A DNA stretch of 50,684 bases from Thermomonas sp. (GTDB lineage Bacteria; Pseudomonadota; Gammaproteobacteria; Xanthomonadales; Xanthomonadaceae). Made by a program: the position numbers and the translations under genes. Positions within the stretch are counted from its first letter, which is position 1, and the number at the start of each line of letters is the position of its first letter. The DNA is taken from positions 1-50,684 of the forward strand of contig NZ_JAHRWW010000009.1 in assembly GCF_019104945.1 (NCBI RefSeq), in the 5' to 3' direction. The notes beneath the pieces were generated by a model that was not told the origin of the DNA, ran no database searches, and worked only from the letters and a program-made list of their open reading frames with translations. Below, one piece after another: positions 1 to 50,684 of the stretch.

Positions 1-436
<436 letters not shown>

Positions 437-457
437 TCACCCGCAGCGGGGACAACG

Positions 458-482
458 ACGGGCGCCGCAGGGCGCCCGTTTT
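458..482 (+). terminator. Rho-independent terminator of ahcY
   Basis: A perfect 9-bp stem (ACGGGCGCC / GGCGCCCGT) with a GCAG loop runs directly into TTTT. It lies 22 bases after the ahcY stop and faces the convergent SRPBCC gene. Confidence 0.9.
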
Positions 483-493
483 CATTGCGGGCC

Positions 494-1000
494 TTAGCCC
501 AGCGCCGCGACCTGCTCGCTGTACGCCTTACGCGACTGCACGAACACGTCGAACGGAAACTTGATCGACACGCCTTCCAGCGCCGCCGCCAGCATTTCTA
601 AATGCCCCTCAAACCCAGCGCAGGCTTTGGCCGGGTCTTCACCCGCAGGCACCTGCACCACAAGCTGCAACAGCGTACCGCCATCCACCGCCTGCAATGA
701 CCAGCGCAGTGGGCGTTGCGGCTGATCGCCACTACTCCACGAATACTCCAGAAGACTGCCCGCTTCAAATGCGGTCACCGTGCTGTCGATCACAATTCCG
801 CTATCGGCAAAATCAATCCGCACCGCGCCGCCTTGGCGCAATTCAATCGTTCCCGGCGCAAGCCACTGCGCCATGGATGCAGGCACCGTGAGCATCGCCC
901 AAACGGCGTCTTGCGTATGCGCAAATACCCGGCCTAAATGCCCTTCAAACCCTGCTTCGGTACGCGAAATCTGCCCGAGAGTGAGTGTTGTATCGTCCAT
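494..1000 (-). CDS. SRPBCC / AHSA1-like domain protein
   Basis: A 168-residue soluble protein of the START-like SRPBCC fold (activator of Hsp90 ATPase homologue 1-like). Family features seen are RVFAHTQDAVWAMLTVPASMAQWLAPG (helix-grip start with the buried Trp), GGAVRIDF and LLEYSW strands, and a C-terminal long helix GFEGHLEMLAAALEG. Members bind hydrophobic ligands or act as polyketide cyclase-like proteins; the ligand here is unknown. I chose the start at 1000 because an AAGGTGG ribosome site precedes it; the frame is open further upstream but without such a site. It is downstream of and co-directional with the four-gene Zorya-like operon, with a 68-base gap, so it may be read through from it but is probably not part of the system. 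Confidence 0.8.
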   Translation of the reverse strand: MDDTTLTLGQISRTEAGFEGHLGRVFAHTQDAVWAMLTVPASMAQWLAPGTIELRQGGAVRIDFADSGIVIDSTVTAFEAGSLLEYSWSSGDQPQRPLRWSLQAVDGGTLLQLVVQVPAGEDPAKACAGFEGHLEMLAAALEGVSIKFPFDVFVQSRKAYSEQVAALG

Positions 1001-1068
1001 CTGATCCACCTTACGCCTAATGATGGAGCCATTAGGCCGCATCTTAGCAATGGCTGCCTTGATACACG

Positions 1069-1617
1069 TCACGCACGGCGTTTACGTGTGCGTTTGGACG
1101 TGGTGCTGCCTTCGGCTTGCTGCGCCGTTGCCGTCAATGGTTCTAGCGCCGCTAATACGTCGATATACGTCAGCAAGCATTCCAAATATTCCGGCGATGC
1201 TGCTTGCATCGTGTCGATCATGCGCAATACCAAGCGCCCGGAATTCAGTGGCCCAGCGTGCTCCTGAGGCTGCGCCAGTGATTCCCGCAATTGACTGCGC
1301 GCGCGCACTGCACGCCACACGCGGCGCGCGTCATCCAGCATGGGAGCGGCTGCATGCACCTGCGCCTCCGAAAATACTTGCAGCACCTCTGCAAGCGGGC
1401 TTGTTTGCACCTGCGCAAGCAACTGCTGCGTCCGTTGCGGTGCGCGCTCTGCCTGTTCAAGCAAAGCGCACAAACGCGGCTCCAGCGCGGCACGCAATGC
1501 GTTATCGCAGCCGTGCATGCGCTGCAACAGCGCTTCAATGCGATACAACGCCGCTCCGGCAGCACCGCGTTCGCGCAGCGCAAGCAGCCGCATCTGCAAA
1601 GTGTGTAGCTCAGTCAT
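1069..1617 (-). CDS. DUF2894 family protein, type III Zorya-associated
   Basis: A 182-residue protein with no signal peptide or membrane helix. It is rich in Arg, Ala and Leu, with helical segments (LRERGAAGAALYRIEALLQRM, residues about 14-34) and a very basic tail ending SKRTRKRRA. I match it to DUF2894. It overlaps the end of the upstream OmpA-like gene by 8 bases, so it is translated from the same message. In the type III Zorya gene set as I know it, DUF2894 and DUF3348 proteins replace the nuclease/helicase effectors of types I and II. The basic tail would suit nucleic-acid binding, but this is inference. The start is the Met immediately at the overlap; the open frame upstream of it is a shadow of the previous gene. 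Confidence 0.75.
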   Translation of the reverse strand: MTELHTLQMRLLALRERGAAGAALYRIEALLQRMHGCDNALRAALEPRLCALLEQAERAPQRTQQLLAQVQTSPLAEVLQVFSEAQVHAAAPMLDDARRVWRAVRARSQLRESLAQPQEHAGPLNSGRLVLRMIDTMQAASPEYLECLLTYIDVLAALEPLTATAQQAEGSTTSKRTRKRRA

Positions 1618-2251
1618 GCGTGGCTTTGGGGCGCGGCATCGGCGCAATTTCAACACGACGATTGCGCGCACGCCCTGCCTCATCGGTATTACTGGCCACC
1701 GGCTGCTGCGCGCCAAACGCGGCAGAAAATACCGCATTTGCAGGAACACCTGCGGCAATCAGCGCGCGCGTGACGGTAAGCGAGCGCTGCGCCGACAGCT
1801 CCCAGTTATCGGCAAAGCGGCGGTTATCGCTATGCACCGGCTGATCGTCGGTGAAGCCACTCACCATCAAAATTTCATCGCGCGCGCGCAAATAATCGGT
1901 CAACGGCCCGGCCAGACTGTGTAGCACCGCTACGCCCTCCGGTTGCAGTGCATCCGAGTTGTGCGCAAACAACACGCTACCGCGAATGCCAATTCGCCCA
2001 TCCACCAAGGTGATTCGCCCTTCGGCTAGCGGCGCCGCCAGTGCTTGCTCCAGCGCACGACGGCGCTGATCGGCCAATTCACGCTGCTGAATTTCGCTGC
2101 GTAGCCGCGTTTCCAAATGCAGCTGCACGCCGATCACGCCCACCAAAATCAGCACAAAGACACCCAGCAGCACGGCCATCAGGTCGCCGAATGCAGCCCA
2201 GATCGGCGCGCCCTGCTCTAGCCCGTCGTCGCTATCGAGCTCGAAGCTCAT
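1610..2251 (-). CDS. zorB: OmpA-family stator protein, ZorB/MotB-like
   Basis: A 213-residue inner-membrane protein. One transmembrane helix (about residues 22-43, FGDLMAVLLGVFVLILVGVI) carries an Asp at position 23, in the place of the proton-carrying Asp of MotB/ZorB. After a short coiled segment comes an OmpA-like peptidoglycan-binding domain with IRGSVLFAHNSDAL, ILMVSGFTDDQP, ELSAQRSLTVTRALI and the ending GRARNRRVEI. Family knowledge: MotB/ZorB dimers plug a MotA/ZorA pentamer and anchor it to the cell wall. Its ATG overlaps the stop of the DUF802 gene (ATGA, 2251-2248), showing translational coupling. Confidence 0.85.
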   Translation of the reverse strand: MSFELDSDDGLEQGAPIWAAFGDLMAVLLGVFVLILVGVIGVQLHLETRLRSEIQQRELADQRRRALEQALAAPLAEGRITLVDGRIGIRGSVLFAHNSDALQPEGVAVLHSLAGPLTDYLRARDEILMVSGFTDDQPVHSDNRRFADNWELSAQRSLTVTRALIAAGVPANAVFSAAFGAQQPVASNTDEAGRARNRRVEIAPMPRPKATHD

Positions 2252-4230
2252 ATCGCACTCGCGGCGGCGCTGCGCTGGCCATCGAGCTTGCGCAAATCAT
2301 CCACAATCTGACGCTGCGCCAGCAGGCTTAAATCCACCACCTCGCGCGCCTGCGCCACGTAATAGGCTAGCTGCTCGTCGCTACGTGTCAGTGTTTTCTC
2401 CAGCGTGCTCTCAACGCGTTCTAAGCGCTCGGCAATCTGTGCATTGCTGGCAGCGAAAATATCGACCGCCGCAGCAAATGCATCCGCCACGCTGGCCACT
2501 TCTACTGCACCCGCCGCCGCGCGTGTGGCCGCAGCATCGAGCTTGTTTGCATCGGCTTCGATACGCGCATCCAAACGCGTGCCCACTTGTTCCACTAAAG
2601 CCGCCGATGTTTCAACCAGCGCGTCCACTGCCTGCTTTTGCTCAAGCGAGGCGTGGTTGACCGTTTGCAGCAAGGTGCCCAAGGTGGCGAGCAACTGATT
2701 GCGTTCTTCTAGCATTGCAGTGTCGCGCAGCATGCTTTCGGAAAGCGCTTGGCGCATTTCACCAATCACACTGGCGGCTGCCTGCGGCGCAGCCGACGCG
2801 GTTTGCATCAGCTTGCTAATTTCAACAATCGTGTCATTGGCGTGCTGCCGCCCCTGCTGGGCGATAGCATCCGCACTTTCTTGTAAGGCACGGCGCTGTT
2901 CGGCCAGCGCGGCCTGCCATGCCTGCATGCGCTGGGCGTCGTGCGCGATTACCGTGCTATGCGCCGTTTGTTGAGCGCTTGCCAGTTGTTCCAGCAACGC
3001 CGCTGCCTGCTGGCGCATCTCATCCATTGCCCGCTGCTGCGCTTCTTGCTGTGCTGTCAGCAGCGCTTGGTGCGCCGCCTGCTGCTGGGCTGACGCGTTT
3101 GCCAACAGGCGGTCTCCCCGCTCAGAAACATCCATCCCAATCTGCGCGAATAGCGTGTGCAGTGACGCCATCGCGTTTGCATTATTGTGCTGCTGCGCCT
3201 CCAAGGCCTGCTGCCAGCGTTCACCCATATCTACTGTTGTTCTTTGCAGGTGCTCAACCTGCGCCTGCAGGTTTTGCTGGGCTGTCTGCTGCACGCCATC
3301 GTGCAATCGCCGCGCACTCGCTGCAATTTCCGCCATCGTGGCCTCCGCCACCGGCTGCAATGCGCGGCTCGCCGCCTGCGCGCCTTGTGCCACGCTTTCT
3401 TCCAGCGCACTGCGTACGCGCTCGGCAAGTTGGGTATAGGCAACCTCACTGCGCGCAAGGAAGGCCTCTTGCCGCGTTTTTTGCTGGGTATGCGCAGCTG
3501 CATCGCGGCGCTCAAGTGAGTCAGCCAAGGTGTGCAGACGCTCCACCAGGGCAGGCATCAGCTGGCTCTGCTCGCGCATCAAACGCCACGCATCGTCATC
3601 ACGATAACCACGCGTAAAGACGTTTAGCGGGCCTGCAATCGCCGCATCCAGCGCGCGCCCTGCCGCTAAGCGCTCGCGGCGACACAGTGCCGTCAGCACG
3701 CCTAGCACCGCCGAAGTGGCAATGCCCGCAATCGACGTACCGAAGGCATAGCCCAAGCCTTTTACCGGCGCAGCCAGCGAATCGCGGATCGCCTGCAGGT
3801 CGCTCGCACTCTCCAGCGCCAATCCCGTGCCTTGCAGTGTCACCATCATCCCCAGCAACGTACCCAGCATGCCCAGCAGCACCAGTACGCCCGACAGATA
3901 GGCCGACAGTGCGGGCGCAGGCAGCGCGATGCGCTCCCCCGCCACACGCAGGCGCACAACGGTGCGCAGCCCCGCATCTACCGATTGCAGCCACGGCTCC
4001 AGCTGCTCAGGTGTTTCCTTCAGCCCATCTACTGCCGCCTGCAGGCTCGCAGTGGCCTGCCGATAGCGGCGCAGTTCATTACCCCCGATGCAATACACCA
4101 GTGCAATCAGCGCGCACACCACAAGCACCATCGGGTTGCTTACGGCATGAACCGCAGCCACCCAAACCACGGCCAACAGCCCCAGCGCAAACACAAGAAC
4201 GCCTAAATTCTTTCGCATCACGGTATCCAT
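2248..4230 (-). CDS. zorA: DUF802 MotA/TolQ/ExbB-like channel protein with long coiled-coil tail, ZorA-like
   Basis: A 660-residue membrane protein. The N-terminal 190 residues hold four helices: two near residues 8-50 (VLVFALGLLAVVWVAAVHAV and MVLVVCALIALVYCI), one near 107-130 (LSGVLVLLGMLGTLLGMMVTL) and one near 160-185 (GLGYAFGTSIAGIATSAVLGVL), the MotA/ExbB pattern. Residues about 240-655 form a Gln/Ala-rich, almost unbroken cytoplasmic coiled coil. This is the layout of ZorA, whose intracellular tail is proposed to carry the phage-sensing signal to the effectors. Start: the ATG at 4230 shares its A with the TGA of the DUF3348 gene (TGATG). A plain proton-channel energiser is the alternative, but the partner genes favour Zorya. 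Confidence 0.82.
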   Translation of the reverse strand: MDTVMRKNLGVLVFALGLLAVVWVAAVHAVSNPMVLVVCALIALVYCIGGNELRRYRQATASLQAAVDGLKETPEQLEPWLQSVDAGLRTVVRLRVAGERIALPAPALSAYLSGVLVLLGMLGTLLGMMVTLQGTGLALESASDLQAIRDSLAAPVKGLGYAFGTSIAGIATSAVLGVLTALCRRERLAAGRALDAAIAGPLNVFTRGYRDDDAWRLMREQSQLMPALVERLHTLADSLERRDAAAHTQQKTRQEAFLARSEVAYTQLAERVRSALEESVAQGAQAASRALQPVAEATMAEIAASARRLHDGVQQTAQQNLQAQVEHLQRTTVDMGERWQQALEAQQHNNANAMASLHTLFAQIGMDVSERGDRLLANASAQQQAAHQALLTAQQEAQQRAMDEMRQQAAALLEQLASAQQTAHSTVIAHDAQRMQAWQAALAEQRRALQESADAIAQQGRQHANDTIVEISKLMQTASAAPQAAASVIGEMRQALSESMLRDTAMLEERNQLLATLGTLLQTVNHASLEQKQAVDALVETSAALVEQVGTRLDARIEADANKLDAAATRAAAGAVEVASVADAFAAAVDIFAASNAQIAERLERVESTLEKTLTRSDEQLAYYVAQAREVVDLSLLAQRQIVDDLRKLDGQRSAAASAI

Positions 4231-4904
4231 CAACGCGACTGCAGCGCAGCCAGCAAACCATCAATCGGTAAAAAACGTGCGTCTAACTCAGCCTGCACTA
4301 GGCTGCGCAGCTCGCTTTGAAGCCCAAGCCAGTGCACAGCCGCACCGGCCGCCTCTGCGTGCAGCACAGCAAAGCGCTTGCGCAGCAGCTCAGGGACGTT
4401 GGAAAAAAAACTCAGCTCGCGCGGGCTGAGCACGGCCTCCATCACGGCATCCATCTCCGCTAAACGCACGCTATACGCATCGCCCTGCGCCAACAGATCG
4501 CGCAATTGCCCGCGCAACTGCCCGGTGGTGGCCAGCAACTTGCGCTGCACGGCCTGCCAATGTTGCAGCAGCGGCGCAACGGCCGCTTCTGTATCCACCT
4601 GTATCGCCCACGCATCGACCAGTGCCTGCCACGTTGGCTCATCGAGTGCCATGACATACAGCTGTTGCCGCGCACGCGCGCAGACCTCGCGCAGCTCATC
4701 TTTACGCCACGCAGGGATCCCTGCTTCCACCTTGGCAGGTGCATCCAGCACACGCGACAAACTCACCGCGCGCGTCCAGTCCACCCACTGCCCCAACACC
4801 TCATGCAACGCACGCGGCGCAGCCGTAACCGATACGCCCAGCGTACCGGCCAACAGGCGCGGCATGGTCGGCGCTGGCAAAGGCGCCAAAGAGGGTGCTT
4901 GCAT
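4230..4904 (-). CDS. DUF3348 family protein, type III Zorya-associated
   Basis: A 224-residue soluble protein, first gene of the four-gene operon. I recognise DUF3348 from the N-terminal QWVDWTRAVSLSRVLD segment, the YSVRLAEMDAVMEAVLSPRE stretch and the later RKRFAVLHAEAAGA helix. It is mostly alpha-helical and has no enzyme motif that I can see. As I know them, PADLOC-type classifications list DUF3348 together with DUF2894 as the two private components of type III Zorya. Its stop overlaps the start of the DUF802 gene by one base. Only a weak ribosome site precedes the ATG. The gene starts 66 bases from the end of the DUF3228 gene, so the operon promoter lies in or near that gap, or transcription enters from DUF3228. 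Confidence 0.78.
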   Translation of the reverse strand: MQAPSLAPLPAPTMPRLLAGTLGVSVTAAPRALHEVLGQWVDWTRAVSLSRVLDAPAKVEAGIPAWRKDELREVCARARQQLYVMALDEPTWQALVDAWAIQVDTEAAVAPLLQHWQAVQRKLLATTGQLRGQLRDLLAQGDAYSVRLAEMDAVMEAVLSPRELSFFSNVPELLRKRFAVLHAEAAGAAVHWLGLQSELRSLVQAELDARFLPIDGLLAALQSR

Positions 4905-4969
4905 CAGGGGAAGCCCGCGGAAAACCGTCTATTTTACAGGCAGTTGCCTAGGCGAAGCGCAGCCGCCAT

Positions 4970-5521
4970 TCAGCGCCAGTTCGCATGTGTCTCCCAGAAC
5001 GCCACGCTGCGCCGGTAAGCCTCACGCGACAGCGCCACGCCCGAGCCACCTTCCTCTACCCCCAGCGCGTTGCGCAGCATGGTAATGGGCACCATCGGGA
5101 TTTCCTCCGGCGTCATCGTGTACAGGCAGCCCACCACACCCCAATCGGCCTCAATTGGGCTACCTTCCTTGGCCAACTGCTCACGGCTGTACAAAATGGG
5201 GATGAGGTAGTTCGCCACCGGCGGCTGCAGACCTTCAAACCAGCGCACCAACACCGGCAGCTCCTCTTTTGTGCGCGCCTCGTAGGCGCTGCGCAACTGA
5301 TGGCGGTTGGCCTCAGTGATAGGAATGACAGAGCACTTGGTGGACGTCCAATTACGGTGCACGTGCAGCTTGCAGAACGGTGCATAACCATTCAACACCG
5401 CCAGCGGCGGCTGCACATTGAGGTGCTGCTCAAACGCCTCCGCGCTCACGTCTTGAATCGCCGTGCTGCGACCATCGCGAGGAAAAAGCCGTGGCCGCGC
5501 AAATTCAGTCAATACGATCAC
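4970..5521 (-). CDS. DUF3228 family protein
   Basis: A protein of about 183 residues with the strongly conserved DUF3228 run: LTEFARPRLFPRDGRSTAIQ, YAPFCKLHVHRNWTSTKC, the ELPVLVRWFEG and EADWGVVGCLYTMTPEE segments, and VPITMLRNALGVEEGGSGV near the C terminus. Function is unknown; no signal peptide or membrane helix. Start: an ATG exists at 5563, but it lies inside the loop of a perfect inverted repeat and has no ribosome site. A GTG at 5521, preceded by two GGAG boxes (9 and 2 bases away), gives a protein starting right before the conserved VLTEF, so I prefer it. The gene is divergent from metF. Confidence 0.85.
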   Translation of the reverse strand: MIVLTEFARPRLFPRDGRSTAIQDVSAEAFEQHLNVQPPLAVLNGYAPFCKLHVHRNWTSTKCSVIPITEANRHQLRSAYEARTKEELPVLVRWFEGLQPPVANYLIPILYSREQLAKEGSPIEADWGVVGCLYTMTPEEIPMVPITMLRNALGVEEGGSGVALSREAYRRSVAFWETHANWR

Positions 5522-5550
5522 TACTCCACACTCCAATAATTCAAAATAGT

Positions 5551-5580
5551 TATATCTCTTCATCGCGAAAAAGAGATATA
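5551..5580. promoter_or_regulatory. Perfect inverted repeat between DUF3228 and metF
   Basis: TATATCTCTT and AAGAGATATA form two perfect 10-base arms separated by 10 bases. The repeat sits 31 bases upstream of the metF start and just upstream of the preferred DUF3228 start. The arm spacing (20 bp centre to centre, two helical turns) suits a dimeric regulator; a transcript hairpin is also possible. Which regulator would bind is not known. Confidence 0.55.
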
Positions 5581-5611
5581 TTAATCATTCCACCGCACCA
5601 CCCACCTCGTG

Positions 5612-6436
5612 ATGACGCCGATTAGCTTCGAATTTTATCCGCCCAAAACCGACGAACAGCGCGCTCAGCTCGACCGCACCGTTAGCAAACTCAAGCCGCA
5701 TGCGCCGCAGTTTATGTCGGTAACGTTTGGCGCGGGCGGTTCAACGCTTAGCCAAACACCGGAAACCGTGCAGCGTCTGCGCGATGAGCACGGCGTGGCG
5801 GGGGTGCCCCACCTCACCTGCGTGGGTGGAACGCGTGAGGAAATTCGCGGCCTGCTCAACCTCTATCGCGGCCTTGGCTGCGACCGCATCGTCGCCCTAC
5901 GCGGCGACCTCCCCTCCGGCATGGCACGCAGCGGTGACCTGCGCTACGCCAGCGATCTTGTGGCCTTTATTCGCGCCGAACACGGCGACTATTTTCATTT
6001 GGAAGTTGCGGCCTACCCGGAAATGCACCCGCAGGCCGACGACGCGCTGATCGACCTGCGTCACTTCAAAACCAAGGTGGATGCAGGCGCCAATAGCGCG
6101 ATTACCCAATACTTCTACAACGCCGATGCGTATTTCCGTTTTGTGGACGATGCACGCAAGCAAGGCGTCAACATTCCCATCGTGCCGGGCATCATGCCGA
6201 TTTCCAACTACAGCCAGCTGCGCCGTTTTTCGGAAAGCTGCGGCGCGCAGATTCCGCGCTGGGTGGATCAGCGCATGCGCGCCTTTGGTGACGATGCCCA
6301 CGCTGTGCGCGAATTTGCTTCCGACGTGGTGTCTAGCCTATGCCAGCGCCTCATCGACGGCGGCGCACCCTCACTGCATTTCTATACGCTCAACCTAGCC
6401 AAACCGATCAACAGCATTTTGCAGCGGCTGAGCTAA
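5612..6436 (+). CDS. metF: Methylenetetrahydrofolate reductase
   Basis: A 274-residue cytosolic flavoenzyme that reduces 5,10-methylene-THF to 5-methyl-THF for methionine synthesis. Family features are the N-terminal ISFEFYPPKTDEQ (with the catalytic Glu), FMSVTFGAGGS, the HLTCVGGTREEI strand, IVALRGDLPSG, YPEMHPQA, KVDAGANSAITQYFYN, and VPGIMPISNYSQLRRFSE. The length is that of bacterial MetF (about 275-295). It encodes a whole TIM barrel with no eukaryote-like regulatory domain. I place the start at the ATG at 5612; a GTG one codon earlier is equally readable, and neither has a strong ribosome site. It completes the methyl cycle with ahcY at the window start. Confidence 0.96.
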   Translation: MTPISFEFYPPKTDEQRAQLDRTVSKLKPHAPQFMSVTFGAGGSTLSQTPETVQRLRDEHGVAGVPHLTCVGGTREEIRGLLNLYRGLGCDRIVALRGDLPSGMARSGDLRYASDLVAFIRAEHGDYFHLEVAAYPEMHPQADDALIDLRHFKTKVDAGANSAITQYFYNADAYFRFVDDARKQGVNIPIVPGIMPISNYSQLRRFSESCGAQIPRWVDQRMRAFGDDAHAVREFASDVVSSLCQRLIDGGAPSLHFYTLNLAKPINSILQRLS

Positions 6437-6475
6437 CGCTTTCACCAAGACCATAGAGCGCGTTACTCTGCCAAG

Positions 6476-7018
6476 ATGACGCGCGTATCTACCCGCCTGT
6501 TACTCCTGATCTGTTTTGCTTGGCTAACGCCAGCGCAAGCACAGGTGCGGCACTGCGTTGCGCCCGACGGCACGCAAATTTTTACCGACCGCAAATGCGA
6601 AGAACTGGGTGCGCGTAAAAGCGAACCGCCCGCTAGCACCAGCACGAACACCGCGGCCGGCGCACGCTACAGCCGCCGCAACGTCTGCCCGAGCAGTGTG
6701 CAAGACCTTGCCTATGCGCTTGAGAAAGCCGTGCAGGCTCGCGATGCCAACCAAATTGCAGCCCTCTATGATTGGGCCGGGATGAGTACCAGCAGCGCGT
6801 ATCGGGTGATGGCCCAGCTACAGCAAACCGCGTCACGCCCACTGGTGCGGGTCCGCATTGCAGAATCCAGCGGCACTAGCGAAGACGAAAGCGACGCGCC
6901 CTCCAGCATGCGCATCACCGGCCTGCGTGTAGAGCAAACACTGGCCAACGGAATCACTCCGGCCAGCGCGTTTTTTGGCCTGCGCCGCCGCCTGGGCTGC
7001 TGGTGGCTGCATCTATAG
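6476..7018 (+). CDS. Exported protein with DUF4124-like N-terminal domain
   Basis: A 180-residue secreted or periplasmic protein. Residues 1-22 are a clear signal peptide with cleavage after AQA. The mature N terminus (VRHCVAPDGTQIFTDRKCEELG) has the two Cys and the xxDGxxxFTDxxC pattern of DUF4124. A Ser/Thr-rich linker follows, then a C-terminal region (SVQDLAYALEKAVQARDANQIAALYDWAGM, then RRRLGCWWLHL at the end) which I do not recognise. It lies 39 bases after metF with no visible terminator, so it may be co-transcribed. Function unknown. Confidence 0.75.
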   Translation: MTRVSTRLLLLICFAWLTPAQAQVRHCVAPDGTQIFTDRKCEELGARKSEPPASTSTNTAAGARYSRRNVCPSSVQDLAYALEKAVQARDANQIAALYDWAGMSTSSAYRVMAQLQQTASRPLVRVRIAESSGTSEDESDAPSSMRITGLRVEQTLANGITPASAFFGLRRRLGCWWLHL

Positions 7019-7044
7019 CAGCCACCACGCACGCTACTAACTGC

Positions 7045-8151
7045 TTAGCGCAGCTTCACCAACCAACCGTGACGGTCTGGTGCGCGGCCATATTGAATAT
7101 CGGTGAGTTCTTTACGCAGCGCCATCGTGACCTCACCGGCGGGGGCATTGATATCGCCCACCGAGAAGCCCTTGCCTTTCAGCTCGCCAATCGGCGTCAC
7201 CACGGCCGCCGTACCGCAGGCGAAGATTTCGGTAATGTCACCCGACGCCACGCCCTGCTTCCACTCATCAATGCTGACTTTGCGCTCTTCCACTACATGG
7301 CCACGGTCACGCGCCAGCTGCAGAATGCTTTCGCGGGTAATGCCTTCCAAAATGCTGCCCGACAATGCTGGGGTAACGATACGGCCATCCTTGTACACCA
7401 AGAACACGTTCATACCCCCCAGCTCTTCTAGATACTTGCCTTCCACCGGGTCGAGGAACAGCACCTGCGAGCAGCCCTGCGCATACGCTTCCTGCTGCGG
7501 TAGCAGCGAGGCCGCGTAGTTACCACCGCATTTGGCGGCACCGGTGCCGCCCTTGGCCGCACGCGCATAATCCTCGGACAACCAGATCGACACGGGTGCC
7601 ACGCCTTTGGCGAAGTAGGCGCCCGCTGGGCTTGCGATGACGTAATAGCCCGCCGCCTGCGCCGCACGCACGCCAAGGAAGGCTTCGGTAGCAATGATGA
7701 AAGGACGGAAATACAGGCTGCTCTCCGCTGCAGACGGCACCCAAGCGTGATCCACCGCTACCAACTGGCGAAGCGATTCGGTGAATTCTGCAACCGGTAG
7801 CTGCGGCAGCGCCAAGCGTGCTGCGGAACGCTGCAAGCGCGCGCCATTGGCTTCTGGGCGGAAGGTCCAGATCGAACCGTCGGCGTGGCGATACGCCTTG
7901 ATGCCCTCAAAAATTTCTTGCCCGTAGTGCAGCACGGACGCGGAAGGGTCTAGTGCCAGCGGGCCGTAGGCGTGCACCTGTGCGTCGTGCCAGCCGTTTT
8001 CCTTACTCCACTGGATGGCCACCATATGGTCGGTGAAGAATTTTCCAAAGCCCAGTTCGCCAGAAAGAATCGCGTCGCGCTGTTCGGCGCTGCGGGCGTG
8101 GTCGGAAGCGGTAACGCGGTAAGCCAACGGTGCTGCGGTGGGGGTATTCAT
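7045..8151 (-). CDS. ilvE: Branched-chain amino acid aminotransferase
   Basis: A 368-residue PLP enzyme that interconverts Val, Leu and Ile with their keto acids, using glutamate/2-oxoglutarate. It has the long form (type II BCAT) with FTDHMVAIQWSKENGWHDAQV, LHYGQEIFEGIKAY (substrate loop), SSLYFRPF, the Schiff-base lysine in AAKCGGNYAAS (Lys207), EELGGMNVF, and the ACGTAAVVTPIG phosphate-binding loop. It stands alone on the minus strand and is convergent with the DUF4124 gene 26 bases away. Confidence 0.96.
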   Translation of the reverse strand: MNTPTAAPLAYRVTASDHARSAEQRDAILSGELGFGKFFTDHMVAIQWSKENGWHDAQVHAYGPLALDPSASVLHYGQEIFEGIKAYRHADGSIWTFRPEANGARLQRSAARLALPQLPVAEFTESLRQLVAVDHAWVPSAAESSLYFRPFIIATEAFLGVRAAQAAGYYVIASPAGAYFAKGVAPVSIWLSEDYARAAKGGTGAAKCGGNYAASLLPQQEAYAQGCSQVLFLDPVEGKYLEELGGMNVFLVYKDGRIVTPALSGSILEGITRESILQLARDRGHVVEERKVSIDEWKQGVASGDITEIFACGTAAVVTPIGELKGKGFSVGDINAPAGEVTMALRKELTDIQYGRAPDRHGWLVKLR

Positions 8152-8215
8152 GCGGGCATCCTAGAAAGCGAATCCTCCTATTATGCAGCCTATGACGCCC
8201 GCTTTGTCGCAATGC

Positions 8216-9529
8216 TCAGTGGAAGGTCAGCGTTGCCACCACGCCTTTCTCTTCACCAGGACGCACCTGCACGTCCCAACCGTACAGCGTGCACAGCCGC
8301 CGCACGATGGATAGGCCGATGCCGCCGCCCTGCGAATGCCCGGCATGGGTGCCGCGATAGCCACGGCTAAATAGCTTGGCCGCATCCTCCGCGCTCAGCC
8401 CCGGCCCGGAGTCGATTACTTCCACGGCATTGGGATGCACGCGCACGATGACATCGCCGCTAGGTGTGTATTTCACCGCATTGCCAATCAAATTGCCCAG
8501 GGCCACGGCCAGCGCCGAATCGGGCACATCAAGCATGACGGTCGGCTGGCCTTCCAAACGCAGCTCCACCGGCTTGCCACCTAATTGTGCGCGATGGCTT
8601 TCGAGCTGCTGCTGCGCCACCTTTGCCACATTGCACTGCCCCACTGCGCGCTCATTGCGCGACAGCAGCAGCAAAGCACTGATGAGGTCGGTACTCTGTT
8701 GCTCAGCGCGCTGAATACGCAGCAGGCGCGTGCGCGTGCGTTCATCTAAATCGGGCTTGGCCAGCAGCAGCTCAGCCGCACCGCGAATAACAGCTAACGG
8801 CGTGCGCAGCTCGTGGCTTACGTCGGCATTGAACTCGCGGTCGCGTTGCACCACGTCGGTAAGGCGCGCGGCGTAATCATCAAGCGCCTTGGCCAGCTCG
8901 CCCACTTCATCGTCAGCAAAAGAAGGCGCGAGCGCTTCTGGGTCTGAATTGGTTCCCGAGCGACGCAGGCGATGCGCCAAATCCGATACCGGCGCCATCA
9001 CTTTAGAAGCCGACCACGCCCCCAGCAGCAGCGCAAACAGGGTGAACGCCAACACCGCACCCAGCAGCCAGCGCCGCAACACATCGGATGTTTCTGCCGC
9101 GTCGGTGACGTTGTAGCGCACCAAGCTAGTAAACGGCTTACCTTCCAGACTTTGCCCGCGCCGTACCGCCACCTTGTACACCAGCATGTGGCCCTGCGCG
9201 TCGGCTTCGCGCACCTCGTGCAGCCCCGGCTTCAAGTCGCGGTATAGCGGGTTGATTTTGTACGCGTTCTCGTCACTAAACGTGCGCGCGTCGAACATCA
9301 AAAAATACGGTTGTTTGCTCGGGTCTGTTTCAACCTGCTGAACAAGGCTGACCACTTCGCGCTGCAGCGTATTTTCAATCAGCTGGTTCTCCAACCGATT
9401 GCGCAAGTGCAGCATGGCCGCCGCAAACAGCGCTGTAAGGCCAAAGCCCAGCAGCGCGAACGACACCACGATACGCGTGCGTAGCCGCCGCCTGCCGCGC
9501 GGCCGCCTTGGAGCATCAGCTATCGGCAT
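8216..9529 (-). CDS. Two-component sensor histidine kinase
   Basis: A 437-residue inner-membrane kinase. It has a first helix at about 19-41, a periplasmic sensor region of about 130 residues, a second helix at about 172-192 (WLLGAVLAFTLFALLLGAW) and a HAMP segment. The H-box is DVSHELRTPLAVIRG, and the ATPase domain has N-box NLIGNAVKYTP, G1 DSGPGLS and G2 GGGIGLSIV. Its start overlaps the response-regulator gene by 14 bases, so the pair is one operon with the regulator first. The sensor contains ExxE-like acidic pairs (HEVREAD), which in ColS-type kinases bind metal; this resemblance is weak, so I give no symbol. The signal is unknown. Confidence 0.92.
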   Translation of the reverse strand: MPIADAPRRPRGRRRLRTRIVVSFALLGFGLTALFAAAMLHLRNRLENQLIENTLQREVVSLVQQVETDPSKQPYFLMFDARTFSDENAYKINPLYRDLKPGLHEVREADAQGHMLVYKVAVRRGQSLEGKPFTSLVRYNVTDAAETSDVLRRWLLGAVLAFTLFALLLGAWSASKVMAPVSDLAHRLRRSGTNSDPEALAPSFADDEVGELAKALDDYAARLTDVVQRDREFNADVSHELRTPLAVIRGAAELLLAKPDLDERTRTRLLRIQRAEQQSTDLISALLLLSRNERAVGQCNVAKVAQQQLESHRAQLGGKPVELRLEGQPTVMLDVPDSALAVALGNLIGNAVKYTPSGDVIVRVHPNAVEVIDSGPGLSAEDAAKLFSRGYRGTHAGHSQGGGIGLSIVRRLCTLYGWDVQVRPGEEKGVVATLTFH

Positions 9530-10199
9530 CAGGCACAGAGATCCGGTAACCAATGCCGTGACGGGTTTGAATCATGGCCTTCCCAAACGGCTTATCTACC
9601 GAGGCGCGTAGGCCGTGAATATGCACGCGCAGCGAATCGGAGTCGGGAAGCTCTTCCCCCCACACCTTGTTTTCAAGGTCTTGCCGCGTGACCACGGCGG
9701 GCGAGGCTTCCATCAAGGCCTGCAAAATTTTCAGCGCGGTGGGGTTGAGTTGGATGAGCTTGCCCTCGCGGTGGACTTCCAACGTATCTAAGTTGAACTC
9801 CAGCGGCCCCACGTTTAGCACGCGTGCGGGCAGGCCGCGCCCACGCCGCGCCAGCGCGTTCAAGCGCACGTTTACTTCTTGAAGCGCAAAAGGCTTGATC
9901 AAATAATCATCGGCACCGGAATCAAACCCCGCCAGCTTGTTCTCTAACGTATCGCGCGCAGTCAGCATCAGTACCGGCGTTTGCTTGCGCGCATCGGCGC
10001 GCAGCTTGCGGCACACTTCCAACCCGTCCATCCCCGGCAGATTAAGGTCTAGCACGATGGCATCGAAATCGTGCACCACCGCAAGGTGCAGCCCGGTAAT
10101 GCCGTCGGCTGCGAAATCAACGGTGTGCCCGCAATCTTCCAAATAATCGCCAAGATTGGCGGCAATATCGGTATTGTCTTCGATGACCAAAATGCGCAT
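9516..10199 (-). CDS. OmpR/PhoB-family response regulator
   Basis: A 227-residue DNA-binding regulator. The receiver domain has the acidic pair in VIEDN, the phosphorylated Asp in IVLDLNLPGMDG, the Thr/Ser in LMLTARD and the Lys in DYLIKPF. The C-terminal winged helix is of the OmpR type (LNPTALKILQALMEASPAVVTRQDLENKVWGE ... LRVHIHGLRASVDKPF ... IQTRHGIGYRI, quoted in parts). The sequence is reminiscent of ColR-type regulators of xanthomonads, but I cannot confirm that. Start at 10199 is the Met of MRILVIEDN; the frame is open for 24 more codons upstream without support. It is cotranscribed with the downstream kinase. Confidence 0.93.
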   Translation of the reverse strand: MRILVIEDNTDIAANLGDYLEDCGHTVDFAADGITGLHLAVVHDFDAIVLDLNLPGMDGLEVCRKLRADARKQTPVLMLTARDTLENKLAGFDSGADDYLIKPFALQEVNVRLNALARRGRGLPARVLNVGPLEFNLDTLEVHREGKLIQLNPTALKILQALMEASPAVVTRQDLENKVWGEELPDSDSLRVHIHGLRASVDKPFGKAMIQTRHGIGYRISVPDADS

Positions 10200-10273
10200 G
10201 CGATCTATCCCTAATGAACTGCGGTTGTCCGATTCTTGCACATGCACAAGGCAATGGCTGAATTCAGGCAAAC

Positions 10274-10306
10274 AAAAAGCCCGGACGCTGACGCCCGGGC
10301 CAAAAA
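10274..10306 (-). terminator. Rho-independent terminator downstream of rimK
   Basis: GCCCGGaCG, a CTGA loop and a matching GC-rich arm (279-300) are flanked by A5 on the left and A5 on the right, so a T-run follows the stem on both strands. On the minus strand it ends rimK transcription before the response-regulator gene. Confidence 0.8.
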
Positions 10307-10378
10307 TTGCAAACTGCCCTGCATGCTTGCTGCGGGGGAAGTACAGCGAAGCATGAGTGTATGTTGCCCGGTCTGCGA

Positions 10379-11293
10379 TTAATAATCCGTCAATTCAACG
10401 TTGCGCTTGCGTTGTTTTGCACCCGCTGCGGTCACAATATGTTCGATGACGGCCCCCGCCACATCCAGCCCGGTGGCGCTCTCGATACCTTCCAGCCCCG
10501 GTGATGAGTTCACCTCCAGCACCAACGGGCCGCGCTGACTGCGGATCAAATCCACGCCCGCCACCCCTAAGCCCATTACCTGCGCGGCGCGCACTGCGAC
10601 TTCTACTTCAGCCTTGCTGGCACGAACAGGCTTGGCCACGCCGCCGCGGTGCAAGTTGGAACGAAATTCACCCTTCGCCGCTTGCCGACGCATCGCCGCC
10701 ACCACGCGATCTCCCACCACGAAGCAGCGCATATCCGCGCCCTTGGCCTCGGCAATGAATTCTTGCACGATGAAGTTGGCGTACAGCCCGCGCAGAGTTT
10801 CGATGGTGGCGCGCGAGGCAGAGAGCTTTTCCGTCAGCATCACTCCCGCGCCTTGGGTGCCCTCATTGAGCTTGATGACGTGCGGCGGCGCGCCAAGCAA
10901 TTCCAGCAAGTCGCCAGTATCGTCGGGGCTATCGCCAAATACGGTATCAGGTAAGCCAATACCCGCTGCGGCCAGCACTTGATGGGTGCGCAGCTTGTCA
11001 CGCGCGCGCGCAATGGTGGTGGCGCTGCTGGGGCTGTAGCTGCCCATCAGTTCAAACTGGCGCAGCACCGCGCAGCCGTAGCGGGTAACCGACGCGCCAA
11101 TACGTGGCACCACAGCATCGTAGCCCGACACCGGTTTCCCTTTGTAACGCATTTCAAAACCATCGCTGCTAATCCGCATATAGCAGCGCAGCGGGTCGAG
11201 CACGCGCACCGTGTGCTGGCGCTCGCGGGCAGCTTCAATGAGGCGCCGCGTGGAATACAGCTTACTGTTACGGGAGAGGATAGCGAGTTTCAT
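10379..11293 (-). CDS. rimK: RimK-type alpha-L-glutamate ligase (ribosomal protein S6 modification)
   Basis: A 304-residue ATP-grasp enzyme that adds glutamate residues to the C terminus of ribosomal protein S6. Features: N-terminal [47 protein letters not shown], the ATP-grasp lysine region [35 protein letters not shown], and the Mg-binding [21 protein letters not shown]. The length matches E. coli RimK (300). I start at the Met of MKLAILSR at 11293; the open frame upstream runs into the terminator of the tRNA gene and is not coding. Confidence 0.96.
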
Positions 11294-11327
11294 CGTGACC
11301 TCTGGCAAGCGTCCTACTGTTCTAACA

Positions 11328-11360
11328 GAAAAGGCGACACCCCGCGGGGTATCGCCTTTG
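11328..11360 (-). terminator. Terminator of tRNA-Gly
   Basis: A long hairpin, AAGGCGA-c-ACCCCGCGGGGT-a-TCGCCTT, lies immediately 3' of the tRNA on the minus strand. Read on that strand it is followed by TTTTCTGTT. It also separates the tRNA from rimK. Confidence 0.85.
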
Positions 11361-11364
11361 TATC

Positions 11365-11438
11365 TGGAGCGGGTGATGGGAATCGAACCCACGCTAGCAG
11401 CTTGGGAAGCTGCAGTTCTACCATTGAACTACACCCGC
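11365..11438 (-). tRNA. tRNA-Gly (anticodon CCC)
   Basis: The minus strand folds as a full cloverleaf of 74 bases including an encoded CCA. The acceptor stem is GCGGGTG/CACCCGC. The D arm starts TAGTTCAATGGTAGAAC. The anticodon stem GCAGC/GCTGC encloses the loop TTCCCAA, giving anticodon CCC. The T arm contains GGTTCGATTCC. It is followed directly by a strong terminator. Confidence 0.95.
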
Positions 11439-11509
11439 GTGAGGTGGCAAGTCTATGCGGTTTGCCGGGTCTCTGGCAATGCCTGCACCCACTTGCCACC
11501 GTTTCGCAC

Positions 11510-13417
11510 TTAGAACGAACCGCCCACGCTGAGGAACGCGCCGTAGTTATCGCCGCCCTTTTGCGCGGCGGTTGCGGTGATCCCGGTATTGACCTCAAGC
11601 CCACCCAGCTTGCTGCGCACGCCGAGGGTCAAATTGCCGTAATCGCGGTCGTATTCCACACCCGGTACTGCATAAGGCAGGGTGCTCGGCATCGACAGCG
11701 ACTGCGCCCACGCTTGTTTCGTGTCATCCTTGAACTCGCGACCCCACGTCACCCGCACATACGGGCGCAGGTGCTCGCTCATCGCGTAACTGGCCTGCCA
11801 GCCAAGGCTACCGAACAGCGAATCGATATCCTGTTTCGGATACGCCAGCGCGGTGGACTCGGTGCTGTTTTCCGAATAGGCATCAACATTGATGTTCTGC
11901 CACAGCACGCTCAGCACCGGGCCGTGCTCCAGCGCACCTTGGTGGAAGGTCCAACCCACACTCGCGCCGACACCGAAGTTATCGCCGTCGGGCGAGCCAC
12001 TGTGGATGCGGGTGGCTTTGCCAAGATTGACCTGACGATCAACCTTGTAGCTGAGCTTCGTCCAACTGGCTTGGCCGCTGGCCCACAGGTTCGCCCCCGT
12101 CCAGTTGGCGAAACCGCCAACACTGGTATCGGTTTGACGGAATTCACCGCGACGATAGCCAAAGTCGATGTTCTGCTGGCCATAACCTGCAAACGCGCCG
12201 AAGGTCTTGTTGCCGCTGCGCCAGCCGATCCCGAACGAACCGGTAGCCCCCATCCCATCAAAACCTAAGCTGCGGTTGAAGCGCTGCTGGTCGCCGCGCA
12301 CATCGGCCCACCAGTGCGCACCATCCCCCTGCTGCAACGACATACCCGCCACCGCACCATCCACCATCGCCGCGCGCGAACGCCCAATGGTGGTGGCCGA
12401 ATGCGACAGCATCGTCACAAGGCGCGGGCCTTCAATCACCGAGACAGCAAAATCAGCCAATGCAATATGTGCGGCCGTGGTGGGGTGTACGCCATCGGCG
12501 AACAGATAGTTATTCGCGCCACCCGGCACCGTGGACATCGGGTTGCAGAACAGCGAGGAATCACCCGCTGGCGCAGGCTGCGGCAAACACGCCTGGCCGG
12601 TGACATTGGTTAAACCAAACGCGGCCGGGTTGGCGATGACTTCGCGCAGGAAGTGGAAGGTATCCAGCGGAATCACCTTCAGCCCCGCCGACGCCAAACC
12701 GCCGAACACCGCGTTGTTATAACCTTCCGTCAGCATCGTACCAAGGCCCTGCGCCGCAGCACCTTGGGTGATATACGAAGGAGTGGCACCTAAATCCGGC
12801 ACCGTTGGCACAAGAATGTATTGCGCACCGGCATGGGTCATTGCCCCAATCAGCCCCACCTGCGCGGTGGCGGCGCTTCCCACCACAGCCTGCGCAGCGG
12901 CGAGTGCTTGTGCTTGCGAGCCACCACCGCCCAGCGTGGCTTGAAACACGCCGGTGGCGTAGAACAAATCATTCGCGCCGCCCCATACCGAATACAGCGC
13001 GTTCGGGTCCACGGTATTACCCGCAGCGAGATAGGCCGCGTACTGCGCGGTGAGTGAAGGCGTATAACCCAAACCGCCTACGCTACTCACATCGACGCGC
13101 GCCCCACCTACCGACCAATTATTGCCATTCGCCATCGTCGGCGCTGCACCTGTGGCCTTCCATGCCACTTCCGCATTGCTGCCGAAATAGTCGGCCATAT
13201 ACTGCGACCACACATAACCGGGGTTGGTGGTGAATTGGCCAATCACCGCCGACGAAGACGGCGGCAGCAGTGGCCGGAAAAAACCGCCATCGGTCAGGCT
13301 ATCGCCAAAGAAAATGGTTTTGGAAAACGGGGAAGGCGGCGCATCTTTCGCCAAAGCGGGGGTTACCGAAAGTGCCAGCGCAGCACACAACAAAGTCCGA
13401 CGTAACAAGGTGTTCAT
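11510..13417 (-). CDS. Autotransporter GDSL esterase/lipase, EstA-like
   Basis: A 635-residue cell-surface esterase. A signal peptide ends near residue 23 (TPALA/KD). The passenger is a GDSL-family hydrolase: block I FFGDSLTDGG with nucleophile Ser40, block III WGGANDL, and block V FADGVHPTTAAH with catalytic Asp and His. From about residue 360 an autotransporter beta-barrel runs to the end, with alternating aromatic strands and a terminal Phe (LSVGGSF), the signature for outer-membrane insertion. The size matches Pseudomonas EstA (about 646). Start at 13417 is preceded by GAGGA; an in-frame TTG lies four codons upstream. The gene stands alone, convergent with nothing on its 3' side except the tRNA. 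Confidence 0.93.
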   Translation of the reverse strand: MNTLLRRTLLCAALALSVTPALAKDAPPSPFSKTIFFGDSLTDGGFFRPLLPPSSSAVIGQFTTNPGYVWSQYMADYFGSNAEVAWKATGAAPTMANGNNWSVGGARVDVSSVGGLGYTPSLTAQYAAYLAAGNTVDPNALYSVWGGANDLFYATGVFQATLGGGGSQAQALAAAQAVVGSAATAQVGLIGAMTHAGAQYILVPTVPDLGATPSYITQGAAAQGLGTMLTEGYNNAVFGGLASAGLKVIPLDTFHFLREVIANPAAFGLTNVTGQACLPQPAPAGDSSLFCNPMSTVPGGANNYLFADGVHPTTAAHIALADFAVSVIEGPRLVTMLSHSATTIGRSRAAMVDGAVAGMSLQQGDGAHWWADVRGDQQRFNRSLGFDGMGATGSFGIGWRSGNKTFGAFAGYGQQNIDFGYRRGEFRQTDTSVGGFANWTGANLWASGQASWTKLSYKVDRQVNLGKATRIHSGSPDGDNFGVGASVGWTFHQGALEHGPVLSVLWQNINVDAYSENSTESTALAYPKQDIDSLFGSLGWQASYAMSEHLRPYVRVTWGREFKDDTKQAWAQSLSMPSTLPYAVPGVEYDRDYGNLTLGVRSKLGGLEVNTGITATAAQKGGDNYGAFLSVGGSF

Positions 13418-13428
13418 GGGCGTCCTCA

Positions 13429-13504
13429 AATGGATTGTTATTGAAAAACGAGCGTCCTACCGTTTCCGAATTCGCGTGGCATACGCATGCGAATGGATTG
13501 TTAT
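13429..13504. repeat. 13-base direct repeat upstream of the esterase gene
   Basis: AATGGATTGTTAT occurs at 13429-13441 and again at 13492-13504, a spacing of 63 bases (six helical turns). Between them is an imperfect dyad with ATTCGC ... GCGAAT ends. This is the presumed promoter region of the autotransporter esterase, so the repeats are candidate regulator sites. Confidence 0.4.
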
Positions 13505-13630
13505 ATTTTCATAAACTTCAGTCTATGACATGCTGCAGCGCGTCACAACGGCGTGAACAGGTCACAATAGGGGCTACGGAGCGCCATTGGCGCTGAGTGC
13601 TTTGATTTCCACATCGATGAGATTGACGTT

Positions 13631-14365
13631 TTGACTGATCCTTTTTCCAGCGCTGGTGCCAAGACGCCGCCCAAACCTTTTACGGTGACCGAAGGCGTGC
13701 GCAAAGTGCGCAGCTTCGTCCTGCGCCAAGGGCGCTTCACCGATGCGCAGCAGCGCGCCTTCGACGAGCAATGGCCACTGTATGGCTTGGACTACAGCGC
13801 CTCGCCACGGGACTTTGCCGCCGCATTCGGGCGTGACGCCAAACGCATCGTTGAAATCGGCTTTGGTAACGGCGATGCCCTGCGCTTTTCTGCGCGCATC
13901 GACCCCGAACGCGACCATATCGGCATTGAAGTACACGCCCCCGGCGTAGGCCGCCTGCTCAATGCGCTGGCGCAAGACGGTAGCCGCAATGCGCGCCTCT
14001 ATCACCACGATGCGGTTGAGGTATTGGAGAATGAAATTGCCGACGCCTCGCTCGACGAAATTCGTATCTACTTCCCCGACCCTTGGCATAAAAAGCGCCA
14101 CCAGAAGCGGCGTTTGGTGAACCCCGAGTTTGCTGCATTACTGGTGCGCAAACTCGCCCACGGTGGGCGGCTACACCTTGCCACCGACTGGGAGAACTAC
14201 GCCGAACAGATGTGGGATGTGCTCGACGCTACGCCCGGCATTGTGAATCGTGCAGGCCCACGTGGACATGTACCGCGCCCCGATTGGCGCCCGCAAACCC
14301 ATTTTGAAACGCGTGGGCAGAAACTCGGCCACGGCGTGTGGGACTTGTTGTATGACAAGCCGTAA
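13631..14365 (+). CDS. trmB: tRNA (guanine-N7-)-methyltransferase
   Basis: A 244-residue SAM-dependent enzyme that makes m7G46 in tRNA. It has FVLRQGRFT, the SAM motif [52 protein letters not shown] (the hallmark FPDPWxKKRHxKRR), and [17 protein letters not shown]. No ATG exists between the preceding in-frame stop at 13568 and the conserved region, so the start is TTG at 13631, giving MTDPFSSAG, the usual N terminus in xanthomonads. A small GCGCC/GGCGC hairpin lies 40 bases upstream. Confidence 0.95.
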
Positions 14366-14429
14366 TGCGGCATGTTGAATACATCCCCGATACTTACCTA
14401 ACCCTCTCACTGGATCGTTTCTCGGCCTG

Positions 14430-16268
14430 ATGGACACCAGCCTCACCCTCACCTCCGATATGCAGCTGGTGCTGGGGCTGGTGGCGTTCACCATGGTCAT
14501 GTTCCTGTTTGAGCGCATCCGCTCTGACGTGATCTCGCTGGTGGTGCTGGTGGCGCTGGGGCTCACCGGCTTGGTGGCACCAGAAGATTTATTCGGCGGC
14601 TTTTCTTCCGACGCGGTGATGAACGTCATCGCCACCATGATTTTGGGCGCTGGCTTAGACCGCACCGGCGCGCTCAACCGCCTCGCCAGCTGGCTTTTGC
14701 GCCGCGCGCACGGCGTGCAATCGAGACTATTGCTGCTTGTATCCGCCGTGGCCGGGCTGAACTCGGCGATCATTCAAAACACCTCGGCCACCGCACTTTA
14801 TCTGCCTGTGGCCTCCCGCCTCACCGCGCGCACAGGGATCAGCCTATCGCGCCTGCTGATGCCCATGTCGGCGGCGATCATCATGGGTGGCGCGCTCAGC
14901 ATGGTCGGCAACTCGCCGCTGATTTTGCTCAACGACTTACTGGTATCGGCCAATGCCAGTATGCCGTCCGGTGCAGCCACGCTTACCCCGCTCAAAATGT
15001 TCGCGCCATTGCCCATTGGCCTTGCGCTGCTGGTGGCCTCACTCGTCTATTTCCATTTCTTCGGCGACAAGCTCCTGCGCGAAGACGGCGTGGACGCAGT
15101 CACGCCGGCCCGCACGCAAAGCTACTTTGCACGCACCTATGGCATCGAGGGCGAGCTGTACGAACTTACCGTCACCGCCGATAGCCCGCTGGTGGGTATG
15201 AGCGTGGGCGATGCTGAAATGCTGATCGACATGCCGCTCTTACTGGCGCTGCAGACCGGCACAGAATCGCGGCTAGCGCCCCCATCAGGCACCCGTATCT
15301 GGGTGGGTAGCGTGCTCGGCGTCATGGGTGAGCACGATAAAATTTCGGAATTCGCGCAAAAAAACTTCCTCAATCTTTCGGCGCGGCTGCGCACATTTGG
15401 CGACCTGTTCAACCCCAGCCACGCGGGTATTTCTGAAGCGGTGGTGCCGCCCACGTCCGGCTTTATTGGCAAGCCGCAGACGGAGTTGCAGCTACGCAAA
15501 CAGTTCGGCTTGAGCCTGCTGGCGATCAATCGCGATAAGCACGTATTGCGTGAGGACGTGCGCAACATCCCCATTCGCGCGGGCGATATGCTGGTGCTGC
15601 ACAGCATTTGGACAGACCTCGCCGAGGCCGCCAAAAGCCGCAACTTCGTGGTGGTGACTGACTACCCCAAAGGCGAGCAGCGCCCGCATAAATTCAAAAT
15701 TGCGATGACGATCTTCGCGATCAGCATGCTACTGGCGCTGTCCTCGCGCATCCCCACGTCCATCGCACTGATGACCGGCGTCGCAGGAATGCTGGTCACC
15801 GGCGTACTGAAGATGGACGAAGCCTACGCCGCGATTAGCTGGAAAACCGTCTTCCTCATGGCCTGTTTGATTCCCTTGGGCTGGGCCATGGACTCCAGCG
15901 GGGCCGCCGCTTGGGTGGCGGGGCATAGCATCGACCGGCTGCCACAGGGCATGCCTCCGTGGATCATTGAAATCGCACTGGCGCTGTTTACCACCGCATT
16001 TTCAATGGTCATCAGCCACGTTGGGGCCACCATCGTACTGGTGCCATTGGCCATTAACTTGGCCCTTGCGGTGGACGGCAACCCAACCGCTTTTGCGTTG
16101 ATCGTAGCGCTTTCGGCGTCGAATAATTTTATTACCGCATCCAATCCATCGGTGTCGATGATTACCGGCCCGGCCGGCTACACCAGCCGCGACATGTGGC
16201 GCACCGGCGGGCCACTCACGCTGATCTACACCGCGATCATTGTTTTGGTCATCAACCTAATGTACTAA
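14430..16268 (+). CDS. SLC13/DASS-type permease with two central TrkA-C domains
   Basis: A 612-residue inner-membrane transporter. An N-terminal half with about six helices (residues 10-215) is followed by a cytoplasmic insert of about 210 residues containing two RCK_C/TrkA-C domains (YELTVTADSPLVGMSVGDAEM and FGLSLLAINRDKHVLREDVRNIPIRAGDMLVLHS, quoted in parts). A second membrane half begins near 425. Repeated Asn-containing re-entrant motifs are visible (IIQNTSATALYLPV; SASNNFITASNPSV). The TrkA-C insert is typical of the SLC13 subgroup that carries sulfate, selenite-like anions or dicarboxylates; the substrate cannot be deduced. It is a single gene with no obvious partner. Confidence 0.88.
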   Translation: MDTSLTLTSDMQLVLGLVAFTMVMFLFERIRSDVISLVVLVALGLTGLVAPEDLFGGFSSDAVMNVIATMILGAGLDRTGALNRLASWLLRRAHGVQSRLLLLVSAVAGLNSAIIQNTSATALYLPVASRLTARTGISLSRLLMPMSAAIIMGGALSMVGNSPLILLNDLLVSANASMPSGAATLTPLKMFAPLPIGLALLVASLVYFHFFGDKLLREDGVDAVTPARTQSYFARTYGIEGELYELTVTADSPLVGMSVGDAEMLIDMPLLLALQTGTESRLAPPSGTRIWVGSVLGVMGEHDKISEFAQKNFLNLSARLRTFGDLFNPSHAGISEAVVPPTSGFIGKPQTELQLRKQFGLSLLAINRDKHVLREDVRNIPIRAGDMLVLHSIWTDLAEAAKSRNFVVVTDYPKGEQRPHKFKIAMTIFAISMLLALSSRIPTSIALMTGVAGMLVTGVLKMDEAYAAISWKTVFLMACLIPLGWAMDSSGAAAWVAGHSIDRLPQGMPPWIIEIALALFTTAFSMVISHVGATIVLVPLAINLALAVDGNPTAFALIVALSASNNFITASNPSVSMITGPAGYTSRDMWRTGGPLTLIYTAIIVLVINLMY

Positions 16269-16283
16269 GCCGGGGCACCAAGC

Positions 16284-16646
16284 CTACTCTGCCAGCACAA
16301 CAGCATCGTTCTCATTGCGCACGGCGACCGCGCATAGGCAATCGCCCTTGCATGGCCCCGCCACACAGTCGCCTTGCGGAAGCGCGAACGTCGCGCCGTG
16401 TACCGCGCAGACCAACTGCCCTTGTTTGGTGCGAATAAACTTGCCCGGCGCGTAGTCCAAACGCCGCCCCGCGTGCGGGCAGACGTTACGCCAAGCGCGC
16501 ACGCCGCCTTCGCTATCGCGATAAAGAATGAGCGACTCCACATCTCCGTTAATGACGGCCTCGCATTCATGCAGGCTATCCAGCGGCATCTCATCTAATT
16601 TCAACAAAACAGCCGCCGCATCGCCTTGATTTAACGAACTACTCAC
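16284..16646 (-). CDS. Rieske [2Fe-2S] domain protein
   Basis: A small ferredoxin-like protein of about 120 residues with the Rieske pair CPHAGRRLDY and CAVHGATF (CxH and CxxH ligands), then LPQGDCVAGPC. There are extra Cys near the end (CKGDCLCAV). It probably supplies electrons to, or is a detached domain of, an oxygenase; no partner lies nearby. I prefer the GTG at 16646, preceded by GAGG at 5 bases, because it leaves 73 bases for a promoter against the divergent gene. An ATG at 16697 would extend it by 17 residues but has no ribosome site. Confidence 0.85.
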   Translation of the reverse strand: MSSSLNQGDAAAVLLKLDEMPLDSLHECEAVINGDVESLILYRDSEGGVRAWRNVCPHAGRRLDYAPGKFIRTKQGQLVCAVHGATFALPQGDCVAGPCKGDCLCAVAVRNENDAVVLAE

Positions 16647-16719
16647 ACCTGCCTCGCCGGTTCTAACGATACTTCCGTGCATTGTGTCACGACGCATCTG
16701 TGTTCAGGATCAAAATTCG

Positions 16720-17010
16720 ATGTCGATTTTCCACCACGCCAACTTCACCCGCTTCCGCACGGTGCTGCTCAATGCACCACGCCGCCCCCGCCACCCGCTG
16801 CTGCGTATCGCGATAGGTGTTTTAGGCGTGGCCTTGCTACTGGTGCTGCTGGTCGCAGGCGTGTTTATTGGTATTGCAATGCTGATCGGCGGCATGCTGT
16901 GGCGGCTCTGGGTGCAGCGCGGCGGCCGCGCTGGCGTGCGTAAGCGCGAAGCGCCACTGCAAGGCGACTACCGCGTAGTGGGCAAACCCCAATTCCCTGT
17001 TGCGCGCTGA
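16720..17010 (+). CDS. Small membrane protein, unknown function
   Basis: A 96-residue protein with one long hydrophobic helix (about residues 29-60, LLRIAIGVLGVALLLVLLVAGVFIGIAMLIGG in parts) between basic ends. No family recognised. The start at 16720 has AGGA 9 bases upstream. Its stop shares a base with the ATG of the FAH-family gene (TGATG), so the two are translationally coupled. It is divergent from the Rieske gene. Confidence 0.7.
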   Translation: MSIFHHANFTRFRTVLLNAPRRPRHPLLRIAIGVLGVALLLVLLVAGVFIGIAMLIGGMLWRLWVQRGGRAGVRKREAPLQGDYRVVGKPQFPVAR

Positions 17011-17732
17011 TGGATCTTATCCCCGCGCCGCAAACCCCACGTATTCCCGTTTGCACTCGCGCTGGCGACACGCTGGGCTATTTCCCAGTGCGCCGCATCT
17101 ATTGCGTAGGCCGCAATTTTGCCGACCACGCCAAGGAAATGGGCGCCGTTGCCCCAGCGTCCAAAGCCGAGCGCGGCAACCCGACATTTTTTATGAAACC
17201 GGCCGATGCCATCGTGACCGACGGGCACGTCCCCTACCCACCCGGCACATTGGATCTTCATCACGAAGTAGAGCTGGTGGTGGCCCTCGGAGCGGACGCC
17301 CCAGCAGGCGTTTTGCCGCGCGAACAGGCGGGTGACTTGGTCTTCGGCTATGGCGTGGGCCTTGACCTCACCCGGCGCGATTTGCAGGCGGCAGCCAAAG
17401 CCAAAGGCCTGCCTTGGGATACCGGCAAGGGCTTCGACTTTTCAGCCCCCATTAGCACGCTGCTACCCGCCGCCGATCTGGGTGATCTCAGCACACTTAG
17501 CATCTCATTAGAGGTGAACGGTGAGCGCCGCCAAGCCTCTACGCTCGACCAACTGATCTGGGATGTTCCCGATATTCTGCATGAGCTTTCCAAGCTCTAC
17601 GCACTGCGTGCTGGCGACCTCATTTTCATGGGTACCCCCGCAGGTGTGGCCGCACTGCGGCTTGGCGATCACTTTCACGCACAAATTGGCGACGCTCTGG
17701 CGCTGCGTGGACAAATCACGCCTGCCCTGTAA
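17010..17732 (+). CDS. Fumarylacetoacetate hydrolase (FAH) family protein
   Basis: A 240-residue enzyme of the FAH/FAHD1 superfamily. The expected metal-site run is present: IYCVGRNFADHAKEMG, FFMKPADAIV, LHHEVELVVALG (Glu ligands), YGVGLDLTRRDLQ (Asp ligand), KGFDFSAPI, and GDLIFMGTPAGVA near the C terminus. Family members hydrolyse or decarboxylate acylpyruvates or oxaloacetate; this size is like FAHD1/fumarylpyruvate hydrolase. Which substrate is used is not clear from the neighbours. It is coupled to the upstream small membrane protein by TGATG. Confidence 0.9.
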   Translation: MDLIPAPQTPRIPVCTRAGDTLGYFPVRRIYCVGRNFADHAKEMGAVAPASKAERGNPTFFMKPADAIVTDGHVPYPPGTLDLHHEVELVVALGADAPAGVLPREQAGDLVFGYGVGLDLTRRDLQAAAKAKGLPWDTGKGFDFSAPISTLLPAADLGDLSTLSISLEVNGERRQASTLDQLIWDVPDILHELSKLYALRAGDLIFMGTPAGVAALRLGDHFHAQIGDALALRGQITPAL

Positions 17733-17772
17733 AGTTTGCGCTTAGTTCAATCAACAATCAGCGGAGATCTGT

Positions 17773-18186
17773 ATGGGTGTAATGACCGAATTCAAAGCCT
17801 TTGCCATGCGTGGCAATGTCATCGATCTCGCCGTGGGCGTGGTCATTGGTGGTGCATTTGGAAAAATCGTCAGCGCCATGGTGGATAAAGTCATCATGCC
17901 GCCGATTGGCCTGCTGATTGGCGGTGTGGACTTCTCTAAACTGGCCATCACCCTCAAAGCTGCCAGTGTAGATGCCGCTGGCAAAGAAGTTCCTGCCGTT
18001 GTATTGGCCTATGGCGAATTCATCAACGCCATCATCCAATTTTTGATTGTTGCCTTCGCCATTTTCATGGTGGTCAAAGGCATCAATAAACTCCACAAGA
18101 AACCCGAAGAAGCCCCGGCGCCACCCGCTGAGCCCACGGAAGATGTTTTATTGCTGCGCGAGATTCGTGATTCGCTGAAGAAATAA
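17773..18186 (+). CDS. mscL: Large-conductance mechanosensitive channel
   Basis: A 137-residue homopentameric inner-membrane channel that opens on hypo-osmotic shock. It has the N-terminal amphipathic helix ([23 protein letters not shown]), a first helix with the gate glycines ([23 protein letters not shown]), a periplasmic loop, a second helix ([19 protein letters not shown]) and a charged C-terminal bundle ending [12 protein letters not shown]. The length is that of E. coli MscL (136). The second Met (position 4) could also be used. A terminator follows directly. Confidence 0.97.
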
Positions 18187-18195
18187 ACATCGCAC

Positions 18196-18232
18196 ACACA
18201 ACAAAGGCGGCCACTGGCCGCCTTTGTTGTGT
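18196..18232. terminator. Bidirectional terminator between mscL and aceE
   Basis: ACACAACAAAGGCGGCCA at 18196-18213 is fully complementary to the bases at 18215-18232. This makes a very long GC-core stem with A/T-rich feet. It lies between two convergent genes and should stop transcription from both. Confidence 0.9.
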
Positions 18233-18247
18233 CCGGCATGCGGCTTG

Positions 18248-20938
18248 TTAGGCCAGCAGCGGGTTCGGCTTTTCCGCATCCAGCTTGTATAGTTTGATGG
18301 CACGCGCTACATCTTTGCCGGTGAGCTTGCCATCGGCGGCCAGCGCAGCCACGGCGGCGTGGGCCACGTGGAAGCGATCCACTTCGAAGTGGTGACGCAG
18401 GTTTTCACGCGTATCACTGCGGCCATAACCATCGGTGCCTAACACGCTGTAACGCGCCGGGACATACTCACGAATCTGGTCGGCATAAGCGCGCACGTAA
18501 TCGGTTGCAGCAATCACCGGCCCTTGGCGGCCTTCCAACTGCTGCGCCACCCACGGCTTACGCGTCGCACTGGCTTCCGGATGGAAGCGGTTCCAACGCT
18601 CGGCGTCCAAGCCATCGCGCGCAAGCTCGGTGAAGCTGGTGCACGACCAGATATCCGACTTGATACCAAAGTCCTTATCCAGCAACTCCGCCGCCGCGAT
18701 CACTTCACGCAAGATGGTGCCACTGCCCATCAACTGCACGCGCAGATCACCCTTCTTGCCCTTACCCGCATCCTGCAGCAGATACATCCCCTTGATGATC
18801 CCATCGGCACTGCCTTCCGGCATTTCCGGGTGGGTATAGTTTTCGTTCATCAGGGTGATGTAGTAGTACTCATCGTGCTGCTCGGCCAGCATGCGCTGCA
18901 TGCCGTGCTGGATCAGCGTGACCACTTCGTAAGCGAAGGTGGGGTCGTAGCTGCGCACGTTCGGAATCAGCCCGCTTTGCACATGCGACTGACCATCGGC
19001 GTGCTGCAGGCCTTCACCGTTCAGCGTGGTACGGCCTGCGGTACCGCCCAGCACGAAGCCGCGTGCGCGCATATCACCGGCCTGCCACGCGAAGTCGCCA
19101 AAGCGCTGGAAGCCGAACATCGAATAGTAGATATAGAACGGCATCATCTGCAGATCGTTCACGCTATAGCTGGTGGCCTGCGCCATCCAGCTGGCGAACG
19201 CACCGGCTTCGGTGATGCCTTCCTGCAGCACCTGCCCCGCCGCGTCTTCGCGGTAGAACATCAGCTGATCGGCGTCCACCGGCTTGTACTTCTGCCCTTG
19301 CGGCGCATAGATACCCAGTTGACGGAAGAGCCCTTCCATACCGAAGGTACGCGCTTCGTCAGCCACGATCGGTACGCAGCGCGGCCCCACTTGCTTGTCG
19401 CGCAGCAAGATATTGAGCATCTGCACGAAGGCCATGGTGGTGCTGATTTCGCGCTCACCAGTGGACTTGAGTAGGCGCTCGAAGGTCGCCAACGGCGGCA
19501 CTTCCAGCGCCTTACTCGCGCTGACACGACGCTTCGGCAAATAACCGCCCAGCGATTCGCGACGCTCACGCATGTACTGCATTTCCGGCGATTTTTCGTC
19601 TGGCTTGAAGAATGGAATTGCGCCATCTTTCAGCTGATCATCGCTGATCGGCAGCTGGAAGCGGTCGCGGAAAGCCAGCACCGCATCGTTATCGAGCTTT
19701 TTGGTTTGGTGGGTGGGGTTCAGCGCTTCGCCCGCGCTCCCCATGCCATAGCCCTTCACGGTCTTGGCCAGAATCACGGTGGGCTGCCCCACGGTCTTCA
19801 CCGCAGCGTCATACGCGGCATAGACCTTATGCGGGTCGTGACCACCACGGTTGAGGCGCCAGATATCATCGTCAGACAGGTTCGACACCATCGCCAACGT
19901 TTCTGAAGTTTTACCGAAGAAATGTTCGCGCGTGTACGCGCCACCAAAGGCTTTGCAGTTCTGATATTCACCGTCCAAGGTGTCCATCATCACCTTACGC
20001 AGAACACCCTGCGTGTCTTTGGCCAGAAGCGGGTCCCAGTAGCTGCCCCAAATAACTTTGAGCACGTTCCAACCTGCACCACGGAACTGGCCTTCGAGGT
20101 CTTGAATGATCTTGCCGTTGCCGCGCACCGGGCCATCGAGACGCTGTAGGTTGCAGTTGATGACAAAAATTAGATTGTCCAAACCTTCGCGCCCAGCGAC
20201 ACCAATTGCACCCAAGGATTCGGGCTCGTCGGTTTCGCCGTCACCCAAGAAGCACCACACTTTGCGTCCGGTCTTCGGCATTAGGCCGCGCGCCTCCAGA
20301 TACTTCATGGCGCGCGCTTGGTAGATGGCGGTCAGCGGGCCTAGGCCCATGCTCACGGTGGGGGTCTGCCAGAATTCCGGCATCAACCAAGGATGCGGGT
20401 AGCTGGAAATACCATGACCGCTCACTTCCATACGGAAGTTTTCTAGTTGGTCTTCACTAATGCGCCCCTCCAAGAAGGCGCGCGAATAAAACCCGGGTGC
20501 GCAATGCCCTTGTAGGTATAGCAAATCCCCCGGATGATCATCACCTGGGGCGCGCCAGAAGTGGTTGAAGCCCACGTCATACAGCGTGGCCGAGCTGGCG
20601 AAGCTGGCAATATGGCCCCCCAGTGCACCCGGCTTGCGGTTGGAACGCACCACCATCGCCATTGCGTTCCAGCGGATGATCGAACGAATGCGCCATTCAA
20701 GGCCAGCATCGCCCGGCATCTTCGGTTCAAGATGGGCGGGAATCGTATTGATATATCCGGTGGTCGGCGCAAATGGCATATGCGCACCAGCACGGCGCGT
20801 TAATTCAACCATGCCCTCTAGTAGCTGGTGAGCGCGCTGCGGGCCATCGTGGTCGATGACCGCCTTCATCGACTCGATCCATTCCTGCGACTCTTGCGGG
20901 TCGGGATCGTTCTGCAGCATCTCATTGAGCCAATTCAT
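18248..20938 (-). CDS. aceE: Pyruvate dehydrogenase E1 component, homodimeric type
   Basis: An 896-residue thiamine-diphosphate enzyme that decarboxylates pyruvate and passes the acetyl group to E2. Markers are GHIASFASSATLYDVGFNHFW, LQGHCAPGFYSRAFLEGR, the ThDP motif CFLGDGETDEPES followed by NLIFVINCNLQRLDGPVRGN, GGHDPHKVYAAY, FGMEGLFRQLGIY, YYSMFGFQRFGD, and the C-terminal RYSVLGTDGYGRSDTRENLRHHFEVD (in parts). The length agrees with E. coli AceE (887). Start: Met of MNWLNEML at 20938, preceded by GGAG at 6 bases. It stands alone; the E2 and E3 genes are not in the window. Confidence 0.97.
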   Translation of the reverse strand: MNWLNEMLQNDPDPQESQEWIESMKAVIDHDGPQRAHQLLEGMVELTRRAGAHMPFAPTTGYINTIPAHLEPKMPGDAGLEWRIRSIIRWNAMAMVVRSNRKPGALGGHIASFASSATLYDVGFNHFWRAPGDDHPGDLLYLQGHCAPGFYSRAFLEGRISEDQLENFRMEVSGHGISSYPHPWLMPEFWQTPTVSMGLGPLTAIYQARAMKYLEARGLMPKTGRKVWCFLGDGETDEPESLGAIGVAGREGLDNLIFVINCNLQRLDGPVRGNGKIIQDLEGQFRGAGWNVLKVIWGSYWDPLLAKDTQGVLRKVMMDTLDGEYQNCKAFGGAYTREHFFGKTSETLAMVSNLSDDDIWRLNRGGHDPHKVYAAYDAAVKTVGQPTVILAKTVKGYGMGSAGEALNPTHQTKKLDNDAVLAFRDRFQLPISDDQLKDGAIPFFKPDEKSPEMQYMRERRESLGGYLPKRRVSASKALEVPPLATFERLLKSTGEREISTTMAFVQMLNILLRDKQVGPRCVPIVADEARTFGMEGLFRQLGIYAPQGQKYKPVDADQLMFYREDAAGQVLQEGITEAGAFASWMAQATSYSVNDLQMMPFYIYYSMFGFQRFGDFAWQAGDMRARGFVLGGTAGRTTLNGEGLQHADGQSHVQSGLIPNVRSYDPTFAYEVVTLIQHGMQRMLAEQHDEYYYITLMNENYTHPEMPEGSADGIIKGMYLLQDAGKGKKGDLRVQLMGSGTILREVIAAAELLDKDFGIKSDIWSCTSFTELARDGLDAERWNRFHPEASATRKPWVAQQLEGRQGPVIAATDYVRAYADQIREYVPARYSVLGTDGYGRSDTRENLRHHFEVDRFHVAHAAVAALAADGKLTGKDVARAIKLYKLDAEKPNPLLA

Positions 20939-21021
20939 TGCGCACTCCATCAACAGGGACGCCCTGCAGTCTAGCAACTTGCGGGGGCAATGTGATGCTG
21001 CAGCGCAGCTCAATTTTATTT

Positions 21022-21033
21022 ATACCCGGGTAT
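21022..21033. promoter_or_regulatory. 12-base perfect palindrome upstream of aceE
   Basis: ATACCCGGGTAT is a perfect palindrome in the AT-rich gap between the diguanylate cyclase gene and aceE, about 84 bases before the aceE start. The position suits an operator. It does not match the PdhR consensus as I know it. Confidence 0.35.
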
Positions 21034-21078
21034 TAACAAAAATAACTGGTTTTAACCCCGGAATATGCGATGACCGCA

Positions 21079-23064
21079 CTACTTTTCTCGTTCCGGGCCG
21101 ACAACTACAGTCAGTTGCACCACCCCGTTTGCTGCAGCGGCCATCAAATCTTGGCCTAATGCGGCTTCATCCAGCCCTTTTACCGCGTCACTGACGCAAA
21201 CGGCCTGATTGCGCCCGCTACCTTTGGCTTTGTACAAGGCTAGGTCAGCCAATTGCACAAGTGCCTCAAGATTTGTGATCTCCCCAAACGGTGAGACTAC
21301 ACAGCCCATCGATGCTGTTACCGGAATTTTTGCGGCATCTGGTGCGTCACTCACCGTCACCGGCACTTCACTGATCACCCGCAGCACGCGACCAGCAAGC
21401 TCGGGCATCTTGCTCAATTGCATCCCTGGCAACAACAACAAAAATTCTTCACCGCCCCAGCGCACCACCGCATCTTGATTGCGCAGCAATGTTTGCAGGC
21501 GTTTGACCACCTCCACCAACACCCGATCTCCGGCGGCGTGGCCGTGGTCATCATTGACTAGTTTGAAGAAGTCGATATCCAACATCATTAGCCCAAGTGC
21601 GGGTGCGCCATCCGTTTGACCGACGTGACGTGCCAACAGATGATGCCCTTGGCGTCGGTTAAAGGCCCCCGTTAAGGGATCGCGGGCCGACTGCTCCGCC
21701 AGTACCGCCACGTCACCTTGCAAACGCTTATTGGTCGTGCGTGCGCGCTTGAGCCACTGCATCAAAAGCAAGGCTGCTAATACCAATACAACCACCAGTG
21801 CAGCCCACAGCCACTGCTGCATTTCCTTTAACCGGTTGACATCACCAAGACGCTCGATCTCTCGCTGCCGCTTATCGGCGGCATAGCGTTCTTGCAATTC
21901 CAAGACGGTTTTGTTGCGTTCTTGTCGCGAAAACTCATTGCGCATCTGCATGACACCGCGCAGCTCCGTCAACGCCTCACGATAGCGGCCGGCATACTCC
22001 AATAAATCGGCGAGCTCCTGAGATATCGCCATGCGGTCGGCGATAGTGCCGTCTTTCGCAACCACGTCAATGACACTACGCACCTCTGCAATGCCGCCAT
22101 CCATATCACCAAGATGCGCCTTGGCGACACCGGCATTGGTTTGCGCAAACGCAAGTGTCAGTGTGTCATTGAGCTTTTTAGCCAAGACTTCCGCACGCTG
22201 CGCATAATCCAGTGCCTGCTGGTAGTCTTTCTGCCGCAGCCAATAATCGGCCAGATTCGACAGCAACACCACGCGCGTGGTATCGGCATTTGGATCCTCA
22301 CCGGCGCTTTCCAAGCCCTGCTGATACGCCTTCAGCATTCGGTCTTGCTGCCCCATTTCCGCATACAGATAGCCAAGCCCCAGTTGTGTTGCCGCCATCA
22401 AGCGACGGGAGCCTGTTGTTTCGGCAAGTGCAAACGCTTTATTGCCATTGCTTTCCGCGCGAGCAAAATCCCCTAGGTATGTATTGCAGGTTGACAGTAA
22501 ATTGAGTGTAGCTGCCTGATCAACGGTATATCCCAGCTGCGCCGCGATATCCTCTGCCGGAACCAGCTCCACCACACACTGGGCAAATTGCCCTTGCTGC
22601 CGCAACATCCACCCCCGCAACGTATGCAGGCGCAGTTGCTGCTCTAGGCTGGCATTTCTTACATCCACCTCCGCCAATATCGAGGCTGCCTCATCGGCCT
22701 TTAGCTGCGACAAAAGCAGTTGTGCCTGAATCATTCGCGCATCTGAAAGGCAGCCGCCGCACCCCTCACGGACCGCCATTGCCTCCAGTTTGCGCTGTGC
22801 ATCCTGCGCCAAGGCAGCCAACTTGGGATTGCGGTCAATCCCGGTAAACTCGCCCAACACCGCGTAATAACGCTGCCGCTGCGCCAGTGGCGCTTTCGGC
22901 CCGGGCCGATCATCAGCGGCCTGCAAGCGTTTAACCGTCACGTCCGGCGATACTGTACCCCGGGTATGCAGATCACGAATAACGGTCTCTAGCCGCTCCC
23001 CCGCCAATACAGACAAGGGGAGCAAGCACAGAAGGAGCAGATACCTGCTAATTATTCGCTGCAT
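21079..23064 (-). CDS. TPR-repeat diguanylate cyclase (GGDEF protein)
   Basis: A 661-residue membrane protein. It has a signal peptide (ISRYLLLLCLLPLSVLAGE), then about 360 residues of periplasmic tetratricopeptide-like repeats (RLMAATQLGLGYLYAEMGQQDRMLKAYQQGLESAG and similar, in parts). A transmembrane helix follows near 410-428 (LWAALVVVLVLAALLLMQWL), then a cytosolic GGDEF domain: ARDPLTGAFNRR, LDIDFFKLVNDDHGHAAGD, and an intact RWGGEEF active site with an RNQD I-site exactly five residues before it. It should therefore make c-di-GMP and be product-inhibited. The TPR sensor suggests control by a protein or peptide partner in the periplasm. Start at 23064 is the Met before the signal peptide. 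Only 140 bases separate it from aceE downstream. Confidence 0.93.
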   Translation of the reverse strand: MQRIISRYLLLLCLLPLSVLAGERLETVIRDLHTRGTVSPDVTVKRLQAADDRPGPKAPLAQRQRYYAVLGEFTGIDRNPKLAALAQDAQRKLEAMAVREGCGGCLSDARMIQAQLLLSQLKADEAASILAEVDVRNASLEQQLRLHTLRGWMLRQQGQFAQCVVELVPAEDIAAQLGYTVDQAATLNLLSTCNTYLGDFARAESNGNKAFALAETTGSRRLMAATQLGLGYLYAEMGQQDRMLKAYQQGLESAGEDPNADTTRVVLLSNLADYWLRQKDYQQALDYAQRAEVLAKKLNDTLTLAFAQTNAGVAKAHLGDMDGGIAEVRSVIDVVAKDGTIADRMAISQELADLLEYAGRYREALTELRGVMQMRNEFSRQERNKTVLELQERYAADKRQREIERLGDVNRLKEMQQWLWAALVVVLVLAALLLMQWLKRARTTNKRLQGDVAVLAEQSARDPLTGAFNRRQGHHLLARHVGQTDGAPALGLMMLDIDFFKLVNDDHGHAAGDRVLVEVVKRLQTLLRNQDAVVRWGGEEFLLLLPGMQLSKMPELAGRVLRVISEVPVTVSDAPDAAKIPVTASMGCVVSPFGEITNLEALVQLADLALYKAKGSGRNQAVCVSDAVKGLDEAALGQDLMAAAANGVVQLTVVVGPEREK

Positions 23065-23144
23065 ACCAGTAAGTATTACCGATCTTGCAGCGATTGTGCA
23101 GGCATCTACTTCACATACTTCAACCACACAATAAAACGTGTTTG

Positions 23145-25445
23145 TTAACCATTTTTCCCGCGCCGCTCACCGCGAATCTGCGCTTCCACCGCCGCGATCG
23201 CCGTCATATTGGTGATTCGGCGCGCCGACGAAGCCGGGGTAAGGATATGCGCCGGTTGATCCAGCCCCATCAGGATTGGGCCAATCGCCACGCCGCCAGT
23301 GACGACGCGCACAAGGTTGTAAGCAATGTTGGCAGCGTCTAAGTTTGGCATCACAAACAGATTAGCGCGCCCACTGAGCGTGGCATCCGGGAAGATGCGG
23401 CGGCGCAATGCGTCATCCCACGCCGTGTCGGCTTGCATTTCGCCTTCCACTTCTAGGTTGGGCGCACGCTTATGCAAGATCTGCACAGCCTTCGCCATCT
23501 TTTCAGCACTGGCATTGGCATGGCTGCCGAAGTTGGAATGCGAGAGCAGCGCCACCTTCGGCTCCACTCCAAACAATTTCAACCGATACGCTGCTTGCAT
23601 CGTCGCCTCTGCGATTTGTTCCGCAGACGGTTCTAACTGCACATGGGTATCAAGGAAGAACCACACGCCACTATCGCTGATGACGCCGGTCATCGCGGCG
23701 GTGCCCGTAACGCCCGGCTGGAAGTCAAAAATACTGCGCAGATAGCCAAGTTTTTTATGAAAGCGACCGACTAAACCGCAAATCATCGCATCGGCCTCGC
23801 CCCGTTCCACCATCAACGCCGCAATTAGGCTTGGGCGTGAACGCAGCAGGTTCTTGGCCGCATCCGGGGTCACGCCACGGCGTTCGGTCATGGTGTGGTA
23901 CTGCCGCCAATAATCATCGAAACGAGGATCGTCGTTGATATTGGTGAGCTCGAAATCGGTACCCGCGCGCATGCGTAGGCCGAGTTTTTCGATACGGCTC
24001 TCGATGACTTCCGGGCGACCAATCAACACCGGCCATGCCAAGCCTTCATCCACCACGGTCTGCACCGCCTGCAGCACCACAAACTCTTCACCCTCAGCAT
24101 AGACCACACGCTTGCGATCGGCGCGCGCACGCTCGTACACCGGTTTCATCATCAAGCTGGTGCGATGGATGAACTGGCCTAGCTTTTCGGTATAGGCCCC
24201 CACGTCCAGCAGCGGACGCTCGGCCACGCCAGAATCCATCGCCGCCTGCGCTACCGCCGGTGCGAGCATGGTGAGCAAACGCGGGTCAAACGGGCGCGGG
24301 ATCAAATACTCACGCCCAAAGGTAGGCACTTCTCCGCCGTAGGCCGCACCAAGATCCGATGCTTCTTTGCGTGCTAACCCTGCAATAGCCCGCACGCAGG
24401 CCAGCTTCATTGCTTCGTTGATCTGGGTCGCACCCACGTCGAGCGCGCCACGGAAGATATAGGGGAAGCAGACCGCGTTATTGACCTGATTCGGGTAGTC
24501 ACTGCGCCCGGTGGCGATAATTGCGTCAGGACGGACCTTCTTTGCATCTTCCGGCAGGATTTCCGGATAGGGGTTTGCCAACGCCAAAATGACCGGGTTC
24601 TGCGCCATCGTGGCGACCATTTCCGGCTTCAAAATACCACCTGCAGATAGGCCGAGGAACACATCGGCGCCGTCCACAATTTCTGCCAACGTCCGTTTGT
24701 TGGTAACGCGTGCGTAGCGTGCTTTGTCAGGGTCGAGATGTTCGCGCTCGCTGTGAATAACGCCTTCGCGATCGAATGCCAGAATATTTTCCGGCTTCAC
24801 GCCGAGCGCCACCAACATGTCGAGGCAGGCAATTCCCGCCGCACCTGCGCCGGTTGTGGCTACCTTCACCTTGGCGATGTCTTTTCCAGCCACTTCCAGC
24901 GCGTTCAGTACAGCCGCGCCAACGATAATTGCAGTGCCGTGCTGGTCGTCATGGAACACCGGGATTTTCATCCGTTCGCGCAGCTTACGCTCAACGATGA
25001 AGCACTCTGGTGCCTTGATGTCTTCTAAATTGATGCCACCAAACGTCGGTTCCAAGCTGGCGATGATGTCCACCAGCTTATCGGGGTCGCGCTCATTGAT
25101 TTCGAGATCGAATACGTCGATCCCGGCAAATTTCTGAAACAACACGCCCTTGCCTTCCATCACAGGCTTACCGGCCAAGGGGCCAATATCCCCCAGCCCC
25201 AACACGGCGGTGCCGTTACTGATGACCGCTACCAGATTGCCGCGGGCGGTGTATTCGCTGGCCTTGGCGGGGTCGGCCTGAATTTCTTCACACGCAAACG
25301 CGACGCCCGGTGAATAGGCCAGCGAGAGATCGCGTTGTGTCACCATGGGCTTGGTTGCGGTAACTTTGATTTTGCCTTTGGGCTCGAGGCTGTGGTAATC
25401 GAGCGCGGCTTGCCTCAGATCATCATTGGCAGGAGTATCCGACAT
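23145..25445 (-). CDS. maeB: NADP-dependent malic enzyme with phosphotransacetylase-like domain
   Basis: A 766-residue enzyme that oxidatively decarboxylates malate to pyruvate. The N-terminal malic domain has [13 protein letters not shown], the [15 protein letters not shown] loop, the metal site [24 protein letters not shown]-binding [16 protein letters not shown], and [13 protein letters not shown]. From about residue 430 a phosphotransacetylase-type domain follows ([59 protein letters not shown]); in MaeB this domain is usually regulatory, binding acetyl-CoA. The length is standard for MaeB (about 760). Confidence 0.97.
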
Positions 25446-25539
25446 GGGGTGCTGTCCGTAATGCGTTAAAAAGGATGATACCGGCTTCGCGGCATTTCAG
25501 CCCACCCATTGCCCGTTTTTAGATAGGAATACGTCCCTG

Positions 25540-26736
25540 ATGCTTCAACTAGACGCTGTTCAAACCCTTGCACTGGCTGGCATTGCCCTGTTTATCGGCT
25601 ATGGCTTATGCCGCATCATCCCCGTGATGGGCCGCTACAATCTGCCGCCTCCGGTCATTGGCGGGCTCGTTTTCGCGCTAGCCACTTGGTTTGCTCATAG
25701 CCGCGGCGTCACCCTTTTCAAGCTGGACACCAGCCTGCAAAGCCCGCTGATGATTGCGTTTTTCACCACTATTGGCTTTAACGCCAGCCTGCTGCTGCTC
25801 AAAATCAGTGGGCGCCAGGTCATCATTTTTCTACTATTGGCTAGCGCGTTTACCGTGGCGCAAAACTTACTGGGTATTGCCATCGCCATGGGCTTTGGGC
25901 TGCACCCACTCTTCGGCGTGCTGGCAGGTTCCACCACGATGGCAGGCGGCCCGGCAACCGGTCTTGCCTTCGCACCACTCTTTGAACAGGCAGGTGTTGC
26001 CGGTGCGGAGTCGATTGCGGTGGCCTCAGCCATGGCGGGCATTGTGGTAGGCGGGCTATTGGGTGGCCCCGTTGCCACCATTTTCATTCAGCGATTCAAG
26101 CTCACATCCACGCGCCCCAATGACCACATTGCCCCCGAGGATGGCCCCACGCTGCCTGCCGCCACTGAGTCCGAACGTGAATACAGCGCACTTAAAAGTA
26201 TCGTGGTCATCTTGGTGGCCATGTGGCTCGGCGCTTGGGTCAGTCAATGGATTTCCTCCACCGGCATTACTCTGCCCGCCTATGTGGGCGCCATGCTCGT
26301 GGGTGCACTACTGCGCAACATCGACGATAAAACCGGGCTGATCAAACTTTCGGTACCCACTACCGAGCTCATCGGCAACGTATGCCTCTCGCTATTCCTT
26401 GCGGTTGCGCTGATGAACCTAAAACTATGGGAACTGGCGGGTCTTGCCACACCGCTTGTGGTGAGCCTGATCTTGCAAGCGCTGATGGTTTCGGTGTTCT
26501 GCATCGTGGTGTACCGCGCCATGGGCCGCGACTACGATGCAGCCGTCATGGGCGGCGGCTTTATTGGCTTCATGCTAGGCACCACCGCCAATGCAATGGC
26601 CGTCATGCGCACCTTGGTGGAACGGTTCGGTGCCGCACCGCGCGCCTTCTTGGTCGCTCCGTTGGTGGGCGCATTTTTCATTGACTTCGCCAACGCGCTG
26701 GTCATTACCGGCTTCATCAATTTCTGGCCGCACTGA
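25540..26736 (+). CDS. gltS: Sodium/glutamate symporter
   Basis: A 398-residue inner-membrane carrier with about ten helices in two inverted halves. It shows the GltS motifs: FIGYGLCRIIPVMGRYNLPPPVIGGLV, MIAFFTTIGFNASLLLLK, GVLAGSTTMAGGPATGLAFAP (re-entrant glycine motif), and the mirrored GGGFIGFMLGTTANAMAVM followed by FIDFANALVITGFINF. The length matches E. coli GltS (401). Its TGA shares a base with the ATG of the next gene, a D-amino acid dehydrogenase, so uptake and oxidation of an amino acid (plausibly a glutamate-type one) are coupled. Confidence 0.94.
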   Translation: MLQLDAVQTLALAGIALFIGYGLCRIIPVMGRYNLPPPVIGGLVFALATWFAHSRGVTLFKLDTSLQSPLMIAFFTTIGFNASLLLLKISGRQVIIFLLLASAFTVAQNLLGIAIAMGFGLHPLFGVLAGSTTMAGGPATGLAFAPLFEQAGVAGAESIAVASAMAGIVVGGLLGGPVATIFIQRFKLTSTRPNDHIAPEDGPTLPAATESEREYSALKSIVVILVAMWLGAWVSQWISSTGITLPAYVGAMLVGALLRNIDDKTGLIKLSVPTTELIGNVCLSLFLAVALMNLKLWELAGLATPLVVSLILQALMVSVFCIVVYRAMGRDYDAAVMGGGFIGFMLGTTANAMAVMRTLVERFGAAPRAFLVAPLVGAFFIDFANALVITGFINFWPH

Positions 26737-27974
26737 TGCAAACTTCCACACCTGAAACACAAGTGGCTGATGTCGCCATCATTGGCGCGGGTGTCGTTGG
26801 CATTGCAACGGCTTGGGCACTGGCACGGCGCGGTTTGCGTGTCGTGCTGTTGGAGCGCGGCGAAGGCCCAGCATTGGAAACGTCTTATGCCAACGGCGCG
26901 CAGCTGAGCTACGCCTATACCGACGCCATGGCGAGCCCAGCGCTGTGGAAACAACTGCCCTCTATGATCAGCGGAAGCGACCGCGCTTTTCACACACGCG
27001 CTTCGCTAGACCCGCACTATTGGTTATGGGGCATTCGGTTTTTACGCAACGCGACCCACGCGCGCTTTCAAACCAATACATTAGCAACATTAAAACTTGC
27101 CCTAGAATCCAAAGCTGCGATGGACACGCTGCTGAAGCAGCATCCTATTGAATTTCACCATCGCGTAGCGGGCAAGCTTCACGTGTATTACGACGCCGCC
27201 GCACTGCCAAAAGCGCAGGCCACGATCAACGCCAAGCGCCCTTTTGGTATTCGCCAAAAGATCATTACTGCAAGCGAGGCCATTACTATTGAACCGGCGC
27301 TTTCCGGTGCACGCGGCATTGCTGGCGTGGTGTATTCACCTGAGGAAGAGGCTGGCGACCCGTGGCTATTTTCAAGCGCATTACTGGCACTTTTGCGTGA
27401 ACACTATGGCGTGCAGGTGCGCTTTGGGTTCAACCTGCAAACGCTACAGCGCAGCGGCAAGCAGTGGCAGTTAAGCACAAGCAACGGCGACACCGTGCAG
27501 ACGCGGAAACTGGCCATTTGCGCGGGTATCGACAGCCATTCCTTATTACGCAAACTGGGCATTGCATCGCCATTGATGGCGGTGAAAGGCTATTCCATCA
27601 CCGCGCCACTAGGGGCCAATGCACCTTCGGCCAGCATTACCGATACCGCGCGTAAGCTGGTGTTCTGCCGTTTAGGTGACAAAATTCGAATTGCAGGGCT
27701 GGCGGATTTGAACCATTGGAATGCGAAGCCAGATCCTGATCGTTTAGCGCAGCTCATCGCAATGGCAAAAGAGTCTCTACCTGAAGCCGCAGACTACGCA
27801 CATATTGAAAGTCATTGGGCAGGTCTGCGCCCGGTGACGCCGCAGTCCACCCCTGAAATTCGCCTTGCGGGTGAAGGGCTCGTGCTCAATATCGGCCACG
27901 GCATGTTGGGCTGGACGCTGGCCATGGGCAGCGCAGAGCGCGCAGCGGCATTACTGCAAAGCAGCGAGGCTTAA
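26736..27974 (+). CDS. dadA: D-amino acid dehydrogenase (FAD-dependent, DadA-like)
   Basis: A 412-residue flavoprotein that deaminates D-amino acids to keto acids, feeding electrons to the respiratory chain. The N-terminal Rossmann motif is VAIIGAGVVGIATAWALARRGLRVVLLERG, in parts. ETSYANGAQLSYAYTDAMASP follows, and the C-terminal FAD-contacting end is HWAGLRPVTPQSTPEI ... NIGHGMLGWTLAMGSAERAA. This is the DadA pattern. It is translationally coupled to gltS (TGATG at 26734-26738). Its TAA shares TTAA with the stop of the convergent gene downstream. Another D-amino acid or proline-type substrate cannot be excluded. Confidence 0.88.
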   Translation: MQTSTPETQVADVAIIGAGVVGIATAWALARRGLRVVLLERGEGPALETSYANGAQLSYAYTDAMASPALWKQLPSMISGSDRAFHTRASLDPHYWLWGIRFLRNATHARFQTNTLATLKLALESKAAMDTLLKQHPIEFHHRVAGKLHVYYDAAALPKAQATINAKRPFGIRQKIITASEAITIEPALSGARGIAGVVYSPEEEAGDPWLFSSALLALLREHYGVQVRFGFNLQTLQRSGKQWQLSTSNGDTVQTRKLAICAGIDSHSLLRKLGIASPLMAVKGYSITAPLGANAPSASITDTARKLVFCRLGDKIRIAGLADLNHWNAKPDPDRLAQLIAMAKESLPEAADYAHIESHWAGLRPVTPQSTPEIRLAGEGLVLNIGHGMLGWTLAMGSAERAAALLQSSEA

Positions 27975-29233
27975 AAATCCACGACATTATCCGCCGAGAC
28001 AATTTGCTCCAAACGAATTTTATTGGCAAACAGCGAGAACGCCAGCATTCCGGCCAGCCCATTGGCCCGCGCCACCCATGCGGGCATCCAGCGCGGTTCT
28101 TTCAATGCGCCGCAGTCAAACAGCGGCTCAAAGCGCTGCACGTCGGCTAATGTCATTTTGCCTGCAAACAGCAGCCGACACAGGCGTAATTTGCCGTGCT
28201 TGAGCGCCCAGCGGAAAAACGTATGCACACCAATCAGCCCGCGCAGATATACGGTGTCTTTGGTAAATGCCAGACCACCGGTTGTGGGTACGCCGCGAAA
28301 CACACGCTGCGCCGACGTAAAACTTTCCACTTCATTCTGTCCGGACATTAGAAAGTAACGAAACACTTGAATGAAATCAGCGCCTTCAAGCGCCATGGCC
28401 ACTGCTTCAATACGCAGGCTCACGCGCTTCATGCGTTCAATATCAATACTGCCAGTGATTTGCTCAGCAAACACCGCCAAGCCTTCTTGAGTGGCGGTGA
28501 TCCGCGGTGATGAGAGTGCAAGACTCGGCAAGTTGCTTTGTTGCTGGCCATTGAGCGCTGTCAACGAATGCACAAACGCTTCGTGTTGCAGCAATTGCTG
28601 CATGTCGTAATCAGAAAACGCCGCGCGTGAGCGCAACCGAATGCGTGTGGCCCCAGCCGCCGCCTTGGCGATGAGATTTGGGTCTAACTCCACCGAGATG
28701 ACACGCGCGTCAAAAAAATCATCGAGCTCAGCCTGCAGTTGCAGCGCCAGTGCAGTAGCCGAAATTTCAACTTGTTCAGAAGGAGCTAGCAGCTCGTGAT
28801 CCAACTCGTCGGCCACCATCAAAAAATGATTGGCCGCTTCCCGTGTGGTAGCGCCGCCGGGGAGCGCGTGATCCGGGGTTCCGAACAGTGCGATGGATAA
28901 GTCCGTGACTTGCCGTGTACCTAGGTTTTCCAACAGCTCGGCAGCCAGCACCCAGCCCTGCGCGGATTCGATGAGATACTGCCCCAGCGGATGCTCGGAA
29001 TCTGCAGCGGCGGCAATTGCCACCAATTCGCGGCGCGCATCAGAAAAATCATGCTTGGGGTATTCAAAGCAAGGTAGCGTCGGGTTTCCCTTGGCCCAGC
29101 CTGATAAAAACCGCTGCTGTTCGCTTGCTGGCCAGCTCACCAAGCTCAATAGCTTGATCGGTTTTGCAGCCTTCGCCATTCGCGCATCCAGCGCCGCATG
29201 GTGTGCAATAGCATTCACATCAGCGCTTGCCAT
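27971..29233 (-). CDS. QEGLA-motif protein (DUF1704, MATCAP-like putative metallopeptidase)
   Basis: A 420-residue soluble protein of the family called 'flavohemoglobin expression-modulating QEGLA motif protein'. It has HEAFVHSLTALNG (an HExxxH zinc-type motif) and TQEGLAVFAEQ about 35 residues later, supplying the family name and a likely third ligand Glu. ELDDFFDARVISVELDP and TKDTVYLRGLIGVHTFFRWA are also typical. Eukaryotic members are tyrosine carboxypeptidases acting on tubulin, so a peptidase role here is likely, but the substrate is unknown. Start at 29233 (MASADVNAIAHH); it overlaps the end of rsgA by 14 bases, so they form an operon. Confidence 0.88.
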   Translation of the reverse strand: MASADVNAIAHHAALDARMAKAAKPIKLLSLVSWPASEQQRFLSGWAKGNPTLPCFEYPKHDFSDARRELVAIAAAADSEHPLGQYLIESAQGWVLAAELLENLGTRQVTDLSIALFGTPDHALPGGATTREAANHFLMVADELDHELLAPSEQVEISATALALQLQAELDDFFDARVISVELDPNLIAKAAAGATRIRLRSRAAFSDYDMQQLLQHEAFVHSLTALNGQQQSNLPSLALSSPRITATQEGLAVFAEQITGSIDIERMKRVSLRIEAVAMALEGADFIQVFRYFLMSGQNEVESFTSAQRVFRGVPTTGGLAFTKDTVYLRGLIGVHTFFRWALKHGKLRLCRLLFAGKMTLADVQRFEPLFDCGALKEPRWMPAWVARANGLAGMLAFSLFANKIRLEQIVSADNVVDF

Positions 29234-30320
29234 ATTTCTCTCCAAGCCGCTTGCCCAGCGCCTTGGACTGTACGCGCGATTGCGCCTTTTCCGCCAGCCG
29301 CGTTGCAAGGCGATCCGCTGCCCCGGCTACTTCATCACTCAACTTGAGAAAGTTCTCCACGCGCCCGGCATCAATTGCGCCCGCGTCTACGGCTGCACGC
29401 ACCGCACAGCCCGGTTCTTTAACATGTTTGCAGTCGCGAAAACGGCACTGCTGCGCCAGCGCTTCAATATCGGCAAAGCTTTCTGCCACATCTTCTTCAC
29501 CCGTGGGTTTCAGCTCACGCATTCCCGGCGTATCGATAATGCAAGCGCCCGACGGCAGTGCAATCAGCGCACGGTGGGTGGTGGTGTGGCGGCCGCGTGC
29601 GTCGTGCTCGCGCACGGCACCTGTTTTCATTTTTTCCACGCCCAGTAGGGTGTTGGTTAGCGTTGATTTGCCCGCGCCAGAACTCCCTACCAACACAACA
29701 CTTTGCCCCGCACCAAGCCACGGCTCCAGCGCAGTGGCCGCCTGCGTGTCTTTGGCATTAAGCGCCATAACGGGAACACCCAACGTGTGCAGTGCTACCA
29801 ATGCCTCATTCACTTCGGCAGCGTTTTTATCGGACTTCGTCAACACCACCACAGGTTGCACGCCGCTGCCTGCCACCAGCAACAGATAACGTTCAATACG
29901 GCGCGGATTGAAATCGCCATCCAAGCCGCTCACCACAAACACCGTGTCGATATTGGCGGCAATGACCTGCTGCCGGTAATGCTCCCCAGCCGCACCGCGT
30001 TTGATTGCAGAAAAACGTGGCAGCAACGCCACGATACGCAGCGCATTGGGCGCTTCGCCTTCTACCAACACCCAGTCGCCCACCGCAGGCCGCGCCTCTG
30101 GGTTTACCTCCCCCTTGCGATAACTTCCCGCACGCTGCCATTCCGGTAGCGACTCCGCCGGGTGAACCATATCAATCATTTCAGACACCCGATATCCGCT
30201 GCGGTGCTGCTCAACAATGCGTGCAGGGCGTGCTTGGGGGTACGCGGCCATCAACGCCGACCAAGCAGGCGGCAACGCATGCAAAGGCCAATGCCAGCCA
30301 ATGGCAGAAAGGTGAATCAT
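29220..30320 (-). CDS. rsgA: Ribosome small subunit-dependent GTPase A
   Basis: A 366-residue circularly permuted GTPase that checks and matures the 30S ribosomal subunit. The OB-fold (ARPAVGDWVLVEGE) is followed by the permuted motifs: G4 VLTKSDK, G1 VLVGSSGAGKSTLTNTLLG, the GRHTTTHR switch, G3 IDTPGMREL. A C-terminal zinc site of the CxxxxCxHxxxxxC type follows (QCRFRDCKHVKEPGC). The basic C terminus contacts rRNA. The N terminus (about 50 residues before the OB-fold) is longer than in E. coli. It is first in a two-gene operon with the QEGLA protein. Confidence 0.95.
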   Translation of the reverse strand: MIHLSAIGWHWPLHALPPAWSALMAAYPQARPARIVEQHRSGYRVSEMIDMVHPAESLPEWQRAGSYRKGEVNPEARPAVGDWVLVEGEAPNALRIVALLPRFSAIKRGAAGEHYRQQVIAANIDTVFVVSGLDGDFNPRRIERYLLLVAGSGVQPVVVLTKSDKNAAEVNEALVALHTLGVPVMALNAKDTQAATALEPWLGAGQSVVLVGSSGAGKSTLTNTLLGVEKMKTGAVREHDARGRHTTTHRALIALPSGACIIDTPGMRELKPTGEEDVAESFADIEALAQQCRFRDCKHVKEPGCAVRAAVDAGAIDAGRVENFLKLSDEVAGAADRLATRLAEKAQSRVQSKALGKRLGEKYGKR

Positions 30321-30389
30321 GAAGAAAAATCAAGTGTCATCGTGGGGATTTTAATGCCCAAAGGCTCCTTGTAACACCAGCCCATAGAG

Positions 30390-30701
30390 CTATCCCGTAG
30401 CCTCTTCCGTATCAAACTGAAGTTGGTCTAGCGCCAAGCGGCGTTGTCTGCTGCTCGCCGCACGATAGGCGCTCAAAAACTGACGCTCTGCCTCATTCCC
30501 ACACCCAGTAGCAAGCCAATGAATATCGACGCCGGTAACAGCTGCAATCTCAATGAGATGCACAGCACTAGGCGTGACATTGCCCGCTCCCTCCCAATTA
30601 CCAACTGCCCCTCTCCCAACACCTAGAGCTTTCGCAAGCTCGGCTTGCGTCATTTTCATTTGCATGCGCGCACGACGAATGCGCGTACCTATCGACTCCA
30701 T
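30390..30701 (-). CDS. XRE-family helix-turn-helix regulator
   Basis: A 103-residue DNA-binding protein. The HTH (residues about 4-60) shows IGTRIRRARMQMKMTQAELAKALGVGRGAVGNWE and then GNVTPSAVHLIEIAAVTGVDIHWLATG, in parts, a Cro/CI-type fold. The C-terminal 35 residues are a charged helix (ERQFLSAYRAASSRQRRLALDQL). Start: Met at 30701, preceded by GGTGGAGAAG; the frame stays open 15 codons upstream without support. It is divergent from the peptide-export operon, with 198 bases between starts that contain repeated sequence, so it is the likely repressor or activator of that operon. Confidence 0.88.
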   Translation of the reverse strand: MESIGTRIRRARMQMKMTQAELAKALGVGRGAVGNWEGAGNVTPSAVHLIEIAAVTGVDIHWLATGCGNEAERQFLSAYRAASSRQRRLALDQLQFDTEEATG

Positions 30702-30750
30702 GTCTTCTCCACCCCTGTGCGTGCCCGCCCCCGTGCCAACAATCAAATTT

Positions 30751-30828
30751 GCTCAGCAATATTGGCATTGTCGCATGAGACATAGCTCGCATGAGCAACT
30801 TGGGTCACTTGTAAGCAATATTGAGCAC
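30751..30828. promoter_or_regulatory. Repeat-rich putative operator region of the peptide operon
   Basis: In the gap between the XRE gene and the HlyD gene, AGCAATATTG occurs at 30755-30764 and 30814-30823. The first copy is preceded by GCTC and the second followed by AGCA, so the outer parts are inverted (GCTCA ... TGAGC). CGCATGAG is directly repeated at 30772-30779 and 30788-30795, 16 bases apart. Such repeats are what an XRE regulator would recognise. Confidence 0.45.
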
Positions 30829-30836
30829 GTACAGGT

Positions 30837-30866
30837 TTGATTTTCTCAATTTTTCTAAATTATATT
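30837..30866 (+). promoter_or_regulatory. Possible sigma70 promoter of the peptide operon
   Basis: TTGATT at 30837-30842 and TATATT at 30861-30866 are 18 bases apart in a very AT-rich stretch 34 bases before the HlyD start and next to the repeats. This is a sequence match only. Confidence 0.4.
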
Positions 30867-30899
30867 CCGCAACCATTCACATAATGGCAAAAATTTGTC

Positions 30900-32162
30900 G
30901 TGTCCAAACTCTTTCGCAAGGAAGCACTTGAAGCCAAGCGCGGCAGCTGGTTAGGCGCCATTTCACTGGCGCAGCCGCTGTCGCTCTGGGTCATGACGGC
31001 ATTTGCCGCTAGCGCTGCCCTTGCCATTGGCTTGTTCTTGTCTTTTGGAAACTACACCCGCCGCTCCACGGTGGCGGGGCAGTTAGTGCCCGCGAAGGGT
31101 TTGGCCACGGTGTTAGCACCTGCCACGGGCGTGGTGACACAGCTAAACAGCACAGAGGGTGTTGTGGTGCAGAGCAACCAAGTGCTTGCAGTGGTCAGCC
31201 TGCCACGCGCCACGCTTAGCGAAGGTGACACCGCTACCGCCATGGCGCAGCGCCTCGCTCGCCGCGAGCAAAGCCTGCAAGACACCCATCAAGCGCAAGG
31301 GCAGTTGCTGGAAGTACAAACCAACAGCTTATCTAGGCAGCTGGCCGCTGCTCAGCACGAGCTGAAACAACTGGAACAAGAAATCAGCACCCGGCAGCAG
31401 CAGGTGCATATTGCCGAAGAAACCTTGCAGCGCCTGCGCCAGCTACAGGCCGATAAATACGTCAGCGCGGTGCAAGTTAACCAACAAGAAGCCGCATGGC
31501 TGCAAGCCATCAGCGATGTGCAGGCCATGCAGCGCCAAGCCACCAGCGCCCGCCGCAGCCTGACCCAACTGCAACAAGCCAAGGCGGAACTGCCGGGCCA
31601 GCGCCTCGCCAATGAGGCCGACTTCCAGCGTGACCTCGCCACCTTAGAACAAGAGCAAGTAGAAACCAGTGCGCGTGGCGCACTGGCGGTCAACGCCCCT
31701 GTTACTGGCGTTATCGCCACACAACTCATCAAACCCGGCCAAGCCGTGCAGGCAGGCCAGCCGCTATTCACCTTACTACCGGGTAATGGAACGCTGGAAG
31801 CAGAACTCCTTGTGCCTAGCCGCGCCATTGGTTTCATTGAACCCGGCGACAAGGTGCTGTTGCGCTATCAAGCCTACCCATACCAAAAATTCGGCCATCA
31901 CCAAGGCACGGTAGCGCGCATCAGCCGCAGCACCTTGAACCAAGGCGAACTGCAAACCCTGCTAGGCAGCGCCGCGCAAAGCGAACCGCTGTACCGAGTG
32001 ACGGTGCGTCTCGCCCAACAAGCCATTACCGCCTACGGCAAGCCCGAACAACTGAAACCGGGAATGCTGCTAGAAGCCGATGTGCTGGGCGAGAAGCGCA
32101 AGTTAATCGAATGGGTGTTTGAACCGTTGTATTCGCTCAAGGGGAAGGTGGGTGGTGGTTGA
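30900..32162 (+). CDS. HlyD-family periplasmic adaptor of a peptide exporter
   Basis: A 420-residue membrane-fusion protein linking the C39 ABC transporter to an outer-membrane channel (none is encoded here; a TolC elsewhere is presumed). A short basic cytoplasmic N terminus is followed by one helix (residues about 30-50, VMTAFAASAALAIGLFLSFG). Then come the beta-barrel/lipoyl half (TVAGQLVPAKGLATVLAPATGVV), about 170 residues of coiled coil, the returning lipoyl half (VNAPVTGVIATQLIKPGQAVQAGQPLF) and the C-terminal beta domain. Start is GTG at 30900, giving MSKLFRKEALEAKRGSWLG, the usual beginning for this family, but with no clear ribosome site. Composition is like the host, unlike the maturase genes that follow. 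Confidence 0.92.
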   Translation: MSKLFRKEALEAKRGSWLGAISLAQPLSLWVMTAFAASAALAIGLFLSFGNYTRRSTVAGQLVPAKGLATVLAPATGVVTQLNSTEGVVVQSNQVLAVVSLPRATLSEGDTATAMAQRLARREQSLQDTHQAQGQLLEVQTNSLSRQLAAAQHELKQLEQEISTRQQQVHIAEETLQRLRQLQADKYVSAVQVNQQEAAWLQAISDVQAMQRQATSARRSLTQLQQAKAELPGQRLANEADFQRDLATLEQEQVETSARGALAVNAPVTGVIATQLIKPGQAVQAGQPLFTLLPGNGTLEAELLVPSRAIGFIEPGDKVLLRYQAYPYQKFGHHQGTVARISRSTLNQGELQTLLGSAAQSEPLYRVTVRLAQQAITAYGKPEQLKPGMLLEADVLGEKRKLIEWVFEPLYSLKGKVGGG

Positions 32163-32246
32163 TCTTCACTGGGGCAAAGAATTGCCGGGTGTGTCTCGGC
32201 CCTACGGCGCGGGGTTTCGTGTCTATCAGTAACTAGGAGAAACGCA

Positions 32247-32387
32247 ATGGAAGAGCTTTCAATTGATGAAGTTATTGTGGTAGCCGGTGGCATGGCTGCT
32301 GTTCATGAAACAATGGTTGTTACTAGCGATGGCCCTTGCAGTGGCTCATCGCATCGAGACCCATCTAAGTGTGATGCGGAAAAATAA
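32247..32387 (+). CDS. Putative precursor peptide with Gly-Gly leader (RiPP/bacteriocin-like)
   Basis: A 46-residue peptide. ATG at 32247 has an ideal ribosome site (AGGAGA, 6 bases upstream). The leader MEELSIDEVIVVAGG follows the double-glycine pattern (E-L-S-x-x-E-[VI]-x-x-V-x-G-G) cut by C39 peptidases. The 31-residue core, from Met16, reads MAAVHETMVVT at its start, then SDGPCSGSSHRDPSKCDAEK. It has two Cys (31 and 42), five Ser, three Thr, and Asp/Glu/Lys residues that an ATP-grasp ligase could join as esters or amides. It sits 84 bases after the HlyD gene and upstream of a SPASM protein, an ATP-grasp ligase and a C39-ABC transporter. A disulfide-bonded microcin-like peptide is the alternative. 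I do not recognise the core as any known family. Confidence 0.85.
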   Translation: MEELSIDEVIVVAGGMAAVHETMVVTSDGPCSGSSHRDPSKCDAEK

Positions 32388-32397
32388 TTGAAGAAAC

Positions 32398-32428
32398 AGG
32401 GGGAGGGATAACACCCCCCCCTTTTTTT
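32398..32428 (+). terminator. Terminator or attenuator after the precursor gene
   Basis: AGGGGGAGGG, a short AT-rich spacer and C8 are followed by T7 (32422-32428), 11 bases after the precursor stop. The G-run and C-run can pair (for example AGGGGG with CCCCCT). As the maturase genes follow in the same direction, it may act as a partial terminator that keeps precursor message in excess. Confidence 0.65.
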
Positions 32429-32469
32429 AATATCTAATTACGTTGGTGCGGTTTCAGGAAGGTAAAAAT

Positions 32470-33462
32470 ATGCTCACTCCTAAATATCGATTGGGAAATC
32501 AAGTGATCTTGGTGAGTGGAAAGTACGCAGCGGCGTTATATGATTTTGCGGGTGGGAGAATTCAAAGAATTTCCGCAGGGATGGGGAACCTATTGGCTGA
32601 TGATTGCCTTGGCCTAAACAGAAGTTTAAGTAAAAAAAATATTTTGGTAATGCAGCTAAGTAGAGCACTTACTGAGCGAAAATTTCTAGAAGAATGCATA
32701 GGTAATGCATATGAAAATTACTCTTTCGATCATGTTCACCCAAGATTTCCGCCACTAAGAACAATTTCATTCCATATTGGACCCAAAACAACCTTCGATG
32801 ATTTGAATAAGGCGGAGCACATAATTCACGATGCAATTTCAAAACTTAGCTTAGGAAGTTTTGCATTTTTGATTTGCGATGAATCTAATATGGTTGCTGA
32901 AATCGAGGGAATAGCTGAGCGTATACTTAATGAGTTTCAGTTCTCTTTATGTGAATTCTGGTGTGATGGCAACAAAGCGACGAGATCGACCAGATGCAGC
33001 AAGGTAAAGAAAAAGTATAGGGACAGAGTACTGATTGCCGACATTAAAAATTCGAAATATGCTTCAGCTGGAATTACGGAAGATAGTGACAGGCTAGTTT
33101 GGCCTTGCAGTTCAAAAATTGATCCATCTATGTTTATTTGCAGGCCAGATTATTATCATCTGTTGAAAAATTATAGCGAATCCTACGGGTGTATTCACTT
33201 TGATTCCGAGTGGAATATTTTTCCTGATGTTTCTGATCTCGGATATTGCATAGGTGGATTTGATGAGTTTTTAACAATTGAGGAAGTAGTAGTAGATAAA
33301 AGATTAATTGAGTACTGGAGGTTTAGTAAGGACAAAAGGGGGAAGTGTCAAGATTGTGAATTTAGGTACGCTTGCCCTAATCCGTTATCGAGAAGGATGG
33401 GTACAGGGCTAGCAAGTCAGCCCTCAAATTGTGATTACGACATTGAGCGAGGCACTTGGTGA
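32470..33462 (+). CDS. SPASM-domain peptide maturase of grasp-with-spasm type, without radical SAM motif
   Basis: A 330-residue protein. Cysteines follow the SPASM [4Fe-4S] layout in the C-terminal third: Cys241 (YGCIHFDSEWNIFPD), Cys260 (LGYCIGGF), then Cys293-xx-Cys296-x5-Cys302 (GKCQDCEFRYACP) and Cys321. The KDKRGKCQDCEFRYACP segment is what I know from 'grasp-with-spasm' maturases of Bacteroidetes. The N terminus (KYAAALYDFAGGRIQRIS) is also of that kind. A canonical CxxxCxxC radical SAM motif is absent; CEFWC at 161-165 is not followed by a Cys at the right spacing. It may recruit or position the peptide or be a true but divergent enzyme. Start at 32470 is chosen for the AGGAAGG site; a TTG at 32443 is open but unsupported. 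AT-rich. Its stop overlaps the ATP-grasp start (GTGA). Confidence 0.82.
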   Translation: MLTPKYRLGNQVILVSGKYAAALYDFAGGRIQRISAGMGNLLADDCLGLNRSLSKKNILVMQLSRALTERKFLEECIGNAYENYSFDHVHPRFPPLRTISFHIGPKTTFDDLNKAEHIIHDAISKLSLGSFAFLICDESNMVAEIEGIAERILNEFQFSLCEFWCDGNKATRSTRCSKVKKKYRDRVLIADIKNSKYASAGITEDSDRLVWPCSSKIDPSMFICRPDYYHLLKNYSESYGCIHFDSEWNIFPDVSDLGYCIGGFDEFLTIEEVVVDKRLIEYWRFSKDKRGKCQDCEFRYACPNPLSRRMGTGLASQPSNCDYDIERGTW

Positions 33463-34439
33463 AAAAGCCGATTATTGTTCTTTTATCTGAAAATTCCGAC
33501 TTGAATTTTCACTTAATTCGGCATGTTTTGCAGCACCGAAGAATTCCATTTTTACATATTGACCCAACTGTCAAAAATAGAAACTATGATTTTAATCTAA
33601 TCACAGAGTGTGACGGAGTGCGCGTTCGCGAAGAGATTTTAGATTTACGTATGAGTCGATATAATTTGGCTGGTGTACGAGCAGTATGGAATCGGGGGGC
33701 TGCATATTCAGGAGGAGAACGCACCAACTCTAGAACCTCTGAGAACCTTGTTTATCACGAGTCCGTATATGCCTATGAATATATCTGGTGGTTGCTGCGC
33801 CATAGTGAGTGGGTTAATCCATTACTCGATTGTCGAGCTTCTCGAAATAGACTTATTCAGTGTAAGGTGGCAGCAAGCTGCGGAATGTATGTCCCAAAAC
33901 AAATTGTCTCTACAAAAGGCATAGATATTGCAGAGTTTTCGCGTTCTGGGGGGAGGCATATAATTAAGTGCATATCGCAAGGCAGTCCGCATGAGGTGGG
34001 GCCACATGCTCTTAAGACCGAGTATTTCAGAGAGGAGAGTGCTCGCAAATATTCTAATGAACGCCTTTCTGCTCCAGTAATGCTACAAGGTTATTTGGAA
34101 AAAGATCATGAACTTCGAGCGGTGGTAGTTGGAGATAATGTTTTTGCTGCGGCAATTGATTCCCCTAAACACGAGGCTACTGCACTTGATAGTAGACTCT
34201 GGAGAGAGGCTGGCCTTAGTTATTATAGAGTAAAGTTAAATGATTCGGAATCAAGCCGTCTCGTTAAAATAAATTCAGAGCTTGGCTTGAGATATTCTTC
34301 GATGGATCTTGTAAGAGGCAGGGATGGCCTACTCTACTTTCTCGAAGCAAACCCTTCAGGGCAATGGAGCTTTATTGAAATGCAAACCGGCTTCTCAATT
34401 ACGGAAAAAATAGTAAACCTTCTTGCGGGTGAAAAATGA
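33459..34439 (+). CDS. ATP-grasp peptide ligase (graspetide synthetase-like)
   Basis: A 326-residue ATP-grasp enzyme of the MvdD/PsnB type, which activates Asp/Glu side chains with ATP and joins them to Ser/Thr or Lys side chains of a precursor peptide. Visible markers are the nucleotide-binding region RHIIKCISQG (Lys170), DHELRAVVVGDNVFAAAID (Arg220), and the metal-binding run YSSMDLVRGRDGLLYFLEANPSGQWSFIE (Asp283, Glu296, Asn298; quoted in two parts by position 279-307). The ExNPxGQW sequence is diagnostic of this peptide-modifying branch rather than RimK or D-Ala ligases. The N-terminal 120 residues (RAVWNRG, EYIWWLLRH) match the MvdD pre-ATP-grasp domain. Start GTG at 33459, overlapping the SPASM gene by four bases. 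AT-rich composition. Confidence 0.9.
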   Translation: MKKPIIVLLSENSDLNFHLIRHVLQHRRIPFLHIDPTVKNRNYDFNLITECDGVRVREEILDLRMSRYNLAGVRAVWNRGAAYSGGERTNSRTSENLVYHESVYAYEYIWWLLRHSEWVNPLLDCRASRNRLIQCKVAASCGMYVPKQIVSTKGIDIAEFSRSGGRHIIKCISQGSPHEVGPHALKTEYFREESARKYSNERLSAPVMLQGYLEKDHELRAVVVGDNVFAAAIDSPKHEATALDSRLWREAGLSYYRVKLNDSESSRLVKINSELGLRYSSMDLVRGRDGLLYFLEANPSGQWSFIEMQTGFSITEKIVNLLAGEK

Positions 34440-34618
34440 GGATTGAACTAAAAGGGGTGGCGCTAATTGAAGACTATGGGAACGAAAAATTAATGCCCAT
34501 CCAAGAGCAAAATAAAATGGATGAGTGTCGAGTCTTGCAAGCATATAAGGGGTTTTGCACGCTCTACCCGCTTTTCGTGCCAGAAAAGCAGAGACAGGAG
34601 AGTGCAGATGGCTATTAA
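34436..34618 (+). CDS. Possible small coupled gene, unknown
   Basis: A 60-codon frame whose ATG overlaps the ATP-grasp stop (ATGA, 34436-34439) and whose end overlaps the next gene by 11 bases. The peptide (MRIELKGVALIEDYGNEKLM, then a Cys-containing middle and a polar end) has no Gly-Gly leader, signal peptide or known motif. The exact overlap spacing supports translation; the lack of any family and the overlap at its 3' end argue for caution. It could be a remnant, a second substrate or an immunity peptide. Confidence 0.35.
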   Translation: MRIELKGVALIEDYGNEKLMPIQEQNKMDECRVLQAYKGFCTLYPLFVPEKQRQESADGY

Positions 34619-35912
34619 CTACTGCAGGAGCTTACTACTCTGGCTTGTCGCGGGAATTTGTTTGATTCCTTGTGCTAGTTTCGGTGGCATGAAAGATATG
34701 GAGGAGGAATGCGTAACTGAATCGTGCCTAATGCCAAAACTCCAGGTATTTCCAATTAATATGCAATCCTATTTGCAGGTCAAAGATTCTTTCAGTCATG
34801 GCTTCAGGCCAGAGGAAGCGAGCCGTTCTTTTCGAGAAAATTTTGCCACCGTAGCAAGCTTTGCTGGTGATTATGGAGCGGCTAATCGCTTTTATCCGTT
34901 ACCTGAATTGAATAAAGATCCATTGGGGCATGGGTACTCACATGCAGTGCCGGCTGCCAAAGTAGTGCGCATGCTGGCAAAAGATAGACGTGCCGTTTTC
35001 ATAAATGAAGCTCACGCAGTTGCACGGACTCGCGCCGCTATTTATACGCTACTCCGTCCTTTGCGCGAGGAAGGGTATAGCTACCTGGCGCTTGAGGGGC
35101 TCACTACATATCCCGTGGATAAAGAAAAAAACTGTGCAAATTCCTTACTTAACGACCCTCGCTTACCCACTCGTGGCTATGCTACTGGCGGGACAGGTTT
35201 TTATTTAAATGAACCCATTTTTGGGGAAATAATTCGAGAGGCATTGCGCCTTAAATTTAAGCTGGTAGCTTATGAGGATGCATCGGATTCTGATGATGGC
35301 CTAGAGGCGCGCGAGCAAAGACAGGCTGAAAATATTGCTTGTATTTTCAAGGCGGACAAAGAGGCTAAAATCATGGTGATCGCTGGATTTGGGCATATCG
35401 CTAAAAATCCAGTCGGTGCCGTGCATGGGGGAATGATGGCTGCACGCTTTAAGGCTATGACTGGAATCGATCCGCTTACCGTAGATACTACAAAGCTGCT
35501 GCGAGCGCGCACTTACGGTTTTCATTTCGATGGTCAAGATGTAGAAAAATATCCTTCGCAAGGTTATGCGTTGAGCGACTCTAAAGGGAGATTTTTCGGT
35601 TCGGTCGACTACGATTTGATGCTGCTTTTTCCGGATACCCCTGAAAGAGGCGAGCCTGGCACTTCGTGGCTTGAGCTAGATGGTGCACGACAAGATTCGC
35701 TTGTCTCTGCGGGTGGTTGCATGAATATATGGCCCTGTTTGATTCAAGCATTTCCACAGGAAGAGGTGTCTGGCATTCCTGCAGACGGCTGTGTAATAGA
35801 AAGAAGTCAAGACACCTGCCACCTGTTTTTACCAAAGGGAGTGTTTGGCATAAAGTATTTCAACAGATTAATCAATGGGATACAAAGCGATACGATTTCT
35901 ATTGACCCATAA
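34608..35912 (+). CDS. Exported EreA/ChaN-superfamily protein in the peptide cluster
   Basis: A 434-residue protein with an N-terminal signal peptide (MAINYCRSLLLWLVAGICLI, cleavage near residue 22-27; a Cys at 22 is not in a standard lipobox). The body carries the set of motifs of the erythromycin-esterase/ChaN/TIKI superfamily: INEAHAVARTR (Glu134, His136), SYLALEGL (Glu163), KLVAYED (Glu223), REQRQAENI (235-243) and IAGFGHI (His263). Members use Glu/His for hydrolysis or metal/haem binding. In this locus a periplasmic enzyme acting on the peptide (trimming, or self-protection) is possible; that is inference. Start at 34608 has an AGGAG site and leads straight into the signal peptide. AT-rich like the maturases; its last 170 residues are not recognised. 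Confidence 0.78.
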   Translation: MAINYCRSLLLWLVAGICLIPCASFGGMKDMEEECVTESCLMPKLQVFPINMQSYLQVKDSFSHGFRPEEASRSFRENFATVASFAGDYGAANRFYPLPELNKDPLGHGYSHAVPAAKVVRMLAKDRRAVFINEAHAVARTRAAIYTLLRPLREEGYSYLALEGLTTYPVDKEKNCANSLLNDPRLPTRGYATGGTGFYLNEPIFGEIIREALRLKFKLVAYEDASDSDDGLEAREQRQAENIACIFKADKEAKIMVIAGFGHIAKNPVGAVHGGMMAARFKAMTGIDPLTVDTTKLLRARTYGFHFDGQDVEKYPSQGYALSDSKGRFFGSVDYDLMLLFPDTPERGEPGTSWLELDGARQDSLVSAGGCMNIWPCLIQAFPQEEVSGIPADGCVIERSQDTCHLFLPKGVFGIKYFNRLINGIQSDTISIDP

Positions 35913-35948
35913 TATTGATTACTCGAGAAACAATTTAGGTCTTGCTTT

Positions 35949-38051
35949 ATGAGCGTGCTGACCCAATCCGAATCCGCCGAATGCGGTCTCGCCTCACTCG
36001 CGATGGTGGCAGGCGCGCACGGTCTGCGGTTGTCGCTGGCCGAACTGCGTCAGCGTTTTCCGCTGTCACTTAAAGGGGCCAAGCTCAACCAACTCATCCA
36101 TATTGCCCAATCGCTGGGCTTCCAGACCCGCCCGCTGCGGTTGGATATGGAGGATTTGGGCAAACTCCAATTGCCTTGCATCCTGCATTGGGACTTCAAC
36201 CACTTCGTGGTGCTGACCAAGGTCGGTAAATCCAAAGTCACGCTTCTTGACCCTGCGATCGGTGAGCGCAGGCTCTCGTTGTCTGAAGTTTCTGACCACT
36301 TCACCGGTGTGGCGTTAGAGCTAACGCCCAGTCACGCATTCAAGCCGCGTAAAGCCGCACCTACCATTTCAGTGCGCCAATTGACCGGGCGCATCACCGG
36401 TCTGTGGCGGACGCTGGCACAGCTTCTGCTGCTGTCACTGGCCTTGCAAGTGTTCGTGGTGTTGGCCCCATTCTTCATGCAATGGGTGGTGGATCAGGTC
36501 TTGATCTCCGCCGACAAGAACTTATTGACAGTGCTGGGGCTGGGCTTCGGGTTGGCGCTGCTGTTGCAGATCGGTATCGGCCTGCTGCGCGGCTGGTCGG
36601 TGGTGTATCTGTCGTCCCGGTTGGGTCTGCAATGGATGGGCAATGTGTTTGCCCATGCGCTGCGGCTACCGCTGGAGTTTTTCGAGAAACGCCATTTGGG
36701 CGATATCACCTCACGCATGGCCTCGGTGCAGGCGATTCAGCGCACCTTGACCACGAGCTTTGTCGAAGCTCTGATTGATGGCTTGATGGCGGTGGTGACG
36801 TTTGGCCTGATGCTGGTCTATAGCTGGAAGCTGGCGCTGGTCACGCTACTGGCGGTGGCTCTGTACGCCGGTATCCGTCTTGTGGCGTACCGGCCCTTAC
36901 GCGATGGCACCGAAAAGCAATTGGTTGCTGCGGCCAAACAACAAACCCACTTATTGGAATCGCTGCGCGGCATGCAGAGCGTCAAGGTGGCCGGTGCAGA
37001 AGGGTTGCGCCGTTCCACCTACGACAATCTGATGGTGGACACCGTCAACCAAGACGTGCGCATCGCCCAGATGGGGTTGGGTTTTAATAGCGCCAGCCAA
37101 CTGGTGTTTGGGGTTGAGCGCATCGCCGTGATCTGGATCGGCGCGCTGCTGGCGCTGCAAAACGTGTTTTCGGTGGGCATGCTGATTGCTTTTTTGGCCT
37201 ACAAAGACCAGTTTGCCCAGCGTATGGGGGCATTGATCGACAAAGGCATCGAGTTCCGCATGCTGCGCCTGCACGGAGAACGCTTGGCCGACATTGTGCT
37301 AACGCCGCCAGAGGACGCAGAGCTACGGCCGGAGCTGCCCGCGCCGGAGGAGGCGTCTATCGAAGTGGAGAGCCTCGGTTTTCGCTATGCCGACGGTGAG
37401 CCTTGGGTGCTCAAGGGGCTGAGTTTTCAGATTGAAGCAGGCGACGCCGTGGCTATTGTGGGGGCGTCGGGGTGCGGCAAGACCACCTTGGTCAAACTCT
37501 TGCTGGGGCTGCTCAAACCCAATGAAGGCAGCATCCGCATCGGCGGACACGATTTGCATAAAACAGGCCCAGCCAATCTGCGCAAAATCGTAGGGGCGGT
37601 GATGCAAGATGACCAGCTATTCGGTGGCAGCCTTGCCGACAACATCAGCTTCTTCGATCCCCAAGTAGACCAAGCGCGGGTGGAACAGGCGGCGCGCATG
37701 GCGGCCATTCACGACGAAATTACAACAATGCCAATGGGCTACCACAGCCTGATTGGCGATATGGGCAGCAGCCTGTCCGGCGGGCAAAAGCAGCGGGTGA
37801 TCTTGGCGCGGGCGCTGTACAGAAACCCCAAGCTGTTATTCCTTGACGAAGCCACCAGCCACTTGGATGTTGCTAATGAGCACCTTGTTAATGCGGCGGT
37901 GAAGCAGTTAGAGGTGACCAAGGTGATCGTGGCGCACCGGCCCGAGACCATTGCCAGTGCCGACCGCGTGCTGGTGATGCAAGGTGGGAAGATCGTGCAG
38001 GATGTTCGGCAGAATACGGCGGATCAAAATTCAGAAGAATTAGCTGCGTAA
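35949..38051 (+). CDS. Peptidase-containing ABC transporter (C39, PCAT/bacteriocin exporter)
   Basis: A 700-residue inner-membrane exporter that cuts Gly-Gly leaders and exports the core. The N-terminal C39 peptidase has the oxyanion Gln6 and catalytic Cys12 in TQSESAECGLASLAMV, His85 in DFNHFVVL and Asp101 in LLDPAIG, so all catalytic residues are present. Six helices lie at about 150-430. The ATPase has Walker A GASGCGKTTLVK, Q-loop VMQDDQLFGG, signature LSGGQKQRV, Walker B LLFLDEATSHLD and an H-loop VAHRPE. The N terminus begins only six residues before the Gln, slightly shorter than usual; an in-frame stop just upstream rules out a longer start. Composition is host-like again after the AT-rich maturase genes. 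Confidence 0.95.
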   Translation: MSVLTQSESAECGLASLAMVAGAHGLRLSLAELRQRFPLSLKGAKLNQLIHIAQSLGFQTRPLRLDMEDLGKLQLPCILHWDFNHFVVLTKVGKSKVTLLDPAIGERRLSLSEVSDHFTGVALELTPSHAFKPRKAAPTISVRQLTGRITGLWRTLAQLLLLSLALQVFVVLAPFFMQWVVDQVLISADKNLLTVLGLGFGLALLLQIGIGLLRGWSVVYLSSRLGLQWMGNVFAHALRLPLEFFEKRHLGDITSRMASVQAIQRTLTTSFVEALIDGLMAVVTFGLMLVYSWKLALVTLLAVALYAGIRLVAYRPLRDGTEKQLVAAAKQQTHLLESLRGMQSVKVAGAEGLRRSTYDNLMVDTVNQDVRIAQMGLGFNSASQLVFGVERIAVIWIGALLALQNVFSVGMLIAFLAYKDQFAQRMGALIDKGIEFRMLRLHGERLADIVLTPPEDAELRPELPAPEEASIEVESLGFRYADGEPWVLKGLSFQIEAGDAVAIVGASGCGKTTLVKLLLGLLKPNEGSIRIGGHDLHKTGPANLRKIVGAVMQDDQLFGGSLADNISFFDPQVDQARVEQAARMAAIHDEITTMPMGYHSLIGDMGSSLSGGQKQRVILARALYRNPKLLFLDEATSHLDVANEHLVNAAVKQLEVTKVIVAHRPETIASADRVLVMQGGKIVQDVRQNTADQNSEELAA

Positions 38052-38104
38052 CCCAGTGTTTTTCCGCTAGTCTTAAACACCCTGCTATCAATCATTCTGC
38101 TCCA

Positions 38105-39361
38105 ATGCCTTCCTACAACCCCCGCAATAAAATCGCCACCCGCTCCCGCCTCACCGAGGTTCGCTATGAAATTCGCGGGGAGTTGGCACGGCGAGCGCGT
38201 GAGTTGGAGGGGCAAGGGCGCAAGCTCATTAAGCTGAATATCGGCAACCCCGGTGCGTTCGGGTTTCGTGCACCCGAGCACCTGCAAGACGCCATCGCTG
38301 GGCGCATTGCCAACACCGACCCATACACTCATCAGCAGGGTTTGCCCGAAGCACGCGAGGCAATTGCGGCATTTCACAAGCAACGCGGCACGCCCAACGC
38401 GGCACCAGAGCGTGTATTTGTGGGCAACGGGGTCAGTGAACTGATTGATATTTCCCTGCGCGCCCTGCTAAACCCCGGTGAGGAAGTGCTGGTACCGTCT
38501 CCAGACTATCCACTGTGGTCGGCGGCCACTATTTTGAACGACGGCCGCCCGGTGTATTACAAATGCGACCGTGACAACGGCTTCCTGCCTGATCCCGAGC
38601 AGATCGAATCGCTGGTGTCCTCGCGTACCCGTGCGATCGTGCTGATCAACCCAAACAACCCCACTGGCGCCAACTACCCGCGCGCACTGCTAGAGCGCAT
38701 TGTCGAAATTGCGCAGCGTTATCGCCTACTGCTATTGGTGGATGAAATTTACGATGGCATTTTGTATGACGACGCTAAGTTCCAGCCGGTGGCTCCCTTG
38801 GCAGGCGATCTGCCTTGCATGAGCTTCGGCGGGCTTTCGAAAGTACACCGCGCCTGCGGCTGGCGCGTGGGCTGGGCGGTATTGAGTGGTGACCCACTAG
38901 CCTGCGGCGACTACCACCACGCGCTTGATCTACTCGGCGCGCTCCGCCTGTGCGCCAATGTGCCCGGGCAATTTGCCATTGAACAAGCACTGCACGGCAC
39001 CGACACCATTAGCACACTCACTGCCCCCGGCGGGCGCTTGTATGAAACCCGTCGCGCCCTGATCGAAAGCTGTGCCAGCAGCGAACACTTATCCTTGGCA
39101 CCGCCCGTCGGTGCGCTGTACGGCTTCCCGCGCGTGGTCGGTGCGGCTGCGCGAGACTTCGACGACCACGCATTCGCGCTGGAAATGCTGGAGCAGGAAG
39201 ACGTGTTGATCGTCCCCGGCACCAGCTTCAACGTGCCCTACCGCGACCACTTTCGGGTTACGCTGCTGCCCGAAGCCGAAATGCTACGGGAAGTCTTCGT
39301 CCGTATCGACCGGGTTCTCGCCCGCCGTGCCGAAGCCAAGCCACGTAGCGCAGTGGCTTGA
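38105..39361 (+). CDS. alaA: Alanine-type PLP aminotransferase, AlaA-like
   Basis: A 418-residue class I aminotransferase. Markers: KLNIGNPGAFGFRAPEHL, YTHQQGLPEAREAIA, FVGNGVSELIDISLRALL, PSPDYPLWSAA, LINPNNPTGANYPRALL, LVDEIYDGILYDDAKF, and the PLP lysine in FGGLSKVHRACGWRVGW (Lys246, with a His where AlaA of E. coli has a Tyr). The early Arg/Glu pattern (RYEIRGELARRARELE) is the AlaA/YfbQ form, which makes alanine from pyruvate and glutamate. It lies 53 bases after the transporter gene, but its composition and wide conservation make it a resident gene outside the peptide cluster. Confidence 0.9.
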   Translation: MPSYNPRNKIATRSRLTEVRYEIRGELARRARELEGQGRKLIKLNIGNPGAFGFRAPEHLQDAIAGRIANTDPYTHQQGLPEAREAIAAFHKQRGTPNAAPERVFVGNGVSELIDISLRALLNPGEEVLVPSPDYPLWSAATILNDGRPVYYKCDRDNGFLPDPEQIESLVSSRTRAIVLINPNNPTGANYPRALLERIVEIAQRYRLLLLVDEIYDGILYDDAKFQPVAPLAGDLPCMSFGGLSKVHRACGWRVGWAVLSGDPLACGDYHHALDLLGALRLCANVPGQFAIEQALHGTDTISTLTAPGGRLYETRRALIESCASSEHLSLAPPVGALYGFPRVVGAAARDFDDHAFALEMLEQEDVLIVPGTSFNVPYRDHFRVTLLPEAEMLREVFVRIDRVLARRAEAKPRSAVA

Positions 39362-39434
39362 CTCCGGTCAGCCTCCTGCCAGAGTCAACAGCGTAGAATG
39401 GCGGTTCTCTTCATTTGTTTTTGGAAGCTCCGCC

Positions 39435-40358
39435 ATGTCGCTTGACCCCGCCCTGCGCGCTCGCATTGAATCCGTCCTCTCCGCCAACCACGTCGTGCTA
39501 TTCCTGAAAGGTACGCCGGACGCACCGCAGTGCGGCTTCTCGGGTAAGGCTGTGGCCGCTCTAGACACCACGGGTGCCACCTATGGGCACGTCAACGTGC
39601 TGGCCGACCCGGAAATTCGTGAAGGCATCAAAATTTATGGCGACTGGCCGACCATTCCGCAGTTGTATATCGGTGGCGAGCTGGTGGGTGGTGCCGATAT
39701 CATTTCGCAAATGGCCGGCAGCGGCGAGCTGCACACCGCATTGGGATTGCCTGCACCCGACCGCACCCCGCCGAGTATCACCATCACCCCGGCCGCCGCG
39801 GACATGCTGAAATCCGCGCTTGCCAACGCCGGCGACGACTACGCGCTGCAAATTGAAATTGATCGCGGTTTCAATGCCCGCCTGCAGTTGGCCCCGAAAG
39901 ATGACAACGCCATCATCAGCGAATCTGCGGGCATCCGCGCCCAGTTCGATCTGGTCAGCGCCCAGCGTGGCCGCGGCATGACCATCGACTGGGCCGACGA
40001 CGCACGCGGTAAAGGTTTGATCATTGATAACCCCAATGCACCGCCGAAAGTCGGCACGCTGACCCCGGCGCAGGCGCAGACGCAGGTCAACGAAGGCAAG
40101 CTCACGATTGTTGATGTGCGCCCGGCTGAAGAGCGTGCACTGGCACAGATCCCCGTGCCCAGCCGCAACTTCGATGACGGCGTGGAAGAACTTGAAGCGC
40201 TGCCGAAAGACACCGCGCTGGCCTTCCTCTGCCAAGCCGGTGGGCGCAGTCAGCAAGCCGCCGAGCACTTCCGCGCACTCGGTTTCAGCAAGGTGTTCAA
40301 TATCGCCGGTGGCACCAACGCTTGGGCCGATATTGATTCATCGGTGGCGCGCTACTAA
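39435..40358 (+). CDS. grxD: Monothiol glutaredoxin Grx4 fused to an A-type-like domain and a rhodanese domain
   Basis: A 307-residue, three-domain cytosolic protein. Residues 1-108 are a monothiol glutaredoxin with the CGFS active site (Cys33), LKGTP and WPTIPQLYIGGELVGG, the type that binds and passes [2Fe-2S] clusters. Residues about 115-205 resemble an A-type (IscA/ErpA) carrier (ITITPAAADMLKSAL ... GLIIDNPNAP) but contain none of the three cluster-binding Cys. Residues 215-307 are a rhodanese (IVDVRPAEERALA ... AFLCQAGGRSQQAAEHF, active Cys266). The fusion suggests Fe-S assembly or repair with sulfur transfer. Start at 39435 (MSLDPALRAR); the upstream open frame overlaps the aminotransferase and is not used. 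Confidence 0.9.
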   Translation: MSLDPALRARIESVLSANHVVLFLKGTPDAPQCGFSGKAVAALDTTGATYGHVNVLADPEIREGIKIYGDWPTIPQLYIGGELVGGADIISQMAGSGELHTALGLPAPDRTPPSITITPAAADMLKSALANAGDDYALQIEIDRGFNARLQLAPKDDNAIISESAGIRAQFDLVSAQRGRGMTIDWADDARGKGLIIDNPNAPPKVGTLTPAQAQTQVNEGKLTIVDVRPAEERALAQIPVPSRNFDDGVEELEALPKDTALAFLCQAGGRSQQAAEHFRALGFSKVFNIAGGTNAWADIDSSVARY

Positions 40359-40462
40359 GCCGCCCCACACAACCCCAAAGCCCCCATGACCAAGGGCATG
40401 TAGAAGTTCTGCGCCAATCTCGTTAGGGTGCGCATATCGCTTCGCGGGGACCTTGGGGTTTT

Positions 40463-41845
40463 ATGTTCAAACCAACATTATTGGCGGCTGCGGCCGCCCT
40501 GCTTGTCGGCTGCGCCAGTGCGCCACAAAAGGCGGCTGCGCCTGCAACAGCCTATAACTTTGCAGCAGACCCTTACCCCAGCACGTACCAACGGGTCGCC
40601 GCGCCAGCCGTTTTGCTTACCAATGCCACGGTACTGACAGGCACCGGTACGCGTCTAGACAACGCCGACGTGCTGTTGCGCGATGGCCGTATCGTTGCGG
40701 TGGGTACTGGGCTAGAAACCACTGCAGATGCTGTGCGTGTGGATGCCACGGGCAAGTGGATCACCCCCGGCATCATCGACATTCACTCACACTTGGGCGT
40801 TTACCCCAGCCCCAGCGTGCGCGCGCATAGCGACGGCAACGAGGCTACCGCGCCGGTGACGGCCAACGTCTGGGCCGAACATTCGGTATGGCCACAAGAC
40901 CCCGGTTTTCAGGCTGCGCTCGCGGGCGGCGTGACTTCACTGCAAATCTTACCGGGCAGCGCCAACCTCATCGGCGGCCGCGGCGTCACCCTGAAAAACA
41001 TTCCCGCCACCACGTATCAAGCCATGAAGTTCCCCGGCGCGCCTTGGGGGCTGAAAATGGCCTGCGGGGAAAACCCCAAACGGGTCTATGGTCAAAAAGG
41101 CGGGCCATCCACGCGCATGGGCAATGTCGCTGGTTACCGCGCCGCCTTTGCCGATGCCGCCGACTACATGAAAAAGCGCAAAGCAGGCGGCAAGGATGCA
41201 GAGGCCAAGCGCGATCTCAAACTCGACACCTTGGCGGCGGCGATCAACGGCGATATCCGCGTGCATATCCACTGCTACCGCGCCGATGAAATGGCCACCA
41301 TGCTTGATCTAGCCAAAGAATACGGCTTCAAAATTGCCGCCTTCCATCACGGCGTTGAAGCCTACAAGCTCAGTAACCGCTTGGCCAAAGACGGTGTTTG
41401 TGCGGCACTTTGGGCCGACTGGTGGGGGTTCAAAATGGAAAGTTTTGACGGCATTCAAGAGAATATCGCGCTGGTGGATCGTGCACCGGGAAGCTGCGCC
41501 ATCGTCCACTCCGATTCCGAAGAAGGCATCCAGCGTTTGAATCAGGAGGCCGCCAAGGCCATGGCCGCCGCCGAACGCGCGGGCTGGCGCATCGCGCCCG
41601 AACACGCCATTCAATGGCTCACCGCCAACCCGGCCAAGGCCATGGGCATTGGTGATCAAACCGGCACGCTACAACCCGGAAAAATGGCCGATGTCGTGGT
41701 GTGGAACGGCAACCCGTTCAGCAGCTACGCGCAGGCCGAGCAGGTGTACATCGACGGCGCGCGCCTCTACGACCGCCGTGACCCAGCGCGCCAGCCGAGG
41801 TCTGATTTTATGCTGGGCCAGACGCTGCAAGGAGGTGTGAAATGA
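40463..41845 (+). CDS. Amidohydrolase-family lipoprotein
   Basis: A 460-residue exported protein. The signal peptide ends in a lipobox LLVGC (Cys17), so it is a lipoprotein. The amidohydrolase core has the first metal motif GIIDIHSHLGVY (His108 and His110), then HIHCYRADEM, FHHGVEAYK and the catalytic Asp region IVHSDSEEG. The usual ending for the beta-sandwich is NPAKAMGIGDQTGTLQPGKMADVVVWNGNPFS, in parts. It resembles imidazolonepropionase/dipeptidase-like exported amidohydrolases; the substrate is unknown. Its TGA overlaps the start of the second amidohydrolase gene (ATGA, 41842-41845), so the two proteins are made together. Confidence 0.9.
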   Translation: MFKPTLLAAAAALLVGCASAPQKAAAPATAYNFAADPYPSTYQRVAAPAVLLTNATVLTGTGTRLDNADVLLRDGRIVAVGTGLETTADAVRVDATGKWITPGIIDIHSHLGVYPSPSVRAHSDGNEATAPVTANVWAEHSVWPQDPGFQAALAGGVTSLQILPGSANLIGGRGVTLKNIPATTYQAMKFPGAPWGLKMACGENPKRVYGQKGGPSTRMGNVAGYRAAFADAADYMKKRKAGGKDAEAKRDLKLDTLAAAINGDIRVHIHCYRADEMATMLDLAKEYGFKIAAFHHGVEAYKLSNRLAKDGVCAALWADWWGFKMESFDGIQENIALVDRAPGSCAIVHSDSEEGIQRLNQEAAKAMAAAERAGWRIAPEHAIQWLTANPAKAMGIGDQTGTLQPGKMADVVVWNGNPFSSYAQAEQVYIDGARLYDRRDPARQPRSDFMLGQTLQGGVK

Positions 41846-43137
41846 AGCGCCTTGCTCTTGTCATTGCACTCCTTGCTGCTACCGGTATTGTCTCGGCGCA
41901 GGACGTATTGATTCGCAACGCTACCGTGCATACCGCGAGCACCCAAGGCACCCTGCGCAACACCGATGTCTTGATCAAAAACGGGCGCATCGCCGCGATT
42001 GGCCACGGTCTTTCCGCTGATGCGGCCAGCGTTGTCGATGCGAACGAACAGCCCCTAACACCGATCCTCTTCGGCGGCATCACCGACATTGGCGTTGAAG
42101 AAGTGTCGGGCGAAGAGTCCACCGTCGATAGCGCACTGGCGCTAGGCGCCAACGCCGCCGATATGCGCGTGCGCCCCGAATTCGATGTCACCCAAGCCTA
42201 TAACCCCAGCTCCATTCTGGTGCCGGTGGCGCGTACAGAAGGCATCGGCTGGACAGCCCTCTCCGCCGACAGCCGCCCCGGTGGTTCGTTCATTGCGGGC
42301 CAAGGCGGCGCCGTTCGGTTCGACGGCAGCCTCGATGCCGTGGGCCCACGCGCGCTCTTCATTACGCTGGGAGGGCAAGGTGCCAACCTAAGCGGCAGCT
42401 CACGTGCGGCGCAGTGGATGCTGCTGGATCAGCTGATTGACGAAACCCGTGGCCGTATCGCTGCCGATTCGCAGTTCGCACTACTCACCCCCGCTGGACG
42501 CAGCACGCTTGCGCGCTACTTCGGTGGCGGTGGCCGGGTGATGGCACGCATTCAACGCGCATCCGATATCCAACGCTTGCTGCAATGGGCGAAAGCGCGC
42601 GATGTGCGCATCGCAATTATTGGAGGCGCCGAAGCGTGGAAAGTTGCACCACAGATTGCCGCCGCCAACGTACCGGTGTTTGTGGACGTGCTGGCCAACC
42701 TACCTGCCGACTTCGACAGTTTGGCCGCCACCATGGAAAACGCCGCCCGCCTTAACGCCGCCGGGGTCAAAGTCTCATTCTTCCAAAGTGGTGACGCCTC
42801 GCACAACGCACGTAAAATTCGCCAATTGGCAGGCAACGCCGTTGCCAACGGCCTACCCTGGGAGGCCGCGCTCGCAGGGCTCACCACCGTTCCTGCCACC
42901 ACGTTTGAAGTGAAGGACACCATCGGCAACCAAATTGCCGTGGGCCAACGCGCCGACCTTGTGCTGTGGAATGGCGACCCGCTCGACGTAGCCTATACCG
43001 CACGCAAGGTATGGATGGGGGGCCGCGCCATTCCAATGCAAAGCCGCCAAACCGAACTGCGTGACCGCTACCTTGCCCCCGAACTATCGGCCACCGACGG
43101 TGGGTTACCGCGCGCTTACCCCACGGCAGGGAAATAA
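41842..43137 (+). CDS. Amidohydrolase-like exported protein lacking the HxH metal motif
   Basis: A 431-residue periplasmic protein with a clear signal peptide (MKRLALVIALLAATGIVSA). The beta-sandwich N terminus is intact (VLIRNATVHTA ... LRNTDVLIKNGRIAAIG), as is the C-terminal IAVGQRADLVLWNGDPLD. At the position of the TPGxIDxHxH metal motif it has LTPILFGGITDIGVEEV, with no His. The other metal His residues are not evident; HNARKIRQLAGNAVANGLPWEAAL is kept. It therefore looks like a catalytically inactive partner of the preceding enzyme. It is translationally coupled to it and probably a complex partner. Confidence 0.85.
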   Translation: MKRLALVIALLAATGIVSAQDVLIRNATVHTASTQGTLRNTDVLIKNGRIAAIGHGLSADAASVVDANEQPLTPILFGGITDIGVEEVSGEESTVDSALALGANAADMRVRPEFDVTQAYNPSSILVPVARTEGIGWTALSADSRPGGSFIAGQGGAVRFDGSLDAVGPRALFITLGGQGANLSGSSRAAQWMLLDQLIDETRGRIAADSQFALLTPAGRSTLARYFGGGGRVMARIQRASDIQRLLQWAKARDVRIAIIGGAEAWKVAPQIAAANVPVFVDVLANLPADFDSLAATMENAARLNAAGVKVSFFQSGDASHNARKIRQLAGNAVANGLPWEAALAGLTTVPATTFEVKDTIGNQIAVGQRADLVLWNGDPLDVAYTARKVWMGGRAIPMQSRQTELRDRYLAPELSATDGGLPRAYPTAGK

Positions 43138-43237
43138 AACCCGATTTTGTGACCTACTCTGCGTAAGCAAAGGATTACATACGTACCCGCATACAATCTG
43201 CGCTACAGTGCATTAGCCTGTAATTGGAGGTTGAACG

Positions 43238-44179
43238 ATGCGCATTGGAATCATCACAGATTCAGCCTGTGATCTGCCCAATTCCTTTATCGAGAAGGAA
43301 AACATCACCATCTTGCCGGTTACGGTACAGATCGGCCAGGCCGTGCTCGCTGACGTGCGCAATGAAGACGCCACCATGAACTTCCTCACTGGGGAAACTG
43401 GCGCACGTGCGTTTGAAGCCGAGACCACGCCCTATACCGTGCAACAGGTGCATGATTTATTTTTAAGCAAGCTGGTGCACGACTACGATTACGTCTTCTG
43501 TATTACCACCGCCAGCTCGCGTAGCGGTATTCACGACAACGCGGTGCAGGCCAGCTACACCATCCTCAATGAATATAAGACCGTGCGCGCCGAATCCGGC
43601 AACAACACGCCGTTTATGCTGCGTGTGATCGACAGCCAAAACGTATTTACCGGGGTAGGTATTCCCGTTATCGAAGCCGTGCGCCTGCGCGCCGCCGATG
43701 AAACGCCACCCAAGATTCGCGCCCACCTCGATAGCTTGGTCAGCAACACGCACAGTTACATGGTGCCGCCCGACCTGCATTACCTACGCAACCGCATTAA
43801 AAAACGCGGCGATAAAAGTGTCAGTTTCTTGAGCGCCGCGCTGGGTAGCGCCTTAGATATCAAGCCAATCTTGCACTGCAATCGTGGTGAAACCGGCCCC
43901 GTTGGCAAAGCGCGTGGATTTTTGCCCGCCTGCCAAAAACTGTTTGAATTCACCGAAAAACGTATCGCTGCTGGCCTGCTGACCCCTGCGCTCAATATCG
44001 CCTACGGCGGCCCGCTGAGCGAGCTACAAGACCTTCCCGGATACACCCAGCTCCGCAGTGTTTGCGCAGATCGCCACATCGAAGTCTATGAAGGCTTTAT
44101 GGGTCTTTCGGGCATGGTCAACGTGGGCAAAGGCGCACTCGTACTTTCGTTTGCCGCAAGCCCGCATAATTTCAGCTAG
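43238..44179 (+). CDS. DegV family protein (fatty-acid-binding type)
   Basis: A 313-residue cytosolic protein. DegV markers are the N-terminal IGIITDSACDLPNSFIEKENITILPVTV stretch, ITTASSRSGIHDNA, VIDSQNVFTGVGI, LHYLRNRIKKRG and ALDIKPIL. Family members bind a fatty acid between two lobes and in Gram-positives act with fatty-acid kinase; here no kinase gene is adjacent. The middle contains a longer-than-usual segment around residues 105-125 (ILNEYKTVRAESGNN). The ribosome site is GGAGG, 6 bases before the ATG. Confidence 0.9.
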   Translation: MRIGIITDSACDLPNSFIEKENITILPVTVQIGQAVLADVRNEDATMNFLTGETGARAFEAETTPYTVQQVHDLFLSKLVHDYDYVFCITTASSRSGIHDNAVQASYTILNEYKTVRAESGNNTPFMLRVIDSQNVFTGVGIPVIEAVRLRAADETPPKIRAHLDSLVSNTHSYMVPPDLHYLRNRIKKRGDKSVSFLSAALGSALDIKPILHCNRGETGPVGKARGFLPACQKLFEFTEKRIAAGLLTPALNIAYGGPLSELQDLPGYTQLRSVCADRHIEVYEGFMGLSGMVNVGKGALVLSFAASPHNFS

Positions 44180-44237
44180 GGCATGACGAAACGCCCGTAA
44201 CCGGGTAGCCTAAGAGCAGGCCTCATATGGAGTTTGC

Positions 44238-44582
44238 ATGGCTACTCGCTACCTGATCCGCCTTCCTAACCCAAGTAATGCACGCGGCGAAGACGCCAGC
44301 CTGAGCTTTCGTTCGCAGGGTGCCGAGGGCATCGCCGAAGAATTACAGCACGCACTGCGCAGTGACGCCCTGTTTGCGCGTTGGTTAGAAAAGCAGGAAG
44401 AACCCGGCACGGTGGACCCAGCGCTTAGCGCCAGCGACACTTCCGCCAGCGTCAGCGGCATGCAGGAAGACCTGCATATCGACCTCACCGTTATTACCCG
44501 CCTGTCATCCGCTGTGCTGCGCCACCGTCTTGCCCTGCTTGCAGGCAACCACTGGCAGCTGCGCGACGTCAGCGCCGCATAA
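44238..44582 (+). CDS. Conserved-looking hypothetical protein
   Basis: A 114-residue soluble protein with no signal peptide, membrane helix or motif I recognise. It starts with a strand-like basic segment (MATRYLIRLPNP), followed by a Ser/Glu-rich region and a helix-prone C terminus (LTVITRLSSAVLRHRLALLAGNHWQLRDV). A GGAG site lies 10 bases before the ATG. Codon use is like its neighbours. It sits between DegV and the Dph6-like gene, with only 8 bases to the latter, so it is probably co-transcribed. Confidence 0.6.
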   Translation: MATRYLIRLPNPSNARGEDASLSFRSQGAEGIAEELQHALRSDALFARWLEKQEEPGTVDPALSASDTSASVSGMQEDLHIDLTVITRLSSAVLRHRLALLAGNHWQLRDVSAA

Positions 44583-44590
44583 GTATTTTG

Positions 44591-45289
44591 ATGCAACCGA
44601 TACTACTGTCTTGGAGCGGCGGAAAAGACGCCGCGTGGACGCTACACACCCTTCGCCAGCAGGGTGTTTTTGTAGTCGTAGGCTTATTCACTACACTCAC
44701 AGAAGGCTTTGACCGCATCTCGATGCAAGGCATTCGCCGCGACGTTTTGCACGCGCAAGCCGAAGCAGTGGGGCTGCCGGTTATTGAATCCTATATCCCG
44801 CAAAAAACTGATAACGCGGGTTATGAAGCTGCATTTGCAGAGGCCCTGCAGCGCGCTAAAGCACGCTGGCCCAATCTTTCCCATATTGCCTATGGCGATC
44901 TTTTGCTGGAAGACGTCAAACGCTGGCGCGAAGCGCTGTGCGAACGCTTGGGTTGGCAGGCTGTATTCCCCATTTTCGGGCAAGACACCACGCAGCTAGC
45001 GCGTGAAATGGTGAGCAGCGGCGTTGAGACGCGGCTTTGCTGCGTGGATAGCACGCAGCTGACCCCAAGCTTTTCTGGCCGCCAATTTGATACCGCTCTT
45101 TTGGACGCACTTCCCGCAAGCGTGGATCCTTGCGGTGAAAACGGCGAATTCCACACCTGTATTACCAATGGCCCGATGTTTAATCACGCGCTTTCACTCA
45201 CACAAGGCGAGCAGATTCTCCGCGACAACCGCTTTGCTTATACCGATTTCTACCTATCCCCAACGCCAGCTAGCAATGCCTGCGCATGA
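44591..45289 (+). CDS. Diphthine--ammonia ligase-like ATP pyrophosphatase (Dph6 domain)
   Basis: A 232-residue adenine-nucleotide alpha-hydrolase. The PP-loop [19 protein letters not shown] is at the N terminus. The Dph6-type signatures [11 protein letters not shown], the [14 protein letters not shown] strand, [19 protein letters not shown] and the C-terminal [15 protein letters not shown] follow. In eukaryotes and archaea Dph6 amidates diphthine on EF-2, but bacteria have no diphthamide, so this enzyme must act on something else. The ATG at 44591 is one codon after an alternative TTG. The 3' end overlaps the convergent fghA gene by 40 bases. Confidence 0.88.
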
Positions 45290-46094
45290 TGCGCAATATG
45301 CTCGCCAATGAAGCTGGCGATGAAGTAATAGCTGTGGTCGTAGCCAGGCTGCATACGCAGGTATAGCGGCTGCCTTGCCGCATCACACGCTGCTTGAAAA
45401 AGTTCAGGCCGCAGCTGTGCGGTCAAAAACTCATCATCCATGCCTTGGTCGATCAGTATTGGTAATCGCTCTTTGGCCTGCCCCACCAGTTCGCAAGCGT
45501 CATACAACTTCCACACCTCGCGATCTTCACCCAAATAAGCGGCAAACGCCTTTTCACCCCACGGCACCTGACTAGGTGCCACGATGGGCGAAAACGCTGA
45601 CACGCTGCGATAGCGCCCGGGGTTGCGCAGTGCCAATACCAGCGCGCCGTGCCCACCCATCGAATGCCCGCTGATCGCACGCGATTGCGTCACCGAAAAG
45701 TGCGCTTCTATCAGCGCCGGAAGCTCATGCGCAATGTAATCAAACATGCGGTAATGGCGCGCCCACGGCAAGCGCGTCGCGTTCAAATAAAACCCAGCGC
45801 CTTGGCCTAAGTCATAACCCTCAGCATCGGGCACCGCCTCGCCGCGCGGGCTAGTGTCAGGGACAACAATCGCAACCCCGTGCTCGGCTGCATAGCGTTG
45901 CGCCCCGGCCTTAGTGATGAAGTTTTGTTCTGTGCACGTCAACCCGGAGAGCCAATACAGCACCGGCACCGGCCCTTGCAGTGCCTGCGGCGGAAGGTAA
46001 ACAGCAAAACGCATCTCACAGCCAAGTGTTTGCGAGGTGTGCTGATACACATCCTGCCAACCACCAAAGCAGGCGCGGTGTTCAAGCCGCTGCA

Positions 46095-46095
<1 letters not shown>
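45250..46095 (-). CDS. fghA: S-formylglutathione hydrolase
   Basis: A 281-residue serine esterase of the esterase D family, second step of glutathione-dependent formaldehyde oxidation (S-formylglutathione to formate and glutathione). It has [27 protein letters not shown], the [21 protein letters not shown] segment, the nucleophile in [26 protein letters not shown], an acid region around DQGMDDEFL, and the catalytic His in [14 protein letters not shown]. The start shares one base with the stop of the dehydrogenase gene (TAATG), so both steps come from one message. Confidence 0.96.
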
Positions 46096-47267
<1,172 letters not shown>

Positions 47268-47285
47268 TCAGGGTTGATGACGCTC

Positions 47286-48974
47286 CTAGACAGCGATTGC
47301 AGCAACTTGCTGATTTACATCCTCTTCCAGCATGTCATCGCCACCATCCGGTTTGTACTTGATATCTCCAAAATAAATCGTTCGCCACTTCGCCAAGTTT
47401 CCGCTGAACCAATGCGATATCGAATCATGCCCATAGCCATCAAAAAATTGAGCAACCGTCTCCGGCAGCGGCTCAGGGTTATTCCAAGCATCCAACATCA
47501 CTTGCTCATACATTGCCAACCGCCCGCCTCGCACTTGCTTCTGCCGCAAAGCAGCCATTTTTCGTTTAAGTGCACTAGTCTCACGCTGCAAGCCCTTGCG
47601 CTGCGTAGAAACTTCAGACAACGCATTCCTTCGGCTGCGAATTGCGCCATCAACGGCATTCCACTCTTCAACTTCCTCTGTTGTTGCAGATCCATAAGTG
47701 TGGCTTTGATAAGGGTCTTTCAGACCGCGCCGTTTACTGTAAAGTGTCTTCAGCTCCGCCTCTAATGCAGCCTCTCGGCTACGAAGGTTTTGAATAGACT
47801 GCAGATCGTCACCTTTTTCAACACGCACTTTCAGCCAACGATGCAAAAGCTCCATATGGGCGGCTTGTACTAACTCAAGTCGTCCCTGCTTGCGGCGCAC
47901 GCTTTGCAAATATCCATTGTACGCAGCCTGAAGATTATCGTCGGTTTTATCAAACTCATCTTTAACTTCAGGATCAAGTGCATCAATAGGCTGCAACAAG
48001 ACTCCAGCAGCGGCAGCCATATCATACATTTCGTTTAGCGCGAAGCGCGCGATGCTGTTTTTGCGCCCTTGGTGGTTGGGGTCATAGCCGCCGCCTACAT
48101 CCGAGTGCACACCTGGGTACCAGATTTCCACGGTATTTGCAGGGTATCGCCCGCCATCGCGCGTGGAGTCAAGCGGAAATTGTTTACGCAATTCATGCGC
48201 CGCCGTCATATGCACGCTCTGCTCTACCATCGGCGGAAGCCGCATATCGTGCGCCCAATCGCTATGGCCGTCATGGGCATTGAATGTAGCTGCCGCCAAA
48301 TTGCTCCACACCGAACATACAGTATCGAAAATGCCTGAAAAAATGATGCGTAGCGGGATGTCACGATAGTGCCAAGTGCCATCCGAAGCCGCCTTACAGC
48401 GCGCCGCCAAATCACGTGCAAACGCACGCGCCTGCGCTGCACCGCGCGAAAACCCGAATATAGACACATTGATTAAAAGTATTTTTTTGACAGATTGCTT
48501 ATCAATCAGCTTATCAAGCTCATCTAAGGTATATTTAATACGGTCGCGCCCCCCTTTCCCAATTGCAAGCCCCAACATACCGCCGTTATCCCCTACATCA
48601 GGGAAAGACGTGCCAACGCCTGGAATGTAGGCTTTCCTTATATTGCTTTTTTCATCGGCATGCGAAAACTGCAATCTCGCAATATTTGACAAAGCCCGCT
48701 GATCGGGGGATTTTTTCATCTCTGCGTCGCGGCTATTACCCGTCCCATCAAAAAACACAGCAAAGTGCAGCACCTGCGTACACCCCGCACCGGCTTCATC
48801 TTGATTTACCACGCTACACGCCTGCGCTTCTTGTCGCTGCTGTCGCTCTGCATCACTTAGCGCACGCCTACCGCGTGCTAAGCGCGCGGTTCTTGCAGCC
48901 GAGTCTGCACCCGCAATAGGGTCTTGCGCGCCCGGCAACAGATCAACCTGCCCTTGGATTTCAGTGGAATCCAT
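47286..48974 (-). CDS. Tle1-type (DUF2235) lipase, putative type VI secretion effector
   Basis: A 562-residue alpha/beta hydrolase. DUF2235 motifs are HFAVFFDGTGNS (70-81), the nucleophile elbow FGFSRGAAQARAF with Ser176, GIFDTVCSVW (Asp217), and VHSDVGGGYDP (His290). After the catalytic core comes a coiled-coil, highly charged region (about 370-500), then a tail with QFFDGYGHDSISHWF, which may complete a lipase lid. No signal peptide, as expected for a VgrG-delivered effector. Upstream genes on the same strand are a DUF3304 lipoprotein and a DUF4123 chaperone, the usual immunity/adaptor partners of Tle effectors. Start at 48974 has GGGGGCGGGTG upstream; ATGs at 48989 and 49046 are possible but poorer. 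Confidence 0.85.
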   Translation of the reverse strand: MDSTEIQGQVDLLPGAQDPIAGADSAARTARLARGRRALSDAERQQRQEAQACSVVNQDEAGAGCTQVLHFAVFFDGTGNSRDAEMKKSPDQRALSNIARLQFSHADEKSNIRKAYIPGVGTSFPDVGDNGGMLGLAIGKGGRDRIKYTLDELDKLIDKQSVKKILLINVSIFGFSRGAAQARAFARDLAARCKAASDGTWHYRDIPLRIIFSGIFDTVCSVWSNLAAATFNAHDGHSDWAHDMRLPPMVEQSVHMTAAHELRKQFPLDSTRDGGRYPANTVEIWYPGVHSDVGGGYDPNHQGRKNSIARFALNEMYDMAAAAGVLLQPIDALDPEVKDEFDKTDDNLQAAYNGYLQSVRRKQGRLELVQAAHMELLHRWLKVRVEKGDDLQSIQNLRSREAALEAELKTLYSKRRGLKDPYQSHTYGSATTEEVEEWNAVDGAIRSRRNALSEVSTQRKGLQRETSALKRKMAALRQKQVRGGRLAMYEQVMLDAWNNPEPLPETVAQFFDGYGHDSISHWFSGNLAKWRTIYFGDIKYKPDGGDDMLEEDVNQQVAAIAV

Positions 48975-48990
48975 TTCACCCGCCCCCATT

Positions 48991-49491
48991 TCATTTATTG
49001 TAATTGTGCTCAGCAGGAACGGGGAAGCGCCTAAAATCAAACACATTAGCGCTCAAATCAACCATTTCTGCCTCTACATGCCCATCCGGGTAAAAGTGCA
49101 ATACCAATTCGCTTGGATTATCAGGGTACGGAAACTTGATCGGAACAACCGCATCATGCGATGGCTGCACTTCCCCCCTCACATATCGATTTGTTTTAAG
49201 ATCATAGCGAGATGAAGGCCGCCAATGCACCTTTATTGTATGTTGCTTATTCATGTTTCGCGGCGGCTTCGGTCCCATTGCACTCCCCCCATTGGTATAA
49301 GCACTTGCCCCCCCAAGCCACATCCCATCAACTGTAATGTCCAAAATTGAACGATCTGTGTAATTAAACGCAAACAATGAAAGATAATTCACTTTCTTCT
49401 TTGCCTTGGCGGAATTGCTGGTACAGCCAAACAAACCAGCGCCCACCAACAGCGCCACCGCAATTAGCCACATACTCGTATTCTTATCCAT
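48991..49491 (-). CDS. DUF3304-like lipoprotein, probable immunity protein of the lipase effector
   Basis: A 166-residue protein with a lipoprotein signal (SMWLIAVALLVGAGLFGC), so it sits in the periplasm tethered to a membrane. The mature part is beta-rich: LFAFNYTDRSILDITVDG, GGSAMGPKPPRN, HTIKVHWRPSSRYD and LVLHFYPDGHVEAEMVDL. This matches DUF3304, often found beside Tle1 genes, where lipoproteins neutralise the lipase. It lies 16 bases upstream of the lipase gene on the same strand and is probably made with it. Start at 49491 has an AGG ribosome site; residue numbering from the alternative start two codons upstream changes little. Confidence 0.8.
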   Translation of the reverse strand: MDKNTSMWLIAVALLVGAGLFGCTSNSAKAKKKVNYLSLFAFNYTDRSILDITVDGMWLGGASAYTNGGSAMGPKPPRNMNKQHTIKVHWRPSSRYDLKTNRYVRGEVQPSHDAVVPIKFPYPDNPSELVLHFYPDGHVEAEMVDLSANVFDFRRFPVPAEHNYNK

Positions 49492-49524
49492 ACACACCTC
49501 ACGAAAAAACGCTCAAATTCGCAT

Positions 49525-50388
49525 TCAATCCCAGCTTTCTACGACAGGCCAAACTTCATTCCCAATATCGCGCGCAGTTCGTCTTCCTTCCAAAAAATCT
49601 TCCAAACGCAACACCCAATCTGGCGTCTGATGAAACCCTTCTCCAAGCAGTAGTGCCCACGTGCAAATCATGACCACACGCTTTCCATCATGAATCCCAT
49701 AGTTTTCACCCACCCGCATACATCCCCGTATGAAACGGTATTGATCATTACGCGGCACGCGATCAAGCAGGTCTTCGTCCACCAGTCGAAAGTGATCAAT
49801 CAATGTATATGGATAAGTATCAGCCAATAGCTGCCTTCGCTGCGTGTCGTCGAGTTGCAGCGGCGGGTCGTATAAATCCTCTTGCGGGGCAGTAAGTATC
49901 AACACATCCCACACGTGCGCATGCGTTACAAACCACCATTCGCAACCAATTCCAAGAAAGGCATTCCGCTGCTCTTGCGTCATAACATTAACCAGCCACG
50001 GCAATACACGGCCATCATAAAACCGCGCAAGGAACTCTTTACCGTTCGGAAACCGCGCATCTAAACGCCGCATCAAGCGCTGAGATAACTCCCCCTCAGA
50101 CAGTGCCGTATCAATAAACGTTAACGCACCAAAACTCTTTACCTTACCGCCAAGCCAGACCAGTAGATTCGCAACATCAACGCCAGCCTGCAATTGATGC
50201 AGCCAAACCGATGCATTCCCAGATCCATCTGCCAATAAGCCATCGAAAAGTTGAATTTCGCTATCAGCTATCCCATGAAGTTGCTTGAGCAATTCATCTA
50301 GCGACTCACACTGTGCACCATCTAACAGAAGAAACCGCCTATTTTCTTCTGCTGGCTCCAACCAATGCCGTACGGGAAGAGGCTGCAT
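49525..50388 (-). CDS. DUF4123 protein, type VI effector chaperone/adaptor
   Basis: A 287-residue cytosolic protein. The first 130 residues have the DUF4123 layout: RRFLLLDGAQCESLDELL, then FIDTALSEGELSQRLMRRLDA, then the family's FLARFYDGRVLPWLVNVMTQEQRNAFLG. The C-terminal part (HFRLVDEDLLDRVP, RGCMRVGENYGI, WALLLGEGFHQTPDW) is extended. DUF4123 proteins load effectors onto VgrG. Start at 50388 has AAGGGGTG 8 bases upstream; the open frame extends 19 codons further but without a site. It is first of the three-gene effector module. No vgrG precedes it in the window; instead a transposase end lies 160 bases upstream. Confidence 0.82.
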   Translation of the reverse strand: MQPLPVRHWLEPAEENRRFLLLDGAQCESLDELLKQLHGIADSEIQLFDGLLADGSGNASVWLHQLQAGVDVANLLVWLGGKVKSFGALTFIDTALSEGELSQRLMRRLDARFPNGKEFLARFYDGRVLPWLVNVMTQEQRNAFLGIGCEWWFVTHAHVWDVLILTAPQEDLYDPPLQLDDTQRRQLLADTYPYTLIDHFRLVDEDLLDRVPRNDQYRFIRGCMRVGENYGIHDGKRVVMICTWALLLGEGFHQTPDWVLRLEDFLEGRRTARDIGNEVWPVVESWD

Positions 50389-50548
50389 TAACGTCACCCC
50401 TTCGGAGTGAATGGCGCTGCGCGCTGGGCCGCTAGCAACAGACATTCTTTACAGACTGATTGCGGAAATACCGGCAACGGATACCGCCACCACTCCGCCC
50501 CCACAAACGACTTCCTCTGCGCTTGCACTTTTATTTCGCCCGGCCTGA

Positions 50549-50684
50549 TTAGCACGAACCCTCAGCAACGAATATTGGCGCATCACGCAAAGCTGCCTCC
50601 GAGCACGGTTTAGTTTGAACAACGGCTTGCAGCAAGCACGGCACAAGTGCTTTCAGATCAAACCGCCGGTTGAAGCGCCATGCT
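50549..50684 (-). mobile_element. IS1595-family (ISXO2-like) transposase, C-terminal end, cut by window edge
   Basis: The last 44 or so codons of a minus-strand frame entering from beyond the window end read AWRFNRRFDLKALVPCLLQA followed by VVQTKPCSEAALRDAPIFVAEGSC and a stop at 50549-50551. The RFNRRFDL segment is the conserved C-terminal block of ISXO2/IS1595 transposases. The element end (terminal repeat) should lie between here and about 50450, but I could not define it. Whether the transposase is intact cannot be seen. Confidence 0.6.

Follow-up and report, generated by a model that had tools for sequence, protein, structure and literature searches.

How a pair of peptide-modifying proteins whose main known home is in the Bacteroidetes comes to lie in an export locus of a bacterium of the Lysobacter family, and what the SPASM protein of this pair does there, are the questions raised by positions 30390–38051 of the window (the whole stretch of Thermomonas sp. 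DNA analysed, 50,684 nucleotides). The Bacteroidetes home, named in the original prediction, agrees with PMC8939145, where SPASM-paired ATP-grasps constitute branch 5, and PMC13097080 describes its group 14 as SPASM-associated (here and below, statements on these papers and on PMC13174018 refer to their accessible parts). We consider it probable that the locus is a SPASM-paired graspetide cassette placed in the payload slot of a Lysobacteraceae export platform, with the order XRE, HlyD, Gly-Gly leader, slot and C39-ABC, and that its SPASM protein would act as an adaptor for the ligase. The low-GC gene cassette is arranged inside the export locus as follows:

30390–30701, minus strand: XRE-family regulator, divergent from HlyD (first ATG at 30701, ORF opening with TTG at 30746; HTH_3 E 2.3e-11)
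30900–32162, plus strand: HlyD-type periplasmic adaptor, a platform gene (HlyD_3 E 1.9e-22; GC 0.595, GC3 0.66)
32163–32246, plus strand: stretch 5' of the precursor gene, resembling the equivalent region of congener G204
32247–32387, plus strand: precursor peptide of 46 aa (rank 1 of 2005 frames on the leader profile)
32399–32428, plus strand: terminator-like hairpin with a T-run, a possible attenuator between the precursor and maturase genes
32470–33462, plus strand: SPASM partner of 330 aa (TIGR04193 33.9 bits; alignment; model with Foldseek; PqqD profile comparison)
33459–34439, plus strand: graspetide-type ATP-grasp ligase with a GTG start (TIGR04187 E 4.2e-39 and MvdC E 4.9e-37, both below the curated cut-offs)
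34436–34618, plus strand: 60-aa ORF, coupled to the ATP-grasp gene by ATGA (position as that of the "LPL" small proteins in Bacteroidota loci)
34608–35912, plus strand: putatively exported ChaN/EreA-superfamily protein with an NEAH...RTR motif (PF04187 in three of the four members of alignment A3)
35949–38051, plus strand: C39-peptidase ABC exporter, a platform gene (Peptidase_C39 E 6.3e-36; GC 0.583, GC3 0.72)

All genes named in the original prediction are present where it placed them, and profile matches bear out its calls of XRE, HlyD, the 46-aa Gly-Gly precursor, SPASM, ATP-grasp and C39-ABC; the start of the SPASM gene is corrected to the ATG at 32470. The maturase genes do overlap, the SPASM stop sharing GTGA (33459–33462) with the GTG start of the ATP-grasp gene. 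The ABC sequence contains the motifs QSESAECG, HWDFNHF and LLDP, which we take to be the Cys/His/Asp catalytic triad of C39, in line with the claim that the transporter has kept its catalytic residues. A C39 peptidase-ABC, an HlyD adaptor and a Gly-Gly leader substrate are found together with a short precursor, a peptide ligase of the ATP-grasp type that resembles MvdC/MdnB but scores under the curated NCBIfam cut-offs, and an adjoining stand-alone SPASM protein without a radical-SAM site; this gene content supports the predicted graspetide-type RiPP locus with export. Profile scans of seven locus proteins revealed no outer-membrane channel, and nothing useful was returned by Rfam for positions 29000–40000, by Pfam and PADLOC for the SPASM and EreA-like proteins, or by PADLOC for the small protein. 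The PADLOC matches on XRE look like generic HTH. Three features had escaped the original prediction: the SPASM protein is without a radical-SAM site, there is a third small ORF, and the exporter platform occurs with other peptides in relatives.

A decayed or silent locus, the genes of which persist while no peptide is made, could be suspected because SPASM matches are absent from seven of seven sampled congeners and the search of genome contigs brought up no near relative of this SPASM protein. Nevertheless, we hold this to be quite improbable: all locus frames are open, the precursor gene has an AGGAG ribosome site, the gene couplings are kept and the catalytic motifs are present.

The precursor is composed of the leader MEELSIDEVIVVAGG and the core MAAVHETMVVTSDGPCSGSSHRDPSKCDAEK, the latter having two Cys and several Ser/Thr/Lys and Asp/Glu residues. 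A profile built from 20 leaders of other genomes, hand-picked by eye from a 32-locus reading (hits left out of the profile include those in L126, L141 and L143), gives the leader 31.6 bits, the best value among 2005 candidate frames in the window (start-to-stop frames of 28–120 aa, nested starts being counted separately). Since the next-best frame scores 14.8 and the maximum over 20 shuffled windows is 18.1, this match goes far beyond chance, and by its sequence the leader fits the HlyD/C39 exporter platform. The small peptide looked for in related loci is recovered in part: in each of the four loci read by eye (L068, L055/L098, L054/L070 and L069), the maturase genes are preceded by a small ORF, while the double-glycine site is Gly-Gly in L068 only and Gly-Ala in L098, L070 and L069 having no clear one. 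Downstream of the precursor, the hairpin fold over 32385–32450 has an energy of −22.5 kcal/mol (z −3.08), equalled by one of 200 shuffles.

HlyD, C39-ABC and the leader are parts of an exporter platform which carries variable payloads among relatives. For example, the congeners G200 and G204 have this HlyD (80% and 64% identity, respectively) and ABC (91% and 80%) on either side of different Gly-Gly peptides, with an XRE hit divergent upstream of HlyD (50% and 49%), and a blastn comparison of the window with L064 extends the homology about 50 bp beyond the HlyD stop. HlyD occurs at E<=1e-70 in 51 of 198 genomes of the family, its own included; 40 of the 57 HlyD places outside the window were fetched and, with L063, L064 and L068, make up 43 platform loci, 32 of which were covered by the leader reading. 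The payload has a GC content of 43% in the window against 59% for HlyD and ABC, and in 22 of 25 loci the payload is poorer in GC than the platform (a count that drops two loci with slots shorter than 300 bp; other short slots, reversed order and loci without ABC are unlisted).

Moreover, the site of the locus is empty in 19 of 21 assessable congeners, where rsgA and an aminotransferase gene lie within 378 bp. The cassette, foreign by composition, was apparently acquired; this composition and the lack of SPASM matches in the sampled congeners agree with the suggestion that it is transferred or divergent. The leader shares the low GC (0.44), so the import probably took in a platform-type leader rather than the core alone. 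The two other inserts at the rsgA/aminotransferase site (G209 and G167, about 3.3 kb) carry a sensor-type gene as judged by eye, and the site was not supported as a hot spot for peptide loci.

Curated cut-offs place the locus outside the grasp-with-spasm family of Bacteroidota (TIGR04192 with TIGR04193), to which the original prediction assigned it. The SPASM protein scores 33.9 bits on TIGR04193 with a cut-off of 175, a model which a Tannerella control passes (196.3) and a Chryseobacterium control also fails (126.9); the ATP-grasp scores 72.2 bits on TIGR04192 with a cut-off of 230, exceeded by the controls (257.6 and 287.4). The window and the Bacteroidota loci are alike in having an ATP-grasp, a stand-alone SPASM protein without CX3CX2C, an ORF after the ATP-grasp and a small precursor, but the window differs by its scores, its separate clade, its gene order, its Lysobacteraceae HlyD/C39 platform and its ChaN/EreA-like gene. 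The same kinds of genes, the same small third ORF and the low GC could be explained by a direct transfer out of the Bacteroidota family followed by simple divergence. This seems unlikely to us, since the ATP-grasp scores better to TIGR04187 (134.6) and MvdC (127.7), each below its own cut-off, than to TIGR04192, and since in the ATP-grasp tree it falls, with L068 and the long-branched L098, into a Lysobacterales clade (support 100/99) separate from the Bacteroidota clade, contrary to an origin inside the latter. In addition, the SPASM gene precedes the ATP-grasp gene in the window, L068 and L098, an order that differs from the Bacteroidota loci. The tree left out 7 of 31 ATP-grasps for a wrong frame or over-long ORF (L011, L014, L015, L016, L019, L020 and L025), and the grouping of all SPASM-paired ATP-grasps is supported at 50/80, so a single origin is neither shown nor rejected. 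The ligase shares the ATP-grasp fold family with the microviridin ligases MdnB/MdnC/MvdC (PDB 7m4s, 5ig8; E 1.6e-24 to 7m4s, AMdnB), from which the window differs in the precursor, the SPASM partner and the small partner.

The SPASM protein has a PqqD-like N-terminus, a reduced barrel region and a SPASM CX2CX5C...C set at the C-terminal end; SPASM models match only its last ~60 residues (TIGR04193 the final 62). The radical-SAM motif CX3CX2C is absent from it in the sequence and in the alignment, as well as from 9/9 ATP-grasp-paired relatives and 12/12 TIGR04193 proteins scoring above the cut-off, these being overlapping sets (one Tannerella protein stands in both, as L097 and L166, and the genomes of L092 and L096 were sampled again). 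In the TIGR04193 set, the verdict on L175 comes from a 284-residue frame, and L178, L185, L187 (ORF not assignable) and L191 (second piece of the L179 place) are left out. The motif is present in 22 of 28 other loci, which have no ATP-grasp hit, and some of the six loci without it are short or partial frames. The class-wide SPASM profile search (369 genomes) added no more than two loci, L066 and L067, in which the motif is present and there is no ATP-grasp hit. All 11 aligned proteins have kept the four Cys of a single CX2CX5C...C set.

These motif data make it unlikely that the SPASM partner is by itself a radical-SAM enzyme, and we infer that it is an adaptor. Weak signals suggest that its N-terminus looks PqqD-like, which corresponds to a leader-binding fold: hhalign against PqqD gave E 4.3e-5 (for a single comparison spanning 48 columns), a probability of 69% and a score of 27.7, the six controls reaching at most 10.4, and Foldseek matched the model (mean pLDDT 66.6) to SuiB at E 8.6e-4 and to TbiB1 with a probability of 1.00 but at E 0.014. 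Pfam PqqD does not match the window protein and gives E 0.017 in one relative; the SPASM alignment had no relevant match to PDB sequences; and for the Tannerella SPASM model (pLDDT 85.5) there was no PqqD-like or RRE structure among the best 50 matches listed, nor any PDB hit at E<=0.001. The SPASM protein could instead be a true second maturase with its own modification, e.g., a thioether on Cys, made with a radical-SAM partner in trans or through Fe-S chemistry of an unknown kind. Its pairing with ATP-grasps across phyla, the invariant Fe-S Cys set and the two Cys of the core would suit this, and PMC8939145 regards the members of this family as SPASM radical-SAM enzymes (so listed in its section 7) with the potential to form thioethers with conserved Cys. 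We give this reading about one chance in a few, as CX3CX2C is missing from all ten ATP-grasp-paired proteins, the window included, and from the 12 above-cut-off ones, and no radical-SAM protein is found among the seven locus proteins scanned.

The adaptor reading would be complemented by a third component. The 60-aa ORF, missed earlier, overlaps the ATP-grasp stop (ATGA) at one end and the start of the EreA-like gene at the other, and it is a putative expressed protein. A small ORF follows the ATP-grasp directly in 10/10 SPASM-paired loci, or about nine independent cases because L077 and L081 are near-identical, in 0/20 unpaired ATP-grasps (20 of 21 counted, L019 being unresolved; all from the Lysobacter family) and in 1/78 control ORFs, which are mechanical ORFs of at least 250 aa and not proven genes; the size and distance limits were chosen after a first look at the loci. 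The place is that of LPL-type proteins in all ten, while sequence similarity to them was not found, and the small proteins share hardly any sequence among themselves. No sequence family could be established for them, only L069 and L070 being alike by eye. A candidate Y-F-[KR]-D-like string occurs in some of them. Since the small ORF keeps its place beside the ATP-grasp under the reversed gene order, its product probably serves the ligase and not the SPASM protein.

From these data we infer the following biochemistry, and with it any biological role of the peptide. The 46-aa precursor would be made in excess because the hairpin would act as an attenuator ahead of the maturase genes and reduce read-through. 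The leader may be bound by the PqqD-like N-terminus of the SPASM protein, which would present the core to the ATP-grasp, a ligase that the small coupled protein would support; the Fe-S SPASM end would be structural because the radical-SAM site is gone. The ATP-grasp is predicted to join Ser/Thr/Lys to Asp/Glu side chains, forming ester or amide rings with a loss of 18 Da each. The C39 domain would then cut after AGG, the core leaving via HlyD and a channel encoded elsewhere, and the two core Cys may form a disulfide.

Partner-dependent graspetide synthesis, as proposed here, has a precedent in the rosaritide system MirB/MirC, whose synthetase needs a partner protein (PMC13097080), although this partner is a PpiC-type peptidyl-prolyl isomerase and not a SPASM protein. 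The putative class II microcins of Xanthomonas are Gly-Gly peptides exported by HlyD and C39-ABC (PMC13174018); class II microcin and Gly-Gly bacteriocin systems resemble the window in the exporter type, the leader type and the same-slot Gly-Gly peptides of its relatives, but the window payload is predicted to be enzymatically modified. The open-licence PMC literature did not yield the phrase grasp-with-spasm, and in its accessible parts we found no report of SPASM-paired graspetide loci in Lysobacterales or of the missing radical-SAM motif, which the NCBIfam authors may have noted.

One can tentatively suggest, with rather less confidence than for the locus itself, that across grasp-with-spasm the "SPASM maturase" is an Fe-S PqqD-like adaptor that, with the small protein, licenses a graspetide ligase on exporter-set Gly-Gly leaders, the chemistry being a payload droppable into bacteriocin-export loci. 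A puzzling enzyme pair thereby becomes a testable adaptor–ligase complex with a third small component, and the small ORF that follows the ATP-grasp under reversed order bears on a question left open in PMC8939145. For genome mining, the rule would be to seek new payloads between HlyD and C39-ABC, with the known leader.

The exported ChaN/EreA-like protein would most likely provide self-protection or the last tailoring step. The original assignment stands at the superfamily level, PF04187 matching 3/4 aligned members (best E 4.3e-5), while the protein's own match to the ChaN/Tiki superfamily is weak (E 0.21), and neither it nor its alignment had a relevant match to PDB sequences; E134, H136, R142 and E163 are invariant in the alignment. 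The gene is not specific to RiPP loci: 10 of the 198 family genomes, its own included, have homologues, and six of the nine other neighbourhoods (L113–L118; the comparison omits G127 and G172) match none of the window's ATP-grasp, SPASM, HlyD and ABC. In gammaproteobacterial branch-4 graspetide loci (PMC8939145, cluster 575), a C39 transporter occurs with an erythromycin-esterase homologue, so that an ATP-grasp, a C39 transporter and an EreA-like protein come together there as in the window; the accessible description of branch 4 mentions no SPASM protein, whereas the window has one. A similar set is found in locus L157 (genome G089), the only one of the 43 platform loci with an EreA-like hit, which combines this gene with HlyD, ATP-grasp and C39-ABC and has no SPASM hit.

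The candidate RiPP locus at 30390-38051 of the window, carried by a contig of a 2.69-Mb draft genome, is a real, intact and divergent SPASM-paired graspetide locus and a payload of an exchangeable export platform. Its order is XRE regulator (- strand), HlyD adaptor, 46-aa precursor, SPASM protein, ATP-grasp, 60-aa ORF, ChaN/EreA-superfamily protein and C39-ABC transporter, with the central genes placed as follows:
32470-33462, + strand, SPASM protein
33459-34439, + strand, graspetide-type ATP-grasp ligase
34436-34618, 60-aa ORF

All genes named in the original prediction were recovered by ORF, NCBIfam and Pfam analysis (the EreA-like gene via its relatives only), and the maturase genes overlap as it had described, SPASM and ATP-grasp sharing GTGA; the 60-aa ORF, joined to ATP-grasp by an ATGA overlap, was overlooked. 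The terminator-like hairpin between the precursor and SPASM genes (z -3.1) would suit a precursor output exceeding that of its enzymes.

GC drops from 0.54-0.61 in the HlyD and ABC blocks on either side to 0.37-0.48 at 32.4-36.0 kb. GC3 reaches 0.66 in HlyD and 0.72 in ABC; it is 0.32-0.41 for the precursor, SPASM, ATP-grasp and EreA-like genes and 0.49 for the 60-aa ORF. The flanking rsgA and aminotransferase genes, 7.8 kb apart in the window, are adjacent, with match ends 117-378 bp apart, in 19 of the 21 other congeners carrying both on one contig (3 further congeners lie outside this count), and are separated by an unrelated 3.3-kb insert in the other two. When window 30320-38105 is set against G209 and G167 (L119, L120), this intergenic site is seen to be filled in three congeners, the ~3.3-kb inserts of G209 and G167 resembling a sensor-type gene by eye.

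Within the genus (25 genomes, own included), orthologue-level ABC matches occur only in the congeners G200 (91%) and G204 (79%). Both keep the XRE, HlyD, C39-ABC order, and the content of their HlyD-to-ABC stretch (“slot”) differs from that of the window. The G204 slot holds what we take to be a small membrane protein plus two glycine-rich peptides whose sites are Gly-Gly or Gly-Ser; that of G200 presumably holds two Gly-Gly peptides alongside an M16-like protease and a CPBP-like membrane protein. HlyD matches at E<=1e-70 came from 51 of the 198 family genomes, counting our own. Our platform set comprised 43 loci, i.e., 40 of the 57 HlyD places outside the window plus L063, L064 and L068; ABC is present in 40 of them and lies 3' of HlyD in 35, with a slot of at least 300 bp in 24 of these 35. 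Slot content is highly variable among loci, look-alike pairs being L128/L134, L140/L143 and L125/L150, and in 22 of 25 loci, window included, the slot has lower GC than the platform (median -0.108, uncorrected for kinship and non-coding DNA). ATP-grasp matches were detected in six of the 43 loci (L068, L141, L157, L158, L159 and L160). An unusual payload without such a match is found in L142 at 4448-4588 (oriented), where the platform leader MRELNLEETIAVAGG precedes a two-Cys core rich in Thr, with a 267-aa ORF after it.

A 13-column leader profile was derived from 20 leaders chosen by eye in 14 platform loci (L063, L064, L128, L130, L133-L136, L139, L140, L142, L145, L146 and L150). On this profile, the best-scoring of 2005 start-to-stop frames is the window precursor, at 31.6 bits (runner-up, 14.8), the maximum in 20 shuffled windows being 18.1 bits. 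Because the precursor leader tops a profile of platform leaders, it fits the exporter, and the cassette is most readily understood as a payload of the platform.

Membership in the grasp-with-spasm family, which had been predicted, is not borne out by the NCBIfam cut-offs: the SPASM protein scores 33.9 versus 175 bits (TIGR04193) and ATP-grasp 72.2 versus 230 (TIGR04192). The Tannerella positive control gives 196.3 and 287.4, respectively. In the Chryseobacterium control, ATP-grasp reaches 257.6 and the SPASM protein is also under the cut-off at 126.9, so the TIGR04193 cut-off is strict. The window ATP-grasp scores higher on TIGR04187 (134.6) and MvdC (127.7), both still under cut-off, and is a relative of the microviridin ligases (7m4s, E 1.6e-24; 5ig8, E 2.3e-20). 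In a tree of 24 ATP-grasps, the window, L068 and L098 form one clade (100/99; L098 branch long) and five Bacteroidota proteins another (99/100). L068 (Lysobacterales PRO2) carries HlyD and ABC together with a Gly-Gly precursor, SPASM and ATP-grasp, and L098 carries a small ORF, the SPASM and ATP-grasp pair, two FtsX-like permeases and C39-ABC. At L098 9279-14040 (the L055 place), two genes that we take to encode FtsX/MacB-like permeases and a presumably DsbA-like gene adjoin C39-ABC, standing where the window has the EreA-like gene.

Against genome_contigs (84,980 species), the SPASM alignment matched 35 loci, to which a class-wide profile search added two. The radical-SAM motif CX3CX2C is present in none of the nine loci with an ATP-grasp match, and in 22 of the 28 without (missing in six). 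We also searched 247 genomes from the phylum of the Chryseobacterium genome, plus five individually chosen ones, with TIGR04193. All 12 distinct proteins over the cut-off, a set overlapping the nine ATP-grasp-paired proteins and including L175 scored on a 284-residue frame, lack CX3CX2C and have the SPASM CX2CX5C. Among 16 weaker matches, the five longer ones lack CX3CX2C, eight matching at the SPASM end only have it, and three gave no readable frame. Eleven invariant columns, four Cys included, run across 11 aligned SPASM proteins. The radical-SAM site has thus been lost from the SPASM partner at the motif level, and this protein is unlikely to act as a radical-SAM enzyme on its own. Its N-terminal domain matches PqqD (E 4.3e-5, probability 69%, score 27.7, 48 columns; six controls <=10.4), and the window structure model, of only fair quality (pLDDT 66.6), matches SuiB, TigE and the leader-binding TbiB1 in PDB. 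The better Tannerella model found no PqqD-like structure among the 50 matches listed. We consider a PqqD-like N-terminal domain reasonably likely. In L070 (7248-9179) and L069 (7185-11411) the SPASM partner is fused to an HExxH metalloprotease-like region (HEVVH / HEIIH), the L069 frame running on into ABC-transporter domains (Pfam ABC_membrane, ABC_tran).

An ATG ORF of 57-104 aa starting 3-22 bases before the end of the ATP-grasp stop codon, limits set after inspecting the loci, accompanies ATP-grasp in all ten SPASM-paired loci (about nine independent); such an ORF follows one of the 78 other long ORFs in these loci and 0 of 20 unpaired ATP-grasps of the window's family. The predicted proteins align poorly with one another across the SPASM-paired loci. 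In the window, L068 and L098 the gene order is reversed and the small ORF still follows ATP-grasp, which favours the small coupled putative protein as a ligase partner. A passage in PMC8939145 proposes a PqqD-like role for the small protein and leaves room for an interaction with ATP-grasp. The larger interest lies in reading the SPASM partner as a putative Fe-S adaptor and the small protein as the partner of the ligase, both directly testable.

The ChaN/EreA-like protein, with an N-terminus signal-like by eye, has weak PF04187 matches (three of four members, best 4.3e-5; window protein, E 0.21) and a conserved E-x-H...R motif, which reads NEAH in the window and DENH in one of the members. PMC8939145 describes an erythromycin-esterase homologue adjoining gammaproteobacterial graspetide genes, with modification or resistance offered as its role; immunity or a last tailoring step would be our guess. 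Nine other family genomes carry homologues; no platform or maturase match turned up in the six neighbourhoods inspected, and one homologue (L157, genome G089) is linked to an ATP-grasp platform. In L157 the EreA-like gene is divergent from HlyD, ATP-grasp and C39-ABC, with no SPASM match, forming a second EreA-graspetide pairing within the window's family.
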